Made by a program: the position numbers and the translations under genes | Shown here: positions 1-64,000 of the stretch, in pieces | Numbering within the stretch: the stretch's first letter is position 1 | How the letters are laid out: every line of letters begins with the position of its first letter | Notes under the pieces: generated by a model | The model's input: the letters and a program-made list of their open reading frames with translations, nothing else | The model's database searches: none | What the model was told of the DNA's origin: nothing | Assembly (NCBI GenBank): GCA_030066195.1 | Contig: JASJCB010000100.1 | Span: 1 to 64,000 of the forward strand | Direction: 5' to 3' | Length of the DNA: 64,000 nt | Origin: Acidobacteriota bacterium | Lineage (GTDB): Bacteria; Acidobacteriota; Holophagae; Acanthopleuribacterales; Acanthopleuribacteraceae

Positions 1-245
1 ACGCAGGCGCGCAAGGTATCGATCGCCTTGGCGTGCGTCTCCACAATCCCGGCCAGATCGGCTTTGGCGTCCTGGTAAACCTTCAGTGTCGACTTGAAGC
101 CTTGCCGGGCATCGGCCAACTGATCGGCAACCGGCGGCGGGATGTAACCTTTCCCGGCATCCAGATCTCTCCGCCCGGTCAGGGCGGCGATGCGGATGAA
201 GTTATATCGGTTCCGATCACTCTGCAAATACATGATACGCGGCAC
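1..245 (-). CDS. Hypothetical protein, C-terminus beyond the left edge
   Basis: This reading frame runs off the left edge, so only the first 81 or so residues are visible. I chose the GTG at 245 because GGAGG lies six bases upstream; the in-frame ATG at 233 has no well-spaced ribosome binding site. The protein starts MPRIMYLQSDRNRY and continues with a hydrophilic, probably helical stretch rich in Ala, Lys and Asp (residues about 40-81). No signal peptide, membrane segment or known motif is visible. I do not recognise the family. The antisense frames over the same bases look like shadows. Confidence 0.6.
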   Translation of the reverse strand, partial: MPRIMYLQSDRNRYNFIRIAALTGRRDLDAGKGYIPPPVADQLADARQGFKSTLKVYQDAKADLAGIVETHAKAIDTLRAC

Positions 246-399
246 AGGGAACCTCCACGGAACAAATCGGCCTTGCAAACGGTGCGCAGGCAAGCGCTGT
301 CGAATGGTAAGCATCATCGATGCCGGCGTCAATCGAATAAATCTCACACATGAGGGCATCGGCACGGTGAACAAGACGGTTGTCCGAGTAAGAAAAAGC

Positions 400-708
400 T
401 TAGCAACTATTTACAACGCACCTCAGCCGTGAAAAACGTCTCTTGAAACCCGTATCGAGGAAGTATTCGGTCAAAATCGCGGGATCATACCAGGCCGGCA
501 GCTCAATTTTGAAAGCCAATACGAGATCATGACTACCTTGGGAGTCATTTTTGAAACCAGAGAGAAATACATGTAGTGATATCAAGCTGTTTTTTGACAG
601 AACATCGATCTCATAACAAGCGATTGGGGTGATTTCATTTTCAAAATTGAGTACATGACCGACAATGTTTTCGCTTTTCAAGCCAAGAGTAAGTACAAAG
701 CACCGCAT
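400..708 (-). CDS. Possible small hypothetical protein or gene remnant
   Basis: A 102-residue frame beginning MRCFVLTLGLKSEN with a fairly protein-like composition and lower GC than its surroundings. A TAG immediately precedes the ATG, and an in-frame stretch upstream of that stop also looks protein-like, so this may be the remnant of a longer gene. No good ribosome binding site, signal peptide or known domain is visible. It could equally be chance open frame. Confidence 0.3.
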   Translation of the reverse strand: MRCFVLTLGLKSENIVGHVLNFENEITPIACYEIDVLSKNSLISLHVFLSGFKNDSQGSHDLVLAFKIELPAWYDPAILTEYFLDTGFKRRFSRLRCVVNSC

Positions 709-944
709 CTACAAAACATTTTTCCCGGAACCAGGAACAAAGAAGGTCATGAGGTTGTTTGAACAGGTCCGGCATGTATTGCGTCTAGAAGAAACCAAAG
801 GTAATCGAGTTCTGAATTCGCTCGCCTACCGTCGCGGCCCGGTTCTGCTCGCGCCGGACAAACAATCCGCGAAGGACAAGTCATCACTAAAAGCCCGAAG
901 GCAAACTCGCGAACCAGAACAAACCGGGCAAGCCCAAGGCAAAC

Positions 945-975
945 ATCAAAAGTAAACCGGAACAACCCGGTGAAG
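945..975. repeat. 31-bp direct repeat, copy 1
   Basis: The segment matches 2292-2322 with one mismatch. It contains a short inverted repeat, ACCGG..CCGGT around AACAAC. The two copies bracket the secreted-peptide and beta-propeller gene pair. Confidence 0.75.
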
Positions 976-1088
976 CCAACCCATGTAGCTACCTGCTACC
1001 GATTCCTTTGGACCATGAAGGAGTCAGTACGGACTTGTGTTATAATCCATCTATCGCCTTAATAGCTGATCTATCCAGGAAGTCATAA

Positions 1089-1316
1089 ATGAAAAAGTCA
1101 ATCAAGATGTTGATTCTTTGCGGTCTAACTTCTGTTTGCTTATGGGCCGTTGCTCAGAGCTGCACGGGGAACACCACGAATAAATTTTGGCATGAGGGCG
1201 TATTATGGTGCTGCACAGAAGTCGGGGACGGCTCGGATTGGAGTTGTACCGATGGCTCGCGATGGAGCCTTTTCTCCGATTTGTGGGCGGAGTGGAATGG
1301 CCAAAACGAGCGCTAA
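1089..1316 (+). CDS. Small secreted cysteine-rich peptide
   Basis: A 75-residue protein with a clear signal peptide (MKKSIKMLILCGLTSVCLW, cleavage probably near AVA-QS). The mature part is about 50 residues, rich in Trp, Gly and Asp, with four cysteines (SC, CC and SC) that could form two disulphides. AGGAAG six bases before the ATG supports the start. The beta-propeller gene at 1323 follows six bases after the stop, so the two are probably co-transcribed. The pairing resembles the NVEALA small peptides that precede 6-bladed propeller genes in Bacteroidota, but I see no NVEALA motif. Function unknown. Confidence 0.7.
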   Translation: MKKSIKMLILCGLTSVCLWAVAQSCTGNTTNKFWHEGVLWCCTEVGDGSDWSCTDGSRWSLFSDLWAEWNGQNER

Positions 1317-1322
1317 CCTTCC

Positions 1323-2249
1323 ATGCTTATCTTTTTCCTTGCTACCCTCCTCTCAAGCGATATTCCTTACCAACCTTTCCTATCTCTTACCGATGAGCAC
1401 GCCGCCGGCGGTCATTACCTGATTTTCCCTGCCGATGCCGTCACCGACGGGACACGTCTGTTCGTGGCCGATGAAGACGGATATCGCATTTTTCTCGTCG
1501 ATCAAGCCGGCACCCGGACCTTCGGCAGCAAAGGCCAGGGTCCTGACAAGTTCCGAAATGGTCCGGTTGCGCTGTCGTTGGAAAACGGGCGGCTCGGTGT
1601 CTTCGAGTGGAACTATCACGACGTATCCTTCTATACCCTCGACGGTCGTTTTCTGGAAAAGAAAAAGCCGGACAGGCTCCTCCATTTCGGAGACTTGACC
1701 GTCAAGGCGCACCATATTGCGCTCTGTATCCAAAGCGGGCATTATTTCCGCTTCGATGAGGGCTGCATGTTCGCCGAATTGCGGGAGCCGAGCGTACTGG
1801 GACAGCACCTCGCCCGAGCCTATCTGGCTCGCGGTGAAAGCGGCCCTCTCATCCTGGCTCGGGCCAATGGTCTCCTGGCCGTGGTTGATTCTCGTTGCGA
1901 CGAGAAGGTAAAGATGAGGCTGCCTATCGGCGCCTTCGCGGCGGAACCCGAAATCAAACCAAGAGAGTCCGTTTTCATTGAAGGACGTCTGGAGAAGATG
2001 TACCGCAACGGCGTGCCCCTCATCGGGGTGGCAGCTCGAAGCTTGCAGCAGGTATGGGTCCTGGTCCGCAATGAACACACTGAGGAACGTCTGCTCTATG
2101 AAGTCAATCTGGAGCGCCGGCAAATCGTATCCCGCTACTCGCTGGACGCGGCCTTCAACAAACTGCGCTACATGAACGGAATATTGCTTCTGATTTCGGG
2201 AGAGGAGGGTTTGGTCAGGAGTTTCCGTGTGGCGGATGTGGACAGGTAA
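1323..2249 (+). CDS. 6-bladed beta-propeller protein
   Basis: A 308-residue protein with a short hydrophobic N-terminus (MLIFFLATLLSSD) consistent with export. The rest has propeller-type repeats: LFVADEDGYRIFLVDQAG followed by a KGQGPDKF signature, which is typical of NHL/6-bladed propeller proteins. Such proteins are often secreted or lipid-anchored and their ligands are mostly unknown. It is the second gene of a pair with the small Cys-rich peptide at 1089. The ribosome binding site is weak, so translation may be coupled to the upstream gene. It is convergent with a second propeller gene at 2419. Confidence 0.8.
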   Translation: MLIFFLATLLSSDIPYQPFLSLTDEHAAGGHYLIFPADAVTDGTRLFVADEDGYRIFLVDQAGTRTFGSKGQGPDKFRNGPVALSLENGRLGVFEWNYHDVSFYTLDGRFLEKKKPDRLLHFGDLTVKAHHIALCIQSGHYFRFDEGCMFAELREPSVLGQHLARAYLARGESGPLILARANGLLAVVDSRCDEKVKMRLPIGAFAAEPEIKPRESVFIEGRLEKMYRNGVPLIGVAARSLQQVWVLVRNEHTEERLLYEVNLERRQIVSRYSLDAAFNKLRYMNGILLLISGEEGLVRSFRVADVDR

Positions 2250-2291
2250 TCAGCCGTGACATGGTTTGATTGGGACTGCAACCGATTCCGT

Positions 2292-2322
2292 ATCAAAACT
2301 AAACCGGAACAACCCGGTGAAG
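2292..2322. repeat. 31-bp direct repeat, copy 2
   Basis: Matches 945-975 with one mismatch. It lies in the gap between the two convergent propeller genes. Confidence 0.75.
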
Positions 2323-2387
2323 TAGTGCGATCGACAGCATGTAACACCGGGGCAAAGCCTCCTGCCTTTCCTTTCGGAATCTTGAGG

Positions 2388-2420
2388 GACCGGGACCTTT
2401 CATGATTAACGGTCCCGGTC
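2388..2420. terminator. Hairpin between convergent genes
   Basis: A perfect 10-bp stem (GACCGGGACC and GGTCCCGGTC) with a 13-base loop lies between the convergent propeller genes, touching the stop of the minus-strand gene. It has no U-tract on either strand, so it may act as a weak bidirectional terminator or 3' stabiliser. Confidence 0.5.
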
Positions 2421-3447
2421 AACCATTGTCGGGGTATTCTTGGAAGAAACGGTCCAATTCGCTGATCAGTACCTTGCGCACGCCTATTTCCTCATCTCGA
2501 TACACGGAGACGTAAACATAATCTCCATCGACGGCCAAAAGGCGAGCATGGTGCTTTGGAGGGAACCTCGGCTTGATCTCGCGGCCGGTTTCGCCCAGCA
2601 CTAAAGCGGGCGTCTTTTTATTCATCATATGAACCCCGGGCCACACAATCAAATAACCGTCAAGATCGACAGCCAGGTGTTCGACCGCTGGAAAATATTC
2701 CGGGTATATGGGCTTGAACCGACTTTGTTGGTGACGGGCACGGCCCTGATAGGAAAGCAATTTCCGAAACCGCTCCTCACCGTATTCCTCGTCAAACGGT
2801 ATCCGGGGCCGGTCCTTGACAATGGACGGCAGGAATTGGCGCCGGACAACATCGTAGATCTGAATCTCGAACTTGCCTTTACCGGGGTAGATGAAGATCC
2901 GTTTTTTATCGCGGCTTACAGTGAATGAGGGTTTATCTCTCGCGGGCATAACCAGTCGTGCATTGGCCGGATGGTCTATCGCCGGCACCTCAGCGAGCAC
3001 CTTTTTTGCTTGGAAGTCATCATCCGCCCAGAGGACCATTCGCTTTTCGGATTTGAAAACCCATCCGTTAAAAAGTCTTTCCGAATAGGGGAAGTTAAAT
3101 AGAACGTCTCTGGGAGCCGTATGGGTCGAGATAAAGGTTCCGCTTTCATCGAAAACGCTGAACTTGGACGTCTGAGCGTCAAACGCATACAACCGGTTTC
3201 CAACAAGTCGAATACCGGAAAGGAAACGGAACTCGCCGGGACCCTGGCCCCGCCCCCCGATCGCTCGAATAAATCGACCGTTCCGGTCATACAAATGAAT
3301 GCTGCTTTCCGCGGCATTCATCAGGTAGAAGGTAAAGGACGCGCTGACCGCATACCCGTTTCGGTCCAGAGGGGAAAAGATATCGGTGCCGTCAATAGCC
3401 CATGGTTTCCCGGTAAAAAACCACAGACAACAGAACATGGTGATCAT
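2419..3447 (-). CDS. 6-bladed beta-propeller protein
   Basis: A 342-residue protein with an N-terminal signal-like segment (MITMFCCLWFFTGKPWA) and propeller repeats. The sequence SSIHLYDRNGRFIRAIGG followed by GQGPGEF is the hallmark of 6-bladed propeller/NHL-type proteins, and later blades carry YLIVWPGVHM and DYVYVSVYRDEE. The role is probably extracytoplasmic, with unknown ligand. It is convergent with the propeller gene at 1323, and the two share architecture rather than close sequence. No small Cys-rich partner gene was found upstream. Confidence 0.8.
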   Translation of the reverse strand: MITMFCCLWFFTGKPWAIDGTDIFSPLDRNGYAVSASFTFYLMNAAESSIHLYDRNGRFIRAIGGRGQGPGEFRFLSGIRLVGNRLYAFDAQTSKFSVFDESGTFISTHTAPRDVLFNFPYSERLFNGWVFKSEKRMVLWADDDFQAKKVLAEVPAIDHPANARLVMPARDKPSFTVSRDKKRIFIYPGKGKFEIQIYDVVRRQFLPSIVKDRPRIPFDEEYGEERFRKLLSYQGRARHQQSRFKPIYPEYFPAVEHLAVDLDGYLIVWPGVHMMNKKTPALVLGETGREIKPRFPPKHHARLLAVDGDYVYVSVYRDEEIGVRKVLISELDRFFQEYPDNG

Positions 3448-3793
3448 GGATTTACTCTCTTCAAAGTCGGATCACATCATGGAAGGTATGAGCACTCACA
3501 ATCAGTAACAGATTTGGTGATGTTGGTCAAAAGATATCGAAATCTCTCCGTTGCTGCATAGGACGGGTCGTTGTTGCCGGTCGCGTGGCTGCCTCGTGCC
3601 TCCACCGGGCCGCTGCCGCCCCAGCGATGTCCCCGGCAAGACCGGACCTGTTCCGTGAAGCGCAAAAATGCTAGGATGCTTGAGGCGGTGACCCGTGTGC
3701 TCATCTTTGTTACTTTTTTTCAAACCAACCCTTCCCGCCGGCCGTCCAAGATGCGTATCACGTGGTTCCCCCGAATTTCCATGTGGGACAGCT
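3448..3793. other. Divergent intergenic region upstream of the secretion operon
   Basis: This 346-base gap separates the minus-strand propeller gene from the secretion operon and must hold both promoters. Several frames cross it, but none has a protein-like composition or a ribosome binding site. I see no clear promoter boxes. Confidence 0.5.
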
Positions 3794-4999
3794 ATGGCAA
3801 CCTTTAGAGTAAAACTGGGCACCAGCGACGGTGAGCTGGCCACCCGCGAAGCACACGGCAATTCGGTCGATGAAATCACCGCCCACTTCGTCAATGAGGG
3901 CTATTTCGTCTTCAACGTGCAGCGGCAGTTGGATATTTCCGGCTGGGTGGGCCTGAAGCGCAAGATTCCGTCCAAGCAGTTCATTACCTTCAATAAAGAG
4001 TTCCGCGGCCTGGTTCGCGCCGGACTGCCGATTGCCGAGGGTTTCGACATCATCCTCAAGCGCATGAAGCCCGGCCGCCTACGCACGCTGTTGGAGGATG
4101 TCCGCGAGAAGTTGCACAAGGGCCAGTCCCTGTCCGAGGCGTTCCGATCGTTCGGCGATGTCATCCCGCGCTACTATTCCGCGCTCATCCACGCCGGCGA
4201 ACAATCCGGCGGCCTGACCGAGGTGCTGGACCGCTTTATCGAACAGGAAGGCCGCATCCGCCGCGCCCGCAAACGCTTCCTGCAAGCACTCACCTATCCG
4301 TCCATCCTGCTGGGCGCGGGCATCATCGCCATGTACATCATCCTCACCCGCGCCATGCCCCAGTTTACCGAGTTCTACAACAGCGCCGACCGGCAGTTGC
4401 CCCCGATTACCCAAGTGGTGATGGACCTTTCCAACTGGGTCGGCGCCTGGTCCGGTTGGCTGATCGGCGGAGCCCTGGCGACTCTCGTCTTGGGTCACCT
4501 CTACCTGCAAACCGAAAACGGCGGTCTCATGGGCGAGCGCCTGGTCAGGCGCGTGCCCCTGGTGGGTCGCCTGTGGTACCTGTCCAGCCAGAATATCTTC
4601 GCCCGCACCATGCGCATGCTCACCCACGGCGGCATTCCCGTGCCGCAGGCGTTGGCCGTCGTCGCCGGCGCCATGCCCTCGCGCCTCTTCGGCAAGGAAC
4701 TCAGCCGCGCTCACGAGGCCGTCACACGCGGCGAGAGCCTTCAGGAAGCCCTGGACGCCAAGACCAGTTTCAACGAGGAAATGGGCGAGATGATTCGCAT
4801 CGGCGAGGCCACCGGTAACCTGGGCGATATGTTGGATTACCTGGCCGAGTCCGGCGAAGAGCAGGCAGAAGACACCCTGGCCATGCTGTCCAACCTGGTC
4901 GCGCCGCTGATGTTATTGGCGATCGGCCTGATGATCGCCTTTCTGGTAGCAGCCATGTACCTGCCGATGTTCGGCAGTTATGACGCGATGATGGAGTAA
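3794..4999 (+). CDS. gspF: Type II secretion/type IV pilus inner-membrane platform protein
   Basis: GspF/PilC platform protein that couples the assembly ATPase to pseudopilin polymerisation. The frame is open further upstream, but the ATG at 3794 (MATFRVKLGTSDGE) gives 401 residues, the usual size; the upstream extension is Pro/Ser-rich and not conserved-looking. Two T2SF domains are visible at about residues 68-190 and 270-393, with membrane segments near 165-190, 219-238 and 370-392. The segments GLPIAEGF and GGIPVPQAL, and the LIHAGEQSGGL and RIGEATGNL repeats, are typical. It is the first gene of the operon, five bases before gspE. Confidence 0.92.
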   Translation: MATFRVKLGTSDGELATREAHGNSVDEITAHFVNEGYFVFNVQRQLDISGWVGLKRKIPSKQFITFNKEFRGLVRAGLPIAEGFDIILKRMKPGRLRTLLEDVREKLHKGQSLSEAFRSFGDVIPRYYSALIHAGEQSGGLTEVLDRFIEQEGRIRRARKRFLQALTYPSILLGAGIIAMYIILTRAMPQFTEFYNSADRQLPPITQVVMDLSNWVGAWSGWLIGGALATLVLGHLYLQTENGGLMGERLVRRVPLVGRLWYLSSQNIFARTMRMLTHGGIPVPQALAVVAGAMPSRLFGKELSRAHEAVTRGESLQEALDAKTSFNEEMGEMIRIGEATGNLGDMLDYLAESGEEQAEDTLAMLSNLVAPLMLLAIGLMIAFLVAAMYLPMFGSYDAMME

Positions 5000-5004
5000 C
5001 GGAA

Positions 5005-6594
5005 ATGGAACTGGAAACCGCTGAAACCGCTGATGCTTCCCGCGTCCTGGCCGAACGCATGAACCTGCCCTACACCGATCTGGCCGATTACACGCCCGAC
5101 GGCAAGTTGCTCAGCCTGCTGCCCGTGGAGTGGATGCTGCGCTATGCCTGCCTGCCCCTGGGCGAGGAGGGCAACCAGTTACGCCTGGCTTTTGCCGACG
5201 AGAAACTGTTGGACGACCTGGAGAAGCTGGAACTGCTCACCCGCCGCCGCATCTCCCTGACGGTCGCGCCGCGCAAGCGCATCGACGATATTCTGAAGGA
5301 ATCGCAGAGTTCCCAAAAGGTCTTGCAGGAGGCCACCAGCGATTTCCGCAAGGGCATGATGGGCGACGGCCAGGCCGAGGAAGTCATCGACATCGATCGA
5401 CTGGTGAGCGACGGCTCGCCGCTGGTGCGCCTGGTGGACACCACCATCTACAACGCCCTGGAGCGTCGCGCCTCCGATATCCACATCGAAACCGAGGCGA
5501 CCGAGGTAGTCATCAAGTTCCGCATCGACGGCGTGCTCTACGAGGCCATGCAACCCATCGACAAGAAATACCACGCTACCGTCATCAGCCGCATCAAGGT
5601 CATGAGCCAACTGGATATTGCCGAGAAGCGCATTCCCCAGGACGGCCGCTTCAAGCTGAATATCAAGGGCCGCGCCATCGACTTCCGCGTCAGCATCATG
5701 CCCACCATCCACGGCGAAAACGCGGTCATTCGTATTCTGGACAAGGAATCCACCAACGAGGCCTTCAAGGAGTTATCGCTGGAAGTACTGGGCTTCGGCG
5801 GCGAAACCCTGAAGAAGCTGCGCCACTGCGTGCGCGAGCCCTACGGCATGGTGCTGGTGACCGGACCCACCGGCAGCGGCAAGACCACCACGCTGTACGC
5901 CTGCGTCAGCGAGATTCGCAATACCGAGGACAAGATCATCACCATCGAGGACCCGGTGGAGTACCAGTTGCAGGGCATCACCCAGATCCCCATCAACGAA
6001 CGCAAGGGCCTTACCTTCAGCAAGGGTTTGCGCTCCATCCTGCGCCACGACCCTGACAAGATCATGGTGGGCGAGATCCGCGATACCGAAACCGCGCAGA
6101 TCGCCATTCAGTCCGCGCTCACGGGTCACCTGGTCTTCACCACCGTCCACGCCAACAACGTGATCGACGTGATCGGCCGCTTCGTGAACATGGGCGTGGA
6201 CCTGTACAACTTCGTCTCCGCGCTGAACTGCGTGGTGGCCCAACGCCTCATCCGCCTGATCTGCACCCAGTGCAAGCGGCCCGTGGAGATCCCGGCGGAG
6301 GAATTGGAAATCTCGCGCATCGACCCCGGGCAGTTCCGCGATGTCGGTTTCTACGAGGGCGCCGGCTGCCTGGCTTGTCACGGCACGGGTTATCGCGGCC
6401 GCACGGTCATCTCGGAAATGCTGCGCTTGAACGACGATGTGCGCCAGGCCATTTTGGAACGCCGCCCCATCTCCGAACTGAAGGCGCAAGCCCAGGCCAC
6501 CGGTATGCGCTTCCTGCGCGAGGCCGCCGTGGCTCGCCTGCACATGGGCATCACCTCGCTTCACGAAATCAACAAGGTCACCTTTATCGACTGA
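5005..6594 (+). CDS. gspE: Type II secretion/type IV pilus assembly ATPase
   Basis: The 529-residue hexameric ATPase powers pseudopilus assembly. An N-terminal T2SE_N-type domain occupies about residues 1-130. The catalytic core has SDIHIE near 157, Walker A GPTGSGKTTT at 287-296, an IEDPVEYQ Asp box, Walker B IMVGEIRDTETA and a His box LVFTTVHANN. A zinc-binding knuckle has Cys420, Cys423, Cys455 and Cys458, which is a GspE/PilB trait. GGAG overlaps the gspF stop just before the ATG. It acts in the cytoplasm on the GspF/PilM-N platform encoded on either side. Confidence 0.95.
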   Translation: MELETAETADASRVLAERMNLPYTDLADYTPDGKLLSLLPVEWMLRYACLPLGEEGNQLRLAFADEKLLDDLEKLELLTRRRISLTVAPRKRIDDILKESQSSQKVLQEATSDFRKGMMGDGQAEEVIDIDRLVSDGSPLVRLVDTTIYNALERRASDIHIETEATEVVIKFRIDGVLYEAMQPIDKKYHATVISRIKVMSQLDIAEKRIPQDGRFKLNIKGRAIDFRVSIMPTIHGENAVIRILDKESTNEAFKELSLEVLGFGGETLKKLRHCVREPYGMVLVTGPTGSGKTTTLYACVSEIRNTEDKIITIEDPVEYQLQGITQIPINERKGLTFSKGLRSILRHDPDKIMVGEIRDTETAQIAIQSALTGHLVFTTVHANNVIDVIGRFVNMGVDLYNFVSALNCVVAQRLIRLICTQCKRPVEIPAEELEISRIDPGQFRDVGFYEGAGCLACHGTGYRGRTVISEMLRLNDDVRQAILERRPISELKAQAQATGMRFLREAAVARLHMGITSLHEINKVTFID

Positions 6595-6604
6595 CGGGAA
6601 ATCA

Positions 6605-7951
6605 ATGAAACATCCATGGATCTTTGTCAAATCAAACGGCTGTGAAGGAAACTGGGACGACGGTTGGAGCATCGACCTGGAACCGCGCGAGCTGTTGCCC
6701 GCTGCCGGCGAAATCGCGGCCGCCGCCGGAGGAACCGTCTGTCCGCCCAAGCTGGGCGTGCTGGTTGAGGACGCCTTGCTGCATCCCCTGCGGCTCACCC
6801 TGGAGGAACGCGCCCCGGCTCGCGAACTGGAGAAATTCCTCACCTGGAAACTGAAGCGGTTTCTGCCCTTTGACGTGAGCCGCGCCAAGGTGTGTTCCGC
6901 GCCGCTGAAGGAAGACAATACCTATATGACCTGGTCGTTGCCGGGGACCTGGCTGGATCAGTTGACGGAAGGACTGGCCGCACAGGGTGCACAGTGTGGT
7001 TACGTGGGCGGCATCTTCGCCACCCTGCTGGAAAACAGCCCCGGGTTTCGCGGCAGCAAAATCATCGGCCTGTTCGACGAACTCTTCATCTACGCCGAAC
7101 TGGACCGCTCCGGCGGGTATCTGGACTACCGCACCCGCCGCCTGCCGCTACGCGAGGACGGCAGCCTGGACGACGAGACCCTGAGCGCGGATTGGTTGCC
7201 CCTGCTTGAGGACAGCGACAACATGGTGTTCTGCGACCTGCGCGAACGACCGGATAATGTGCCGGCGGTCGCCCTGGGCCGCCTGAACGTAGTCGTGAAC
7301 GCCTTGGACGCCTCCGGTTCCGTCTTGGACCGTTTCACCCGTTGGTCGGACGGCAAAGGCGGCAGGCAGCGCCTCAACTTTGCGCCGAAGCCGTTCGTCA
7401 CCGGTCAAGGCAGCCTGTACCTGATGTGGGCGGTCAACCTGATCCTGATTCTGTCCCTGGGAGCCGCCGCCTGGTATTGGGCGGGCCTACGCCGACAAAA
7501 CGAGGAATCGCACGGACGCATCGGCAGCTTGCAGGAGCGTCAACGGGAAGTAGCCGAAGAACACGCGGATGCGGTGCGTATCCTGGAAAACGTGGACCCG
7601 CGCGATTATCGCAAGGAACTGGAGCAGTTCCACGGCATCCAGACCGCATTCGAAACCCATTGGGGCCGCCTGCTGGATGACCTGAGCGACCTGATGAACG
7701 ACGACGTGCGCCTGGTCAGTCTCAGCCCGCGCGTGGGCGCCGAGCGCAAGAAGAACGAGGCCACCCTGCTCTACCTCAGCGGCCAGGCGCGTACGAAGGA
7801 AGCCCAGTTGAACCTGATTCGCACCTTGCAGGGTCATCAGAGCTTCGAAAACGTGCGCTTCGAAAGCGAACAATACGGCGAGGCGGGCGTGGCCCTGTCC
7901 TTCGAAATCAGCTTCCGCTACAAACCGGCGAAGCAAGGAGGCGGTGTCTGA
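6605..7951 (+). CDS. PilM-PilN-like fusion (GspL-like) assembly protein
   Basis: A 448-residue inner-membrane assembly protein. Residues about 1-265 resemble the actin-fold cytoplasmic part of PilM/GspL (ELEKFLTWKLKRFLPFD). A single membrane segment lies near 274-294 (LYLMWAVNLILILSLGA). A coiled coil then leads to a periplasmic PilN-like ferredoxin-fold domain (LTLYLSG-type strand, LIRTLQ, SFENVRFES). PilM and PilN are usually separate in type IV pili and fused in GspL, so the layout is GspL-like. The stop overlaps the next ATG by one base. It would bridge GspE to the periplasmic PilO/PilP-like proteins. Confidence 0.8.
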   Translation: MKHPWIFVKSNGCEGNWDDGWSIDLEPRELLPAAGEIAAAAGGTVCPPKLGVLVEDALLHPLRLTLEERAPARELEKFLTWKLKRFLPFDVSRAKVCSAPLKEDNTYMTWSLPGTWLDQLTEGLAAQGAQCGYVGGIFATLLENSPGFRGSKIIGLFDELFIYAELDRSGGYLDYRTRRLPLREDGSLDDETLSADWLPLLEDSDNMVFCDLRERPDNVPAVALGRLNVVVNALDASGSVLDRFTRWSDGKGGRQRLNFAPKPFVTGQGSLYLMWAVNLILILSLGAAAWYWAGLRRQNEESHGRIGSLQERQREVAEEHADAVRILENVDPRDYRKELEQFHGIQTAFETHWGRLLDDLSDLMNDDVRLVSLSPRVGAERKKNEATLLYLSGQARTKEAQLNLIRTLQGHQSFENVRFESEQYGEAGVALSFEISFRYKPAKQGGGV

Positions 7952-8514
7952 TGCAATCCTTCCTCTACAGCCGCACGGTGCAAGGCATTACCCTGGCCGT
8001 TCTGCTCCTCGCCCTGGGCGGGTTCTGGTTGTTCGCCGTTCAAGAAGAAAAGGCGATCTCGGTAGCCGGCACCGAGCGTCTGGACGACGAGAAGATGACC
8101 GTCCGCCGCATGGAACTGGAGCGCGATCGCGCCGTGGGCGTGGTTTCCCGCTACCAGGCCAACCTCACCGAAATCGACCGCTTCCGCGAGCACTTCCTGG
8201 AAAACAAGGACGAGCGCCTGGTCAAGATCTCGGCCTTTCTGGACGAGCGCACCCAAGCGCGCAATATCAGAAAGGACCGCATCGACTACCAGACCGGGCG
8301 CGGTCGCGAGAAGGACCTGGAAATCTACCAGATCTCCATGCCGCTGGTGGGTCGCTACCGCGATATCCGGGCCTTGATCGGCGATATCGAAGCATCGGAC
8401 CTGTTCCTCATCATTACGCAGCTTACCCTGGACGATGAATCGGGCTCCCAGGGCGCGGTTCGGGTCCAACTTTCCATGGAGACCTATTTCCAGGCGGGAG
8501 GCAGCCGTGAATGA
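7951..8514 (+). CDS. PilO/GspM-like assembly protein
   Basis: A 187-residue bitopic membrane protein with a short cytoplasmic N-terminus, a membrane segment at about residues 13-30 (ITLAVLLLALGGFWLFAV), a coiled coil at about 40-95 and a small C-terminal domain ending in ALIGDIEASDLFLIITQL, the pattern seen in PilO. Its position between the PilM-N fusion and the PilP-like gene fits this assignment. The start overlaps the upstream stop (ATGA-type), implying translational coupling. Confidence 0.75.
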   Translation: MQSFLYSRTVQGITLAVLLLALGGFWLFAVQEEKAISVAGTERLDDEKMTVRRMELERDRAVGVVSRYQANLTEIDRFREHFLENKDERLVKISAFLDERTQARNIRKDRIDYQTGRGREKDLEIYQISMPLVGRYRDIRALIGDIEASDLFLIITQLTLDDESGSQGAVRVQLSMETYFQAGGSRE

Positions 8515-9127
8515 ACGCAAGCGCCAATACATCATGCTGGGCCTGCTGGTCGTGCTGATCGCGGCCAACCTGATCTTCCGCGTGGGCGGCGATTCGTTTG
8601 CGCCCGGTTCGCTGTTCTCCGACGATACCGACCTGGAAAACGCCTACTCGGCAAGGGCCCTGCGCAATATGAATACCCTGGACGGACTGCCCGCGCTGGC
8701 GTTCCCCACCCGCAAGGAACAAACCGGGGAAAAGGACGAGACCGAGGGCCGCAATCCCTTCATCTTCGGCGAGGACAAGCGCGCTCGCGAGGAGGCCGAG
8801 GCCCGCCTGGCCGAAATGCGCGAAAAGCGGGCCCAGGCCGAGGCGGCAGCGGCAAAGGCCACTGAACTGAATCCGCCGCCGGTCGTCACCGAGCCCGAGC
8901 CGGAACCCGTACGTTTCTCCGGCGAGGTGCTGGGCTCCATGCAGGACGCGAGGACCGGTAAACGGCGTATCTCGGTGCGCATCAAAGACGATATCCTCAT
9001 CGTCGGCGAGGGCGACCGCCTGCCCAACAGCTTCACGGTAGCGGCCATTACCGAGACGGAAGTGCGCTTCAGGGAACAGACCTCCGGCCGCGAGGTCACG
9101 GTGAAATTGACCAAGGAATCCAGATAG
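8507..9127 (+). CDS. PilP/GspC-like protein linking inner membrane to secretin
   Basis: The start is the GTG at 8507, eight bases inside the previous gene, with GGGAGG five bases upstream. This gives 206 residues. A membrane anchor lies at about residues 8-25 (YIMLGLLVVLIAANLIF), followed by a charged Ala/Glu-rich helix (about 90-125), a Pro-rich linker and a C-terminal beta domain (RISVRIKDDILIVGEGDRLP) like the homology region of PilP/GspC that docks onto the secretin. It precedes the secretin gene, as pilP precedes pilQ. Confidence 0.7.
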   Translation: MNERKRQYIMLGLLVVLIAANLIFRVGGDSFAPGSLFSDDTDLENAYSARALRNMNTLDGLPALAFPTRKEQTGEKDETEGRNPFIFGEDKRAREEAEARLAEMREKRAQAEAAAAKATELNPPPVVTEPEPEPVRFSGEVLGSMQDARTGKRRISVRIKDDILIVGEGDRLPNSFTVAAITETEVRFREQTSGREVTVKLTKESR

Positions 9128-9141
9128 GACGGGAGAAGGCT

Positions 9142-11424
9142 TTGAGATATCTATGTTGCATCTGCCTGCTGATCACGCTGAGTTGCGTGCCTAATAAGAA
9201 AGAAATGAAGCTGGCCGCCAAAGCCACGGACGCGGGTCGTTGGACCGAGGCATACGAGCGTTGGAGCGGGATTCTGGAGGAGCATCCCGACAACGTCAAG
9301 GCCAAGCTGGAAAAAGAACGCGCCCGCATGAACGCTTCCCTGTACCATCTGGACCGCGCCGGCCGTTTCTACCGCGCCAAGAAGTACAACGAGACCCTGT
9401 TCGAACTGAACCTGGCTTTGGGTTTCGACCCGGACAACCAGGAAGGTCAACGCCTGCTGCGCAACGCCATGGAGAAGCGCAAAGAGCAGGAAGCAATTGC
9501 CGCGGGCAAGAAGGTCCAACAGAAGAAGAAAGGCATCACGGTGCCGCGCCTGCGCCCGTCCACCTGGGACCCTCAAAACCTGAGCTTCACCAATAAGTCC
9601 ATCCGCGACGTCTACACCAGCATGGGCCGCGCCTACGGCATCAATATCGTCCTGGACAGTAAGATCCGCGATGACAAGACCACCATCGACCTGCGCAACC
9701 TCAGCTTCATCCGCGCCCTGGATACGCTGATGGTGGTCAACCGACATTTCTTCAAGGTGATCGACAACAACACCATCATCATCATGGAAGACAACAATAA
9801 AACCCGCGAACAACACCAGAACCAGATCATTCGCACCTTCTACCTGTCCAACATCACCCCCAAGGACCTGAAGCAGCACCTGCGCCAGTTGGGCAATATC
9901 AAGGAATTCGCCGAAAACGAACGCCTGAACGCGGTCACCATCAAGGGCTCCGCCGAGCAAATGGCCCTGGCCGAGAAGATTATTCGCGACAACGATAAAT
10001 CGCGGCCGGAAGTCATCGTGGAAATCGAGTTCCTGGAGGTCAACAAGAACCTCTCGCGGCGCGTCGGCATTCAACCCACCGACAACAGCGGCAACGCCCT
10101 CTACCGCGCCGGGGTGATTGCCGACCCGGTGGGCCGTTCCAACAGCGACGAGGACAGGGGCGGCATTCGCGGTATCTTCCCCAGCCTGGACGAACAGGAT
10201 TTCCTGACCATCGTCCCCGCCCTGGCCATTGACTTCCTGAAAGACCAGGGCGATTCCCGCCAGGTGGCCAATCCGCACCTGCGCATAACTTCGGGCGAGA
10301 AGGGCGAGATTCGCATCGGCCAGAGCGTGCCCGTGGTCAATACCTCGTTCACCACCTCCGGCCTTTCGGGCAGTACCTCGGGCACCAACGCCTTCGGCGA
10401 TCAGGCCCTGACCTCCTTCAACTACCAGGAAGTGGGCATCGACATGAAGATCACGCCGCGTGTGCACTACAACAACGAGATCTCGCTGGAACTTGAGATG
10501 GAGATCAGTTCGGTGCTGAGCGCCGGTTTGCAGCCCATCTTCGGCAAGCGCCAGGTGACTACCAGCCTGCGTTTGAAGAACGGCGAGATGAACGTGCTGG
10601 CCGGCTTGCTCAGCGAGGACGAACGCCGCTCGCTGGTGGGCATCGCCGGTCTCTCCGATATTCCCATCCTGGGCAAGTTGTTCACCAACGACGAGAAGGT
10701 GGCCTCCAAGACCGACATCATCATGACCATCAAACCGGTCATCATTCGTGGACCCGATATCGGCGAGGCGGACCGCGCGCCCTATGAAATCTCCTCCCTG
10801 CGCCTGTCCTCCCTCTACAGCGAGGAGGGACTGGCCGCCGAAAGCGAGAAACCCGGCGAAAGCGACGCCGCGCCCGAGCCCGACATGACCGAACCCGCCT
10901 ACGAGGAAGACCCGGCGCCCGATGAAGCGGAACCCGAGCCGGATGAAGGCTCTACCGAAACCATCGACCCGGAAGAGGATTATCCCGAGGAAGAAGAGGA
11001 AGGACCCCCGCCCGCCATGCTGGCCTTTACACCCGCCAACCAGGAGGGCAGACAAGACGATATGATCGAGTTCAGCGTCTTCATCACCAACGTGGAAGGC
11101 ATGAGCCGCGGCGAGGTGACGGTGTCTTTCGACGCCTCGATCTTGCAGGCGGAAGCGGTGGAAATGGGCGACTTCTTCGGCAGCGGACGCCGACCCCACC
11201 TGACGCCCGCCTGGAACAACGATCAAGGCAATATCAGCATGATCATTACCCAGCGCATGGGCGGCGAACCCTTCTCCGGTTCCGGCATCCTGGCCACCTT
11301 GCGCTTCCGCGCCAAATCACCGGGTTCCGGCGAACTGACCTTCCGCAACCCGGTACTCAAGAAGAAGGACGGCGCCCTGATCCCGGTCCAAGGCCTGCCC
11401 GCCATGTACGAGGTGAACCCATGA
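9142..11424 (+). CDS. gspD: Secretin with C-terminal cohesin-like domain
   Basis: A 760-residue outer-membrane secretin starting at TTG 9142 behind GGGAG. The N-terminus (Cys15) looks like a possible lipoprotein signal. TPR-like helices occupy about 25-115, secretin N domains about 145-300 (NIVLDSKIRDDKTTIDLR; NERLNAVTIKGS), and the secretin core about 305-550 with VPVV, YQEVGIDMKITPRV and GLLSEDE. An acidic Pro/Glu linker (about 560-620) leads to a domain at about 622-758 with FSVFITNVEGMSRGEVTVSF and GILATLRFRAKSPGSG, which resembles cohesin. That C-terminal addition is unusual for a pore-forming secretin. Confidence 0.9.
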   Translation: MRYLCCICLLITLSCVPNKKEMKLAAKATDAGRWTEAYERWSGILEEHPDNVKAKLEKERARMNASLYHLDRAGRFYRAKKYNETLFELNLALGFDPDNQEGQRLLRNAMEKRKEQEAIAAGKKVQQKKKGITVPRLRPSTWDPQNLSFTNKSIRDVYTSMGRAYGINIVLDSKIRDDKTTIDLRNLSFIRALDTLMVVNRHFFKVIDNNTIIIMEDNNKTREQHQNQIIRTFYLSNITPKDLKQHLRQLGNIKEFAENERLNAVTIKGSAEQMALAEKIIRDNDKSRPEVIVEIEFLEVNKNLSRRVGIQPTDNSGNALYRAGVIADPVGRSNSDEDRGGIRGIFPSLDEQDFLTIVPALAIDFLKDQGDSRQVANPHLRITSGEKGEIRIGQSVPVVNTSFTTSGLSGSTSGTNAFGDQALTSFNYQEVGIDMKITPRVHYNNEISLELEMEISSVLSAGLQPIFGKRQVTTSLRLKNGEMNVLAGLLSEDERRSLVGIAGLSDIPILGKLFTNDEKVASKTDIIMTIKPVIIRGPDIGEADRAPYEISSLRLSSLYSEEGLAAESEKPGESDAAPEPDMTEPAYEEDPAPDEAEPEPDEGSTETIDPEEDYPEEEEEGPPPAMLAFTPANQEGRQDDMIEFSVFITNVEGMSRGEVTVSFDASILQAEAVEMGDFFGSGRRPHLTPAWNNDQGNISMIITQRMGGEPFSGSGILATLRFRAKSPGSGELTFRNPVLKKKDGALIPVQGLPAMYEVNP

Positions 11425-11960
11425 AAATCCTGGGCGCGCACGCATCCTGCGTGCATCCGGCCGGCGTCGACAGAACCCCACGGTTCGTCACTGCCGCACG
11501 TTCTTCTGACAAACGCGGCTTCACCCTCCTGGAACTGGTCATCGCCATGGTGCTCCTGGGCATCCTGGCCGCTGCCGCGGTACCCACCACCCGCAAACTG
11601 GTCAAACGCCAAAAGGAAATCGAACTGAAACGCGCCCTCATGGAAATGCGCGAGGCCATCGACCGCTTCAAACGCGCATCAGACGAAGGCGTGATCGTGG
11701 TGATGGACATCGAGCAACTGGGTTACCCGGCCGACTTTGACGAGTTGATCGAAGGCGCCCAACTCAAAAAGGCCGACAGCAAACGCATGCGCTTCCTGCG
11801 CCGCATCCCGGTCGATCCCATGACCGGCGAGGCGGAATGGGGCATGCGCTCGGTGCAGGACGATTTCGACAGTCAAAGCTGGGGGCGGGAGAACCTGTTC
11901 GATGTATACTCATTGAGTGACGGCACCGCCTTGGACGGAACGGAGTACGCGGAATGGTAA
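11421..11960 (+). CDS. GspG-like pseudopilin with unusually long leader
   Basis: A 179-residue pseudopilin with the class III signal KRG-FTLLELVIAMVLLGIL, where Glu at +5 and the hydrophobic helix are intact. The C-terminal part (RRIPVDPMTGEAEWG) matches GspG-type pseudopilins. The leader before the cleavage Gly is about 33 residues, far longer than usual, and its first part (bases 11430-11460) contains an inverted repeat and encodes a Cys/His-rich stretch that looks repeat-derived. No better start is visible; the ATG overlaps the secretin stop. Probably processed by a prepilin peptidase encoded elsewhere. Confidence 0.85.
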   Translation: MKILGAHASCVHPAGVDRTPRFVTAARSSDKRGFTLLELVIAMVLLGILAAAAVPTTRKLVKRQKEIELKRALMEMREAIDRFKRASDEGVIVVMDIEQLGYPADFDELIEGAQLKKADSKRMRFLRRIPVDPMTGEAEWGMRSVQDDFDSQSWGRENLFDVYSLSDGTALDGTEYAEW

Positions 11961-12346
11961 ATAAAAGAGGCTTCACCCTAATCGAACTGGTCCTGGCCGT
12001 TGCCATCCTGGCTTTATTGGGCACCATCGCGGCGGCCACGCACAAAACCCACGCCAAGAAGGCGCGCGAGGCGGTGCTGCGCCACAACCTGATGCAAATC
12101 CGCACGGTGCTGGACCAGTACAACAACGATAAAGGCAACTACCCGCCGTCGCTGGATACCCTGACCGAGGAAGGCTACCTGCGCGAAATCCCCATGGACC
12201 CCATCACCAAGTCGCGGGAGTCCTGGGAAGTAGAATACGAAACGGACTACGACGACCAGGACAGCAACTACGAACCGGGCGTCTTCGACGTGCACAGCGG
12301 CAGCGAGGACCGGGCCCTGGACGGGACCTACTACTATGAATGGTAA
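11954..12346 (+). CDS. GspG-like pseudopilin
   Basis: A 130-residue major-pseudopilin-like protein. MVNKRG-FTLIELVLAVAILALLG is a canonical short leader and transmembrane helix. The globular part has NDKGNYPPSLDTL and LREIPMDPITK, and the end (EPGVFDVHSGS..LDGTYYYEW) follows GspG architecture. It overlaps the preceding gene by seven bases and the next by eleven. Its C-terminus (LDGTYYYEW) is similar to that of the preceding pseudopilin (LDGTEYAEW), so the two probably arose by duplication. Confidence 0.9.
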   Translation: MVNKRGFTLIELVLAVAILALLGTIAAATHKTHAKKAREAVLRHNLMQIRTVLDQYNNDKGNYPPSLDTLTEEGYLREIPMDPITKSRESWEVEYETDYDDQDSNYEPGVFDVHSGSEDRALDGTYYYEW

Positions 12347-12953
12347 CCGTCGCGGGCACATCCTGTTGCTGGCGATCATCATGGTGACGCTGCTGACGAT
12401 CACCTTCGCCATGACCATGCAGCCCGCGCTCACGCAAACCCAGCGCATGCGCGAAAAGGAAACCATCTACCGGGGCAAACACCTGGCCGACGGACTGCGC
12501 CGCTTCTACTTCAAATACGGCCGCTTCCCCTTCGAACTGGATGAATTGATCGAACAGGAACCCCGTTTCGTGCGCCGGGTCTACGAATGCCCGGTATCGC
12601 CGGACGGCGAGTGGACCCTGGTCTACCTGATGCCGGAGGACCGGGGACGGGTAACGAACCTGAAGGGAATCCCCGTGCCGGGCCGATCCCTACCGGGGGA
12701 TTCCCGCCGCGAAGCCAACTCGGAAACGGAAAAAGAGGGACCGGGCCTCACGCGCTCCATCGACTCCACCTTCCGCATCAAGAACCGCCAGATCACGGGC
12801 GTCCGCCCCAAATCCGACATGGAGGGCCTTCATGTCCTGGAAGAAAGCCGCATCTACAGCGACTGGCTGTTCTCGGCCCTACCCAAACGAGAGGTCAACA
12901 TGGACGACCTGATCGAGGCGGGCAAACCGCCCGAAGATAAGGACAAACCCTGA
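12336..12953 (+). CDS. Pseudopilin-like minor subunit
   Basis: A 205-residue protein starting MNGNRRGHILLLAIIMVTLLTITFAMTM. The Arg-Gly before a hydrophobic helix resembles a class III leader, but the canonical FTLxE core is lost: there is no Phe at +1 and no Glu at +5. The remainder has a pseudopilin-like segment (LADGLRRFYFKYGRFPFELDEL) and a Lys/Asp-rich tail. It is likely a divergent minor pseudopilin at the pseudopilus tip or an assembly accessory. It overlaps the upstream gene. Confidence 0.7.
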   Translation: MNGNRRGHILLLAIIMVTLLTITFAMTMQPALTQTQRMREKETIYRGKHLADGLRRFYFKYGRFPFELDELIEQEPRFVRRVYECPVSPDGEWTLVYLMPEDRGRVTNLKGIPVPGRSLPGDSRREANSETEKEGPGLTRSIDSTFRIKNRQITGVRPKSDMEGLHVLEESRIYSDWLFSALPKREVNMDDLIEAGKPPEDKDKP

Positions 12954-13144
12954 TGCCCGAGTTCAAAAACCAATCCATCCCCGAGGGACAATGGTGGTCC
13001 CCGCTAACCCCAAGCGAGGCGGACCTGAACATCGAGAACCTGGCCGAACACCCAAGAGTCCTCCTGGACCCGAGCCGGGTACTACCCACCCCGACCCCGC
13101 AAGAAGAGGCCCGGCCCTGCGATCGGGACAAGAATTGTCGCTGA
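12953..13144 (+). CDS. Small hypothetical ORF at the operon end
   Basis: A 63-residue frame whose ATG overlaps the upstream TGA, so it could be translated by coupling. The first 45 or so residues look protein-like (SIPEGQWWSPLTPSEADL). From base 13099 onward the sequence belongs to the dispersed repeat also found at 18245, so the C-terminal 15 residues and the stop are supplied by the repeat. It may be a truncated gene. Confidence 0.4.
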   Translation: MPEFKNQSIPEGQWWSPLTPSEADLNIENLAEHPRVLLDPSRVLPTPTPQEEARPCDRDKNCR

Positions 13145-13505
13145 AAGAATAAGCGGCCAAAACTAGATTTTGGGCTGTTGTTTGGTTGAGGAAAAGGGAG
13201 GTCCGGAGCCTCGTTTCCAGTTGTCATTCGTTGTTCTTGCTAATCGAGGAGCAAAGAATTAATCCTGATTCCTTGACCCGGAAAAGTCAGGAGCAAAGAA
13301 TCAGGCCTCATTCCTTGACCCGGAAAAGTCAGGGTCGAAGAATGTAAACTGATTCTTTGCGCACTGAAAAGTAATGTGAAAGAAATCAGTTGTAGGTCCT
13401 TGACCCGGAAAAGTCAGGAGCAAAGAATGAGGACTGATTCTTTGCGCCCCGACTTTTGGAATCGAGGAATCCGGGTAGATTTTGCGTCTCTCGACAAGCC
13501 GAATC
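13099..13505. repeat. Dispersed intergenic repeat, long copy
   Basis: About 400 bases aligning with 18245-18530 over most of their length. Three near-identical CCTTGACCCGGAAAAGTCAGG cores start at 13271, 13313 and 13398, giving spacings of 42 and 85 (twice 42.5), with a degenerate unit between the last two. Each is followed by (A)GGAGCAAAGAAT or a variant, and an inverted ATTCTTTGCGC occurs nearby. It has no coding potential and no terminal repeat or transposase that I can see. Confidence 0.8.
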
Positions 13506-13817
13506 GAGAAATCTGGGGAAAATCCTCGATTCCAGGCGGCGATTATCAACGATCAAGACAGTGATATGAGGTACTCATCCCCAAAAACAGCGTATCCAGA
13601 TGCTTTTGGTTGTAAAATGCAATTTCCACTTGTTTTTGGAAGAGGGCGTGGAGATTCATACCCTCCGGAGGACCCAAACCACAACCGAACACCGAACCCT
13701 GCCGTCATCTCCGATCATGCGTTAACCCATAGCCCGAATCGTCCAACCCCACCTGTCGGATCATCGGAGAAAAGAACGCCTGGCGGCGGAAAGGCCGACA
13801 TGTTTACTCGGAGTCTT
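13506..13817. other. Intergenic remainder
   Basis: About 310 bases between the long repeat copy and the DUF2784 gene. One open frame crosses it but has no ribosome binding site or protein-like composition. Nothing else was recognised. Confidence 0.5.
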
Positions 13818-14207
13818 TTACTCGTACCCGGAAGTCTTCTTTTTCCGGCGCTTGAATCGGTGAATTATCAAGGCATACAGCAGAATATTCCACACAAACA
13901 CCGAGACCCCCGCCGCCAGCTCCCAATTCCGGGTCATGCCGCCGGGGTAAACCAGCGGCATGATGTAGTGGACCACAAAGCCGCCCTCGTAGCCGGATTG
14001 ACCGGCATTAAGTCGAAACCTGTTCTCCATCGGCGTCAAAGGGCAAACCCAACCGGCCAGGTTAACAATCGCGGCCCACAGAACAAAGGGAACATGCAGC
14101 CAGGCCACCCATCGCTTGTAAAGGACCAGTAAGCCGCCCGCCACGGCAAACATCACCAGGCAGAAATGAAAAACCAATACCAGGTCGGCCAGTATGCGCC
14201 AGATCAT
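13818..14207 (-). CDS. DUF2784 family membrane protein
   Basis: A 129-residue integral membrane protein with three or four hydrophobic segments: near residues 7-27 (LVLVFHFCLVMFAVAGGLLV), 36-56, and 95-117. The pattern LHVPFVLWAAIVNLAGWVCPLTPMEN is characteristic of the DUF2784 family, usually a single inner-membrane protein of unknown function. It stands alone between intergenic stretches and is divergent from lodA. Confidence 0.85.
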   Translation of the reverse strand: MIWRILADLVLVFHFCLVMFAVAGGLLVLYKRWVAWLHVPFVLWAAIVNLAGWVCPLTPMENRFRLNAGQSGYEGGFVVHYIMPLVYPGGMTRNWELAAGVSVFVWNILLYALIIHRFKRRKKKTSGYE

Positions 14208-14569
14208 TGTGTAATCCCTCTCATTCTATCTTATCAATTATTATAAGCCTTTCCCATCACCCGTTCTTGATCGTGATGAACCGAGTCCAACTCAAAGACC
14301 CGTGACGCGTGAGACCGGCTCTCTCAACGACCCGGCGGTCGATACCGCACACTATGCGGTTTACATAGGCTGGTCGGGATATCCTGATTAAGTCACGCCT
14401 AACTTTGAAGAGTCCCCGGAACCGGCAACCGCGCCATTGACCGCAACCGCGCCTCTATGATCTAATAACAGGCAACAACCCAAATCTCAGAACTGGAAAT
14501 ACCCTGCTTAGCCCTGGTCTTGTCCGTTCACACCTGCCTTTCATTCTCTACGATTCTTCAGGAGCGTTT
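14208..14569. other. Divergent region upstream of the oxidase pair
   Basis: The 362-base gap between DUF2784 (minus) and lodA (plus) is AT-richer near 14225-14250 and must contain the lodA promoter. AGGAGCG lies just upstream of the lodA ATG. No riboswitch or small gene is evident. Confidence 0.5.
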
Positions 14570-16741
14570 ATGTCTGACACCAAGAAATCGGGCTTGTCCC
14601 GGCGCGACTTCCTTGCCGGCCTCACTGCCTCTGCCGCGGTGATGTCTGCACCCCGTGTTGCCTTCCTCCATGCAGAAGCCCCCAAACCCGCCCCCAAGAA
14701 CAGTAAGGTCCACAGTGTCGGCATCTACCCTCCCGTGGGTATTTCCCGCGTGGGAAACAGCAAGGACGGTTACTTCCTGGCTCCTGAGGTTCCCGGCACG
14801 GTCAACGATGCCTATCACCTGTTAACCGACAAAAAAGGCAATATCCGCATGAAGGACGACAACGGCGACATCAAAAAGCAGGTACAGCGGTTCTACCTCT
14901 TTGGTTTCGATGCGCAAGGAAACGTGGTTCGACAGTTCACCCTGGAAGACAGCGATGTAAAAAATATCAAATGGACCGTCCACGTGGCCAACGCCAAAGC
15001 CGCCTGGTACGGCTTCACCAACCCGCTGAACCTGAGAGGAGGCGCCCCGCCCATTCCAACCCAACGCCGCAACGATGCAGTCACCGATGAAGACCGTAAA
15101 AAACTGATCATCGATCCCGGCCGGCAGTGGGTGGACAAGGACAAGCGCGACCAGCCCATGGTCGGTCAGTTCTGGGGGAGGTTCAAGCAGAGTCGCCCTG
15201 TCGGCAACCACCCCACGGTAGATGTAAAGCTGGGCGAACTCAAAATGGACGACGCCGGTCACCTGATGGTCTTCCCCGCGGACGGCATATCCGCCGCTAT
15301 AACCAACGAACAGAACATCACCAACTTCACCGATAACGACGGTTGGTATGACGACTGGTGCGACGGCTGGGTCCAGGCCGAGATCACGATGACTGAAGGA
15401 AACCAATCCTGGAGCGCGAGTCAGATCGATCATGCTTGGATCGCCTGCTGCGGTCCCAACTTTGCACCTGAAATTCCGCCCGTCGTATCCCTCTACGATC
15501 AGGCCTATCAGGTGATGTTGCTGAAAAAGCTGGTAAAACCGCCCGAAAAACTCAGCTTCACCAAAGACATCTATCCCTTCTTCCATCGCCTGGGCCTGAT
15601 GGACTGGTTGACCAATGCAGCCAACCTGCGTCAGGGCTGGGCAGATGTGGGCAACTTCAATGATCCGGCCTACATCGCCAGGTTAGCCGATCCCAGTAGG
15701 GAGAACGGACCCTTCCGCATGGGTATCTTCAAACAGATCAACGGTCCCAACCCCACGCTGATGGAAACCGAATGTCCCTTCGAGGATCAGCAGGACGATC
15801 AGCCCCAACCCACCCGGCCCTTGATGCCTTTCCTGTTGGGAGGCGGCGTCAACTACGACAATGCCGCCAACCACTACTACATGGTGCCGCCGTATTTGTA
15901 CGATAACCTTCAGAATTGGGCGAATGGTTATTTTATCGATGACTGGGAGCAGATGAAGGGCAAAGGCATGCCGAATAACCTGGAAGAAGTTCCTCTGGCA
16001 GAGCAGCCCACGGCGCTGACACGGGCCGCCCTGGAGCCCTGCTCCGGCACCGGCTTCCATCCCGGCGTGGAACTCACCTGGTACATGCAGATGGTCGATA
16101 CCTACGAAAATAAAAAACCCTACCGCATCAAGTTGGATACCCAAGGTAAGGGTCGCGACGGTCTGTTACAGGATTTCGGTCCGCAACTAACCGCTGCAAA
16201 AGTCTTCTGCGGCTTCGAGGGAACCCCGCCCGCCATCGGCCCGCAAATGCCCGGCGACCTTTCGCGTTGGATGGGCCTTCCCTGGCAGCCCGACGCCTTC
16301 TCGTGCCAGTACGTCAACACGGCCAAGGATTTCCCCACCATCACCTGGTGGCCCGCCCTGTTGCCGATCGATGTGATCCCGGAAGCCTTTTATAAGATTC
16401 TCATGGACACCGACAGACCCTACATGGAACGCATCAAGTTCTACCAGAACCGGGTGCCCTGGTCTCGCGGCGTGGCGGGTCTGGGCTACCATGCGGAAGC
16501 AAGCTACAGCGACGGCCTGAACAATATGGTGCAACTGTGGGGTGAAATGGGCTTTGTGGTGGCGCGTCGCGGTCCCGAACCGCCCAAAGAAGTGATAGCC
16601 ATGTTGGAAGGCAAGAGCAGACAGGAGCAAAAGGAAATCCTTCTCAACTTCTGGATTCCCCCGGTCATATATGTGGAAGTAGAGCGGGGCACCATGGACC
16701 TGATCTACAACACCAATCCCAACTGGCCGCCGCCCGAATAA
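14570..16741 (+). CDS. lodA: LodA/GoxA-like CTQ-dependent amino acid oxidase, Tat-exported
   Basis: A 723-residue quinoprotein oxidase of the LodA/GoxA family, which oxidatively deaminates amino acids such as lysine or glycine using a cysteine tryptophylquinone made from its own side chains. The cofactor residues are visible: Cys491 in LEPCSGTGFHPGVELTW and Trp572 in WMGLPWQPDAF. The N-terminus carries a twin-arginine signal (SRRDFLAGLTASAAVMSAP) followed by HSVGIYPPVGISRVGNS, typical of the family start. The partner flavoprotein LodB follows one base after the stop. Substrate cannot be told from sequence. Such enzymes produce ammonia and peroxide, often antimicrobial. Confidence 0.9.
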   Translation: MSDTKKSGLSRRDFLAGLTASAAVMSAPRVAFLHAEAPKPAPKNSKVHSVGIYPPVGISRVGNSKDGYFLAPEVPGTVNDAYHLLTDKKGNIRMKDDNGDIKKQVQRFYLFGFDAQGNVVRQFTLEDSDVKNIKWTVHVANAKAAWYGFTNPLNLRGGAPPIPTQRRNDAVTDEDRKKLIIDPGRQWVDKDKRDQPMVGQFWGRFKQSRPVGNHPTVDVKLGELKMDDAGHLMVFPADGISAAITNEQNITNFTDNDGWYDDWCDGWVQAEITMTEGNQSWSASQIDHAWIACCGPNFAPEIPPVVSLYDQAYQVMLLKKLVKPPEKLSFTKDIYPFFHRLGLMDWLTNAANLRQGWADVGNFNDPAYIARLADPSRENGPFRMGIFKQINGPNPTLMETECPFEDQQDDQPQPTRPLMPFLLGGGVNYDNAANHYYMVPPYLYDNLQNWANGYFIDDWEQMKGKGMPNNLEEVPLAEQPTALTRAALEPCSGTGFHPGVELTWYMQMVDTYENKKPYRIKLDTQGKGRDGLLQDFGPQLTAAKVFCGFEGTPPAIGPQMPGDLSRWMGLPWQPDAFSCQYVNTAKDFPTITWWPALLPIDVIPEAFYKILMDTDRPYMERIKFYQNRVPWSRGVAGLGYHAEASYSDGLNNMVQLWGEMGFVVARRGPEPPKEVIAMLEGKSRQEQKEILLNFWIPPVIYVEVERGTMDLIYNTNPNWPPPE

Positions 16742-16742
16742 G

Positions 16743-17852
16743 ATGACAAGCCCCATCCTGATTGTCGGCGGCGGCATCGCGGCTGCCGCCGCCGCGATCA
16801 CCCTTCAGTCCCTAAACCGCGATGCCGTGGTTATTGCCCCTGAAGACACGGGCGAAGACCGCATCGGCGAAACTTTGTCGGCTTCCGCCAATCCCGTGCT
16901 GCAGGAATTGGGTGTCTGGGACGCTTTCAAGGCCTGTGCCTTTCCCCCGTTGCACACCACATTCTCGAACTGGGGCACCGGTCGCACGGCCGAGCAGCGC
17001 CAAGCCCGCTACGGGCCCGCGGGCACGTTGCTGGACCGCAGGCGCTTCACGGCCATGTTGTGGCATCAGGCAACGGCCCATGAACGCATCACGGGCCACG
17101 TCCACCGGGTTGCGGATGAGGGCCGTGAACTGCATCTGCGCGACGGTCGCACACTCAATGCCGAGGCGGTGATCGATTGTAGCGGCCGGTCCGGCGTGGT
17201 CGCCCGCACCCAAACGAAACGGGAACGCCTGGACCAATTGATTGCGGTCTACGCTTTCCTGGAACAGGTCGAACCGGATATCCAACCCACCCCGGCCGTC
17301 ATGACCGAAGCGGTGACGAACGGTTGGTGGTACTCCTCTCTCTTACCCGACGATCGCCTCTGCGTCGCCTATTTCACGGATGCCGACCTGGCCCCGCGCG
17401 ATCTGACCAGGGATCCGACGGCGTGGCGAGATCTGGTTCAAACCGGACCGGACACCCTGCGCCGCATCCAAACAGCCGGTTTTGCGGTGACGGGCTGTCC
17501 GCGCATCACCGAGGCGGGCAGTTTGCGCGCGATCGATGTGGGCGGACCCGGCTGGGTTGCGGCGGGCGATGCGGCCATGGCTTTCGATCCGCTGTCCTCG
17601 CACGGCATCACGACCGCCCTGTGGTCCGGCAACAAGGCCGCACACATTGCCGCCGCGCTCACTGAAGATAACCCGGCCCCGCTTCGTGATTACGCGGACA
17701 CCCTACAGATCGCGTGGGACCAATACTGTCGGCAACGAACAGCCGTTTACGCGGCTGAAAGACGCTTTCCAAACAGCGCCTTCTGGCAACGTCGATCAGA
17801 GCCATCGGGCCCACGGCCACCGGTGCACCGATCGGTTGCAGAACGACGGTGA
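16743..17852 (+). CDS. lodB: LodB/GoxB-like flavin-dependent monooxygenase
   Basis: A 369-residue FAD protein with an N-terminal dinucleotide-binding motif (ILIVGGGIAAAAAAI) and a second flavin motif (GWVAAGDAAMAFDPLSSHGI), as in tryptophan-halogenase-like LodB enzymes. LodB is needed to build the tryptophylquinone of LodA, probably by hydroxylating the Trp, and acts in the cytoplasm before the oxidase is exported. It starts one base after the lodA stop. The C-terminal 15 residues are Arg/Pro-rich and may be extended by loss of an earlier stop. Confidence 0.88.
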   Translation: MTSPILIVGGGIAAAAAAITLQSLNRDAVVIAPEDTGEDRIGETLSASANPVLQELGVWDAFKACAFPPLHTTFSNWGTGRTAEQRQARYGPAGTLLDRRRFTAMLWHQATAHERITGHVHRVADEGRELHLRDGRTLNAEAVIDCSGRSGVVARTQTKRERLDQLIAVYAFLEQVEPDIQPTPAVMTEAVTNGWWYSSLLPDDRLCVAYFTDADLAPRDLTRDPTAWRDLVQTGPDTLRRIQTAGFAVTGCPRITEAGSLRAIDVGGPGWVAAGDAAMAFDPLSSHGITTALWSGNKAAHIAAALTEDNPAPLRDYADTLQIAWDQYCRQRTAVYAAERRFPNSAFWQRRSEPSGPRPPVHRSVAERR

Positions 17853-18244
17853 TAAACATTACTGCCAACCGAGAGAGCGATCAGGGCGTCCGGTGAGCAA
17901 TACGGTTCTGTTGCCTCTCTAACATCGAGACAAGCCGGATCATCGACCATCCACCATGGAACCCCGATCCGGGTGCCGTCCTCGGCCTCTAACATGATCG
18001 GCCTTGCGCCGTTTGATCACCCTTGATTCGAGCCCTTGTTTCGGGTTCAAGGGGTGATGCACCATCACTTTGGGTCGTTTATGAGCATTTCCAATATCAA
18101 TCGTTGATTTTTCGTACATATAGCCCTGGTTTACCCAAGATCTCCAAGCTCGCAAGTTTCTCACTGTAAAGAGAGCGGCCGAGATCCAACAGACCGGTCT
18201 CAATAGGTGACTGATTGGTTATGCTCTTAACCTGAATCAGCAGG
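17853..18244. other. Gap downstream of lodB with a long hairpin
   Basis: No convincing gene. A long imperfect inverted repeat at 18016-18058 (ATCACCCTTGA paired with TTCAAGGGGTGAT, with an inner GAGCCC/GGGTTC) could be a terminator or structured transcript end, though no U-tract follows. Confidence 0.45.
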
Positions 18245-18530
18245 GCAAGAAGAAACCCACCCTGCGATCAAGGCAAGAACTGTCGAACCCTGAAAGAATA
18301 AGCGGCCGAAACGAAATTTTGGGATGTTTGGTTGAGGAAGAGGGAGGTCCGGAGCCTCGTTTCCAGTTGTCATTCGTTGTTCTTGATAATCGAGGAGCAA
18401 AGAATCCGTTCTCATTCCTTGACCCGGAAAAGTCAGGAGCAAAGAATGAGAACTGATTCTTTGCTCCCGACTTATTCGGATCGAGGAATTAGAACGGATT
18501 TTTTGATCCTCGATTTATCGACACAAACAA
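18245..18530. repeat. Dispersed intergenic repeat, short copy
   Basis: Aligns with 13099-13505: it shares AAGAATAAGCGGCC, TTGGTTGAGGAA, GGGAGGTCCGGAGCCTCG and the TCGAGGAGCAAAGAAT block. It holds only one CCTTGACCCGGAAAAGTCAGG core (18417-18437), against three in the long copy, followed by a perfect AGCAAAGAAT/ATTCTTTGCT inverted repeat with an 8-base loop. It sits just downstream of the spermidine-synthase-like gene. Confidence 0.8.
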
Positions 18531-18585
18531 TCACAACTGGATTTCAGTGTCTCGGTATGTCGAATCGACGAATGAATGACAGCTT

Positions 18586-19437
18586 TTATATCACCATACC
18601 CACGCCGTCGAAGAACTCGCCCAGGTTCTCGTCGCGCATGATTTCGGATTCTTGCATGTACTCCGGCCAGTCGCCGGGCTCGTTGAGCTTGACCACCTGA
18701 AACGGGTAGGGCTTGCCCTTGAAATGGTGCATAGACGGCCAGGCAGTGTGCGGCGGCTTGCGGGCGAAGACCACCAGGTTTTTTTCGTCCTGGCAGTCCA
18801 GCAGGGCGATCTCGCCGAAAACTTCCAGGATGGTGCGCAGCATGTCGCCGCAAATCTCGTTGCAGGTAGCGTCCCAGAAGTTACAAACCATGACGGCGCC
18901 GGGCGATATTTTACCAAAGAGGATGCGCATGAATTCCAGACTGGTGAGGCGCGGTGGGATGGAGTGTGCGTTGTAGCAGTCCATCAAAGCCAGGTCGAAG
19001 GCATTCAGCTTGCGGCTCGCCTCCAGGCGGCCGCGGATGTCGCCGATCAAAACCTTGGCTCGGGGGTCCAGACGGAAGAACTGTTTGGCCAGTTCATAGA
19101 CCCTGCTGTCGGATTCTACCGTGATGGTGCGGGCGCGAGGCCAGGCGCGGGCGACGGCATGCAACAGGGCGCAACTGCCCAGACCGCCCAGCAAGACCTT
19201 GGACGGGGAGTCCAAAAGGGCGCGGGCGCCGCTCGCCATGAGGCCGATGTATTCGAAAACCGGCAGGCGGTGGTCGGCCAGGTTGATGGCGCCTTGAATA
19301 CTTTCCTCGAAATAGAGGTAGCGGTGGGTTTGGGGGAAGACATCTACAACCCTGATCCAATCGAAGTCGTCTTTATATTCATAACGAACTACTGAACCGC
19401 TGCCCAAAGGGTTCCAACCTCCGGCGAATAGTATCAC
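18586..19437 (-). CDS. Spermidine-synthase-like methyltransferase-fold protein
   Basis: A 283-residue protein with the Rossmann core of the spermidine synthase family: VLLGGLGSCALLHAVAR (glycine-rich loop), TITVESDSRVYELAK and FDLALMDCYNAHSIPP. The N-terminal beta region (HRYLYFEESIQGAINL) resembles the spermidine synthase tetramerisation domain. The usual catalytic D-x-x-D-P pattern is replaced by MDCYNAHS, so aminopropyl transfer is doubtful. The frame opens with GTG at 19437, but a TTG at 19407 has a better-spaced GGAGG nine bases upstream, giving 273 residues. Monocistronic, divergent from the TPR-like gene. Confidence 0.75.
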   Translation of the reverse strand: MILFAGGWNPLGSGSVVRYEYKDDFDWIRVVDVFPQTHRYLYFEESIQGAINLADHRLPVFEYIGLMASGARALLDSPSKVLLGGLGSCALLHAVARAWPRARTITVESDSRVYELAKQFFRLDPRAKVLIGDIRGRLEASRKLNAFDLALMDCYNAHSIPPRLTSLEFMRILFGKISPGAVMVCNFWDATCNEICGDMLRTILEVFGEIALLDCQDEKNLVVFARKPPHTAWPSMHHFKGKPYPFQVVKLNEPGDWPEYMQESEIMRDENLGEFFDGVGMVI

Positions 19438-19565
19438 GCGCCCCTCACTTTGGCATGATGAGGCGGTGAATGCAAGTGCGTGAATTGCTTAAGACACCAT
19501 TTGACCGTAACCTTGGGTGATAGTAGAATTAGTGAGGTATTCAGAGTCGTGTAGGATAGTTTTAC

Positions 19566-19901
19566 ATGTTGGCCCGTTTATTTCGTCGTCAAAAAGATCT
19601 ATGCCCCGAGGAACTGGTTCGGCCCTACTGTCGAAAAGCGCGTGAGGCCCTGTTAATCAACGACCTTGCCCGCGCCGTGGCCTATTTGGAGCGCGGTATT
19701 CACGTGGCGCCGGACCAACTGGATCTGTACCTGCAACGCGCCCAGATCTTCCAGTACGGCATGGGCGATTGCACCAGGGCTCTGCGTGATTACCGTCACA
19801 TTCAACGCATCCTGGAAACCCAGCCCGATCAACGGCTTGCCGCTGAGTGCCGCAAGGGGATCCGCGACATGATGGACAGCACCGAGCCGGTCGATATGTA
19901 G
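19566..19901 (+). CDS. Small TPR-like protein
   Basis: A 111-residue helical protein. Residues about 25-95 form two or three tetratricopeptide-like units: ARAVAYLERGIHVAPDQLDLYLQRAQIF and CTRALRDYRHIQRILETQPD, with the Ala/Tyr spacing typical of TPRs. The segment resembles the C-terminal TPR part of transglutaminase-like SirB1-type proteins, but the catalytic part is absent. Probably a protein-protein interaction module. Monocistronic. Confidence 0.6.
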   Translation: MLARLFRRQKDLCPEELVRPYCRKAREALLINDLARAVAYLERGIHVAPDQLDLYLQRAQIFQYGMGDCTRALRDYRHIQRILETQPDQRLAAECRKGIRDMMDSTEPVDM

Positions 19902-20096
19902 ATCGACCCGTAGATTTTCGATTTATTTCGGCCGCTTTCTTCAGTGGTTAAGATTTTCATTACTATAAAAATTCCAAGATGTATATTGAAATGCTTTAAA
20001 AAACATGCAAAAGTATTGGTGTTTATTAAAGTTAATTCCTTAATCCTACGATGGGAGAGATGAGAACCACCAGCACAAAACCGTGGGGCAAATAAC

Positions 20097-21359
20097 GTGG
20101 CATTGTTTTCCAAGAAAAAATCGAATAAGGCGTCCGGCAGCTTTACCATCACCGAAGAAGACGAGGTGCTGGGCTATTTGGATGAAGTCTTTCGCCGCCG
20201 CGTATCGGTCACCTTTTACCACAACAAGAAGGCCTATGAGACGGATATACTGCTGCTGGAAGCCAAAAACGGCGTGATGCGCATTCAGCAGAGCTCTTCC
20301 ATGCGGATTCCCCACGGGGCGGATATTTCCGCGGGTTTCCCCATGGACAAGACCTGGTGGACGTTTAAAACCAAATTCGCCCTGATCAAGGAAAAGCCCT
20401 ACCTTCTGATTCCCAAGCAGATCCGCCACGCGGAACGGCGCGCCAACCAGCGCACCAACTTTTCCCCCCGCGAACAGGTCAAGGTTACTATTCTGGAGGG
20501 TTTGGGTTCCGGCAAGGGCGTCTTCGGCATGGCCAGGGATATCAGTATCGACGGTATGAGCCTGACGATCGAGAAGGCCATGAACCTGGCCAATGAGAAG
20601 GAGATGCCGCCCAATCCCAATCTTTACGTCAAGGGCACGCGCCTGGCGATGGTCAAGATCAACAGGGTGCCGGGCTGCCCGTTGATTGAAACCATGGGCA
20701 CCGCGCATCGCGTGCACAGAGATAACAAGTGGATTCTGGCCATTTCCTTCTACAAGCTGTCGAAGCAGCACCAGGCCATGATCCAGCGTTTCGTGGAGCC
20801 CAGGCTGCTGGACTTCAAGCCCACCCGCCGGTCGCTGAAACGCCGCCAGGAACTGGATGCCCAATCCGGCGGTCCCGGCGCCGGTGTCGCGGCTCCGTCA
20901 CGCGGCGGCGCACCCGCTCCTTCCGGCGCATCCGGCGCGCCGTCCCCACCGACCGGAGCACCCGCACCGCCCGCGGCCCAAGCGGCAGCCCCGGCGACCA
21001 AAAAAGCCCTGGTCATCGGCCCCGAACTGATGGAAACGCTCGACTTCCTGCAAACCAACGACAGCCCCATCAAGTTACTGCCGGGCAACACGCCCGTCGG
21101 CATCATCAAAACCCTGTCGGAAGAGAAGCCCACCTTGATGCTGTGCGGCACCGAATTCAAGGGCCGCAGCATCTTCGAAGTGCTGGAAAAGATCGAGAAC
21201 ATGGGCGCCATGGGCAGCGCCCGCGTGGTGGTTTGCTCCCAAAACATGCACGCCAAGGACAAGATCAAGTTCAAGATGATGAAGATCGAGGACATCCTGG
21301 AAATTCCCGAGGGCAAAGAGACCCAGGGTTTTGTAGATCAACTCCTGGCCCTTGCATAA
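20097..21359 (+). CDS. PilZ-domain protein with degenerate receiver-like C-terminus
   Basis: A 420-residue protein starting at GTG 20097. A YcgR-N-like beta domain (about 15-110) precedes a PilZ domain (about 112-240) with the c-di-GMP-binding RRANQR motif followed later by DISIDGMSL, matching RxxxR and (D/N)xSxxG. A Pro/Ala-rich linker (about 255-305) leads to a receiver-like fold (about 308-420: KALVIGPELMETLDFL, LMLCGTEF, VVVCSQ) lacking an obvious phosphoacceptor Asp. A paralogue with the same layout lies at 47387. Likely a cytoplasmic c-di-GMP effector. Confidence 0.75.
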   Translation: MALFSKKKSNKASGSFTITEEDEVLGYLDEVFRRRVSVTFYHNKKAYETDILLLEAKNGVMRIQQSSSMRIPHGADISAGFPMDKTWWTFKTKFALIKEKPYLLIPKQIRHAERRANQRTNFSPREQVKVTILEGLGSGKGVFGMARDISIDGMSLTIEKAMNLANEKEMPPNPNLYVKGTRLAMVKINRVPGCPLIETMGTAHRVHRDNKWILAISFYKLSKQHQAMIQRFVEPRLLDFKPTRRSLKRRQELDAQSGGPGAGVAAPSRGGAPAPSGASGAPSPPTGAPAPPAAQAAAPATKKALVIGPELMETLDFLQTNDSPIKLLPGNTPVGIIKTLSEEKPTLMLCGTEFKGRSIFEVLEKIENMGAMGSARVVVCSQNMHAKDKIKFKMMKIEDILEIPEGKETQGFVDQLLALA

Positions 21360-21402
21360 GAAATAAAACAGGTCGCGCCCGGTTCTTAGTCACATCCCGG
21401 CG

Positions 21403-22287
21403 CTATTCAATATTCTGCAACTGTTCGCGGATCTTTTCGAAGCCGGTCTTGAACTTGACCACGTAACCCGCGATCCATTCGTTTTTGGCCTTATTGCCGA
21501 TGGTCGTCGACTCACGCATGTTCTCCTGGGTCAGGAAATCCAGTTCCTTGCCCAGGGGCCGCTTGTCCGAATTGATCAGGGTCTCGAAGGTGCTGAGGTG
21601 GGCTTTCATGCGGGTGATTTCTTCGCTGATGTCCAGGCGATCGGCCTGGTAGACCACTTCCTGCATCAGGCGCGAGGGGTCCAGTTGGGTATCGTCCATC
21701 AGTATTTTCACGCGTTTTTCGATGGTATCACGCAGCTCCTGCTGGCGCTCCAGGGTCATCTTCTCCAATTCCAGCACCTGCTCGCGGGCCTTGCCGACGC
21801 GTTTGACGAAATCCTTCATCAGCTTGCCGCCCTCGCGCAGGCGGCTTTCTTCCAAGCGGTCGATTGCCTTGTTGAGCATGTCCGCCACCAGGTTTTCCAG
21901 TTCCTCGGGAAGTTGGAAGCCGACGCGCTGGGCGGTGGTCATATCCGGCAGGCGGATCAGGGTGTTGATGTCCAAATCGCCGCTGACGCCGCGTTCCTTC
22001 ATCTGGGCCGCCATTTGCATGATCTGAGTCAGCTTGGCCATGTTGACCGGCGCGGGCGGAACGATAGTCTCGTCGCGGATTTCGATCTCGCTGAACACGT
22101 CCACGCGGCCGCGGTAGAGCCGGTTCTTGATGATGCCGCGCAGGCGCGCCTCCATGTACATAAGGTCGAAGGGCAGTTTGACCGCGATATCCAGGCCCTT
22201 GTTATTGACCGTGCGCACGCGGAAACCCACGCGCATGCGTTCGTCGTCATGGACGGCCTCACCGTAACCGGTCATACTATAGAGCAT
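21403..22287 (-). CDS. yicC: YicC/YloC family endoribonuclease
   Basis: A 294-residue protein beginning MLYSMTGYGEA, the signature start of the family, with VRTVNNKGLDI in the N-terminal domain and the conserved C-terminal block DRLDISEEITRMKAHLSTF and GKELDFLTQENMRESTTIGNK. YicC/YloC proteins are single-strand-specific endoribonucleases linked to small-RNA turnover. It overlaps msbA by eleven bases and ends the lpxB-msbA-yicC cluster. Convergent with the PilZ gene; no clear terminator in the 43-base gap. Confidence 0.92.
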   Translation of the reverse strand: MLYSMTGYGEAVHDDERMRVGFRVRTVNNKGLDIAVKLPFDLMYMEARLRGIIKNRLYRGRVDVFSEIEIRDETIVPPAPVNMAKLTQIMQMAAQMKERGVSGDLDINTLIRLPDMTTAQRVGFQLPEELENLVADMLNKAIDRLEESRLREGGKLMKDFVKRVGKAREQVLELEKMTLERQQELRDTIEKRVKILMDDTQLDPSRLMQEVVYQADRLDISEEITRMKAHLSTFETLINSDKRPLGKELDFLTQENMRESTTIGNKAKNEWIAGYVVKFKTGFEKIREQLQNIE

Positions 22288-24130
22288 CGATTCCCTCCTC
22301 TTGCATGCGGACCAGGCGGTGGTACATGCCTTTGTTTTCCATCAACGCGCCGTGGGAACCCCGCTCCACAATGCGACCCTCGTGCAACACGATGATTTCG
22401 TCGGCCTTGCGGATGGTGGACAGCCTGTGGGCGATCACGAAAGTGGTTTTGGACTTCATCAGGTTTTCCAGGGCCAGTTGCACCTCGCGCTCGGATTCGG
22501 TGTCCAGGGCCGAGGTTGCCTCGTCCAGCACCAGCACCGGCGCGTCCTTCAAGATGGCGCGAGCAATGGAAATACGTTGACGCTGACCACCTGAAAGTTT
22601 ACCACCGGATTCACCGATCAGCGTGTCATAACCTTGCGGCAGTTCTTGAATAAAGGTATCGGCAAAGGCTTGTCGCGCCACCTCGGCCACCCGTTCGCGG
22701 GGAATATTGTTCATGCCGTAGGCGATATTGTTGTGTACGGTATCGTTGAAAAGGATGGTGTCCTGGGTGACGACACCGATCAGGCCGCGCAGGTCCTTGC
22801 GGGACATGCGGCGCAGGTCCAAGCCGTTGATGGTCACCGCGCCCCCGGTCACATCGTAGAAGCGCGGCAACAGGTTGACCAGGGTCGACTTGCCGCTGCC
22901 GGAAGGGCCCACCAGCGCAACCACCTTGCCGGCCGGCACTGCCAGTTGTATATCTTGAAGCACCGGCGCATCGCCGTAGTTGAAATGGGCGCCCTCGAAG
23001 CGGATCTCCCGAATGGCGGGGAACCCGTCGAAGCGTTGCGGCTGGGGCGGATCGGTGATTTCGTTTTGCCAGTTCATGACCTGTTCGATGCGAGGCAGGA
23101 CGCCTACCGCCTGCTGCACCTCGGTATTGCTGCGGGCGATGCGCTTGATGGGCTGGTACAGGGAATAGACGAACAAGACGTAGGTCAGCAGGTCGCCGCC
23201 GCCCATCTCGCCGCTTTGAACCATGGTAGCGCCGTACCACACGAAGGTGAGTATGATGGACATGCCGATCATGCTCATCACGGGGGCGGTCAGGGCCACA
23301 ATGCGGACCTCGCGCAGGGCGTAACGGAAGAAGGAGTCGTTCTGCCGTTGCAGGCGCTCCGATTCGAACTTTTCCTTTTGAAAACCCTTGACGATGCGAA
23401 TGCCCACCAGCACTTCCTTAAGGTGGCCGGTCAGGCTGCCCAGATAGTTTTGCGAGTGCATGGCGTTCTTGCGAATCTTGCGCGTAATAATCGAGATGGG
23501 AATCCCCACCACGGGCAATAACACGAACAGAAACAACGACAGCTTCCAGTTCATGAGAAAAGCCAGGATAAGGAAGGCAATGGACTTGGCGCCTTCTTTG
23601 ACGATTTCGCCCAGGCGCATGGAGATGGCGTTTTGCACGCGCATCACATCGGAACTGATACGCGAAATGATTTCGCCGGTATCGAAGCGCTTGAAAAACC
23701 CCAACGACAGGCTCATCACCTTGTCGATCAGGTCCTGGCGGAGGCCCACCACCACCTTCAGGCCGATGCGGTTCATGGTAAAGACGCCCAGGTACTCGAA
23801 AATCGCCTGTAAAGTGAAGATGATGAACACGAAGACACCCCAGGCAACGGGGCTCATCAACTGACCGACGCCCTCTACGGTGGGCGGCTCCTCGATATGG
23901 ATGCCGATCTTTTCCAGGCCCTCGACCACCGATTCGATTTTTTCCTGGTAGTCGAACAACTCTTCCACCCGGCTCTCGCCGGTAGAGGGAATATCGGTCA
24001 AAACGCTGTCCATGAGCGGAGCCACCAGGCCCACCATGGCGGAATTCAGGACGGCTGAAATACACAGGAGCAACGCCGCGAAGATGAATTGAATTTTATA
24101 CGGCTTCAGAAACGCGAGAAGATTCTTCAA
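22277..24130 (-). CDS. msbA: Lipid A/phospholipid flippase, ABC exporter
   Basis: A 617-residue half-transporter with an N-terminal six-helix membrane domain (about 1-330) and a C-terminal ATPase (about 350-600). ATPase motifs are intact: Walker A GPSGSGKST, Q-loop VVTQDTILFND, signature LSGGQRQR and Walker B VLVLDEATSALD. An unusual inserted periplasmic-side loop (about 40-90) carries Glu-rich helices. The start is TTG at 24130, overlapping the lpxB stop. Its place after lpxB supports a role in moving lipid A across the inner membrane. Confidence 0.9.
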   Translation of the reverse strand: MKNLLAFLKPYKIQFIFAALLLCISAVLNSAMVGLVAPLMDSVLTDIPSTGESRVEELFDYQEKIESVVEGLEKIGIHIEEPPTVEGVGQLMSPVAWGVFVFIIFTLQAIFEYLGVFTMNRIGLKVVVGLRQDLIDKVMSLSLGFFKRFDTGEIISRISSDVMRVQNAISMRLGEIVKEGAKSIAFLILAFLMNWKLSLFLFVLLPVVGIPISIITRKIRKNAMHSQNYLGSLTGHLKEVLVGIRIVKGFQKEKFESERLQRQNDSFFRYALREVRIVALTAPVMSMIGMSIILTFVWYGATMVQSGEMGGGDLLTYVLFVYSLYQPIKRIARSNTEVQQAVGVLPRIEQVMNWQNEITDPPQPQRFDGFPAIREIRFEGAHFNYGDAPVLQDIQLAVPAGKVVALVGPSGSGKSTLVNLLPRFYDVTGGAVTINGLDLRRMSRKDLRGLIGVVTQDTILFNDTVHNNIAYGMNNIPRERVAEVARQAFADTFIQELPQGYDTLIGESGGKLSGGQRQRISIARAILKDAPVLVLDEATSALDTESEREVQLALENLMKSKTTFVIAHRLSTIRKADEIIVLHEGRIVERGSHGALMENKGMYHRLVRMQEEGIDAL

Positions 24131-25236
24131 AAATAGCCCCTGACCACTTGTGCCGCGCGCCGACTCGCGCCGCTGCCGCCCAGAATTTCCTCAAGTCTAG
24201 CAAACTCAGCCAGCATTTGGGAACGCATGGGACCGTCGTTCACAAGTTCGTCTAACATGGGGATGATTTTTTCGGGCCGGAAATCTTTTTGGATGAGTTC
24301 CGGCACAACACCCTTGTTCAACACGATATTGACCAGGGCCACATGGGGCAGGTCGACCAACATCTTGCCCATCAGGTAGCTCAAACGTTTGAGCCGGTAA
24401 CCCATGATCATGGGTGTTTTCAAGAGTCCGGTTTCCAGGGTGCCGGTGCCGGAGGCAACGATCGCGGCGTGGGCATGCGACATCAAGGCGCGCATGCCGC
24501 CCGGAATAACGGCCACCCGGTCATTGTCTAAAATGCGGAGCACGTCCTCGCGGTCGATGGTCGAAGCCAGCGGGACGGCGAATTGATAGCGGTCCGAGCG
24601 CTGCCGGGCCACCTCCGCCATAACCGGCAAGAGTTTGCCCACCACGCTGCCGCGCGAACCGGGGGCCAGAGCTACCAGGGGCTTTGCGGGATCCAGGCCG
24701 TGCGCCGCGGCGAAGTCCTCAGGTTTGCCGAAGTCGCGTAACTCGTCCACCAGCGGGTGACCGACCCAGGTGGTTTTCAGGCCCAGCCCTTCATAAATTT
24801 CGGTTTCGAAATCGAACAACACCATCATGTGATCCACCAGGTCGGCGATCTGACGCGCGCGGCCCTTGCGCCAGGCCCAGACCTGCGGCGATACGTAATA
24901 GATGATGGGGATGCCCAAGTGGCGAACAGCCTTGGCAAAACGCAGGTTGAAGTCCGGCGCGTCCACCAGCACCAGTACATCGGCCCGTTCTTTTTCCAGA
25001 TAGGTGACCAATTCGTCGAAGATGCCCCGCAGTCGTTTCAACTGGGACAAGACCTCGACCAGGCCCATCACGTTGAAGTCGCGCACGCTGTAGAGCGGCT
25101 GCATGCCGGCTTGCAGGCAGCGATCGCCGCCGACGCCGGTCGCCGAGAGATCGGGCATGGTCTTCTGTAATTCGGCCAGCATGCTCCCCGCCAACAGGTC
25201 GCCGCTGGTCTCCGTGGTTACCAGGAAGAGTTTCAA
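24127..25236 (-). CDS. lpxB: Lipid-A-disaccharide synthase
   Basis: A 369-residue GT-B glycosyltransferase that condenses UDP-diacylglucosamine and lipid X into the lipid A disaccharide. Visible family features are TTETSGDLLAGSML at the N-terminus, GVGGDRCLQAGM, DAPDFNLRFAKAVRHLGIPIIYYVSPQVWAW (split over two motifs) and LAPGSRGSVVGKLLPVM; the C-terminal donor site includes ASGTGTLETGL. The start is TTG at 25236 with GGAG nine bases upstream. An intrinsic terminator separates it from ahcY upstream, so it likely has its own promoter. Confidence 0.95.
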   Translation of the reverse strand: MKLFLVTTETSGDLLAGSMLAELQKTMPDLSATGVGGDRCLQAGMQPLYSVRDFNVMGLVEVLSQLKRLRGIFDELVTYLEKERADVLVLVDAPDFNLRFAKAVRHLGIPIIYYVSPQVWAWRKGRARQIADLVDHMMVLFDFETEIYEGLGLKTTWVGHPLVDELRDFGKPEDFAAAHGLDPAKPLVALAPGSRGSVVGKLLPVMAEVARQRSDRYQFAVPLASTIDREDVLRILDNDRVAVIPGGMRALMSHAHAAIVASGTGTLETGLLKTPMIMGYRLKRLSYLMGKMLVDLPHVALVNIVLNKGVVPELIQKDFRPEKIIPMLDELVNDGPMRSQMLAEFARLEEILGGSGASRRAAQVVRGYF

Positions 25237-25253
25237 AACCTGTTCTCCAAACG

Positions 25254-25282
25254 AAAAAAGGCCGGCTCAAGCAAAGCCGGCC
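25254..25282 (-). terminator. Rho-independent terminator after ahcY
   Basis: On the minus strand an 8-bp perfect stem (GGCCGGCT and AGCCGGCC, loop TTGCTTG) is followed by a T6 run. It ends the metK-ahcY transcript 24 bases past the ahcY stop. Confidence 0.9.
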
Positions 25283-25305
25283 CCGGTTGGCAATATTTTC
25301 CCGGA

Positions 25306-26613
<1,308 letters not shown>

Positions 26614-26651
26614 AAGTAAAACCTCACCTTCGTTTACTCTAGAGTGTCGAC

Positions 26652-27770
26652 TTAGGAAAGTTTATCGACCATATCGGCCAGTTCCCAAGGGAATTCGCCG
26701 CGACCGAAGTGGCCGTAGGCGGCCGTGGGTCTGAAAATCGGCCGGCGCAGGCCGAATTGTTCAATGATGCCGCGGGGTGAAAGGTCCCAATTCCGGCGTA
26801 CCATACCCACCAGTTCCCCGTCGCTGATTTTGCCGGTGCCGTAGGTATCCACGTGAATGGAAACCGGGTCAACGATGCCGATGGCGTAAGCGAGCTGAAT
26901 CTCGCACTTGCTCGCCAAACCGGCTGCGACGATATTCTTGGCGACGTGTCGGGAAGCGTAAGCTGCAGAGCGGTCCACCTTGGTAGAGTCTTTTCCGGAG
27001 AAGGCGCCGCCGCCGTGTCTGGCGTAACCGCCGTAGGTGTCTACAATAATCTTGCGGCCGGTCAGACCGGCGTCCCCCATGGGACCGCCGATAACGAAGC
27101 GGCCCGTTGGATTGATATGGTATACGGTGTCATCGTGCAACATGTTCGCGGGGATAACCTCTTTGACGACATGTTCCATAACGTCATGGCGCAATTGCTC
27201 CAGGGTGACGGATTCCTCGTGCTGACTGGAGATAACCACGGTTTCCACGGAAATTGGGCGACCGTCTTCATAGCGAATGGAAATCTGAGCTTTGCCGTCG
27301 GCGCGCAGGTAGTTCAGCGGGCCGTTTTTGCGAACTTCCGTCAGGCGGCGCGTCAACTTATGGGCGAGCATGATAGGCAGGGGCATCAGTTCCTCGGTTT
27401 CGTCACAGGCAAAGCCGAACATCAGGCCTTGGTCGCCGGCGCCCAGGCGATCCACACCCAGGGCAATATCGGGAGACTGTTGGTCCAGGGCGACCATTAC
27501 GCTACAGGAATTGGCGTCGAAACCCATGTCGGAATGGACATAACCGATGTCGCGGATCACGCCGCGAGCCAGGTTGGCAATATCGATGTAGGTGTCGGTG
27601 GTAATCTCGCCGCCGACCAATACCAGACCGGTGGTCAAAAAGGTTTCGCAAGCAACCCGGCTGTTGGGGTCCTTGCTGAGGGCCGCATCCAAAACGGCAT
27701 CGCTGATCTGGTCGGCAATTTTATCGGGGTGTCCCTCGGTTACCGACTCCGATGAGAAGATAAAAGACAT
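26652..27770 (-). CDS. metK: S-adenosylmethionine synthetase
   Basis: A 372-residue protein making S-adenosylmethionine from methionine and ATP. Motifs are canonical: [16 protein letters not shown] at the N-terminus, [15 protein letters not shown] in the middle, and [18 protein letters not shown] for the phosphate-binding loop. GGAG nine bases before the ATG supports the start. First gene of the metK-ahcY operon. The leader holds a CTTGTTT/AAACAAG hairpin, but no SAM or SAH riboswitch pattern was found. Confidence 0.97.
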
Positions 27771-28035
27771 AAACGGTCTCCTGTCTCGATGTTAGAAATC
27801 CTATCTGTGACGCCGTGACCCAAAAATTGAAAAATAGCTAAACGTGGGCGTACACCGCTTGTTTCCAAACAAGCTGGATATTTTAACATAAACCCGGGGT
27901 ACGACAATCAGAATGATCATCTTGGTTCATCTTGGCATGGTGACCGGTCGAAACCGCGCCGAGACAGGCAAATTTGCCGACATCCCTTGCCGATGTCGGA
28001 AGATGGCCGGGGGGCGATTCGGGCTGGAAGGCGAT

Positions 28036-28524
28036 TTATAAATCGCAAACCCAGATTTCGCCGATCATGTCCACCCCGAACCGGTGCAGGGTTTCGCTTT
28101 CGGTCTGTCGGAAGCCGGCCCGTTGGTAAAGTCGCCTTGCACCTTGCAGCATATTGCAGGTCCACAGGCGCATCTGTCGGTAACCCGCCTCACGGGCGAA
28201 GTTCATGCACGCTTCGACCAGACGCCCGCCCAAACCGCTGCCGCGCGCTTCCGGCTCCACCAGCAGCATGCGCAGGCGGCTCATGGCGTCGGTCTCCCGG
28301 TAGAGGAAGATACAGCCGGCCACCTTGTCGTCTCGCTCGGCAATCCAGGCTCTCTGGCGTTTGGGATCGCGATTCTCCCAGAAATCACACAGGGCTCGTG
28401 AGGCAGCTACCTCGAAACTCTGGTCCCAGCCGAATTCTTGCGCGTAAATCAGGGCGTGCCTTCGGGTCAACAAGCCGATATCGCCGAGGGCCAGATCTCT
28501 GAACCGGTAGGGATCTCGGGACAT
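28036..28524 (-). CDS. GNAT family N-acetyltransferase
   Basis: A 162-residue acetyltransferase of the GNAT fold. The acetyl-CoA-binding motif A is clear: LRMLLVEPEARGSGLGGRL (near residues 85-103, Q/RxxGxG/A form), followed by RLYQRAGFRQTESE in motif B. The layout resembles MarR-associated GNAT domains, but no DNA-binding domain is present. Substrate unknown. A good ribosome site (AGGAGG) precedes the ATG. Confidence 0.88.
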   Translation of the reverse strand: MSRDPYRFRDLALGDIGLLTRRHALIYAQEFGWDQSFEVAASRALCDFWENRDPKRQRAWIAERDDKVAGCIFLYRETDAMSRLRMLLVEPEARGSGLGGRLVEACMNFAREAGYRQMRLWTCNMLQGARRLYQRAGFRQTESETLHRFGVDMIGEIWVCDL

Positions 28525-28564
28525 GGGAACCTCCTGCTCCCTTAATCACACCATAATGGCCCCG

Positions 28565-28610
28565 AAAAAGGCAACGCCCCGGCATGGTGATACCGAGGCG
28601 CCCCTTTTTT
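28565..28610. terminator. Bidirectional terminator-like hairpin
   Basis: An 8-bp stem with one G-T pair (CGCCCCGG and CCGAGGCG, 10-base loop) flanked by AAAAA on the left and TTTTTT on the right can terminate in either direction. It lies in a divergent gap (GNAT on minus, GST on plus), where no terminator is expected. Confidence 0.6.
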
Positions 28611-28789
28611 CCCTTTGCGTCACACGGATCAGTTAAGATCCGCTCCTAAAAAGTCGATCCCCCCGTGGCGAAAGGTGCAAGAAGTCTCACCGTCAAAATC
28701 AGGTTCCGCTTGGCTGCAGGCACCGAATGGGAGACAATGCAGGTGCAGACTGATTCAGCATTAAGACCGGCAATCAAAAGGAGTGTTCC

Positions 28790-29443
28790 ATGAGTTTGAA
28801 ACTGCACGGTTTACCTATTAGCAACTACTGTAACGTCGCCAAAACGGCCCTGTTGGAAAAGGGCGTTGCCTTTGAAGAAGTCATGCTGATGCCCTCCCAG
28901 GATGAAAACGTCCTGGCCATGAGTCCCATGGGAAAAATTCCCGTACTGGAAATCGACGGTCGATTCCTTCCCGAATCTCAAGCCATTATTGCCTACCTGG
29001 AACGAGCCTATCCCGAACCGTCCCTGGTTCCTGCAGATTCTATGGACGCGGGTCGGGCGCAACAGATCCATCAGTTTACCGACCTCTACATCGACGGGGC
29101 CGCACGCAAGTTGCTGGGCGCCGCCTTCATGGGCAGGGAAACTACGCCGGAAACCATTGAAGAAGTGAGCGGCGAGCTGAACAAGGCCATGAAAGCCCTC
29201 GCGCGCACGGTCAGCTTCGATAATTTCGTAATCGGCGACAGTCTCAGCCATGCCGACATCGCCGTCTTCTGGCAGTGCGGGCTGGCCTCCGAGATCCTGA
29301 CCGCCCTGGGCCAACCGGATCCCGCCGCTGTCCTGAACTACGGCGAGTATAAGGACCGTCTGTCCGCGCGCCCCGCTTTTGCCGAAAGCCTCGCGGCCCG
29401 CAAAGCGGCCTTCGAACAAATGATGAAAGACAGAAACAAATAA
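28790..29443 (+). CDS. Glutathione S-transferase family protein
   Basis: A 217-residue protein with an N-terminal thioredoxin-fold domain (LHGLPISNYCNVAKTALLEK; conserved cis-Pro and ES in GKIPVLEIDG..LPESQAI) and an all-helical C-terminal domain from about residue 88. Ser/Asn-Tyr-Cys near residues 12-14 is at the catalytic position. GGAG eight bases before the ATG supports the start. Substrate unknown, probably detoxification. Monocistronic. Confidence 0.9.
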   Translation: MSLKLHGLPISNYCNVAKTALLEKGVAFEEVMLMPSQDENVLAMSPMGKIPVLEIDGRFLPESQAIIAYLERAYPEPSLVPADSMDAGRAQQIHQFTDLYIDGAARKLLGAAFMGRETTPETIEEVSGELNKAMKALARTVSFDNFVIGDSLSHADIAVFWQCGLASEILTALGQPDPAAVLNYGEYKDRLSARPAFAESLAARKAAFEQMMKDRNK

Positions 29444-29454
29444 TCAGGCCACGC

Positions 29455-29480
29455 GGGGTTCGGGTTCTGACCTGAACCCC
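29455..29480 (+). terminator. Hairpin downstream of the GST gene
   Basis: GGGGTTC(G)GGT pairs with ACC(T)GAACCCC over a 4-base loop, 12 bases past the GST stop. No U-tract follows. A second small palindrome, CTGAGCG/CGCTCAG, lies at 29522-29538 over the stop of the convergent gene. Confidence 0.5.
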
Positions 29481-29534
29481 GATTCCAGGTTGTCGGGTGA
29501 GAGAAAATGCCCGAATCAGACCTGAGCGAACCGC

Positions 29535-30464
29535 TCAGTGGTTAGGTCTGCCTTTTCTCCTGGCTTCCAATAATCCCAAAAGTTCTTCGTCCGACACGTC
29601 TTCAAGGCGCTCCTCCAGCGGCACGCCTTTAAGCCGCTCTTTGACCGGCACGCCTTTGAGCCGCTCTTTGACCGGCACGCCTTTGAGCCGCTCTTTGACC
29701 GGCACGCCTTTAAGCCGCTCTTTGACCGGCACGCCTTCCAGGCGCTCTTCCACGGGAAAATCCTTCATCATGCGTTTAGCATAAGCCATGCCGATTCTTT
29801 TGATCTCTTCACTGGTGATGGTCTCAGTCGCCATTTCGAACTCCTTGCTGAGCATGATTTTCTGGAGACCTATAATCAGCGCATTCAATTCGCCGATCAT
29901 CACGTCGGCTTTTCTGTCTTTTATTTTATCAAATGCGAGCTTCTTTTGCTTGAGCTTACTCGCAAACACCTTGAACAGCAGGTTGTGCGGCGTGTTGGGT
30001 AGATCATTGAGCGAGATAATGGGCGCCATGCGGAATCCCGGTATCTCGGATCTCAAGATTCCTTCCTCCGCCCAACGGTAACCCGCATCTTCGATCAGTT
30101 GACTTGAAGGGGTTTTCGAACTGACGATAAAGGTATCCACCTCGGACGTTTTTATTTTTTTCGACTCGCGATAGAAGATACCGTACGCGGGGGCCTTGAT
30201 CAGGTGGGCTTCGGTTATGGTCTGCGAGTATTTAAACTCGACGAATATATGGTTTGCCTCGCTGTCTCGAACGGCGTCGCACAGTCGTTGCCTCTGTTCC
30301 TCCGTATGCGGCCCAACGTTGCGCAACAATAAGATGTCCGCTCGCGGCGGTTTGCTCATAACCTGTACTTCGGACAGAACCTCAATGCCCACCGGGTTGA
30401 GCAACAATTCCAGAAATTCGGCAAAAGGCTCGTGCCAGTCAATCAATTCAATTTTGTTCGTCAT
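29535..30464 (-). CDS. PD-(D/E)XK nuclease-like protein with 9-residue tandem repeats
   Basis: The frame opens at 30509, but the ATG at 30464 has AGGAG five bases upstream, giving 309 residues. Residues about 35-110 hold a PD-(D/E)XK-like pattern (RADILLL, then HIFVEFKYS), as in Rpn/DUF4351-type putative nucleases. The middle is helical. Residues about 235-290 are six tandem copies of a P-V-K-E-R-L-K-G-V nonapeptide, followed by SDEELLGLLEARRKG. Proteins with such charged repeats are often found in multicopy Rpn-like families. Function unproven. Confidence 0.7.
   Translation of the reverse strand: MTNKIELIDWHEPFAEFLELLLNPVGIEVLSEVQVMSKPPRADILLLRNVGPHTEEQRQRLCDAVRDSEANHIFVEFKYSQTITEAHLIKAPAYGIFYRESKKIKTSEVDTFIVSSKTPSSQLIEDAGYRWAEEGILRSEIPGFRMAPIISLNDLPNTPHNLLFKVFASKLKQKKLAFDKIKDRKADVMIGELNALIIGLQKIMLSKEFEMATETITSEEIKRIGMAYAKRMMKDFPVEERLEGVPVKERLKGVPVKERLKGVPVKERLKGVPVKERLKGVPLEERLEDVSDEELLGLLEARRKGRPNH
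29595..29756. repeat. 27-bp in-frame tandem repeat, six units
   Basis: Six consecutive 27-bp units inside the nuclease-like gene; the four central units are nearly identical at DNA level and the two outer ones more diverged. Each encodes a nonapeptide ending R-L-(K/E)-(G/D)-V. The near-identity of the central units suggests recent expansion or homogenisation. Confidence 0.95.
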
Positions 30465-30542
30465 GGAGGCTCCTTGTTGCGCCATTATAGCCGGCAACAA
30501 GTTACCCATGCCAGGAGAAAGAGGAGAAAAGGAAAAGGGGCT

Positions 30543-33500
30543 CTAGTTCTGGAGCACACGGGCCGGCGGTAGGGATAGAAACACGCTGGTGCCTTTTCCT
30601 TCACCCTTGGATTCGATGGAGATACCGCCCGACATTTCCTTCATGGTGTTGGCGCAATAGTGCAGGCCGAAACCGCGGAAGTCGCGTTTCGTGGTGAAGC
30701 CGTGCACGAAGATCTGGTCTTGCAGGTGCAGCGGAATGCCGATGCCGTTGTCGCGCAACTCCACCCTGATCTCGCCGTTCTCTTCCCAGGTTTTGATCCA
30801 AACCCGGCCTTCCGCATCTTCGCCGCATTCCTCGATGGCTTCTCCGGCGTTGTTGAGCAGGTAATAGAGCACGCGCTTGAATTTGGCCCTTTGCAACTGG
30901 ACCAGCGGTATGTCGTTGAGATCCTCGTGCAGGGTCATGCGTTTTTCCGCCAGCAACAAGCGCTTGGATTGAATGGTTTCGTGAATCAATTCGTTGAGGT
31001 CGGTCACCTCCACCACGCGTTCCTGGTTGCGGGCGTATTCCTGTTGCTCGCGCAGTACGCTGACAATGCGGTGGATCTCCTCTTGCAGCCGCCGGGTTTC
31101 TTCATCCAACCGCTTGCGCTGATCGGTGAGGCCGTTGAAGATGCGCCGCAACCCTTCCACAAGGGTAGAACGCTTTTTGGGCGAGGTCATGACCGCTTCG
31201 GCGTGTTCGTCCAGCAGGTTCACGATGCCGTTGAACAGGGTCCACCACTTCTCCTCGCGCAGGGTTTCCTCGATCAGGTAACCGGAGGTCTTGGCGCTGT
31301 TGAGGATATTGCCCACATTGTGAAGCACTTCGGTCGCCGTTTCCGCCATTCCGGCCGCGTGCGCGGTTTGGAACAATTCTTCTTGAGCCGCAACCAGGTT
31401 CTTCAGGGTATTGGCCTTGCCCATGGCGGCCTTGGCGTGTTCTCGGAAGCGGACCAGAGTGCCCATGTCCATCTGGTCGAAGGCGTTGGGGTCCTGGAAA
31501 TTGTCCAGCAGCAGGAAACCGCCGATGCGCTTATCCATATGGATGGCGATGGTCAGCATGCTGGCAGGTTGGGGCAGCCCCGCCAGTTTTTCATCCTCGT
31601 AGATGCGATCCTCTTTGCGCAGGACGTGAATCCCGGGGCTCAGTTGACGGCCTCTGGAATAGCGCGCCAACAATTCGTCGTAACCGAACTCCAATTTCTT
31701 CAGCATGGTCAGGTCATAGCCTTTGAAGGCGGCCACCTTGAAAACGCGGTTGGAAGAATCCCAACGCAGGAAACCGCCCTTCTCCGCCTGGGGAAACAAA
31801 GCCAGACCTTGCTCCAGCATGGTGTGCAGGACTTCTTCCAAATCGATGGGTCGGTTGATGATTTCTACGATCCGCTCCAATAGTTGCAATTCGTCGTTGC
31901 GATGAGCCAACTGATCGTTGCGGGTCTCCAGTTCGGCGGTGCGCTCAGCCACCTTGGTCTCCAACCTCCGGTTGGCTTCCTCGCGCACGGCCAGCTCGCG
32001 ACGTTGTGTGTAAACCAACAGGCCGATGACGGCGGCAATGCCCAGGCCGTAGAGCAGATAGGCCCACCAGGTCTTCCAGGGCGGCGGTTTTACCAGAACC
32101 GTGAAGGATACCTCCTGATCGCTGGGAACACCGTCACGGTTAACTGCCGACAAGCGGAAGGTGTAGGTGCCGTGATCCAGGTTGGTATAGGTCGCGATGC
32201 GCTCACCCGCATCGGTTTCATGCCATCTGGATTCGAAGTTTTCCAAGCGGAATCGGAAGCGGTTCCGCTCCGGGGCGGTGAAGTCGAGCGCGGTAAATCT
32301 AAGTGAAAGGATATTCTCGCGATGGGTCAACGTTAGCGAATCGCCGGCCTCGACGGGCCCGGTCAGAAAGGGCGGATCGTTCGGCCGGCCGGCGGGCCGA
32401 TCGCCGGGTTGAATTTCCAGTGTATCGATTTCAAGGTGGGTCAAGGCTACCGGCGGCGGGAAGGCGGGAACTTCCAGACGGTCGGGGAAGAAGGCGTTCA
32501 GACCATTGGGTCCGCCGAAATACAGGCGCCCGGATTTGCCCCGAAACAGGGCGCCCTCGTTGAATACCCGGCCCTGAAGGCCGGAGTGCGTGCTGTAGAT
32601 GTTCACCTTTTCCTGTTTGGGATCGAAGGACACCAGGCCCAAACGAGTGCTCAACCACAAGTTGCCGGTGTCATCTCCGGTGACGCCCAGGATGGTGTCC
32701 GTGGGCAGGCCGTCGGCGGTGGTGTAGATGCGGATCTGGTCATTGCCGGGTTGCAGCCGATTGAGACCGCCGCCCGTAGCGATCCAGATGGAATTGTCCT
32801 TGCGTTTCGGGTCGTCGTAGATACCGTAGACCCGGTCATGGCTGAGGCCGGAGGGATTGCCCGGTGTGTGGCTGTAGCGGATAAAGCCGGACCCGTCGGG
32901 CAGCAGCCGATTGACGCCGGATGTGGTGCCCACCCACAGATTGCCCCGAGCGTCCAGGTGCAGCGCCTGCACGCTGTCTGCACTCAGTGAAGACGGGTTG
33001 CGCGACTGCCGGCGTAAGGTGACAAAACGGCCGGGATTGGTTGGATCGGTTCGGGCCAGTCCGCCGCCGGTGCCCACCCACAAACGGCCCTTGCCGTCAT
33101 CGCGAATGGCGCGTACCTGGTTGTGCGGCAAGCGGTCTTCGCTACCCGGGGCGGGAAGGAAGCGGGTGAAGGCGTTCGATGACGCGTTATACTGCGCCAG
33201 GCCTTCATCGGTGCCTACCCAGACCCGGCCGGCCTCATCCTGGTGTAAGGCGTAAACGGCATCGCTGTTGAGCGAATCCTCGACCCCTCTGGATTGGCGC
33301 CAGGAAGACCATGAACCTGTTCTGCGATCATAACGGGCCAATCCGCCGGTTGAAATGCCGATCCAAACCGCCTCGTCCCGGGTTTCCATAACGGCCGTGG
33401 TGTTGGCTGTCTCGCTGTCCGGGAGATCGCGGAACCATTCGAAACGTTCACGCGTGGTGTCGAATGCGTTGACGCCTCCGCTGCCGGTACCGATCCAGAT

Positions 33501-34547
33501 CATACCGGATTGATCGCGGTACAGTTCGGTGACGTCGTCTGAGCTCAAGCTGAGCGAGTCCTGCCGGTGGTTTGAATAAAAGGTAACCCGATCGGGAGAA
33601 GCCGGGTCCAGACGGGCAATGCCGCGCCTGAAACTACCCAACCACAACATGCCGCTTGGGTCTTCAACGGCCGAGGTAACGGCGAGCGGTTTGCTCTCCG
33701 GTCCCGGCATGGGGTAATTGGTGAAGGTTCCCGAATCCCGATCCAGCAGGGAGAGCCCGCCGAAGCCGCCCACCCACAGCCGACCCTGTCGATCTTCCAT
33801 GACCACGTTGACGCGGTCATCGGGCAGGGAATCGGGATCATCCGGGTTGTGCCTGAAAGCGGTAAATCCGCCGTCCGCGTCCCACCGGTACAGCCCGCCG
33901 CCGAAAGTGCCCACCCACAGCAGCTCTTGCTGATCCTGGTAGAGACATTTGACCCAGTTGTAACCCAGGCCGCGAGGATTGCCGGACCGGTAGAGGAATG
34001 CCTCGAATTTTCCCGGCCGTTTCGGGTCCATACGGTTCAGCCCGCCGCGGGTGCCCACCCACAGGTCGCCGTCGCGCGTTACCAGCAGGCAGTTGACCTC
34101 ATTGTTGCTGAGCGACACGGGATCGTCGAAGGCGTGGCGGAATGACTGAAAGCGGCCCGCAAAGGAAGGTTCCATGCGATTGAGACCGGCGCCGCGGGTG
34201 CCTACCCAAAGTGCGCCTTCCCGGTCCACGGCCAGGGCGCTGATATAATTGGACGAGATGCTGTCCGGCCGCTCGGAATCGTGCAGGAACACCTTGAAAT
34301 CGTAACCGTCAAAGCGGTTCAGGCCCTCGCGCGTCCCCAACCAAAGGAACCCTTGAGATCCTTGAACGATAGCTTCTACATTGCCCTGGCTAAGGCCTTC
34401 CAGGCCTGAATAGCGACGGAAGGCGATGTTGTCTTGAGCAACCAGGGTCGGGGAAACCCATCCCAGACAGCAAACCGCCGCCAAATAAATGGATAGGGTG
34501 AAAGTGGATTGACCGGGCCCCCGGGACATACCAGGCTCCAAATGCAT
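30543..34547 (-). CDS. Two-component-type propeller sensor histidine kinase
   Basis: A 1334-residue protein. A signal peptide (about 12-40) precedes two periplasmic propellers built of roughly fourteen Reg_prop repeats (DREGALWVGTRGAGLNRM-type) to about 740, a Y_Y_Y domain (about 745-820), one membrane helix (about 820-845), a coiled coil, a GAF domain (about 900-1055) and a histidine kinase. The H-box is MAETATEVLHNVGNILNS (His near 1077), the ATPase has NNAGEAIEE and DNGIGIP. Unlike many relatives it has no fused receiver or AraC output, and no response regulator gene is adjacent. Confidence 0.9.
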   Translation of the reverse strand: MHLEPGMSRGPGQSTFTLSIYLAAVCCLGWVSPTLVAQDNIAFRRYSGLEGLSQGNVEAIVQGSQGFLWLGTREGLNRFDGYDFKVFLHDSERPDSISSNYISALAVDREGALWVGTRGAGLNRMEPSFAGRFQSFRHAFDDPVSLSNNEVNCLLVTRDGDLWVGTRGGLNRMDPKRPGKFEAFLYRSGNPRGLGYNWVKCLYQDQQELLWVGTFGGGLYRWDADGGFTAFRHNPDDPDSLPDDRVNVVMEDRQGRLWVGGFGGLSLLDRDSGTFTNYPMPGPESKPLAVTSAVEDPSGMLWLGSFRRGIARLDPASPDRVTFYSNHRQDSLSLSSDDVTELYRDQSGMIWIGTGSGGVNAFDTTRERFEWFRDLPDSETANTTAVMETRDEAVWIGISTGGLARYDRRTGSWSSWRQSRGVEDSLNSDAVYALHQDEAGRVWVGTDEGLAQYNASSNAFTRFLPAPGSEDRLPHNQVRAIRDDGKGRLWVGTGGGLARTDPTNPGRFVTLRRQSRNPSSLSADSVQALHLDARGNLWVGTTSGVNRLLPDGSGFIRYSHTPGNPSGLSHDRVYGIYDDPKRKDNSIWIATGGGLNRLQPGNDQIRIYTTADGLPTDTILGVTGDDTGNLWLSTRLGLVSFDPKQEKVNIYSTHSGLQGRVFNEGALFRGKSGRLYFGGPNGLNAFFPDRLEVPAFPPPVALTHLEIDTLEIQPGDRPAGRPNDPPFLTGPVEAGDSLTLTHRENILSLRFTALDFTAPERNRFRFRLENFESRWHETDAGERIATYTNLDHGTYTFRLSAVNRDGVPSDQEVSFTVLVKPPPWKTWWAYLLYGLGIAAVIGLLVYTQRRELAVREEANRRLETKVAERTAELETRNDQLAHRNDELQLLERIVEIINRPIDLEEVLHTMLEQGLALFPQAEKGGFLRWDSSNRVFKVAAFKGYDLTMLKKLEFGYDELLARYSRGRQLSPGIHVLRKEDRIYEDEKLAGLPQPASMLTIAIHMDKRIGGFLLLDNFQDPNAFDQMDMGTLVRFREHAKAAMGKANTLKNLVAAQEELFQTAHAAGMAETATEVLHNVGNILNSAKTSGYLIEETLREEKWWTLFNGIVNLLDEHAEAVMTSPKKRSTLVEGLRRIFNGLTDQRKRLDEETRRLQEEIHRIVSVLREQQEYARNQERVVEVTDLNELIHETIQSKRLLLAEKRMTLHEDLNDIPLVQLQRAKFKRVLYYLLNNAGEAIEECGEDAEGRVWIKTWEENGEIRVELRDNGIGIPLHLQDQIFVHGFTTKRDFRGFGLHYCANTMKEMSGGISIESKGEGKGTSVFLSLPPARVLQN

Positions 34548-34735
34548 AGTGTACCTATTATATCCGTGTCAGCCCGTTCGTATTGTTAAAAGTAGTAATC
34601 CAGGCATGGATAGGGGTTCGCGAAGTGAAAAGAGTACGGAGTCAGGCGGAAAATTGCCATCTTGGTGCAAGCGATTCTAAATTCTCAACCTCGCCGCAAT
34701 GCCGGCATAAGCAAATGACGCGTAAGGGCAGGAAA

Positions 34736-34758
34736 GCGCCCGGACAACGTCCGGGCGC
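34736..34758 (-). terminator. Terminator after the Spo0M-like gene
   Basis: A perfect 10-bp inverted repeat (GCGCCCGGAC and GTCCGGGCGC, 3-base loop) lies six bases past the stop and is followed on the minus strand by TTTCC. A probable intrinsic terminator with a short U-run. Confidence 0.7.
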
Positions 34759-34763
34759 ACTCA

Positions 34764-35531
34764 TCAACAATATCGGTCGATCAGGTCGTAGAGGTTGTCA
34801 GCCAGGCCGTTCAGATCTTCCGAGGTGACCTCGAAACGAATCTGGGTTTCGTCGGTCTCCAGCATTTCGGACATGAACCCGGAGAAGCCGCGAGCCCGGC
34901 GGTCCACTTCCATGCGAATCTCCAGGTGACTGCCGCGGTGGAAGTAGATGATTTCCAGCTCATCCAATCGACCGCGAAAATCTCCGCGCGTGGGCTTGAA
35001 CTCCAGTTCTTGGACAAAGGGCAGGCGGTTGCTGAAGCCGGGACGGACAGCCTCGCATTCCGCATCGACCAGTTCGAAACCCAGGGCTTCGACCGCGCCG
35101 AAGAATCCGCCCATCAATTCATCGGGCACGATTTCGATGACATCGCGGTCGCTGGGATCGACAGCGGATTTGATGTCAAGACCGGTTTGAATCCAAACCT
35201 TGGAGCGACCCAGACTCAGGGGCACATCGTAGGGCAGGGTGAGGTTGACGGGCAGTTCCGTGGTCTCGCCGGGGCTAAGGTTAAGGGATTCACCCATATG
35301 GTACTTTTCGAGCACGGTGGTGCGTTCTTCATGGTCGTTTTCGCCTTCCACCAGATAGTTACAGTGGAGTGAGAAGTAAATCTCGTCGATCTGTTGTTCT
35401 ACTTTTCCCGCTTTGATCTTGACCACGGCCTCGATCTCTTCACCGGGTACAAACTGGGATTCGTAAAGAACGGTATCTACTTTTGCGGAGCCGATTCCAA
35501 CACTGGACAGCATGCGTTTCATAAACGACAT
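34764..35531 (-). CDS. Sporulation-control protein Spo0M-like (arrestin fold)
   Basis: A 255-residue protein from the ATG at 35531, with GGGAG nine bases upstream (the frame is open further). It begins MSFMKRMLSSVGIGSAKVDT, typical of the Spo0M family, then an arrestin-like beta domain (VPGEEIEAVVKIKAG; IDEIYFSLHCNYLVE; LSPGETTELPVNLTLPYDVP). The second half has the FFGAVEALGF and GRLDELEIIYF segments seen in bacterial Spo0M relatives. In non-sporulating bacteria the role is unknown. Confidence 0.88.
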   Translation of the reverse strand: MSFMKRMLSSVGIGSAKVDTVLYESQFVPGEEIEAVVKIKAGKVEQQIDEIYFSLHCNYLVEGENDHEERTTVLEKYHMGESLNLSPGETTELPVNLTLPYDVPLSLGRSKVWIQTGLDIKSAVDPSDRDVIEIVPDELMGGFFGAVEALGFELVDAECEAVRPGFSNRLPFVQELEFKPTRGDFRGRLDELEIIYFHRGSHLEIRMEVDRRARGFSGFMSEMLETDETQIRFEVTSEDLNGLADNLYDLIDRYC

Positions 35532-35702
35532 CGGTATGTTCTCCCAAAGAAAAAAATAGGTGTTGCCCCCCATAGCTATCGAAACAGCCCGGCCGGCTTA
35601 TGTCAAGCGTCCGAACGGTGTCTAACACTCTTTTTACGCATGCTTGCACAATGGGGTATCTTTTTTTCCCGGGGACTCTACTCACGGGCTGAAAAATGTG
35701 GC

Positions 35703-36405
35703 GCCGGACCGCACGGTATAACTCCCCAGAAAACCGTACGGCCCGGCAACCAACCCCCTGAATAATTTTGAAAATGTGGCGCCGGACCGTGCGGTATAAC
35801 TCCCCAGAAAACCGTACGGCCCGGCAACCAACCCCCTGAATAATTTTTTAAAATGCGGCGCCGGAACGTGAGTTGTCACTCTTTGTAAGAGCCCGGCAAC
35901 CAACCTCCTAAAATTGCTTTGGTTCCGCCGCGAAGCCAGTTCGCCCGGCGGGTGCGCGGCAACCGATACCGCGTAGGATATGATTGGTAACGGAACCGCG
36001 CACCAGCATACCGGAGGAACCTGTTTCCTTTTCAGTAAACAAATTGGTTCGGGCGGCGCCCATGATCGATTGCCGTTGAAAAAAGGAGCCCGGACCTTGG
36101 GCGGAGGAGCAGGCAAAGGAGCGAGTTGCCGCGTCGGGTCCTTTCATTTCGGGTTTGCTGTAGCTCTTTTTCAAGATGAATGTTCTCCGTGGTCAAGAAA
36201 TCGGCGCCGGGTTATCGGAAGGGGTTGTGGTAAGAAAAAGAAACTTCGCGATAACCCGGCAGCCAAACCCCCTGAATGTTCTCGAAAGGCACTCCGGCTG
36301 TTGCCGGTATTGTGAATGTGGTTCCGGGCCGCGTAAGCAAACCCCCTGAAAGTAAGCTTGCGTTTAAAATGTTGCTTACGCGACCCGGAGACCAACCCCC
36401 AAAAA
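35703..36405. repeat. Array of hairpins each capped by ACCAACCCCCTGAA
   Basis: At least five hairpin units. 35703-35747 and 35781-35825 are near-identical (GCCGGACCG..CGGCCCGGC, stem about 15 bp); 35860-35897 is a diverged third. Each is followed by AACCAACC(C/T)CCT. 36204-36260 has a perfect 12-bp stem (GCCGGGTTATCG/CGATAACCCGGC) plus CCAAACCCCCTGAA. 36323-36389 has a 17-bp stem with one mismatch (CCGGG..GTAAGCAA/TTGCTTAC..CCCGG), again followed by ACCAACCCCC. Stems differ in sequence while the ends and cap are conserved. The remainder (35532-35702, 35900-36200) shows no gene. Confidence 0.85.
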
Positions 36406-36410
36406 ATAGA

Positions 36411-37469
36411 TTATGCGGCGGTGGATAGACGCAGATCGAAACTATAGACGGTGTTCCCATTTGGAGCGGTGTCTACCTGAATGCTTCCCTGATGGGCAAG
36501 GATGACCTCGCGACACAGCGAGAGCCCCAAGCCTTTAATGCGTTCGGTAGGTTGGGCGTTAAACCTGGCGCGAACCGCGGCGATGGTTTCCTCGGCCAGC
36601 GCACTGTCCGGTTCGGCAAGAAAGCGAACCATATTGCCGTTGCGGCGAACGAAGCGGCAGTTGATAAGGCCGCCCGTGGGTATGATTTTGATGATGTGGC
36701 GTAAAAGGAACCGAATGACCTGAGTCATCAGGGCCGTGTCCACTCTCACGTGCGTATAGAAGTCCGGCTTGACAAGTTGAAATCTCGCCTTGTTGGCCAG
36801 GGGGCGGGCATCCAGTTCCGCAATCACGGAACGGGCCAGTAGGAAGAGGTCGGCTTCCTCCGGAGACAGGTGACGGGCGCCGCACTCCATGCGGGCCAGA
36901 TCCACGGCTCCGGTAACCATTTCAAGCATGGCGCGGCTGCCGCCGGCAATTCGGTGTAGATTTTCGATAATCTCCTGAGTATCTAGATTAGGTGTGTCCT
37001 CGATAAGGTATTCCGTGTAACCCTGTACAATATTAAGCGGTGTTCTCAACTCATGAGAGAGGCTGGAAAGAAACTCACTTCTGGCTCGATCGGTTTGAAG
37101 GATGGTCTCTCTTGCCTCTTTCAGTTCGATTTCCCGTTCTTTTCGGAGCGCGGATTCGCGGGCCAGGGCTTCACGGGCACGCCGTAACTCGGCTTGCAAC
37201 TCGATCGGGTTGCCCGGAAAGTCCTTTTGCATCTCTGCTTTGAATGTCGCGGGTATCAGCACTCTCTTTCTCCCAGAAAGTTGGTGGCGAACGCGCACCG
37301 ATACTTCGGCTGCTGACGAAGGGTTGTTGGTGGGGTTCTGTCCGGTAGACCTGTCTGAAACTGGAAACGGATCTCGGCGAAAAATGCCTTCAGGCCTACC
37401 CTTTCCGGGGAATTGAAATGCATGCCGGGATCGTGGGTCAGGAATCCGGCGCGGTGGCCGGTCAGTCAA
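36411..37469 (-). CDS. Cytoplasmic orphan histidine kinase
   Basis: The frame has 352 residues; the first 80 are Pro/Arg-rich and an internal ATG at 37232 (MQKDFPGNPIEL) may be the true start, giving about 273. A coiled coil (about 90-130) leads to the H-box FLSSLSHELRTPLNIVQG (His near 140) and an ATPase domain. The N-box region is weak (IRFLLRHIIKI lacks the usual Asn), while IKGLGLSLCREVILAHQGSI is present. No membrane segment or sensor domain. The altered N-box raises doubt about catalysis. No response regulator next to it. Confidence 0.75.
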   Translation of the reverse strand: MTDRPPRRIPDPRSRHAFQFPGKGRPEGIFRRDPFPVSDRSTGQNPTNNPSSAAEVSVRVRHQLSGRKRVLIPATFKAEMQKDFPGNPIELQAELRRAREALARESALRKEREIELKEARETILQTDRARSEFLSSLSHELRTPLNIVQGYTEYLIEDTPNLDTQEIIENLHRIAGGSRAMLEMVTGAVDLARMECGARHLSPEEADLFLLARSVIAELDARPLANKARFQLVKPDFYTHVRVDTALMTQVIRFLLRHIIKIIPTGGLINCRFVRRNGNMVRFLAEPDSALAEETIAAVRARFNAQPTERIKGLGLSLCREVILAHQGSIQVDTAPNGNTVYSFDLRLSTAA

Positions 37470-38027
37470 AAAGTTTATCGAAACGGGGTTCCAGGATCTT
37501 TATAGCCGATGTTTCAGCCAATGTGTCCCAGGCCTAAAAGCATCTAGCTAAATGTCATATTTATAAGGCACTTGAGACTTGTTGTCGGTGTTTCGTGAAA
37601 GCCTGTAAAAATTTGTACGAAAATCCTGAGACACATCTGGGAAGAACGAAAAACAGCTAAAATTCCGACAGCTCCTGCAGCCCGTCGACCTCGAAGATTC
37701 CCTGAAATAGAACGAGCTCCTCGGAATGAAAACATGAAAGAGTCCAACGGCCCTACCCCACGACGGTTTTGCCCGCCGTGTTGCCCCGTAAGTATTAAAG
37801 GAGGAGGAGCCGGCTTATGGTCTTTCCAATTCCGCATGCATCTGTGCTTCCCGGGGTGTTACCCATTCGGTTGTGCTGATCTGCCGGGGCCTCCTCAAGG
37901 TCGTGAGCATGAGCCGATGACAATGCAGAGTGTTTTTCCGAGGGCGCAGGCCCTATGGTTGGACATGGACGGTACTGCGCCCCTCGGAAAGACGCGCGTT
38001 GAACTAATCCGGGAGTGCGCCGGCTCC
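37470..38027. other. Intergenic stretch with no clear gene
   Basis: Open frames cross both strands but have skewed composition and no ribosome binding sites. No hairpin or RNA gene was recognised. It lies downstream of the integrase relic and may contain decayed mobile DNA. Confidence 0.45.
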
Positions 38028-38283
38028 TCACGGAATTTGTTCGGCTCCTTCGCCTGCGGGACCATTGGGGCTGTAGAAAAACCTGATACCGGCTATTTTT
38101 CCACGCATCGTTTGGTTTTTCAGCCCCTTATCAGTAATGAGGTGATACAGATAGCCGATTCCCTCGTCTTCTCCCAGTTGATCCGGGGAGCACATGTAAT
38201 GAGCGGCAAGGCCTCGGACCGCGTTAACATAACTCCGAATCGTTGAGGATGTAGTTGCGTATCGCCATTCTTTGAATCATCAT
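38028..38283 (-). pseudogene. Tyrosine recombinase N-terminal fragment, frameshifted
   Basis: Reading from the ATG at 38283 gives MMIQRMAIRNY; the continuation then lies in another frame: STIRSYVNAVRGLAAHYM, CSPDQLGEDE, YLYHLITDKGLKNQTMRGK, IAGIRFFYS. This matches the SAM-like core-binding domain of phage-type integrases often found beside IS91-like elements. It diverges after RFFYS and hits a stop at 38028; the catalytic domain (Arg..His-x-x-Arg..Tyr) is missing. A dead remnant of a mobile element. Confidence 0.7.
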
Positions 38284-38307
38284 ATCTTTAAGTTTGGATA
38301 TGTTGAG

Positions 38308-38362
38308 CCTCCTGTCTTGAAATTTCAGAGGCGGCGTCGCCTCCTATATTCAAGATAGGAGG
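38308..38362. other. Nested inverted repeat upstream of the UbiB-like gene
   Basis: CCTCCTGTCTTGAA (38308-38321) pairs with TTCAAGATAGGAGG (38349-38362) with one mismatch; inside lies GAGGCG/CGCCTC with a 4-base loop. It sits between the integrase relic and the UbiB-like gene. It could be a terminator without U-tract, or an end of the decayed element. Confidence 0.6.
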
Positions 38363-38467
38363 TTCTTCATCACGAAGCCTACATCCATACGTCCATCTTC
38401 TCTTCCATGCTTCCCTTCGCGGAGCGATTAGTTCAATGGGACAAATGATCGATTAGAGGTAAGCGGC

Positions 38468-40003
38468 ATGCGAAAATCGGCGTTCGGCAGAGCTTGGGAG
38501 AGTGCGTTTCTGGCCCGGGACCTGCGGCGAATGACCGGGAGTGATAATGAAGAGATTCGAGCCCGGGCGCGGCAACATGTGGCCGAGCGCATGGGACGTC
38601 TGCGTGGGTTGCCGCAGAAGTTGGGGCAGACCCTCAGCATGTCCGGCGACCCCGACAAGGCCGAGACCTTCGAGCCCTTGACCGAACACGGCAGCGCCAT
38701 GAGCTTCGGGGAAGTGACCGCTGCCTTGAGTCGAGAATGGGGCAAACCCTGGGATTTCGTGTTGGCTGAGTTGGAGCCGGAAGGACTTTCCGCATCACTG
38801 GGCCAGGTACATAAGGGCCGCTTGCAGGATGGTCGCGAAGTGGCCGTGAAAGTGGCTTATCCCGGCATTCGGGAGGCCGTGTTGAACGATCTCAAGGTGT
38901 TGGGATGGGTTGGCAGACCAAGTCAACACTTCGTCGCCGGTTTCAACTTCGACAATTACCGGGACATGATTCTGAACGACCTGGAAGAAGAGTTGGACTA
39001 TCACACCGAAATGGCCAACCAGAAGGACTATGCGGCCCGCATTGCCAATAACGACCCGCTGGTGGTGCCCGCCTGTGTGGAAGAGTTGGTCACCGCCAAT
39101 GTGTTGGTCACCGAATGGGAGTCCGGGCTCCCGCTCTCAACCGCCGTTACCTGGCCGTTGGAGGCGCGGGAGCGATTGGCTCGGATCCTGGTCGGTCACT
39201 TCCTCAATATGTTCTTTCGACACGGCATCATTCACGCGGACCCGCATCAGGGCAACTACCGCTTTCGCGCCGGTAGGGAGGGGGTTCGAATCGTGCTCTA
39301 CGATTACGGTTCCGTGGCCCGTTTCGATCGTGAGACACGTCTCTTATTGTTACGGCTCATCATGGCCACCCGGAAGCAGGCGGGCGATCCCTTCCGAATT
39401 CTCTGCGCCCTGGGCTTCAACCGGGAATTACTGACGCCCGTCCGTTCCAAGCTGCCCGCGCTTTGCCAGGTGCTGTTCGAACCTTTTCTCAGTCCCATGA
39501 AATTCGATTCGGGAAGTTGGAACCGGCGCGAACGCATCGGCGATATTTTGGGTGAGGATCGCTGGAACTTCCGCCTGAGCGGACCCGCCTCGTTGGTTTT
39601 CCTGATTCGCGGCTTCCAGGGCATGCTTTATTATCTGCGCAAGTTGAACGCAGCCGTCTCCTGGCAATTGTTACTGGAACCGCTGTTGAAGCGCTATACC
39701 GCCGATATGATGACCCAAAAACTGCCGGCCGTGGAAGACGGCGCCTGCCGTTTTGAAACCATGGCGCGCTACCTGCACATCGAGATGCTGGAGGCGGGTC
39801 AAAAGAAGGTGGGTCTGCGTTTCCCGGCTTCCTCGGTAGAGCGTTTGGAAGCCCTGATGGGTGACGACATCGCGGCGAAGGTGCGGCGGAAGGGTATCGA
39901 CCCGGATGAAGTCATTCGGCAGGCGCGACGCTCCGGTTACGCGCCCGCCGAACTTTTTCGGCTTGAAGAAAAGGAAAAACTGGTGCGGATTCGGCTGGCC
40001 TGA
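38468..40003 (+). CDS. ABC1/UbiB family atypical kinase
   Basis: A 511-residue protein-kinase-like member of the ABC1/ADCK/UbiB family. Diagnostic motifs are present: the KxGQ helix LPQKLGQTLSM, the Ala-rich loop replacement SASLGQVHKGRL, the lysine strand VAVKVAYPGI, catalytic GIIHADPHQGNY and metal-binding LYDYGSVARF. UbiB-type proteins support isoprenoid-quinone biosynthesis as ATPases. No C-terminal membrane helices, unlike UbiB proper. GAGGT precedes the ATG. Convergent with the chemotaxis operon. Confidence 0.9.
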   Translation: MRKSAFGRAWESAFLARDLRRMTGSDNEEIRARARQHVAERMGRLRGLPQKLGQTLSMSGDPDKAETFEPLTEHGSAMSFGEVTAALSREWGKPWDFVLAELEPEGLSASLGQVHKGRLQDGREVAVKVAYPGIREAVLNDLKVLGWVGRPSQHFVAGFNFDNYRDMILNDLEEELDYHTEMANQKDYAARIANNDPLVVPACVEELVTANVLVTEWESGLPLSTAVTWPLEARERLARILVGHFLNMFFRHGIIHADPHQGNYRFRAGREGVRIVLYDYGSVARFDRETRLLLLRLIMATRKQAGDPFRILCALGFNRELLTPVRSKLPALCQVLFEPFLSPMKFDSGSWNRRERIGDILGEDRWNFRLSGPASLVFLIRGFQGMLYYLRKLNAAVSWQLLLEPLLKRYTADMMTQKLPAVEDGACRFETMARYLHIEMLEAGQKKVGLRFPASSVERLEALMGDDIAAKVRRKGIDPDEVIRQARRSGYAPAELFRLEEKEKLVRIRLA

Positions 40004-40033
40004 GCCCGGTCGGGCCCAGGCCGTTGAAAGGGA

Positions 40034-43000
40034 TCAGTATTTACCGAATTCGTCGTCATCCAACGAAATGATTTGCGTGGGATCGACGCTGGAGCCGGGA
40101 TGGTCCATGATGTTACCGGAGGGTTCCGGCATACCCATATTCATGCCCATGCCCATGTTCATGGGTTGCGGCGCCGGAGCGGGTCGCGGCGCCGGGACCG
40201 AGCCCATACCGGGGGCGCCCAGGCCGCCGGCGGCCATACCGCCCATACCGTGCTGCTCCATAAAGCGTTGGAAGGCGGCCATCATTTCCGGGGGGAGCCC
40301 GCCCTGGCCGCCGACCTGCTGTTTCTCCTTGAGGGTGAACCGGGTCAGCATCTCCATCAGCTTGTTGGCCTGGCTGCTGAGCTCCTGGCTGGCCGCGGCG
40401 CTTTGCTCTGCGTTGGCCGTGTTTTGCTGAGTGACCTGGTCCATCTGGCCCAGCGCCTTGTTGGCCTGAGCGATGCCCTGCGCCTGCTCGTTACTGGCCG
40501 CGGCGATCTCCGCAACAAGATCGGTTACCTTGCCGATGCCCTGCACGATTTCGTTAAGCGCGTCGGCGGTTTTACCCGCGATGTTACTGCCCTGGTTCAC
40601 CTTCTGGATGGATTCCTCGATGAGCTGGGTGGTTTCCTTGGCGGCATTGGCGCTGCGCGCGGCCAGGTTGCGTACTTCCTCGGCCACTACGGCAAATCCC
40701 TTACCGTGTACACCGGCCCGGGCGGCTTCGACCGCCGCGTTCAAGGCCAGCAGGTTGGTTTGGAAGGCGATTTCGTCGATCACCTTGATGATCTTGGAAA
40801 TATTGGAGCTGGACTCGTCGATGGCCCGCATGCTGACCAACATCTGCTGCATTTGTTCGTTGCCGTTTTCGGCGCCCTTGCGGCACTGAACGGCCAGTTG
40901 ATTGGCCTGGGTCGCGTTCTCGGCGTTTTGTTTGGTTTGGGCGGCCATCTCGGTCATGGAAGCGGTGATTTCCTCCAAGGCGCTGGCCTGCTCGGTGGCG
41001 CCCTGTGACAGGGATTGCGACGCATCGGAGACCTGGCGGGCGCCGGTATTCACCTGGCTGGAAACCTGACGAACCTCGGACAGAATATCGTTCAGGCCGT
41101 CCAGGGTTTGATTGAGCGCTTCCTTCAAGACGGCGTGATCACCCTCGTAGGAGCCCGATACGTAGCTGGTCAGGTCGCCGTGCGACACGCCCTGCAAACT
41201 GGTCTTCAGTTCCGTGATGGGCGCCACGATGGCGTCGATAATGTTGTTGATACCCTGCATCATGGGTTGGTAGGCATCGGAAAGCGAGCTCAGATTGCCG
41301 CGTTTCTTTAAATCGCCGCCGGTGGCTGCCTGAATGACGAGGTTGACTTCGTCGCGGTAAACCGCTCTATCGTTATAGTCGATCCACTCGACCGCGTTAC
41401 CGATGACCTCGCCGTTTTCATCATAGAGCGCGGTAGCATTGAGGCCGAACTCCAGACCGGCCACGGTGATTTCCGCCTTGTGAGGCAGGTTACGGGGATC
41501 GCTGAGAAGGCTTCTTTGCTTAGCAGGGTCGATATGGAAATCGTCGATGCAGGCGCCGACCAGGCGGCTGGGATCGAAACCCGGGAAGGTTTCGGCCAGC
41601 TTGGCCCGGTAAGTGGTCAACAGGTTGACCACCGCGGGGTTGCAGTAGGTGATCCTCAAGTCCCTGTCGCACATCATCAGGTTGGTGGCGGCGTTCTCGA
41701 TCATCGATTCCAAGGCGGTTACGCGGGTAGCCTTGGCGCGTGCTTCCGTGACGTCGTCCCATTCCAGGTTGTTGCCGATATAGTTGCCGTCGCCGTCGCG
41801 CATGGCGGTGACGTTCAGCGAGAAGGTGAGCGGGCCCACGTGGATATCGGCCTGATAGGGCAGGTTGTTGGGGTCGCTGAGCAGGTTGCGTTGATGCGCG
41901 GGGTTTTTATGGAAGCGATCCACGCAAGTCCCCACCAGGTCTTCGAGATTGAAGCCGGGGAATTCGCGTTTGAAGGTTTCCAGGTGCCGGCCCATCAGTT
42001 CCCGTACCGCCGGGTTGATGGTGGTGATGATAAGATCGCGGTCCACGGTCATTTGTGCAGTGGCGGAACCCATGACTGCCGAAGTCAGGCGCGCTGCTTC
42101 GTCTTCCTTGGCGCGCTGCTCGGTGACCTGGTACCATTCCAAGGTGTTGCCGATGTAATTGCCGTCTTTATCGCGTAAAGCGTTTACATTCAGCTCAAAG
42201 ATCAGCGGGCCGATGTTGATGTCGGCCTTGTAGGGAAGATTGGCCGGATTGTCCAGGATACGGCGTTGCACCATGGGGTTCTTGTGGAAACGGTCCACGC
42301 AGGTGCCCACCAATTCGTCCGGGTTGAAACCGGGGAAGGCGATTTGGAAAGCCGAGAGGTTCTCGCGGATCATACGCAGGGAAGAGGGGTTGATATAGGT
42401 AATCCTCAGGTCGCGATCCACGGTCATCATGGAAACACCCGCGCCCTCGATAGAAGAGGACAAAAGGGCGGCCTCGTGTTCCCCGGCACGTTGCTCGGTT
42501 ACGTTTTGCCATTCCATTGTGGCACCGACGTAATCGCCCTTATCATTGAAGGAACCGGTTACGTTCAAGGCGAAAGTCAACTCCCCGACGCTTAAATCGG
42601 CCTTGTAGGGCAGATTGTTGGGTTCGGAGAGAATATGCCGCCAGTGCGAGGGGTTTTGATGGAGGATATCCACGCGGGTTCCGATCAGGTTGTCGGGTGA
42701 AAAACCGGGATAGGCGGTTTGGAAAGAGCGGATATGAGTGCGGAAGAGGTCGAAAGCAGCCGTGTTGGCATAGGTCACGATCAGGTCGTGATCTACCGTA
42801 ATGACGGCGGTGGAAGCGCCCTCCAAGGCCCACTTCAGGTTGTCGTCGGTACCGGACACCCGGCTCACCGAGACAACCGCGCCGGTGGGTTCGTCGTCCT
42901 CGTCCAATTGGGGAACCACCCTGAACAACAGTCCGGCTGTCCCGTCGTCCAATTCCAGTTCCACTTCCTGCTCGATGGTCTCGCCCTCACGCAGGGCCTC

Positions 43001-43657
43001 GTCCACCGGGGTGGCGCGGCGCCTGGAATAAAAAGCGCTCCAAGCCTTCTTTCCAACGATCTCATCGGAAGATACTCCAAGTAACGTTTCCGCGGCACGG
43101 TTCCACGCGGTAACCCGGGCGCTGCCGTCTACCGCAAATGCAGCCGTCGGCAGGTCCGCGAACAATCCGGCAAAGATGCCGTTGTCCTGTTGGTTCGTCA
43201 TTCCAGCCTCCTTAACTTCTTCTTCCTTGTTACCACTTTCTTTGGAACGCTCTTCATAACCTTCCAGGAAGGTGCGGGCCACAAAACCGAGCGCGTTGTT
43301 CCAGGCCGTTTCCAAGGCTTCATTCCATGTGCTGCCGGCGTATTCACGCATGGCGGCGACCAGGGTACGGGCAACGACATCGTAGTGAGCCGGCTCGACG
43401 CCGTAGTTCTGATGCCGTTTGCCCATGTTCTTCAATGCGGGGATCAGACGGTCGGGATTTTCCAGGTTTTCCACCAGGAATACCAGAGAGGCCAACAATT
43501 GTTTTTCTTGCAAGGACATGTCGACATTGACGAATATCGCCTTGACCTCGGGATGATCCCGAAACAGGGTTTCATAAAAGCTATGAATCAATTCGGCGCC
43601 GCGTGGGGCCAGCGCAGCAAAACTGTCGCGCAAGAGAGGAACATTGATATCGGCCAT
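40034..43657 (-). CDS. Soluble chemoreceptor: globin-PAS x5-MCP fusion
   Basis: A 1207-residue receptor without membrane segments. Residues 1-140 are a flavohaemoglobin-type globin: Tyr28 (B10) in SFYETLF, Gln53 (E7) and proximal His82 in [22 protein letters not shown] domain (about 163-270) precedes four closely similar PAS domains (about 276-390, 392-515, 522-640, 646-760), each with FPGF.P..LVG and a LPYKADI..G.L.F.LNV core. A HAMP-like linker (about 780-830) and an MCP domain follow, with the hairpin tip [21 protein letters not shown] near 956. The tail is Met/Gly/Pro-rich. Third gene after cheA-cheW. Confidence 0.9.
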
Positions 43658-43658
43658 C

Positions 43659-44174
43659 TCAGCTCTCCCCTTGTAGTTCCAATTCTCCGGCGGCCTGTAG
43701 GTGGCGCGCGTCCTTGAAAAGCAGCGATTCCGCGTTGAGCAGAATCTTCACCTCATTGCCAACCTTGCCCAGGCCCTGCATGAACTGATTGCCGTGGCCG
43801 CGACGAAGTTGGTTGGTCTCTTCAATCTGGTTTTTGGGGATCTCCAGGACCTCTTTGACCGTATCCACGATCAGGCCCACGATGGTTTCCTTGGCGTTGA
43901 TGACCACGATACAGGTACGCTCATCGTACTCGCGAGCCTCCATGGAAAAGCGCAGGCGGACATCCATAACGGGAATCACCTTGCCGCGTAAGTTGATGAC
44001 ACCCTTCACATAGTCGGGCATGTCCGGCACAGGCGTGATCTTCTGGATGCCGATGATCTCGGTAACGTACCTGATCTCCAGACCGTAGACTTCCTTACCC
44101 AGAATGAAGGTGAGGTATTTTCCTTCCTGAGTGTCCTCTTCTTGTAGTTCCAAATGACTCGAATCGTTCATCAA
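43659..44174 (-). CDS. cheW: Chemotaxis coupling protein CheW
   Basis: A 171-residue CheW that links receptors to Che[45 protein letters not shown] (in two adjacent motifs) and [24 protein letters not shown] are typical CheW signatures. The C-terminal helix region ([22 protein letters not shown]) includes the usual V-E-i..P segment replaced by a longer loop. It lies 12 bases after cheA, with CAGGAG upstream, and one base before the chemoreceptor gene. Confidence 0.95.
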
Positions 44175-44186
44175 CCAACTCCTGGC

Positions 44187-46544
44187 TTAAGTTGTGATTT
44201 CCGGAAGCTCCCAATCGAACTTCAAGAAGTTATCGACCAACCCCTGAATATCGAGAATCAAACTGATATCCCCGTTGCTGAGGATGGAGGTTCCCGAAAT
44301 GCCGCGTACATTGCCGAAGAAACCGCCCAAACCCTTGATCACGGTTTGGTACTGACCCAAAATCTCATCGGCAAACAGACAGAATTTCCGCGTATCGTGT
44401 TCGACCACGATGAGAATGCCCTCGGTAAGATCCTCGAAATCGGAGGCGGTGTTGAAGAGACTGTGCAACCGGATCACGGGCACCAATTCCTTGCGGATGC
44501 GCACCAACTCGCTGCCGTCGATGGTTTTGGAGATGGCGTCGTGGGTGGTCTTGATCGATTCGCGAATAGACAGCAGCGGCACCGTAAACAGCTGAACGCC
44601 GACCCGGACCAACATGCCCTCGATAATAGCCAGCGTGAGCGGAATGCGAATGGTGAAGTTAGTGCCCTTTCCCGGTTTACTTGAAATGTGAACGCGGCCC
44701 TTGATGGCGTCGATATTCTTCTTGACGACATCCATACCGACGCCGCGTCCCGAAATATCGGTGACCTGTTCAGCGGTGGAGAAGCCGGCCTCGAAGATGA
44801 GGTTGAAAATCTCGCTTTCGTTTTTGAACTCGTGATCGTGAGGGACCAGACCGCGTTCGATCGCTTTGTTCTTGATCTTCTGATGATCGATGCCCTTGCC
44901 GTCATCCTTGATCTCGATGACGACTTCACCCCCCTCGTGGAAGGCGCGCAGGTTGATGATGCCGGTGCGATCCTTGCCCGCGGCTTCGCGTTCCGCCGGC
45001 GACTCGATGCCGTGGTCGATGCCGTTGCGAATGATGTGCAACAGGGGATTGGCCAGGTTCTCGACAACGCTTTTGTCGATTTCGGTATCCTCGCCTTCCA
45101 TCACCAACTCTACCTGCTTGCCCTGCTTCTGCGACACATCACGCACCACGCGCACCATCTTGTGGAAGGTAGCCTCGATAGGCACCATGCGCAGGCTCAT
45201 GGATATGTCCTGCAATTCACGCGATATGCGGTTGAGTTGGAGAGCCGCCTTTTTGAAGTTGGGCAGATCGTAATCGTCCAAGTCGGGGTTGTGGGTGACG
45301 GTGTTCTCGGCAATGATCAGCTCGCCGACCAGGTTCATCAGGGCGTCCAGCTTGTAAAGGTCCACGCGAATGTTCTGAGCGGAAGACCGGCGCTTGACAT
45401 TGGATTCCGCGGTCGTGGCACGGCGTTCGTTTTGAACATTCAGGGCCTGGTCCAATTCTTCCCGTTGCACCGATCCCATATCGGCCAGGATCTCGCCGAT
45501 AGGTTGGGATTGCTTTTGAAGCGCGTGATCCAGTTCCTCGGGCTCGATGACGCCCATTTCCAAGAGGATTTCACCCACCAGTGTTGCATTTCCCTCGCCG
45601 CTCTTGGGTTTAAGGTGACCCACCTGGCCGTGTTTCACGTATTCGGTGAGCATGTTCAGGTAGGTATCGAAACCCTCTACCTTGCCGCCGCCCTCCGGTA
45701 ATTCATGCACCGCTGACTTGAGCGCATCCAGTACCTTCAACATGAGGGTAATGCCCTGGCGCTCTACCTTTTTCTTGCCGCTCTTGAAGTCTTCGAGAAT
45801 GGTTTCGAACTCGTGACCCAACTTTTCCAACTGGTTGAAGTTGAACAGGCCGGAGTTGCCTTTGAAAGTGTGAATACCCCTGAAGGCGTTGTCCAGTGAC
45901 TCCTTGTCGTTGAGGTTCTTTTCCAGGCCCAACAGGCTGGATTCCGCGGCTTCCAGATGTTCCTCGGCCTCCATGATGTAGGCGCCGACCATTTCATCGG
46001 TAATGGTGATCTGGAAGCTTTCGAATTCGTCGACCGGCTCGGCAAATGCCGGTTCGAGTTCAGGTTCCGGTTCGGGTTCAGGTTCCGGTTCGAGTTCCGG
46101 TTCAGGCTCCCTCTCGGGCTCCGGTTCGCTTTCTGCCGCCGTATCACCTTCAAGGGCGTCGGTCACTTTTTGGACAGCCGCCTCTGCATCTTCGATCTTA
46201 CCGGATTCGGACAATTGAGCTACGAACCCATAGAGACATTCAACGGCAACCTTCATCACACGGGCTTCGTGTTCTCCCGGCAAAACACTGTCCAGCAGGC
46301 TCTCGACGAAATCCTGCATCAAGACCGCAACTCGATAGACGGGATCCAGGCCCAGAAACTCCGCACTGCCCTTAATGGCTTGGAAGTTCTGGGCAATGCC
46401 GCTGATCAGGGAGCTGCCCGGATCCTGCCGGCGGCGGATGTGATCCTCAAGCGTTTCTTTTTGCTGGTGGATTTCGTCGAGAATATCTTTGCAATCTTGC
46501 GCAAACTCAGCAATGAATTCCGCGTTGTCGGAAAAACTATTCAT
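44187..46544 (-). CDS. cheA: Chemotaxis histidine kinase CheA
   Basis: A 785-residue CheA from the ATG at 46544 (a TTG lies upstream at 46580). The first Hpt-like domain (about 1-110) has lost its His (NFQAIKGSAEFLGL). A Glu/Pro linker repeats P-E-P-E. The second Hpt (about 185-290) has His225 in FRGIHTFKG. Residues about 315-375 hold two VGEILLEMGVIEPEELDHAL-like repeats that resemble MshEN/T2SE_N units. Dimerisation, ATPase (NPLLHIIRNGIDHGIES; DDGKGI; GRGVGMDVV) and CheW-like domains follow. No CheY, CheB or CheR nearby. Confidence 0.95.
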   Translation of the reverse strand: MNSFSDNAEFIAEFAQDCKDILDEIHQQKETLEDHIRRRQDPGSSLISGIAQNFQAIKGSAEFLGLDPVYRVAVLMQDFVESLLDSVLPGEHEARVMKVAVECLYGFVAQLSESGKIEDAEAAVQKVTDALEGDTAAESEPEPEREPEPELEPEPEPEPEPELEPAFAEPVDEFESFQITITDEMVGAYIMEAEEHLEAAESSLLGLEKNLNDKESLDNAFRGIHTFKGNSGLFNFNQLEKLGHEFETILEDFKSGKKKVERQGITLMLKVLDALKSAVHELPEGGGKVEGFDTYLNMLTEYVKHGQVGHLKPKSGEGNATLVGEILLEMGVIEPEELDHALQKQSQPIGEILADMGSVQREELDQALNVQNERRATTAESNVKRRSSAQNIRVDLYKLDALMNLVGELIIAENTVTHNPDLDDYDLPNFKKAALQLNRISRELQDISMSLRMVPIEATFHKMVRVVRDVSQKQGKQVELVMEGEDTEIDKSVVENLANPLLHIIRNGIDHGIESPAEREAAGKDRTGIINLRAFHEGGEVVIEIKDDGKGIDHQKIKNKAIERGLVPHDHEFKNESEIFNLIFEAGFSTAEQVTDISGRGVGMDVVKKNIDAIKGRVHISSKPGKGTNFTIRIPLTLAIIEGMLVRVGVQLFTVPLLSIRESIKTTHDAISKTIDGSELVRIRKELVPVIRLHSLFNTASDFEDLTEGILIVVEHDTRKFCLFADEILGQYQTVIKGLGGFFGNVRGISGTSILSNGDISLILDIQGLVDNFLKFDWELPEITT

Positions 46545-46647
46545 AGTGGTGGATTTCTCGTCGGAATGATGAGGCGTCAACAGTCACGGTTGCATTTTGG
46601 TTATCGGCATTGGTACCGTTCTCTTGAGGTACTGAGTCAAAAATATA

Positions 46648-46721
46648 ACGCCTGTTCAAAACCTTGGTTTTGCAGGTTTTTTGGTTTGAAAAACCAGGCG
46701 TAAACATATTTGGGAAATATG
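46648..46721. promoter_or_regulatory. Nested palindromes in the cheA-dtd divergent gap
   Basis: ACGCCTG..CAAAACC pairs imperfectly with GGTTTG..CAGGCGT across 46648-46702; inside is the perfect palindrome CAAAACC-TT-GGTTTTG (46657-46672). Next to it lies CATATTT-GGG-AAATATG. Such dyads in a divergent promoter region could be operators or transcript-end structures; no terminator U-tract fits either gene. Confidence 0.5.
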
Positions 46722-46780
46722 CCGGCATCCCGCCGCTTCATGATGCATGATATTAGGGTTCGTGGATCTGAGGAGGATTT

Positions 46781-47239
46781 ATGCGGGTTTTATTACAAAG
46801 GGTACGGCATGCATCAGTCAGCGTAACAGGTGAGGAGGTTTCCCGAATCGAGGATGGTTTGCTGGTCCTGTTGGGCGTGGCGGACAGTGACGGCGACGAG
46901 GAAATTGCCAAAATGGCTCAAAAGATCGTTAACCTGCGCATCTTCAACGACGAAGACGGTAAGTTCAACCGTTCCCTACTTGATATGGGCGGGCAGATCC
47001 TGGTGGTTTCTCAGTTCACGCTTTATGCCGATACGCGACGTGGCCGCAGACCTTCATTTACCGATGCGGCGCGACCGGAAAAGGCCGAGCCGCTGGTGGA
47101 GCGCCTGGCTGAAAGGCTTCGAAATGAAGGTGTTAAGTGTGTGGAAACCGGTGTTTTCGGCGCGAACATGGACGTAACCCTGTGCAACCAGGGGCCGGTT
47201 ACCATTTGGATCGATTCCGAGCAAATGTCGCGCAAATGA
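46781..47239 (+). CDS. dtd: D-aminoacyl-tRNA deacylase
   Basis: The 152-residue DTD removes D-amino acids mischarged onto tRNA. Family motifs: [15 protein letters not shown] at the start, [17 protein letters not shown] (the Ser-Gln active-site motif) and [11 protein letters not shown] near the C-terminus (the Gly-cisPro motif). Full length for the family. GAGGA precedes the ATG. Divergent from cheA. Confidence 0.97.
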
Positions 47240-47386
47240 GGGGTAAGTGACGGCTTAACCATCAGCCTTCATTAAACTTTAGATCGCTTGTTCCGACAAG
47301 ACAGGGTAGTATAGGCATTTTTACGGCTGAACCCGCTCGATTCATCCACTGAAAATGGCAAATAAACAAGCTGAAGAGACAAGACC

Positions 47387-48547
47387 ATGGCCATGCTTTC
47401 CGGGCTGTTCGGAAAAAAGAAAGAACTGAAAGGCGATGATATCCGCACATTGTTCGATACCATCACGGTCCTGCGTGAGCCGGTCATCGTCCAGACGAGT
47501 TCTTTTAAATACGTTTCCGATATTCTGGGTTACGATCATCAGGCTTTCTTCGTCAAAAATACGCTTAGCCGTGACGAGGTGCTGTACCAGATCCGCGGTA
47601 ATCAGTTAAAGGTGCATTTCCCCTATGAGCTGACCATGTACGGCGGTCAAAGCCGCCTGACAGGATTGGGCATGGTGGGCACCAACCATACTTTAAAGCT
47701 GCAAATACCACAGGCGCTTGTGCAAACGGAAAGTCGAGGCGCCTATCGAGTCTCGCGTTTCCCTGAAACGCCCTCGGTGACCTTTACCACCGATAACTTC
47801 GACATCATTAAAGCCCGCCTGGCCGATGTTTCCATGACGGGCGCCGGCCTGCGTTTGGATCCGCGATGGGCACGTGGGAACGAAAAACTGGCGGCGCGGC
47901 TACATCTGATTCTGGACATCAAGTTAACTGACGACCTACGTATTTCCACCACGGGCATGGTTCGTTATGTTCGCGGCGCCAAGATGGGTGTCCAATTCGA
48001 GGACCTGGGGAAGCGCACCAAAGACAAATTGTTCAAATTCATCGTGCAACAACGCCGCGAGGAACAGCGGGCCATGATTCAACTGCGGTCGCGCTTCGAA
48101 GAAAGCCAGACTATCGGGGACAGCGATCCGGCGGCACAACAGCCGGCCAAAGCATCGCCCACCGGAAAGCCGACGACCCTGCTGGTTTGCGATGACCAGC
48201 AACAAATCGACTTCCTGTCGTCCGCGCTTGGCCGCAAATTCGATCTCATCTTCGCGGAACCTTCTATCAGCGATATTCGCGCACAATTGGCCCTGAATCC
48301 CAACTTGTGCCTGATGCAACTGAAGAGTCAGGACCAGAATCAGGTGCGCACCATGCGTAAAGCGGGTACCCTGCTGCCGCCGGGTTGCGTACTGATGTTT
48401 TTCGGTCAAAACATGGACGAGGGTTTTGTCCAAAGATTCGAATCCCTGGATTACCCCGAGGGCATATTAGTAGACCTGACCAATGGGAAGAAATTACTGG
48501 TGTTCAAGCAAATCCAAAGCTATTACGACCAACGCGCACCAAGGTAG
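47387..48547 (+). CDS. PilZ-like protein with receiver-like C-terminus, paralogue of the 20097 gene
   Basis: A 386-residue protein with the same plan as the product at 20097: a YcgR-N-like beta domain (about 15-115), a PilZ-like domain with RGAYRVSRF followed by LADVSMTGAGL (RxxxR and DxSxxG, about 115-230), a short linker with Gln/Ala, and a receiver-like domain (TTLLVCDDQQQIDFL; NLCLMQLKSQD; VLMFFGQN). Here DD follows the first strand, but the phosphoacceptor strand has no Asp (LCLMQ). Likely a c-di-GMP-binding cytoplasmic effector with unknown output. Confidence 0.72.
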   Translation: MAMLSGLFGKKKELKGDDIRTLFDTITVLREPVIVQTSSFKYVSDILGYDHQAFFVKNTLSRDEVLYQIRGNQLKVHFPYELTMYGGQSRLTGLGMVGTNHTLKLQIPQALVQTESRGAYRVSRFPETPSVTFTTDNFDIIKARLADVSMTGAGLRLDPRWARGNEKLAARLHLILDIKLTDDLRISTTGMVRYVRGAKMGVQFEDLGKRTKDKLFKFIVQQRREEQRAMIQLRSRFEESQTIGDSDPAAQQPAKASPTGKPTTLLVCDDQQQIDFLSSALGRKFDLIFAEPSISDIRAQLALNPNLCLMQLKSQDQNQVRTMRKAGTLLPPGCVLMFFGQNMDEGFVQRFESLDYPEGILVDLTNGKKLLVFKQIQSYYDQRAPR

Positions 48548-48568
48548 ATGAATCGCGACATTGAAGTT

Positions 48569-49324
48569 TTAGCCCTGGTCAGGATCGATTCCGGCTGCTT
48601 TTAGAATAGCCCGGAGCCGTTCTTTTTCGGCACGCTCTTGGAGCTTTGCCTCGGCTTCCGTGGGCAGGAGTTTGCCGTTACCGTCGTAGAAACGCAACCA
48701 GTTGCCGATTTGATCTTGATAGCGACCCTGCCAGAGACGCAGACCTAGTTGAATCTCCTCCAGCCATAATCCCTTTTTTGGAACGACCAATTGCACATAA
48801 CCGTCGGCCTCCCAACGGTATGCCCTGATCTCACCCTCGTGGTGATCGAAGCAGACATAATAGGGTACTTGGAGGATCTTTTCATAGACCTGCCATTTGG
48901 TGGGAACGGCCTCTCGGGACTCCGTCTTTCCCAAATCTTCTTTTTCGGTGCCTTTGGATAGGATTTCCAGAACCAGATAGGGGCGCACCTTTTCCTGCCA
49001 GATCAAATAACTCCTGCGCCTCATCTTGTTGAAAACAGGCGAGGTTCCCAAGGCCAGGAACCAGTCGGGGCGCTTATGCCAATTGGGGTTGTTCTTATCG
49101 AAATGAATATTGAGTTCCGCTGCAATCAGGAAATCGATCAAGCCCCTGGATTGGAATTCCATGAGCAGGCACTCTTTAAGCAGATTGCTTTGTGTGGGAT
49201 GAACGATATCAGGCAAAAGGCTGTCCTCCGGGTACTCCGAAGGCAGATCATCCATTGTGGGTAGGCCCGCTTCGAAATCATCTTCGAAGTATCTCAGGTT
49301 TTCCAGCAGTGCTTCCATTGTCAT
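48569..49324 (-). CDS. Uma2 family endonuclease-like protein
   Basis: From the ATG at 49324, with GGAGG seven bases upstream, 251 residues. The PD-(D/E)XK-type Uma2 core is visible: KRPDWFLALGTSP, RRSYLIWQEKVRPYLVLEIL (split motif with Glu), KEDLGKT, YEKILQVPYYVCFD and IRAYRWEADGYVQL. The C-terminus is a charged coiled coil (EAEAKLQERAEKERLRAILKAAG) common in this family. It lies 47 bases after the unknown gene of the ZorAB-like cluster on the same strand, so it may be part of that operon or a separate multicopy Uma2 gene. Confidence 0.85.
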   Translation of the reverse strand: MTMEALLENLRYFEDDFEAGLPTMDDLPSEYPEDSLLPDIVHPTQSNLLKECLLMEFQSRGLIDFLIAAELNIHFDKNNPNWHKRPDWFLALGTSPVFNKMRRRSYLIWQEKVRPYLVLEILSKGTEKEDLGKTESREAVPTKWQVYEKILQVPYYVCFDHHEGEIRAYRWEADGYVQLVVPKKGLWLEEIQLGLRLWQGRYQDQIGNWLRFYDGNGKLLPTEAEAKLQERAEKERLRAILKAAGIDPDQG

Positions 49325-49371
49325 GGTTAAACCTCCCGGAACATGCTCGACATCATCATTGTAGCAGAAAT

Positions 49372-50409
49372 TCAAATCTGGCGGCATTCGGCCAGGATTC
49401 GGTTAAGCTCACGTTCCCACAAGTCCATGTCATCGACTTCTTCGATCAGACGGTCGGGCTTGCCGAAGGTGTAGACCCGTATCCGGTCTTTGGAGTGAAA
49501 TACGCGGAAAGGCCTGATGAAGGCAATCACCTGCTCTTCCTTGTATCGCCAGTCCTGACAGAGGTAAAGCCAGTCGGTCCAAAAGGCGTGGATGTCGGAT
49601 TGGGAAACCAGGCCCGCCATACGTCCACTGAAGAGGCGGTTGCGAAAGCCCCAAAGTTGGCCCGAGTCGAATACGTTGTAGAAGGGTCGCAGCACCGGGT
49701 CAGGCGGACCTTTTTTGGCGTAGATTTTTTCCAAAAGTGACGGTTTCCAGAACTCCGCCGGGTAGAAGAAAAGGAAGTTGTGTACGCGGGTGTCCTGGCC
49801 TTTTTCAAGAGCTTGGGTGATCAGGATCGCGGCTATCTCGGACGGAATGCGTTTGACCAGTTCGCCGCCGCGTGAAAAGACATAGTCCATCAACAGCCAG
49901 GTAAGCGGCAGATTGGTGGTGTATTCATTGAAGATGTACGTTGGATCGGTTCCCTTTTCCAGGCTTGCCGCCGCATGATCCAACGGTGTCGATGCCGCTC
50001 CGTTCGCGAAGTAGCGACAGATCCAGTTCATTCGTTTTACCGTAATTCGTTCCACGCCCAGGGTCGGCCAGATTGCCGCGATCCACTCCAATTGTGTCCT
50101 GTTGGGATTGCAGTAGAAGAAACGCAGCAGCGGCCCGGCGGCTCTACTGTCTTTACGTGTGGCCAGGATGAGGAAAATGGCTGACAGTACGCGGTTGGAG
50201 GGGGCTTTGTCGTAGTAGTGCGACAGGAGATCTATTTCCTTGTCCATCAACTGCTCACTCCAGCCGATCACCTCGCCCGGATCCATTTGGTCCAACACCT
50301 GGAACAAAGCAGCCAGGCCGGAAGGAGTTCGTGTTTCATCGATGGGAAACAAGGCGGAAATACGCTCGATTGCGTCACGGGTTTTCAGGGGCTCGAATTG
50401 AAGGGCCAT
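49372..50409 (-). CDS. Unrecognised protein encoded after the ZorA/ZorB-like pair
   Basis: A 345-residue, probably cytoplasmic and mostly helical protein: no signal peptide or membrane helix, many Trp, Phe and Leu. Recognisable stretches include LFQVLDQMDPGEVIGWSEQL, RTQLEWIAAIWPTLGVERI, NLPLTWLLMDYVFSRGGEL, HNFLFFYPAEFWKPSLLEK, and the ending DDMDLWERELNRIL. It starts two bases after the ZorB-like stop, so it is co-translated with it. By position it corresponds to ZorC or ZorE, but I see no EH-signature, helicase or HNH motif. Function unknown. Confidence 0.75.
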   Translation of the reverse strand: MALQFEPLKTRDAIERISALFPIDETRTPSGLAALFQVLDQMDPGEVIGWSEQLMDKEIDLLSHYYDKAPSNRVLSAIFLILATRKDSRAAGPLLRFFYCNPNRTQLEWIAAIWPTLGVERITVKRMNWICRYFANGAASTPLDHAAASLEKGTDPTYIFNEYTTNLPLTWLLMDYVFSRGGELVKRIPSEIAAILITQALEKGQDTRVHNFLFFYPAEFWKPSLLEKIYAKKGPPDPVLRPFYNVFDSGQLWGFRNRLFSGRMAGLVSQSDIHAFWTDWLYLCQDWRYKEEQVIAFIRPFRVFHSKDRIRVYTFGKPDRLIEEVDDMDLWERELNRILAECRQI

Positions 50410-50411
50410 GA

Positions 50412-51116
50412 TTACTCCGTAACCAGATCCTTGTAAATATCCTGGAACAGCTCGCTTTCTTTCAGGCGCACGTGGATTTCAATGCGGCGCGAAAGCTCCT
50501 TGTCTTCAATACCGTCTTTATCGTAGATCAGGTGTGCAAAGGAACGTCCGCCCGCCACAACGATTTGTTGCAGTCGCACCCTTTGCGACGGGTCCACCCG
50601 GTCCAGCATTTCCTGCATAACGGTTAGCGCGCGTTGCTGGGACAGTTGCAGGTTGAACAGGTAGGTGCCGTTGGAGTTGGTGTGGCCCTCGATCTCGATC
50701 TGCCGAATCACATTGCGGAACTCATTGTCCAGCACCACTTTGATATAGGCGTCAAAGACACGGTGCAAACGGACGCGACCCTCGTCCTGCAGATTGGCCT
50801 CGCCTTCCCCGAACAGGATGCCGGAACCAATCCGCAGTACGCCGGAATCAGGGTCCAGTGCAACTTCTTCACCTTTCATTTCCTCGGCCAGGGTGCCTAC
50901 TAAACGCTTCTTCAGTTCGTGGAATGATTTCAGGCGCGATTCCTGGGACTCCAAGACCTCTTCTTTCTTGCGGGTAAAATCGGCATAGTGAAACAATGCC
51001 ACCACCAGGAGCAGGATGAAAACAAGCAGCATGCCCGCCATCAGGTCACTGTAAGATGCCCAGAAATTGGGTTGTTCGTCGTCTTCAATAGGCGACCTGG
51101 CTCTGCCCTGAATCAT
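50412..51116 (-). CDS. zorB: ZorB-like (MotB/OmpA-type) motor stator subunit
   Basis: A 234-residue protein with a cytoplasmic N-tail, one membrane helix at about 18-42 (WASYSDLMAGMLLVFILLLV) carrying Asp24 at the proton-pathway position of MotB/ZorB, a periplasmic helix (about 45-75) and an OmpA-like peptidoglycan-binding domain (about 95-225: SGILFGEGEANL, IEIEGHTNSNGTYLFNLQLSQQRA in two motifs). Size and layout match ZorB. The start overlaps the zorA-like stop by four bases. Pairs with the upstream MotA/ZorA-like gene. Confidence 0.8.
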   Translation of the reverse strand: MIQGRARSPIEDDEQPNFWASYSDLMAGMLLVFILLLVVALFHYADFTRKKEEVLESQESRLKSFHELKKRLVGTLAEEMKGEEVALDPDSGVLRIGSGILFGEGEANLQDEGRVRLHRVFDAYIKVVLDNEFRNVIRQIEIEGHTNSNGTYLFNLQLSQQRALTVMQEMLDRVDPSQRVRLQQIVVAGGRSFAHLIYDKDGIEDKELSRRIEIHVRLKESELFQDIYKDLVTE

Positions 51117-52519
51117 TTACCCTTCCCCAAGAAACCGCTCTTACGGCGTTCGGCCGGTTGTTGTCCCTGTTTTTGGATCAGAGCCCCATAGGCATTCAAA
51201 GTGTCCTGAAACTCTTTGAGCGCGGTGGAAAAATGGGTCAGCCCTTGCGCAAGCAGACCGTCGAATTCTTCATGAACTTTTCCAAGGGCGCTTTCCATTT
51301 CCCCCTGATAGGCGGCCAGGGTTTTTTGGAGGTTGTCCTGCATGGCCTGGAGGTGCGCCCGATAGGTATCCCAATGTTTCTCCAGGCGTTGGACGTGGTC
51401 ATTGACCTGGCGATGATTCCTGATGATGTCGGAGGTAGCCATGCGGGCGCCTTCCATCAACTTGCGTACCTCGGCGGCGGTTTCCTGAATGGACTTCAAG
51501 GTTTCGCCCTGGTTACTATGCGCCTGGCCGAAATCGTTGAGAACCTTGCGCGTATGAGCGATCAGCTTGGCTTGCTGTTGCGGATTGCCGGGTTCGCCGG
51601 ACAAGGCCGTTTCGCTTTCCAGCAGTTTGTTGATTGCTTTGCCCATCTTTTCCTGAGTCTCCGAGTTACGACCAAGAGCGCTGCCGATACTTGCCATTTC
51701 GCTACGAATGGCATTGAGGACCAGGATCATGCGTTTGTCGTGCTCAGATTCGCTCAGTTTGGTGACCAGGGTATCGATGCCGACCTCTCGCATGGCCTTC
51801 AGCGTGGCCTTTCCGATGGTTTCTTCCATTCCGGCCAGAGCGTCGGAGGACTCCGCTTGATAATCCAGGAATTGGTAATTCATTTCATCCGGAATCAACA
51901 GGAATTGCTTTTCGTGCAACACCTCAGAGAGCAAAGCAAAGGCCTCCCCGAATTCGGCATCTACTCCCTTTTGAAACCAGGTCCACCAAAGACCGGTGCC
52001 GATACCCGCGATCGAGGTTAGAAAAGCCAGGCTCATGCCGCCCAATAATCGTTTGACGCCGACGGTCATTTCGTCGGCGTTAGTTGGGTCCAACCCAAAG
52101 ACGCCGATAGCAAGGCCCAGAAAAGTAAACAGAATACCGGTTCCCATCAACAAACCGGGCATGGCCTCGATACGACGATGTGCCTTGTGGTTCTTCAGCC
52201 GACGATTGATATCGCAAAGAAAATCCAGGTCGACAACCCAGCCCAGGCGCCCGTGAAGCCGCAGGGGTTCCTTGTCGAATAAGCGCCAAAGCGGCTTGGA
52301 GACACCGCGTACCGTGCTGTCTTTATGGTCGACCCAACCGTTCAGAACCTCTTTGAAAGAATTGCCTTCCGCGCATGAGCGAAGCATTTCTGCCAGCTTG
52401 CTTATTTGTTGGGAAGTGGCGGATAGGGAACCGAAGAGCTTCCGGCCTTGGAAAACGCCGAAACCCACGATGCCCAAGCTTAAAATAAAGGAACTGATGG
52501 TAAGCAGCACGATCGGCAA
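51113..52519 (-). CDS. zorA: ZorA-like (MotA/ExbB-type) motor subunit with long cytoplasmic tail
   Basis: Up to 468 residues from TTG 52519; a GTG at 52510 has GAGG nine bases upstream and may be the real start. A membrane helix at about 5-24 is followed by a cytoplasmic segment, then two helices at about 120-144 (PGLLMGTGILFTFLGLAIGV) and 160-185 (LGGMSLAFLTSIAGIGTGLW), the MotA/TolQ/ExbB motif pair. The last 270 residues form a long coiled coil, the ZorA-type tail, shorter than in type I ZorA. First gene of a four-gene strand-matched cluster. Confidence 0.8.
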   Translation of the reverse strand: MPIVLLTISSFILSLGIVGFGVFQGRKLFGSLSATSQQISKLAEMLRSCAEGNSFKEVLNGWVDHKDSTVRGVSKPLWRLFDKEPLRLHGRLGWVVDLDFLCDINRRLKNHKAHRRIEAMPGLLMGTGILFTFLGLAIGVFGLDPTNADEMTVGVKRLLGGMSLAFLTSIAGIGTGLWWTWFQKGVDAEFGEAFALLSEVLHEKQFLLIPDEMNYQFLDYQAESSDALAGMEETIGKATLKAMREVGIDTLVTKLSESEHDKRMILVLNAIRSEMASIGSALGRNSETQEKMGKAINKLLESETALSGEPGNPQQQAKLIAHTRKVLNDFGQAHSNQGETLKSIQETAAEVRKLMEGARMATSDIIRNHRQVNDHVQRLEKHWDTYRAHLQAMQDNLQKTLAAYQGEMESALGKVHEEFDGLLAQGLTHFSTALKEFQDTLNAYGALIQKQGQQPAERRKSGFLGKGK

Positions 52520-52590
52520 CCTCGGCGGACAGAATGCTTCATCTTTAAACGAAGTCGGTTAAGGCGGCAATTCAGTTTAATATTAAGTAG

Positions 52591-53400
52591 CTACTTCAGT
52601 TTTTTGCCGATGACGCCCCTTGCGGCCAGGCTCATCAGCAGGTTCAAAACCAACAGGGCGATCAGGCAGGCCGTGACGCTGAGATTGCCGAAAGGCGCCG
52701 CGAAGATACTTTCGCTCCAGGTCCATTGGGCCGTGAAGAAAACTTCGCGCAGAGGTTCCACGGCAAGGGTTATCGGGTTCACCGCCACGAACCAGGTAAG
52801 CCAGGTCGGCATGTAGTCCACAGGGGCAAATGCCGTGGAGATAAAAGCCATGGGCAGCGAGATGATCATCACAATGGAGATCAGTTCGAAATGCCTCTTG
52901 AGCATAAAAGCCAGGGTCAGACTGAGCGTGGTGAAAAGCAGACTGATCAAAGCCAGGACGGCAATGATCACTACCATGCCCATGGGTCCCCCGCTCATCC
53001 GAACGCCCATGATCGCGGTGAGGCCGATGATGACCAGGCATTGAAGCAGCGTCATGATAAAGATGTGCAGACCGTTGGCCCAGATGATGGATAGGCGCGA
53101 CCGCAGGGGGGCCGCCAGCAGACGGTCCAGGAAACCCAGTTCACGGTCGAAAAGGATGGGTACGCCGCCGTTCAGGGCGCCGGTGAAGGCGGTGAAGACC
53201 AGGGCGCCCGGCGTGATAAAGGCAAGGTAGCTGCCGGAACCGGCCAGATTGGCCATGGGACTGTTCTTGAAGATAGATGAGAACAACAACAGCCAGATCA
53301 GGGGTTGGATAAGTCCGGCGATGAGCACCATGGGCGTGCGTTTGGAATGCAGAAAGGCGCGCCAGGTAAGTACCTTGATTTCCATCAGATGTTCTTTCAT
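52591..53400 (-). CDS. ABC-2 type transporter permease
   Basis: 269 residues from the ATG at 53400, which overlaps the ATPase stop; the frame is open upstream but only as a shadow. Six hydrophobic segments are visible, including PMVLIAGLIQPLIWLLLFSS, LVIIGLTAIMGV, ISIVMIISLPMAFISTAFAPV and LIALLVLNLLMSLAA. The ABC-2 signature lies around LIFSS..LDRLLAAPLRSRL. A DrrB-like drug or polysaccharide exporter permease; substrate unknown. Confidence 0.9.
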   Translation of the reverse strand: MKEHLMEIKVLTWRAFLHSKRTPMVLIAGLIQPLIWLLLFSSIFKNSPMANLAGSGSYLAFITPGALVFTAFTGALNGGVPILFDRELGFLDRLLAAPLRSRLSIIWANGLHIFIMTLLQCLVIIGLTAIMGVRMSGGPMGMVVIIAVLALISLLFTTLSLTLAFMLKRHFELISIVMIISLPMAFISTAFAPVDYMPTWLTWFVAVNPITLAVEPLREVFFTAQWTWSESIFAAPFGNLSVTACLIALLVLNLLMSLAARGVIGKKLK

Positions 53401-54341
53401 TGCATGCCTCCTACCGAGAGGCGGTACACGTCTTCCAATTCCGGTTTGTGCACGCTCAGGGCGTAGATCTCTTGACCCGCCGCATTCATGGTCTCGTAAA
53501 TGCGGGCTTGCACCCGGTGCATGGGTTCGTCGCCTTTGTAGACGAGGGTTACTTCCTCCTCGTCGTCCTTCCAGGTCATGGCGTCGCCCCATGGTTCAAA
53601 AACGGGCCGCACCGCTTGAATGGTCGCATGGTTCATGAATTCGTGGGTTTTCAGCTTGACGATCAGGTCGCCCAATTGCCGTTTCAAGTCTTCTGTCGCG
53701 CCGTGTGCCGTCACTTCCCCTTTTTGCAGGATGAGAACGTCGTCGGCCAACTCCTGGACCTCGCGGAAATCGTGACTGGCCAGAATGAGGGAGCCGCCCG
53801 CTTTCATAAAATCCCGAATCAACTGCCAGATACGCTCGCGAGCCTCGATATCCAAACCGGTGGTCGGTTCGTCCAAGACCAGGATCTTGGGTTCGTTCAG
53901 CAATGCGGAAGCCAGGTCCAGGCGACGCTTCATGCCGCCGGAGTACTCGCCTACCAGGCGGCTTTTCGCTTCTTCCAAGCCCATTTGATGCAACAGGGCG
54001 TGGGCGCGCTCCTTGTGCGTCTTCCAGTCCAGATGCATCAAGCCGGCGCAGAACCGCATAAACTCGGCGCCGGTCATCTGCTTATCCATGGCCATTTCCT
54101 GGGAGACATAACCCAGCAGATCGCGGATCTCGGCGGGTTTCTTGAATAAATCGCGACCCTGGTATTCAAAACTGCCGCCGTCGGGGGGCAACAGGGTAAC
54201 CATCAATTTGATGGCGGTGGACTTACCCGCGCCGTTGGGTCCCAGCAGGGCGACCGACTTACCGGGTTCCAGGTCGAAACTGAGCGACTTGAGCGCGGCC
54301 ACATCCTTGTAGCTTTTGCGCAGGTCCTTGATCGAGAGCAT
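53397..54341 (-). CDS. ABC transporter ATP-binding protein (DrrA-like)
   Basis: A 314-residue ATPase with Walker A LLGPNGAGKSTAIKLM, signature EYSGGMKRRLDLASAL, Walker B KILVLDEPTTGLD and H-loop ILASHDFREV. The C-terminal 90 residues form the DrrA-type extension (VTLVYKGDEPMHRVQARIYE). The stop overlaps the permease start (ATGA), giving a two-gene exporter operon of the DrrAB type. Confidence 0.93.
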   Translation of the reverse strand: MLSIKDLRKSYKDVAALKSLSFDLEPGKSVALLGPNGAGKSTAIKLMVTLLPPDGGSFEYQGRDLFKKPAEIRDLLGYVSQEMAMDKQMTGAEFMRFCAGLMHLDWKTHKERAHALLHQMGLEEAKSRLVGEYSGGMKRRLDLASALLNEPKILVLDEPTTGLDIEARERIWQLIRDFMKAGGSLILASHDFREVQELADDVLILQKGEVTAHGATEDLKRQLGDLIVKLKTHEFMNHATIQAVRPVFEPWGDAMTWKDDEEEVTLVYKGDEPMHRVQARIYETMNAAGQEIYALSVHKPELEDVYRLSVGGMQ

Positions 54342-54407
54342 GAAGAAATCCTTTCAGAAAACATGGAGGTCCGGGGACCCGCAAGATTCTAGCATGACCG
54401 AAGCCGG

Positions 54408-55412
54408 TTACCGACGCGGGTTTTGGGCGGCGGTTCGAATGAACTGTCTCTTCAGTTGTTTCAGCCTGGTTTCCTGCTGCTCGCTTCGTTCCCGGTAGTA
54501 GTCCATTTTTTGTTTGAGGGCCTTGACCGTATTTACCAGGCGTCGGGTTTGTTCGGGGTCGGCCCCGGCGGCCTTTGTTTCCAGCTCCTCGATGCGTTGT
54601 TGCAGGCGCCTGGTTTCGGTCAGAGCCTCGGCCAGTCTTTCTTCCTGTTGCTTGATCCGGGCGCGAGGGACCAGTTCCACCGATCCGGTTTTATCGGCCA
54701 GCGCGGTTTCCAGGGCTTTCTTGTCCTGCTCCAGGTCATGGATGCGACATTCCATCGCCACCGAGCTGTTGAGGAACTCGCTTTCTACTTCCTGCAGTTT
54801 GCCGAACAGGTCCTGGTAGGATTCTGCCAACTTGCCGTACTCCTGGTTTTGATGCTCCAGCAATTCGGTCAACTTATCTACCTTCTGGTCAAGACTCAGA
54901 CCGGCGTTTTTCACGCGGTCAATCTCGGAATGCAGGTTCTTGACCTTGCTTTCCAGCTGTTGCGCGTAGAGTCGCTTTTCCTCCAAGGCGCGGAGCAGGG
55001 CCTTCTGGGTACCGGAATCGGCATTGCGAACGCGAGCCTCGGCCACCAACTGGTGCAGGTAGAAAATCAGGTACATGGGCATGATGCGAAAACGCAACAG
55101 TTTTTCCAATTGATCCGGCGAATCGTAGAGCAGGCCCAGGAAGTTATAGTTGACATGACTCATGTCCACGGGCAACAAAGCCAGATAATTACCCGCGGAA
55201 GTTTTTTCGTCCCCGGTCAATTTGAAGAAGCGGACCTCGGTGAAATAAGCGGCCGGTTTGGCACGGAATTGTTCCGTCAGGTAGTTACAGAAATTGCTGG
55301 GTGGTTTTTCTCCGACCCATTCGTTTTTGTCGCGATTCAGGAGAAAGCAGCCTTGAAGTTGAAAACCATCCCTGATCTTGCGCGCGATATGTAACCAGTT
55401 CATGGCTACCAA
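54408..55412 (-). CDS. Hypothetical coiled-coil protein
   Basis: A 334-residue protein opening with TTG (MVAMNWLHIARKIRDGF); the ATG three codons later is equally possible. An N-terminal globular part (about 1-125) has alternating hydrophobic strands (GNYLALLPVDMSHVNYNFLG) and may be roadblock- or GAF-like, but I cannot assign it. Residues about 130-325 are continuous coiled coil with Gln/Glu/Leu heptads, ending basic (LKRQFIRTAAQNPRR). No signal peptide or membrane helix. Neighbouring ABC exporter on the same strand but separated by 66 bases. Confidence 0.65.
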   Translation of the reverse strand: MVAMNWLHIARKIRDGFQLQGCFLLNRDKNEWVGEKPPSNFCNYLTEQFRAKPAAYFTEVRFFKLTGDEKTSAGNYLALLPVDMSHVNYNFLGLLYDSPDQLEKLLRFRIMPMYLIFYLHQLVAEARVRNADSGTQKALLRALEEKRLYAQQLESKVKNLHSEIDRVKNAGLSLDQKVDKLTELLEHQNQEYGKLAESYQDLFGKLQEVESEFLNSSVAMECRIHDLEQDKKALETALADKTGSVELVPRARIKQQEERLAEALTETRRLQQRIEELETKAAGADPEQTRRLVNTVKALKQKMDYYRERSEQQETRLKQLKRQFIRTAAQNPRR

Positions 55413-55756
55413 GACGGCACCGTTCCTCTTCAGAAATCATCGGACCAAGTATAACTGAAAACCCGCGGTATTAGGTAAGGGAACAAACAAGAGGCTGTAA
55501 TTAATAAAGTGTGGGCCTAAAAATGTAGCCGCATGTGACGAGAACTTAACATCCCGGCGGGATGATAAAGTGATGGAGATGCAAGTATGCACTTTTTCAG
55601 ACCGGAAAAAAGGCGCTCTCGATATGTAAGATCATTTTTTTTAAAAAGATAGACCAAGCGCTCTGAACGAAGCACACCCCAATTCTCGAGATGGTTTATT
55701 GAAAACCGCGACGCACCCGGATATAGTCAAGTCAGAACCGGCAGGGATGGTTTGCG
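55413..55756. other. Divergent gap, AT-rich with a small palindrome
   Basis: This 344-base divergent region holds the promoters for the coiled-coil protein and the dehydrogenase. A perfect palindrome, CATCCCG-G-CGGGATG, lies near 55550-55564, and an AT-rich segment near 55625-55650. No gene is seen. Confidence 0.45.
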
Positions 55757-56710
55757 ATGAAGAATTTCGGCCTCATCGGTGCGGCGGGTTATGTGGCCCC
55801 TCGTCATATGAAAGCGATCAAGGAAAGCGGACACCGGCTGGCGGTCGCTCTGGATAAACACGATTCGGTGGGCATCTTGGACAGTTACTTCCCCGAGGCG
55901 GATTTCTTCACCGAATTCGAACGTTTCGACCGTCACGTGGACAAGCTGCGCCGCCGCAACGACCCGCGCGCCTTGGATTACCTGTCCATCTGCTCCCCTA
56001 ATTACCTTCACGACGCTCACATTCGCTTCGCCCTGCGCAGCGGTCAGCACGCCGTTTGCGAAAAACCCCTGGTCATCAATCCCTGGAACCTGGACGCCTT
56101 GGAAGACATCCAGCGGAACGCGGGCGACCGCGCCATTTACACCATCTTACAGCTGCGCCTGCATCCCTCCGTCCAGGAACTGGCGAAGCGGGTAGCCTCC
56201 GAGCAAGACAAGATCTACGATATCGATCTGGGCTATATCACCTCGCGAGGACGCTGGTACGATTACTCCTGGAAGGGGGATGACCATAAATCGGGCGGTA
56301 TCGCCACCAATATCGGCATTCATTTCTTCGACATGTTGATTTGGATCTTCGGCGAGGTGCAACGCAACGTGGTCCACGTGCTTGAGCCGCATCGGGCCGC
56401 CGGCTTCCTATTGCTGAAACGGGCCCGCGTGCGCTGGTTCCTGTCCATCGACGCCGGCGACCTGCCTCAAGAAGCGCGCAAGGAGGGTCAACGCACCTGG
56501 CGATCGCTGCAACTGGGTGACCGACAATTCGAGTTCAGTTCCGGCTTCACCGATCTACATACCCAATCCTACCGGCAAATTGTCTCCGGTCAGGGTTTTG
56601 GAATCACACACGCCCGGCCTTCGATTGAATGCGTCTACGCCATCAGAACGGCGCAACCGGCGGGTCTGGTGGGCGACTACCACCCGGCAGCCGATCCCAA
56701 AAACCGGTAG
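55757..56710 (+). CDS. Gfo/Idh/MocA family oxidoreductase, WbpB/WlbA-like
   Basis: A 317-residue NAD-dependent sugar dehydrogenase. The N-terminal Rossmann motif is NFGLIGAAGYVAPRHMKAI; LDYLSICSPNYLHDAHI and CEKPLVINPWNLDAL are the family motifs, with the EKP lysine intact; GGIATNIGIHFFDMLIWIFG supplies the catalytic His. These details match WbpB/WlbA, which oxidise UDP-GlcNAc-uronate at C3 during 2,3-diamino sugar synthesis for surface polysaccharide. Partner genes (aminotransferase, acetyltransferase) are not in the window. Confidence 0.88.
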   Translation: MKNFGLIGAAGYVAPRHMKAIKESGHRLAVALDKHDSVGILDSYFPEADFFTEFERFDRHVDKLRRRNDPRALDYLSICSPNYLHDAHIRFALRSGQHAVCEKPLVINPWNLDALEDIQRNAGDRAIYTILQLRLHPSVQELAKRVASEQDKIYDIDLGYITSRGRWYDYSWKGDDHKSGGIATNIGIHFFDMLIWIFGEVQRNVVHVLEPHRAAGFLLLKRARVRWFLSIDAGDLPQEARKEGQRTWRSLQLGDRQFEFSSGFTDLHTQSYRQIVSGQGFGITHARPSIECVYAIRTAQPAGLVGDYHPAADPKNR

Positions 56711-56730
56711 TGGAAATTTGTCAAAGCGGG

Positions 56731-56920
56731 CTAGAGAATGCGCACATCGTGCTTTCGAACCGGCACGGTGTAATATGAGTAGCGCTGAGGATGGAAATCG
56801 CTTTGGGCTTTGGCGAATCCAACAGCATCATCATAAGTAGTGCTTACGTGGACGATGCGATCGTCCTTTATGGTTACGATCTTTGCGCTCGGAAACTTCG
56901 CGGAACCATCGCTGACTCAT
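56731..56920 (-). pseudogene. Small DUF5678-like gene split by a one-base frameshift
   Basis: An ATG at 56920 follows an ideal GGAGG (5-base spacing) but its frame stops after about 25 codons. The adjacent frame, from about 56890 to the TAG at 56731, encodes a protein-like stretch: SAKIVTIKDDRIVHVSTTY, DDAVGFAKAQSDF, HPQRYSYYTVPV. The total span is 190 bases, one more than a multiple of three. The product resembles short DUF5678-type proteins. Either a recent frameshift, a sequencing error, or recoding. Confidence 0.55.
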
Positions 56921-56998
56921 GCCGGCCTCCTAATCCCTAGTATACCTTAACTCGAACCGGTAAGGCCGTCCCGACTGCCGGGGGATTGTCTCTGGAAA

Positions 56999-57802
56999 TC
57001 AAGTCTGGCATTTGTGGCAATAGTGCGTGCCGCGTTGGCCCAGGACTATTTTGGTGATCGGCGTGCCGCAGGTATAGCAGGGTTCCCCGCCTCTTCCATA
57101 AACCAGAAAGTGTTCCTGGCTCTCGCCCCGGCCGCCGTCGGGTTTTCGGTACCAACTGATCGAGGCGCCCTCGTGGTCGATGGCCGCCTGCAAGCTTTCC
57201 TGGATACAGGCGCCCAGTTTCTCGCGTTCGGCGACGCGCAGCTTGTTCGTCGGTCGACCTGGTTTGATGCCCGCCTTGTGCAGCGATTCGTCCGCGTAGA
57301 TATTGCCCACGCCCGCGATCTTCTTCTGGTCCAGCAGGAACACTTTTACCGCGCGGCTGGAGCCCTTGAGGATCTGAATGAAATCGGCCGGTTTCAAGGT
57401 GAGCGGTTCCGGACCCAGTTTCTCTTCCAGAAAATCCAGCGAGCGGGTCAGCAGCACGCGGCCGAACTTGCGGGCGTCGCTGAAAGCCAGGTTTTTGCCG
57501 TTGTCCAACGCCAGCGTGAAACGCACCCACTTGTCTTCGCCCTCCGCGGCATCGCTCAAGTACAGGCGACCCGTCATGCGCAGGTGAATGACCAGGTAGA
57601 CCCCGGAACACTCGATACAGATATATTTGCCGCGCCGAAACATGGCGGTGATCTTGCGGCCCCGGATGGTTTCGTTGAATTCGCTCAGGCTCATACCGCC
57701 CAAAACCTTGTGCCAACTGATGGAAGCCTCCACGGCGGTCGTGCCGACCAGATCGTCGACAAGTCCACGGACAACGGTTTCCACCTCGGGTAATTCAGGC
57801 AT
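56999..57802 (-). CDS. mutM: Formamidopyrimidine-DNA glycosylase
   Basis: The 267-residue base-excision repair enzyme removes oxidised purines and cuts the abasic site. The N-terminus MPELPEVETVVRGL supplies the catalytic Pro2 and Glu3. MFRRGKYICIE includes the conserved lysine loop; LLDQKKIAGVGNIYADESL forms the helix-two-turn-helix; the zinc finger at the end has CYTCG and CHKCQ. Full length for the family. Confidence 0.97.
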   Translation of the reverse strand: MPELPEVETVVRGLVDDLVGTTAVEASISWHKVLGGMSLSEFNETIRGRKITAMFRRGKYICIECSGVYLVIHLRMTGRLYLSDAAEGEDKWVRFTLALDNGKNLAFSDARKFGRVLLTRSLDFLEEKLGPEPLTLKPADFIQILKGSSRAVKVFLLDQKKIAGVGNIYADESLHKAGIKPGRPTNKLRVAEREKLGACIQESLQAAIDHEGASISWYRKPDGGRGESQEHFLVYGRGGEPCYTCGTPITKIVLGQRGTHYCHKCQT

Positions 57803-57860
57803 AGATCCTCCCGCTAATCGATCGTCCGGTTGCGATAACCGGATTCAGGCGCTTATTACT

Positions 57861-59093
57861 CTACTTGATGTCCAGGGTTTTGCCGTTGGAAAAATTGAGG
57901 GCAACGCCTTTCCCAATCAGATTGACCCAGTACTGCTCCAGTTCGTAGACGATGAAATTGGCCGGTCGTCCCTCTTGCAGGTAGGGTTCGCGGAAACCCA
58001 GCAATTGCGGCGTGTGGACGAAGGCCGCCGCCAGCAACTGTTCCTGGTCCGCGCCGATGCCGTCCAGCGCTTCCAACTCCGAAAGGATATCGCCGCTGAA
58101 GGAGAACAGGTGGCCGCCCGCGGAAGCCAGGGCAACCTTGCCGCCTCGTTCCAGCCATGTCTCGACCAACTTCAGGGTATTGGTGCGTCGCTTCTTCCAA
58201 ACCCTGCAACGTTCCGCAATACGGGGACCAACCGAGTCCAGACGGTCCTGAGCCAGGGTGAGGGTTTTGGAATCGTAGAGACCTTTGCCCGCGAGTTGAT
58301 TGATGCGCGCGGCCAACTTGGCGGCGCAATAACGTTTGTCGTTAAGCGCGGCCATGGGAACCCAGATCACCCGTTCAGGCCATTCGGCAACCGTGTTGTC
58401 CGCGTCGGGGATGCCCTCGTAGAAATCCATGGGTAAGCTGTGAAGCAATTTCAGGTCGGCGGGGGAGGCGTCCTGAATATAGGCGCCCACCTTGCGTCCG
58501 CGCTGATGCAGGAAGCCGATCAGGCCCTTCAGCCAGTCCGCGTGCTTGTCCCAAGCCAGGGGTACGCCCATGCCGGCGGCGGTCCACCAAAGGGTGGCGG
58601 GTCCGCGATCGGGCAGGGTCTTGTAGATATCCTCGTAGCTCTTGCCGGGATCGGCGTCCAACGAAAATCCGCGCGCGGGTCCGCCGGGAAGGTCCAGATA
58701 ACCGCGCATGGCAAACGTTTCCACCCCTTGGGCGAAGGCCGAATTGACCGCGGTGCTGGGAAAGACCGGATCGCGAAAGGCGCCCATGCCGATCTGGCGG
58801 AAGTAACGAGCGATGCGACCCTGCACGGCGGCGCTGAAATCCTCGTCGTGACCGAAGCCGCGTTCCTGAATCAGGCTGTAGAAGTCGCTGAGGTGCGGCA
58901 GAATGACCGCCTCCTCAAAAACCACCGCTCCTTTTGGCGCGGTCAGCGGCTCCCTGGACAAAGGGCCTACGATGCCGTCACGGCCCACGGTGAAGCTGAC
59001 ATCCTCGCGCAGGCCGTTCAGCTGTGCGTCGTAGACGGTGGCATTGTTGAAGTGGTAGATTTCGCCCAGAAACAGGGCCAGTAGCAGCATCAT
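57861..59093 (-). CDS. Amidohydrolase-like protein lacking metal ligands
   Basis: A 410-residue protein with a signal-like N-terminus (MMLLLALFLGEIYHFNN) and amidohydrolase architecture. The N-terminal strand resembles the usual beta sandwich (DVSFTVGRDGIVGPL), and the end matches the family closing motif (HTPQLLGFREPYLQEGRPANFIVYELEQ, in two parts). The metal-binding HxH is replaced by ILPHLSDFY, and the late Asp of T-D-A-G is replaced by SAGG (VALASAGGHLFSFSG). It is probably a non-catalytic or re-purposed member, exported. It ends 58 bases before mutM on the same strand. Confidence 0.7.
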   Translation of the reverse strand: MMLLLALFLGEIYHFNNATVYDAQLNGLREDVSFTVGRDGIVGPLSREPLTAPKGAVVFEEAVILPHLSDFYSLIQERGFGHDEDFSAAVQGRIARYFRQIGMGAFRDPVFPSTAVNSAFAQGVETFAMRGYLDLPGGPARGFSLDADPGKSYEDIYKTLPDRGPATLWWTAAGMGVPLAWDKHADWLKGLIGFLHQRGRKVGAYIQDASPADLKLLHSLPMDFYEGIPDADNTVAEWPERVIWVPMAALNDKRYCAAKLAARINQLAGKGLYDSKTLTLAQDRLDSVGPRIAERCRVWKKRRTNTLKLVETWLERGGKVALASAGGHLFSFSGDILSELEALDGIGADQEQLLAAAFVHTPQLLGFREPYLQEGRPANFIVYELEQYWVNLIGKGVALNFSNGKTLDIK

Positions 59094-59147
59094 GAAGCGC
59101 CCCCCGATTCAAGTCACCGGCCAATTAGAGCAAGGATCGAGCCGGCA

Positions 59148-60080
59148 TCAGCCGATGACCATGTTCCGCCCGCGCGTCTTGCCGATGTAGAGGTTGTTGT
59201 CCGCCGCCATCAGGATGGCCTCGGGCGAATCGTAGTTCTTGCCGGTAAAGGTGGCCACACCGATGGTGGCGGTCACCGAAAAATTGTCGTGGGTGGTGGC
59301 AAACGACATACCGGCGATCATTTCGCGCAGCTTCTCGGCCACTTTCAAGGCCTGTTCCTTCGAGGTGTGGCGCAACATGCCCACGAACTCCTCGCCGCCG
59401 AAACGGGCAAAGGTATCCTCGGCGCGCATCTTGCCGCTGAGCACCCCGCCCAGCGTCTTCAGCACGATATCGCCGTTCAGGTGACCGAACTTGTCGTTGA
59501 TCCGTTTAAAGTTATCCAAGTCCACGATCAAAATGGAAAGCGGATGGCCGTGCCTGCCGTGGAACGACATCTCCCGCTCCAGGGCCTCGGTAAAAAAGCG
59601 CTTGTTGTAGACGCCGGTCAGCGGATCGCGCGTGGCCTTGTCGTAGAGGTTCTGCTGAAAATCGAATTCAAGGCCGTCCTTGAAGCAGAAACGCAGGATG
59701 ACGTTGCCCAGGCAAATGCGATCGCCGTCTTCCAGGCGCAGGGATTCGATGCGCTTGCCGTTGACCAGGGTCCCGTTCGTGCTCCCCAAATCGGTGATGC
59801 GCGTGCGGCCCATGTTATCCATCAGAAAGACCGCGTGCTCCCTGGAGACATTATCGCAATCGAAAAACAGGTCGCATTCGGGATCGCGACCGGCGCGTAA
59901 TTGGCAATTGCGCTCCAGGCGAATCACCTGGCCCGCATTCCCGCCGGCCAGCACCACCAGGTAGGAAATGCTGCGCTGCTTGCCCGAGGCCAGGTCGAAT
60001 TCCATGGCCTCCAGGGTTTTCGTCTCGTCTATGGGCCTGGTGACCGATTTTTGTTCGGAATTTTCCAAGGATTGATCCAT
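59148..60080 (-). CDS. FHA-GGDEF diguanylate cyclase
   Basis: A 310-residue protein. An FHA domain at about 45-135 has LRAGRDPECDLFFDCDNVSREHAVFL and LGSTNGTLVNGKRI, binding phosphothreonine peptides. The GGDEF domain (about 150-308) has DPLTGVYNKRFF, DLDNFKRINDKFGH and the active-site RFGGEEF, so it should synthesise c-di-GMP. No membrane segment. It suggests control by a Ser/Thr kinase. The two PilZ proteins in the window could be read-outs. Confidence 0.93.
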   Translation of the reverse strand: MDQSLENSEQKSVTRPIDETKTLEAMEFDLASGKQRSISYLVVLAGGNAGQVIRLERNCQLRAGRDPECDLFFDCDNVSREHAVFLMDNMGRTRITDLGSTNGTLVNGKRIESLRLEDGDRICLGNVILRFCFKDGLEFDFQQNLYDKATRDPLTGVYNKRFFTEALEREMSFHGRHGHPLSILIVDLDNFKRINDKFGHLNGDIVLKTLGGVLSGKMRAEDTFARFGGEEFVGMLRHTSKEQALKVAEKLREMIAGMSFATTHDNFSVTATIGVATFTGKNYDSPEAILMAADNNLYIGKTRGRNMVIG

Positions 60081-60148
60081 TTCCCGCCTCGACGCTTTTA
60101 ACTACCCGATTTTACGTGGTTCGAACGGCGAACTCAATTGAGAATTAC

Positions 60149-60790
60149 TCAGGTATTGTTCAGATAGAGCAATAGAACACCGCGTCCGCCGTAAGCGGGC
60201 GGCGCCTGGGCGTAGGTGCGCACATAACGCCGGCCGCACAGGTGGATCCAGTTCTCTACAGCGGGCCGCAGCACGCCTACGCCGCCCTCGCTGTGTTTAC
60301 CCTTGCCCGTAATGACGGCGATGACCCGATCGTTTTCCGCGTAACACCGGGGAACGAAAGAAGCTACACGCGCCACCGCCTCTTCCACGGTTTTGCCGTG
60401 CAGGTCGATCGAATCATCCCAGAAAACCTTGGTCTTTTTGGGTAGCTTCAGCTTGACCAACCCGGTATCACCGGACTTCGGCGGCATCGGTTTGTTCTCA
60501 TCCAGGGCTTCCACGCTCATAACCTCGACGGCTTTCAGGAACAGGGCGCGGTCGGCCTCGTCGGTATCGTCGATCTCCGGTTCGGGCAGGTCGAGATCCG
60601 GTTCGATTTCCTCGCTCCGGCCCACGCCCCGGCCGTCCAGAGTATCCATGGCTTGCAGGAACAGGCGACGCTCCTCTTCCGTGATGTCGTGATCGGGTTG
60701 GGGCGGGGCCGAGCCGGAGCCCTTGCCCGACACAGGTCGGACACCTAGTTGACGCATCATTTCTTCAAAGTCGGCATCGTTACCGGACAC
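60149..60790 (-). CDS. Smr-domain protein
   Basis: A 213-residue protein starting at GTG 60790 behind GGGGTG. The first 120 residues are acidic and low-complexity with repeats of E-E-R-R-L-F-L-Q-A and D-R-A-L-F-L-K-A. The C-terminal Smr domain (about 130-210) has SIDLHGKTVEEA and VITGKGKHSEGG, the DLHG and GKGxHS motifs of MutS2-type nicking endonucleases. The segment before it resembles a short N-terminal extension common in YdaL-type Smr proteins. It follows the polysaccharide export gene by 12 bases. Confidence 0.88.
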   Translation of the reverse strand: MSGNDADFEEMMRQLGVRPVSGKGSGSAPPQPDHDITEEERRLFLQAMDTLDGRGVGRSEEIEPDLDLPEPEIDDTDEADRALFLKAVEVMSVEALDENKPMPPKSGDTGLVKLKLPKKTKVFWDDSIDLHGKTVEEAVARVASFVPRCYAENDRVIAVITGKGKHSEGGVGVLRPAVENWIHLCGRRYVRTYAQAPPAYGGRGVLLLYLNNT

Positions 60791-60802
60791 GTCACCCCCC
60801 GG

Positions 60803-61639
60803 TTAGGGCACAATCACCACATCGTCGTGTTTGATCTCTATATCTTCATTCTTGTCGGTGACGGCTTCATTCTTGCCGCGGTCCAGAATGCGACGGACAT
60901 CGACCTCGATGACCTCCACGCCTTCCTTTTCCTCGTTGTAGCGATGGATCTTGACACTGCCCCGCTTGGCATAATCGGTAAAGCCGCCCGCGGCCGCAAT
61001 CACGCGTAAAATGGTTACTTCCGTCACGCCGCCGAAGATCATTTGCCCCTGGCGATTCACCTCACCCAGTATGGAGACGATAATGGGTCTCTTCACGGGT
61101 ACGGCGATTGTATCTCCCGGTAATACGGGATGGTATTTGTCTTTTTCGTCCTCTTTAATAAGCTCTGAGTATTTGAAAGTTTTGTTCGTAATGCCCGCCG
61201 GCCCCTTGCGTTTGACAACAAATTCATCGTCGGCGTTTTCCATCAGGCCGCCCACCTCGGCCAAAGCATCCAATATATTCATGTCCGGGCTCATGCTGGT
61301 TATCTTGCCCGGCTGTTTCACCGCACCGATGACGCGAATGGGTTTGTAAACCACCTCGACGATGTCCACAAACACCTGCGGCGAATTGACGAAGCCGCCC
61401 TTCATCAATTGTTCGCCGATCAGGTTACGGATCTGCAATAAGGTCCGGTCTTTCACTCCCACTTCCTTCAGCAGGGGAAGTAGAAGATTGCCGTTCTCAT
61501 CGACCCGAAAGTCGCCTGTAATTTGCTCCAGTTCCAAGACGTTGATACGCAACAGATCACCGGGCCCTACCGGGTAACTCTGGCCTAAGGCTAGATTCCA
61601 AAGGGGCATCATCAGCATCGCGAGAAGTAACAAGCGCAA
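60803..61639 (-). CDS. Polysaccharide export protein, Wza-like with SLBB domain
   Basis: The frame is open to 61726, but TTG at 61639 with GGAGG five bases upstream begins a signal peptide (MRLLLLAMLMMPLWNLALGQ), giving 278 residues. A Poly_export domain follows (SYPVGPGDLLRINVLELEQI; FRVDENGNLLLPLLKEVGV), then two SLBB-type domains (VIGAVKQPGKI; VSILGEVNRQGQM). No lipobox is seen, so the membrane anchor differs from Wza. It forms a periplasmic/outer-membrane export channel component. No other export genes nearby. Confidence 0.88.
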   Translation of the reverse strand: MRLLLLAMLMMPLWNLALGQSYPVGPGDLLRINVLELEQITGDFRVDENGNLLLPLLKEVGVKDRTLLQIRNLIGEQLMKGGFVNSPQVFVDIVEVVYKPIRVIGAVKQPGKITSMSPDMNILDALAEVGGLMENADDEFVVKRKGPAGITNKTFKYSELIKEDEKDKYHPVLPGDTIAVPVKRPIIVSILGEVNRQGQMIFGGVTEVTILRVIAAAGGFTDYAKRGSVKIHRYNEEKEGVEVIEVDVRRILDRGKNEAVTDKNEDIEIKHDDVVIVP

Positions 61640-61775
61640 GGTTTCCTCCAAGCACCCCCGGGAGGGGTTGGTGTCTATCTTCGGGCGCCGGGCGGACGAT
61701 ACGTTGCGGGCGCGCGGACACAGCATAGCAAAACCGGCGCGCCGATGGGCCCTTTTTATGTCGACAGGCCCTTAA

Positions 61776-62771
61776 TCAGCCGCCGATATGGAACATCTCC
61801 ACCTTTTCCTTGGGCTGATCCTCGCGGCCGCGTAGTTCGGAATAGCGATCATCGCGCGCCCGCCAGACGCGGCGAAGACTGTCGGCCACCGCTTGCGGAC
61901 CCTGTTCGCGCAGCAGGGTTTTCAGGTCGTGACCGTCCTTCGCGAACAAGCAGGTATAGAGCTTGCCCTCGGCCGAGAGGCGCGCCCGGTTGCAGGACCC
62001 GCAAAAGGGTTGGGTCACCGACGAGATGATGCCGAACTCGCCTTTGCCGTCCAGGAAGCGGAAGCGACCGGCCACCTCGCCGTGATAGGCGGGTTCGACG
62101 GGCTCGAAGGGGAAGACCTCGGCCACGCGCTCGCGGATCTCGACGGCGGGCACCACTCGGGTTCGATCCCACCGGTTCAAACTGCCCACATCCATGAACT
62201 CGATAAAACGCAAGGTGTGACCTCGCTCACGAAAGGTTTCCAGCAGGGAGATGATTTCATTATCATTGACGCCGCGCTGCACCACGGTATTGATCTTCAC
62301 CGGCAGCCCGACGGAGGCCGCGTGATCGATCGCGGCCAGGGTGCTCGCGGGCGTGGCGATTTTGGTGCCGCTCAATTCGGCGAAGACGGCGGGGTCCAAA
62401 CTGTCCAGGCTGACAGTAACACGATTCAAACCCGCTTCCTTCAATGGCGCCGCAAGTCGCTTCAGCGCAAAACCGTTGGTGGTGAGGGCGATATCCTCGA
62501 TCCCCGGAATCGAGGACAACATGGCAATCAGATCCACCAACCCGCGACGTAACAGCGGTTCCCCGCCGGTGATGCGCAGTTTCCGCGTACCGTGCGCCGC
62601 AAAGATACCGGCCAGCTCGGCAATTTCTTCAAGAGTCAGCACCTGGCTCTTGGGCAGAAAGGTATAGGTTCGATCAGCGGGCATGCAGTAGCCGCAGCGA
62701 AAATTACAGTGATCGGTCACCGAAATGCGCAGGTCTCGAAGCGGTCGCTGAAAGATATCGTGTAACTTCAT
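61776..62771 (-). CDS. moaA: GTP 3',8-cyclase
   Basis: The 331-residue radical-SAM enzyme starts molybdopterin synthesis. The first cluster is bound by Cys22, Cys26 and Cys29 (HCNFRCGYC), RKLRITGGEPLLRRGL is the SAM motif, and the second cluster uses QPFCGSCNRARL with the later LYTCLF Cys. The C-terminal GG needed for activity is present (MFHIGG). Ends 136 bases before the export gene. Confidence 0.96.
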   Translation of the reverse strand: MKLHDIFQRPLRDLRISVTDHCNFRCGYCMPADRTYTFLPKSQVLTLEEIAELAGIFAAHGTRKLRITGGEPLLRRGLVDLIAMLSSIPGIEDIALTTNGFALKRLAAPLKEAGLNRVTVSLDSLDPAVFAELSGTKIATPASTLAAIDHAASVGLPVKINTVVQRGVNDNEIISLLETFRERGHTLRFIEFMDVGSLNRWDRTRVVPAVEIRERVAEVFPFEPVEPAYHGEVAGRFRFLDGKGEFGIISSVTQPFCGSCNRARLSAEGKLYTCLFAKDGHDLKTLLREQGPQAVADSLRRVWRARDDRYSELRGREDQPKEKVEMFHIGG

Positions 62772-63444
62772 CCGGACTCCAAACCACCCCGACCGGGGGA
62801 GAACTCTATTCTATGCCAAACCGATGCGTTTACAAAGAACTTGCGCCTAAACCCCAGGGTGTCGTCAAAGTGGAGGGAATTTGCAGGTTGTTATTTGAGT
62901 GTCCGACAAAGAGTCGATCCTCGCTCGAAAGATCAAGGAAAGCCGGCGAATAAAACAACCAAGCAACGCCCTAAGGTGCATAAAGAACCGATTACTCGAA
63001 AGATGTTTTGTTCTTCCCGGGAAGAACAAAATGCCTACAATCCAACCCTCGATTCTTCCCGGGAACAATCGAGTATCGAAAGCCGGCTCCTTAGTAGGCC
63101 TTCCCGGGAGAATGCCTTAACCCAACCGAACGTTAAACCCGAGTGGCAATCAATCCAGGTAAGCTGTCAGGCGCTCCGGCGTGGTGTAGACGATGCCCGC
63201 CGTTCTTGATCTCACTCGGCTATTTCTTATCGTCGCGGTAGGACTGTCGGTCTGTAAGTCCCGGGATGGCCATTCTGGAATAACGAGGTTGGCCTGACTC
63301 ACCATAACCATTCACTTCCCATAAGTACGGTTCTTCGGGGGGCAGAGGCCGCCAGGTCTCTGCTATAACCCACCCATGCCGTTAAGCACGCCCTTGATAC
63401 TCCAACTTTGGATGTCCTGACGGTATATCGTTTTACGGGTTTGT
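62772..63444. other. Intergenic stretch with palindromes
   Basis: No convincing gene; the overlapping frames at 62841-63209 are Arg/Ser-rich shadows of the palindromes listed separately at 63006-63117. The region 63130-63440 shows nothing recognisable. Confidence 0.5.
63006..63117. repeat. Array of three palindromes centred on CCCGGG
   Basis: A 26-bp perfect palindrome at 63006-63031 (TTTTGTTCTTCCC/GGGAAGAACAAAA), a 26-bp palindrome with one mismatch at 63049-63074 (CTCGATTCTTCCC/GGGAACAATCGAG) and an imperfect one at about 63095-63117 (AGGCCTTCCC/GGGAGAATGCCT). Centres are about 43 and 45 bases apart. Confidence 0.85.
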
Positions 63445-63924
63445 TTACGTTACTCCTGTCGGGTCCCCGTCATCCGGGAGGTCGATTACCGATATTTCTC
63501 CCTCCGGCATTTGCACCAGCAGGCAGGGCAGGCCCGATGCGATCATGTATTCCAGGACCTGGCGGCGTACCGTTGCGTTGGCAACCCCGCTGTTTTCGCG
63601 GTAGCGTTTGACCTCCACCACGTATTGGAGGCCGTCCTTTTCCACCAGTTGGTCCGGGGTTACGTCGAAGGTTTCTTCCTCGCCGTCTACCAGCAGCGCC
63701 GTGGTGAAGACCGGGCTCGACGCCACATTGGTGTAGCCCGCTTTTTTGAGGATCTTGCGGGCGCGTCGCTCTGCCGTGCGGCCCCGGTTGCGATTGCGGC
63801 GGCCGCGCATGCGTTGTCTAAGAGCTACCGCCCATATCGCCAGAAGCATGCCCACGATGAAGGCGGCCAGGATGAAGAGTGCTAGTTGGAGATCGACGAG
63901 AAATCTCGGCGGCAGGGTCTCCAT
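63445..63924 (-). CDS. Membrane-anchored PD-(D/E)XK nuclease-like protein
   Basis: A 159-residue protein with one N-terminal membrane helix (about 12-35: LALFILAAFIVGMLLAIWAVAL), a basic stretch (RQRMRGRRNRNRGRTAERRARKILKKAGY in parts) and a PD-(D/E)XK-like core: TPDQLVEKDGLQYVVEVKRY supplies D..E-x-K, and ATVRRQVLEYMIASGL the following helix. The fold resembles YraN/Mrr-type nucleases tethered to the membrane. The ATG follows directly on the stop of the upstream gene, implying coupling. Confidence 0.72.
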   Translation of the reverse strand: METLPPRFLVDLQLALFILAAFIVGMLLAIWAVALRQRMRGRRNRNRGRTAERRARKILKKAGYTNVASSPVFTTALLVDGEEETFDVTPDQLVEKDGLQYVVEVKRYRENSGVANATVRRQVLEYMIASGLPCLLVQMPEGEISVIDLPDDGDPTGVT

Positions 63925-64000
63925 CTACAGATCCTCGACGGCGCCCGTTACCAGTTCCCGCAGTTGCTTTGGGAAATGGTAGATGATATATCGCCGGTCC
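63925..64000 (-). CDS. C-terminal end of an unknown gene at the right edge
   Basis: About 24 residues are visible, reading RRYIIYHFPKQLRELVTGAVEDL before a TAG at 63925 that touches the ATG of the nuclease-like gene. Tight coupling suggests a shared operon. Too short to assign. Confidence 0.55.
   Translation of the reverse strand, partial: DRRYIIYHFPKQLRELVTGAVEDL

Follow-up and report, generated by a model that had tools for sequence, protein, structure and literature searches.

Genes and domains of the locus

The window (the whole stretch of 64,000 nucleotides that was analysed) carries a chemotaxis gene cluster in the order cheA, cheW, receptor, all on the minus strand, with the receptor ATG located one base past the cheW stop codon. 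The first-pass annotation had placed the receptor gene at 40034-43657 and named CheA as its operon partner, and both the coordinates and the gene order were confirmed. The features are as follows.

40034-43657, minus strand: whole receptor gene, 1207 aa, encoding globin, generic PAS, four Aer2-type PAS, HAMP, MCP signalling domain and tail (ORF, Pfam, NCBIfam NF041847)
43223-43657, minus strand: F-type globin, residues 1-145 (PF00042, match to PDB 3s1i, AlphaFold model, Foldseek)
43207-43213, minus strand: internal Shine-Dalgarno-like AAGGAGG, 5 nt before the internal ATG (anti-SD dG -12.1 versus -8.3 at the gene's own start)
43199-43201, minus strand: in-frame ATG inside the gene (Met153), a proposed second start that coincides with the start of the globin-less orthologues
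42842-43186, minus strand: generic PAS1, residues 158-272, without the Aer2 haem His (PAS_4 at 168-267, E 1.8e-26); also in globin-less orthologues
42470-42841, minus strand: Aer2-type PAS2, His333 and Trp383 (alignment of Aer2-type copies)
42095-42469, minus strand: Aer2-type PAS3, His458 and Trp508 (same alignment)
41720-42094, minus strand: Aer2-type PAS4, His583 and Trp633 (same alignment)
41345-41719, minus strand: Aer2-type PAS5, His708 and Trp758 (same alignment; best copy for PDB 6ceq, 3vol and 4hi4)
41072-41344, minus strand: HAMP region (PF18947 HAMP_2 at residues 795-856, the one HAMP found by Pfam)
40316-41071, minus strand: MCP signalling domain (PF00015; NF011622, residues 806-1112 versus profile 212-518 with no net gap)
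40037-40051, minus strand: C-terminal EFGKY, fitting the CheR tether pattern x-[HFYW]-x2-[HFYW] (pattern from PMC7184735)
43659-44174, minus strand: cheW (PF01584, E 5.7e-38)
44187-46580, minus strand: cheA, with two Hpt stretches and an MshEN-like motif (profile searches)
38468-40003, plus strand: ABC1 (UbiB/COQ8-type) kinase-like gene, convergent with the receptor gene (PF03109, E 1.7e-50)

The MCP signalling part, previously judged intact, was recovered with Pfam as MCPsignal at residues 920-1076 (E 1.5e-54). The length of the signalling domain equals that of the E. coli Tar and Tap profiles with no net change, from which we infer the 36H class. Read from the sequence, the HAMP region probably comprises two HAMPs. 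The body scored 1056.3 bits with NF041847, the Vibrio Aer2 equivalog, the best stretch being residues 410-1112; this is under the cut-off of 1200 and places the receptor as related to, and outside of, the equivalog. The EFGKY tail agrees with the C-terminal pentapeptide that is among the criteria for an Aer2-like body as given in PMC7184735. The highest mean hydropathy over 19 residues (Kyte-Doolittle) was 1.22, revealing no hydrophobic stretch and indicating, by hydropathy alone, a cytoplasmic receptor.

The genome of the window (G000, 11.6 Mb) contains 14 MCPsignal matches, two of which share one frame, and four CheR matches, none of them on the window's own contig. A second MCP of this genome (L042 1758-4925, contig C233) also carries five PAS domains, but these are of the HHR(M/L)F and not the Aer2 type. 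The window CheA (44187-46580) contains an MshEN-related c-di-GMP motif between the Hpt and dimerisation domains (NF053729, 41.7 bits, cut-off 38), from which the Arg of the usual motif is presumably absent.

Globin and PAS domains

The N-terminal domain had been proposed to be a flavohaemoglobin-type globin, in agreement with the match to PF00042 over residues 26-127 (E 9e-14; 52.4 bits, cut-off 22). This is the main globin match, the score with PF01152 (Bac_globin) being 20.5 bits, under the cut-off of 21. The PDB search matched the first 144 residues to Hell's Gate globin I (HGbI; 3s1i, E 5.5e-21), flavohaemoglobins and Vitreoscilla haemoglobin. The residues that characterize F-type globins, Tyr B10, Gln E7 and His F8, are present as Tyr28, Gln50 and His82, the proximal His. 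Tyr28 aligns with HGbI Tyr29(B10), and Gln50, which lies 32 residues before His82, aligns with HGbI Gln50(E7); the residue identities of HGbI, including E7, are those described in PMC4476040 and PMC11203436. Thus, Tyr28 and His82 of the haem pocket originally read as Tyr28, Gln53 and His82 occupy haem positions, and the distal Gln is Gln50 and not Gln53. Residue 53 is Gln in the window, Lys in HGbI and His in the SAR324 homologue, in which the haem residues, Gln50 included, are kept. The AlphaFold model was that of a well-formed globin (pLDDT 90), for which 3s1i was the best Foldseek hit (VIA Z 20.8, rmsd 1.5 over 131 residues), although the fold match alone cannot choose the subfamily because a fish cytoglobin scored within one Z unit of 3s1i. 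Membership in the protoglobin/HemAT family was rejected, with no PF11563 match at E 0.01 or better and PF00042 found instead. By its sequence the globin is F-type (flavohaemoglobin family) and best matched by HGbI, a protein with very high O2 affinity as reported in PMC4476040.

The five PAS domains counted earlier were recovered as one generic PAS_4 (residues 168-267) and four Aer2-type domains over residues 272-771 that repeat every 125 residues. The generic PAS1 (158-272) is, by the Aer2 His motif, no haem candidate. The closest PDB chains to PAS2-5 are Aer2 PAS-haem domains of V. cholerae (6ceq) and P. aeruginosa (3vol and 4hi4). An alignment was made of 26 Aer2-type copies from seven proteins: the window (4), the SAR324 homologue (5), the further SAR324 protein G440 (2), the same-family receptors G002 (5), G004 (3) and G006 (3), and Vibrio (4). 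The haem His was present in 26 of 26 copies, as was the Trp, and all four window copies keep both. Both residues are also found in P. aeruginosa Aer2 (3vol), 49 residues apart, a spacing that we take to be the H234-W283 distance; the Trp, presumably W283, is assumed to have a role in the Aer2 PAS-haem family. The corresponding position of the 6ceq chain is Leu, and we suspect a mutant construct. The 6ceq chain is V. cholerae Aer2 (PMC8694187); in P. aeruginosa Aer2 the PAS domain binds haem b via the E-eta His H234 (PMC13401364, PMC10468136), and all three PAS domains of V. vulnificus Aer2 bind haem (PMC13401364). Among farther SAR324 homologues outside the 26-copy set, the simple EW/QW match is missing from some copies in L099, L101, L102, L103 and L105, and in L101 and L102 the first PAS is without the His motif.

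The first-pass annotation had described the four PAS domains as near-repeats, which was not borne out, the pairwise identity being only 34-58%. The PAS alignment it had suggested as a check on tandem duplication ruled out a recent event, PAS4 and PAS5 having separate orthologues in G002, G004 and G006. Since two copies have separate orthologues in related genera, the duplications behind those two are old. Copies A1-A3 of G002 and A2-A4 of the SAR324 homologue look like younger duplicates. The AlphaFold model of the PAS2-5 array was poor (pLDDT 51) and carries no weight in any reading.

The F-type globin, the haem His and Trp kept in PAS2-5 and the Aer2-like body together predict a receptor for oxygen that could carry as many as five haems, held in two unrelated folds. 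Three other readings of the sensor domains were weighed. Loss of haem from the globin, as in RsbR, has a precedent in the SAR324 homologue G440, which is without the F8 His and B10 Tyr and has a very long branch; with Tyr28, Gln50 and His82 all in place and a well-formed globin model, loss is highly improbable for the window protein, and the non-haem protoglobin or RsbR-like N-terminus foreseen as the alternative was seen in RsbR-like form in G440 and not here. That the globin senses or scavenges NO instead of sensing O2 would suit the flavohaemoglobin lineage and the retention of Tyr B10, Gln E7 and Tyr92, the last of which we take to be the G5 position. We consider it unlikely, however, given that the FAD/NAD reductase domain of flavohaemoglobins is absent from the receptor by Pfam search and that at residue 135, aligned with a Glu in the flavohaemoglobin of R. 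eutropha, the SAR324 homologue has an amino acid other than Glu. Somewhat less doubtful, though still improbable, is that the additional PAS domains serve chiefly to lengthen a tall Aer2-type array, with one or two of them at most acting as sensors. The linear stacking of PAS layers described for Aer2 (F7) arrays (PMC7184735), the variation in Aer2-type copy number from 2 to 5 among the seven proteins with a 125-residue period outside Vibrio, and the unequal signalling roles of the PAS domains in V. vulnificus Aer2 (PMC13401364) are consistent with spacers, which nevertheless would not need the His and Trp kept in every aligned copy. The soluble oxygen or NO sensing array proposed earlier fits the predicted receptor as to haem-based gas sensing with its own CheA, and missed the part likely played by the PAS stack, all four Aer2-type copies of which carry the haem His and the Trp.

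Homologues of the fusion and the ABC1 neighbour

One fused homologue (L017), from a SAR324 MAG, is a protein of 1314 aa with the same globin and five Aer2-type PAS domains, 47-52% identical to the window receptor and 52% over the whole protein. It is one relative, recovered by a contig scan that misses distant relatives because short peptide patterns were used. In G440 (L071 1182-3938; SAR324) a globin showing RsbR-like decay precedes two Aer2-type PAS domains. The nearest same-family receptors (G002, G004 and G006) contain the generic PAS followed by 5, 3 and 3 Aer2-type PAS domains and no globin. The body of the window receptor is 71-72% identical to these three and 58% to SAR324, and a tree built without G440 joins the window and SAR324 globins as sisters (99/99), a grouping that fell to 83/22 with G440 included. 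Since the body is nearer the same-family receptors and the globin is sister to that of SAR324, the sequences point either to an ancestral globin with repeated loss or decay, or to transfer between lineages.

With the globin as query, the fusion was found in one of the seven same-family genomes (G000-G006) and in two of 52 genomes of the SAR324 phylum (G410, intact; G440, decayed). Matches were obtained in 30 of 396 Acidobacteriota genomes; besides the window, five of the listed places had frames of at least 600 aa, and all five were opened: four were not MCPs and the fifth (G111) had the globin in a 170-aa frame, versus the 657 listed. Relatives of G410 gave matches in 11 of 288 genomes and no new MCP fusion among the loci opened (G652, G435, G440 and G410); the G435 match was a helicase and was rejected as a chance match. 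Relatives of G652, judged to be cyanobacteria by their pentapeptide-repeat partners, gave matches in 149 of 291 genomes, and no MCP was present in 12 opened regions, which cover part of the frames above 600 aa among the stronger, listed matches. The viral contigs contained no globin match, and none of 246 matching plasmid records covered 80% of the query, the best (Vibrio) covering residues 277-764. The PAS queries matched in 11 of 52 and 20 of 288 genomes, with no new globin fusion in the subset of loci opened.

Other arrangements of F-type globins were seen in the course of the census. The loci L073-L084, inferred to be cyanobacterial, encode proteins with one to five tandem F-type globins; in many of these proteins a membrane segment and pentapeptide repeats come next. 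In L037 and L038 (G386) the globin is C-terminal in a protein-kinase, ferredoxin and cyclase-like fusion, as read by eye.

Of 18 loci examined around Aer2-type receptors, the window included, 12 have an ABC1 (PF03109) gene close by, in varied orientation and up to about 5.3 kb away. Of the six loci without one, five are flanked by less than 3 kb per side and G439 by ~4.4 kb. No ABC1 gene was found in nine control loci around other MCPs, a weak control because eight of them are only ~4 kb long. Judged by their bit scores and reach, eight PF03109 matches in the genome of the window are full-length ABC1 genes and the rest are short. Proximity by chance looks unlikely. The ABC1 gene beside the L017 receptor is at 10304-11854, and contig C106 of the window's genome has a further MCP/ABC1 pair (MCP match 9688-10179, ABC1 match 10967-11704). 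The same pairing is described for Corallococcus, with a PAS+Bac_globin+MCP receptor (PMC6194562). A role in ubiquinone synthesis is not the obvious one for ABC1, since menaquinones are described as the major quinones of the relative Sulfidibacter (PMC8841776). The recurrent neighbour provides a genetic lead on the role of an orphan UbiB/COQ8-type protein in bacteria.

Putative internal start, proposed mechanism and known receptors

The globin-less orthologues begin with MTEAGG or MNQGSA at the position of Met153. In three of three globin-fused genes an in-frame ATG follows the globin, in the contexts MTNQQDNG (Met153, window), MSNEGTNL (Met187, SAR324) and MTETIDM (Met177, G440), preceded by a near-perfect Shine-Dalgarno sequence, AAGGAGG 5 nt upstream in the window and SAR324 and by AAGGAG 6 nt upstream in G440. 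The predicted anti-SD binding at the internal sites was -12.1, -11.7 and -8.2 kcal/mol for the window, SAR324 and G440 respectively, and -8.3, -9.1 and -3.5 kcal/mol at the genes' own starts. Equally strong sites were found before none of the other in-frame ATGs (0/38, 0/39 and 0/23) and at 2/1201, 5/1308 and 9/891 codon positions. With the protein held fixed and synonymous codons drawn at random, an equally strong site arose in 99, 69 and 28 of 2000 draws, so that the signal is modest by this control (1.4-5% of draws), and the figures for the three genes are not to be multiplied because the genes are related and the site was noticed before testing.

These features suggest a second, globin-free product from Met153 beside the full receptor. 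The main rival, that the internal site is the fossil start of a globin-less receptor and only the full-length protein is made, is given nearly even odds: the globin-less orthologues start at this very position, and in the codon control such a site arises in 1.4-5% of draws. Arguing against a fossil, three genes retain the site although their globins are at most 43% identical and their linkers vary in both length and sequence, and SD-like sites inside genes are described as generally depleted (PMC5100845).

Taken as a whole, an Aer2-like cytoplasmic O2 chemoreceptor with an F-type globin, four PAS-haem domains and probably two products is the reading preferred here, with a probability of about two in three. 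In this predicted receptor, binding of ligand, mainly O2, to the haems would be transmitted through the PAS stack and HAMP region to the signalling tip and from there, via CheW, to the adjacent CheA, and CheR tethered on the EFGKY tail would tune adaptation. The globin shares Tyr B10 and Gln E7 with HGbI and would add sensitivity to low O2, and the PAS haems would serve a higher range. Of these elements, the sequence itself shows the order of the domains, the conserved haem residues, the operon, the tail motif and the internal start signal. The gene would yield the full receptor and a globin-free receptor from Met153. Somewhat short of even odds, and put forward tentatively, is the further proposal that one gene with a conserved internal start encodes two O2 receptors, the long with a high-affinity globin and four PAS haems and the short with PAS haems only, that these form mixed dimers or arrays in which the ratio of start use sets the O2 range, and that the arrangement is common to Acidobacteriota and SAR324. 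If the haems are loaded, the protein would combine as many as five haems of two unrelated folds in a single chemoreceptor chain and offer a natural test of how one kinase sums sensors of unlike affinity. Through the conserved internal start, a single gene could in a simple way supply the receptor both with and without one of its sensors.

The globin-PAS-MCP combination for which the first-pass annotation had recommended a search is not new, since seven PAS+Bac_globin+MCP proteins in 8,075 genomes are described in PMC6194562. Literature searches for an F-type globin, four haem-type PAS domains and a conserved internal start in such a receptor found none, the nearest being PMC6194562. The receptors described there (Corallococcus Cc_4972 and six others) share with the window a cytosolic globin and PAS chemoreceptor, the CheA-CheW-MCP order and the ABC1 neighbour; they are reported with PF01152, whereas the main match of the window globin is PF00042, a comparison that rests on the published description. 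HemAT and other globin-coupled sensors likewise have an N-terminal globin on a soluble MCP, but that of HemAT is a protoglobin (PF11563) with no PAS stack. HGbRL of Methylacidiphilum, an F-type globin joined to Roadblock, also has an F-type globin as putative sensor domain, but differs in its output domain and is a site-swapped dimer. The Aer2 receptors of P. aeruginosa, V. cholerae and V. vulnificus (36H, F7) have in common with the window receptor the PAS-haem type with His and Trp, the HAMP, the signalling domain of Tar length, the CheR-tether pentapeptide, the cytoplasmic location and the CheA/CheW partners. The window receptor differs from them in the added F-type globin and generic PAS, in its four haem-type PAS domains and in scoring below the Vibrio equivalog cut-off. 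On these sequence comparisons the receptor is real and unusual, and the most fitting description is that of an Aer2-like receptor to which an F-type globin has been added.

What the first reader, a model, noticed from the sequence alone, without database searches (positions are those of the whole stretch)
48569..52519. ZorA/ZorB-like motor operon with non-canonical partners
A MotA/ExbB-type protein with a long coiled-coil tail (51113-52519) and a MotB/OmpA-type protein with a membrane Asp (50412-51116) overlap by four bases. They are followed by an unrecognised 345-residue protein and a Uma2-type nuclease on the same strand. ZorAB are the shared core of Zorya anti-phage systems, where the partners are ZorC/D or ZorE. 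Neither motif set is visible here, so this could be an undescribed Zorya variant. Inference rests on architecture; a generic ExbB/OmpA-type stator is the alternative.
Basis: partly seen in the sequence, partly recalled or inferred. Interest (0 to 1): 0.82.

Follow-up and report, generated by a model that had tools for sequence, protein, structure and literature searches.

The report
Zorya-type motor with new third gene
A marine-type acidobacterium carries a three-gene operon that pairs the ion-driven membrane motor of the Zorya anti-phage system with a previously undescribed helical protein in place of every known Zorya effector, a small family-restricted variant whose function has not been tested.

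Summary
The operon is real, and its first two genes are Zorya-type motor genes, not a generic stator. ZorB matches PADLOC ZorB at E=4e-60 and ZorA at 6e-17; the best solved structures for both are ZorA/ZorB; the ion-path Asp (D24), the matching ZorA Thr/Ser and the peptidoglycan-binding motif are conserved. The 345-residue third protein (X) follows zorB in all four family genomes that carry it: the window, Sulfidibacter corallicola, Acanthopleuribacter pedis and a Holophagae MAG. No convincing copy was found in 396 sampled acidobacterial genomes, plasmids, phages or viral contigs. X has no Pfam, PADLOC, NCBIfam or PHROG match and is not a recognisable ZorC: a divergent ZorC model finds the ZorC structure 8r68 at rank 1, X does not. 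X is predicted to be a helical-repeat protein with a small C-terminal beta part. Uma2 is not part of the system: it has its own ribosome-binding site, paralogues at unrelated places in the genome, and is missing from the three related loci, where the operon lies among housekeeping genes, not in a defence island. Best reading: a family-restricted Zorya variant (zorA-zorB-X), probably anti-phage, with X as tail-recruited adaptor or effector. Defence is untested.

The parts
51113..52510 (-). zorA-like gene (465 aa from GTG 52510; ORF opens at TTG 52519). N-terminal TM helix, TM pair at about 120-180, short cytoplasmic tail of about 265 residues
   Evidence: PADLOC ZorA1 E=6.3e-17; PDB hits 8vvn, 8qyy, 8qyk, 8qyd; start choice and hydropathy
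50412..51116 (-). zorB-like gene (234 aa): one TM helix with ion-path Asp24, then an OmpA-like peptidoglycan-binding domain
   Evidence: PADLOC ZorB1 PDLC00609 E=4.4e-60; PDB 8qyd_F, 8vvn_B, 8vvi_A; Pfam OmpA E=1.4e-7
49372..50409 (-). gene X (345 aa): third gene of the operon; predicted helical-repeat N-part, five-stranded C-terminal beta part and a final helix; no TM helix
   Evidence: homologues directly after zorB in three other genomes; no family match; AlphaFold2 model pLDDT 75, pTM 0.64
48569..49324 (-). Uma2-family gene, judged a neighbour and not part of the system
   Evidence: Pfam Uma2 E=5e-15; 7 other Uma2 genes in the genome, three alike (68, 60 and 35%) in unrelated contexts; absent from related loci

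Best explanation
This is a three-gene operon, zorA-zorB-X, encoding a Zorya-type ZorA5ZorB2 membrane motor with a short tail and a new cytoplasmic partner. Shown here: membership of ZorA and ZorB in the Zorya motor family, conservation of the ion-path and peptidoglycan-binding residues, and linkage to X in one bacterial family. Inferred from the characterised systems: ZorB senses damage to or indentation of the peptidoglycan, ions flow past ZorB Asp24, and the ZorA pentamer with its coiled-coil tail turns or rearranges. Inferred and weaker: X, in the gene position of ZorC or ZorE, docks on the ZorA tail and acts as, or recruits in trans, the effector that stops phage infection. Rough component probabilities: Zorya-type motor 0.97; zorA-zorB-X as the unit 0.9; anti-phage role about 0.6; X as tail-recruited adaptor or effector about 0.4-0.5.
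For: Profile and structure-sequence matches. ZorB Asp24 aligns with the Asp of 8vvn and 8qyd ZorB, and mutating that Asp (D24) abolishes type I and II defence (PMC11890865). ZorA Thr129 and Ser166 (GTG numbering) align with EcZorA T147 and S184 and are invariant in the clade. The ZorB motif EGHTNSxGTYLxNLxLSQxRA...SRRIEI is invariant or nearly so. ZorA aligns to type I ZorA 8vvn from the N-terminal TM region on (29-298), and better to an EcZorA chain of 495 residues (8qyk, E=5.6e-19) than to the 729-residue chain (2.9e-13), as expected of a short-tailed type I-like ZorA. X is third gene in 4 of 4 loci with 2-50 nt spacing and is followed by a gap in the three relatives.
Against: No nuclease or helicase signature in X or elsewhere in the operon, whereas types I and II carry ZorD or ZorE. 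No defence island around it: neighbours in the window are an ABC transporter, chemotaxis, D-Tyr-tRNA deacylase and PilZ genes. In three relatives it sits between NAD synthase and a Ser/Thr kinase-TPR-RecQ run in conserved order, a stable place that is unusual for a defence system. Only four sequences of X are known.
Confidence: 0.5

Rival explanations
1. A domesticated ZorAB motor with a non-defence role in the cell envelope of this family (for example sensing wall stress or driving an envelope process), with X as a cytoplasmic regulator.
For: Conserved order with housekeeping genes in three genomes; roughly the same chromosomal region in all four (metK 24, 116, 126 and 180 kb away); restricted to one family with no sign of plasmid or phage carriage; no defence island.
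Against: Not found in three other genomes of the family that keep nadE, so not essential. In the window genome the operon is not beside the nadE-pilZ pair. X (26-30%) and ZorA (35-39%) diverge fast while ZorB keeps 48-58% and metK 73-76%, which fits an arms-race partner.
Confidence: 0.2
2. A type I Zorya whose X is an extremely diverged ZorC and whose ZorD has been lost or acts from elsewhere.
For: X stands in the ZorC position. The predicted element order (GPPDP or GDPR loop, long helix, FWxRW or FWLRY helix, several strands, last helix with a conserved Trp) looks alike by eye in X and ZorC. The best hhalign stretch is co-linear at the C-terminus.
Against: The hhalign score is no better than column shuffles (29/150 and 11/150 reach it). 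No EH_Signature match for any X. The X model does not list ZorC 8r68 among its best 50 PDB hits, while a divergent ZorC model of lower confidence retrieves 8r68 at rank 1, E=2.6e-6.
Confidence: 0.12
3. A four-gene Zorya variant in which the Uma2 protein is the nuclease effector.
For: Same strand, 47 nt after X; Uma2 is described in Pfam as a putative restriction endonuclease family.
Against: Missing from the three related loci; 68%, 60% and 35% paralogues at unrelated places in the same genome; own ribosome-binding site.
Confidence: 0.06
4. A generic ExbB/MotA-type stator not related to Zorya.
For: Pfam sees only OmpA and a weak MotB_plug in ZorB and no MotA_ExbB hit in ZorA.
Against: In NCBIfam ZorB1 scores 91 bits against 49 for the best non-Zorya model and 33 for the best named flagellar MotB; PADLOC ZorB reaches 201 bits.
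Confidence: 0.02

Closest known systems
Zorya type I (ZorA-ZorB-ZorC-ZorD)
   Same: ZorA with N-terminal TM extension; ZorB best matched by PADLOC ZorB1 models; third gene directly after zorB
   Different: No ZorC (EH_Signature) and no ZorD helicase; ZorA 465 aa instead of 729 in Klebsiella, so a much shorter tail; ZorB forms its own branch in a small tree
Zorya type II (ZorA-ZorB-ZorE)
   Same: Three-gene layout with a single partner after zorB; ZorB nearest by tree path to type II examples
   Different: X has no HNH or other nuclease domain; ZorA has the longer type I-like N-terminal part
Zorya type III (ZorA-ZorB-ZorF-ZorG)
   Same: ZorAB core; partners of unknown biochemical activity
   Different: X matches neither DUF3348 nor DUF2894; the ZorB3 model scores lowest (E=1.3e-15 against 4.4e-60 for ZorB1)
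Flagellar MotAB and other MotB/OmpA-type stators
   Same: Motor core and peptidoglycan-binding domain
   Different: Much weaker profile scores, and a long coiled-coil ZorA tail

Membership tests
Zorya (ZorAB core) | ZorA of the MotA/ExbB superfamily with a long cytoplasmic coiled-coil tail | tested here: met
   ZorA models E=6e-17 and weaker, PDB ZorA chains as best hits, tail of about 265 residues
Zorya (ZorAB core) | ZorB with TM Asp and OmpA-like peptidoglycan-binding domain | tested here: met
   PDLC00609 E=4.4e-60; D24 aligned with 8vvn and 8qyd; motif conserved in 4 sequences
Zorya (ZorAB core) | Protects against phage | not testable with these tools
   needs phage challenge
Zorya type I | ZorC with EH_Signature domain | tested here: not met
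   no Pfam or PADLOC hit for any X; hhalign at shuffle level; fold search does not list 8r68 in its best 50 while the control does
Zorya type I | ZorD helicase in the operon | tested here: not met
   no such gene next to the operon in the window or L014; the RecQ in the relatives is a standard DEAD-RQC-HRDC protein separated by two genes
Zorya type II | ZorE with HNH nuclease domain | tested here: not met
   no HNH match in X or Uma2
Zorya type III | ZorF (DUF3348) and ZorG (DUF2894) | tested here: not met
   no match in X or neighbours
Uma2 as Zorya partner | conserved beside zorAB across genomes | tested here: not met
   absent from L014-L016; dispersed paralogues in the own genome

The most novel reading that the evidence does not exclude
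The Acanthopleuribacter family has kept a Zorya-type ZorAB motor at a stable chromosomal place and coupled it to a new helical protein for an envelope or stress function other than phage defence, that is, a phage-defence motor turned to a cell-biology role (or its ancestral state).
Probability: 0.17. Interest if true: 0.75.

Novelty: new variant of a known kind. Interest (0 to 1): 0.5.

Why it matters
All described Zorya systems couple the same motor to a different effector (ZorC/D, ZorE, ZorF/G). A three-gene version with one unknown partner that does not look like a nuclease would show how small the output module can be and would give a compact test case for how a turning ZorA tail is read by a cytoplasmic protein. 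Its stable housekeeping neighbourhood also raises the testable question whether ZorAB motors always serve defence.

Tried and rejected
Uma2 as effector: rejected (dispersed paralogues, absent from relatives). X as ZorC: not supported. The weak X-profile hit in G311 (E=0.005) is judged a chance match: no zorAB is near it. Window PilZ gene as proof of shared synteny: rejected, it is only 23% identical, and the true pilZ-nadE orthologues lie on contig C279 without zorAB-X. Plasmid, phage and viral-contig searches for X found nothing, nor did viral contigs for the ZorB alignment. Fold searches of X in PDB and BFVD gave no significant match.

Full report
What is there. On the - strand the window carries zorA-like 51113-52510, zorB-like 50412-51116, an unrecognised gene X 49372-50409 and a Uma2 gene 48569-49324. 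The window lies in an 11.6 Mb, 407-contig genome. Its relatives with the operon are Sulfidibacter corallicola M133, Acanthopleuribacter pedis KCTC 12899 and a Holophagae MAG, so it is another genus of that acidobacterial family (g1 of f1). The zorA start is most likely GTG 52510 (GAGG 9 nt upstream; two of three relatives have their Met at the same column), and Uma2 most likely starts at ATG 49324 behind GGGAGGT.

The motor is Zorya-type. PADLOC gives ZorB1 PDLC00609 E=4.4e-60 (201 bits) and ZorA1 PDLC00601 E=6.3e-17; all four family ZorA proteins match 15 ZorA models. NCBIfam scores, though below the curated cut-offs, rank Zorya ZorB1 and ZorB2 above flagellar and other OmpA models. The best solved structures are the ZorAB complexes 8qyd, 8qyk, 8qyy, 8vvn and 8vvi. 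ZorB Asp24 (YSDLMAGML) aligns with the Asp shown to be needed for type I and II defence (PMC11890865). ZorA Thr129 and Ser166 align with EcZorA Thr147 and Ser184 and are invariant in the four sequences; that those two E. coli residues line the ion path is from my own knowledge of Hu et al. 2025, which the library does not hold, while PMC11890865 describes the ring of ZorA serines and threonines around the ZorB Asp. The OmpA-like motif with His, Leu and Arg is invariant.

Tail. ZorA is 465 aa against 729 for the Klebsiella type I protein, so its tail is about 265 residues. A profile of the four proteins aligns better to an EcZorA chain of 495 residues (E=5.6e-19) than to the full 729-residue chain (2.9e-13), with the membrane core and the far end of the tail both matched. 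Read as inference, the clade has the type I layout with the middle of the tail missing. Conservation is high in the TM pair (57-70% invariant), lowest at residues 301-330 of the TTG-numbered protein (3%) and recovers modestly towards the tail end (20-23%).

The third gene. X homologues (30, 28 and 26% identity) follow zorB at 2-50 nt in four of seven genomes of the family. The profile finds no other convincing copy in 396 acidobacterial genomes, and single or profile searches find none in plasmids, phages or viral contigs. X matches no Pfam, PADLOC, NCBIfam or PHROG family. The AlphaFold2 model (pLDDT 75, pTM 0.64, only four sequences) shows helical repeats to about residue 235, two further helices, five strands at 284-325 and a last helix. 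It has no significant structural match in PDB or BFVD.

Is X a ZorC? Canonical type I loci with EH_Signature ZorC exist in other acidobacteria and served as control. By eye, the order of elements at the C-terminal end is alike in the two models. Three tests did not support homology: no EH_Signature hit for any X, an hhalign score within the range of shuffled columns, and a fold search in which a control ZorC model of lower confidence finds ZorC 8r68 at rank 1 (E=2.6e-6) while X does not list it among its best 50. X therefore should not be called ZorC; a very remote relation is not excluded.

Uma2 is a neighbour. The genome has seven other Uma2 genes. Three are paralogues (68, 60 and 35%) beside unrelated genes, and none of the three related loci has one next to X.

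Context and inheritance. In S. corallicola, A. pedis and the MAG the operon lies in the conserved order MCP - PilZ - NAD synthase - zorA - zorB - X - Ser/Thr kinase - TPR - RecQ. The RecQ and kinase give generic PADLOC hits; they are separated from the operon by a gap and absent beside it in the window. In the window genome the pilZ-nadE pair is on another contig without the operon, yet metK lies within 24-180 kb of zorAB-X in all four genomes, which favours vertical descent with local rearrangement. Three smaller genomes of the family have nadE but no detected X. A small ZorB tree puts the four together, outside the sampled type I and type II groups, with modest support (81/87). No defence island surrounds the locus.

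Judgement. This is a Zorya-type motor with a new single partner, found in one bacterial family: a new variant of a known kind. The anti-phage role is the most likely reading by kinship of the motor, but neither defence nor the action of X has been shown, and the housekeeping setting leaves room for another role.

Noticed in passing
L069 342-2979 (Psychrobacter plasmid NZ_MN657036.1): A 7.5 kb mobilizable plasmid carries a compact zorA-like (363 aa), zorB and HNH endonuclease operon, a very small type II-like Zorya on a tiny plasmid.
   Followed up: partly
L060 6660-10242 (G044, same class): A seemingly broken type I Zorya: zorA and zorB intact but zorC truncated after the GDPR motif, with an IS-like transposase gene about 2 kb further on.
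   Followed up: partly
L070 1290-5594 (Paracoccus yeei plasmid NZ_CP024423.1): An OmpA-family protein similar to ZorB ends a four-gene run of hypothetical proteins; possibly another uncharacterised stator operon.
   Followed up: no
40034-46580: Chemotaxis gene run: CheA-type kinase (Pfam), a CheW-like protein and a large MCP that by reading looks like a globin-like domain, several PAS repeats and an MCP signalling domain.
   Followed up: no
47387-48547: PilZ protein with extra N- and C-terminal regions (the C-terminal one looks receiver-like by eye); a distant paralogue (23%) of the PilZ protein near zorAB in the relatives.
   Followed up: partly
L010, L012, L013 (own genome): Uma2-family genes close to the window copy are scattered beside unrelated genes, suggesting an expanding or mobile gene family in this genome.
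   Followed up: partly
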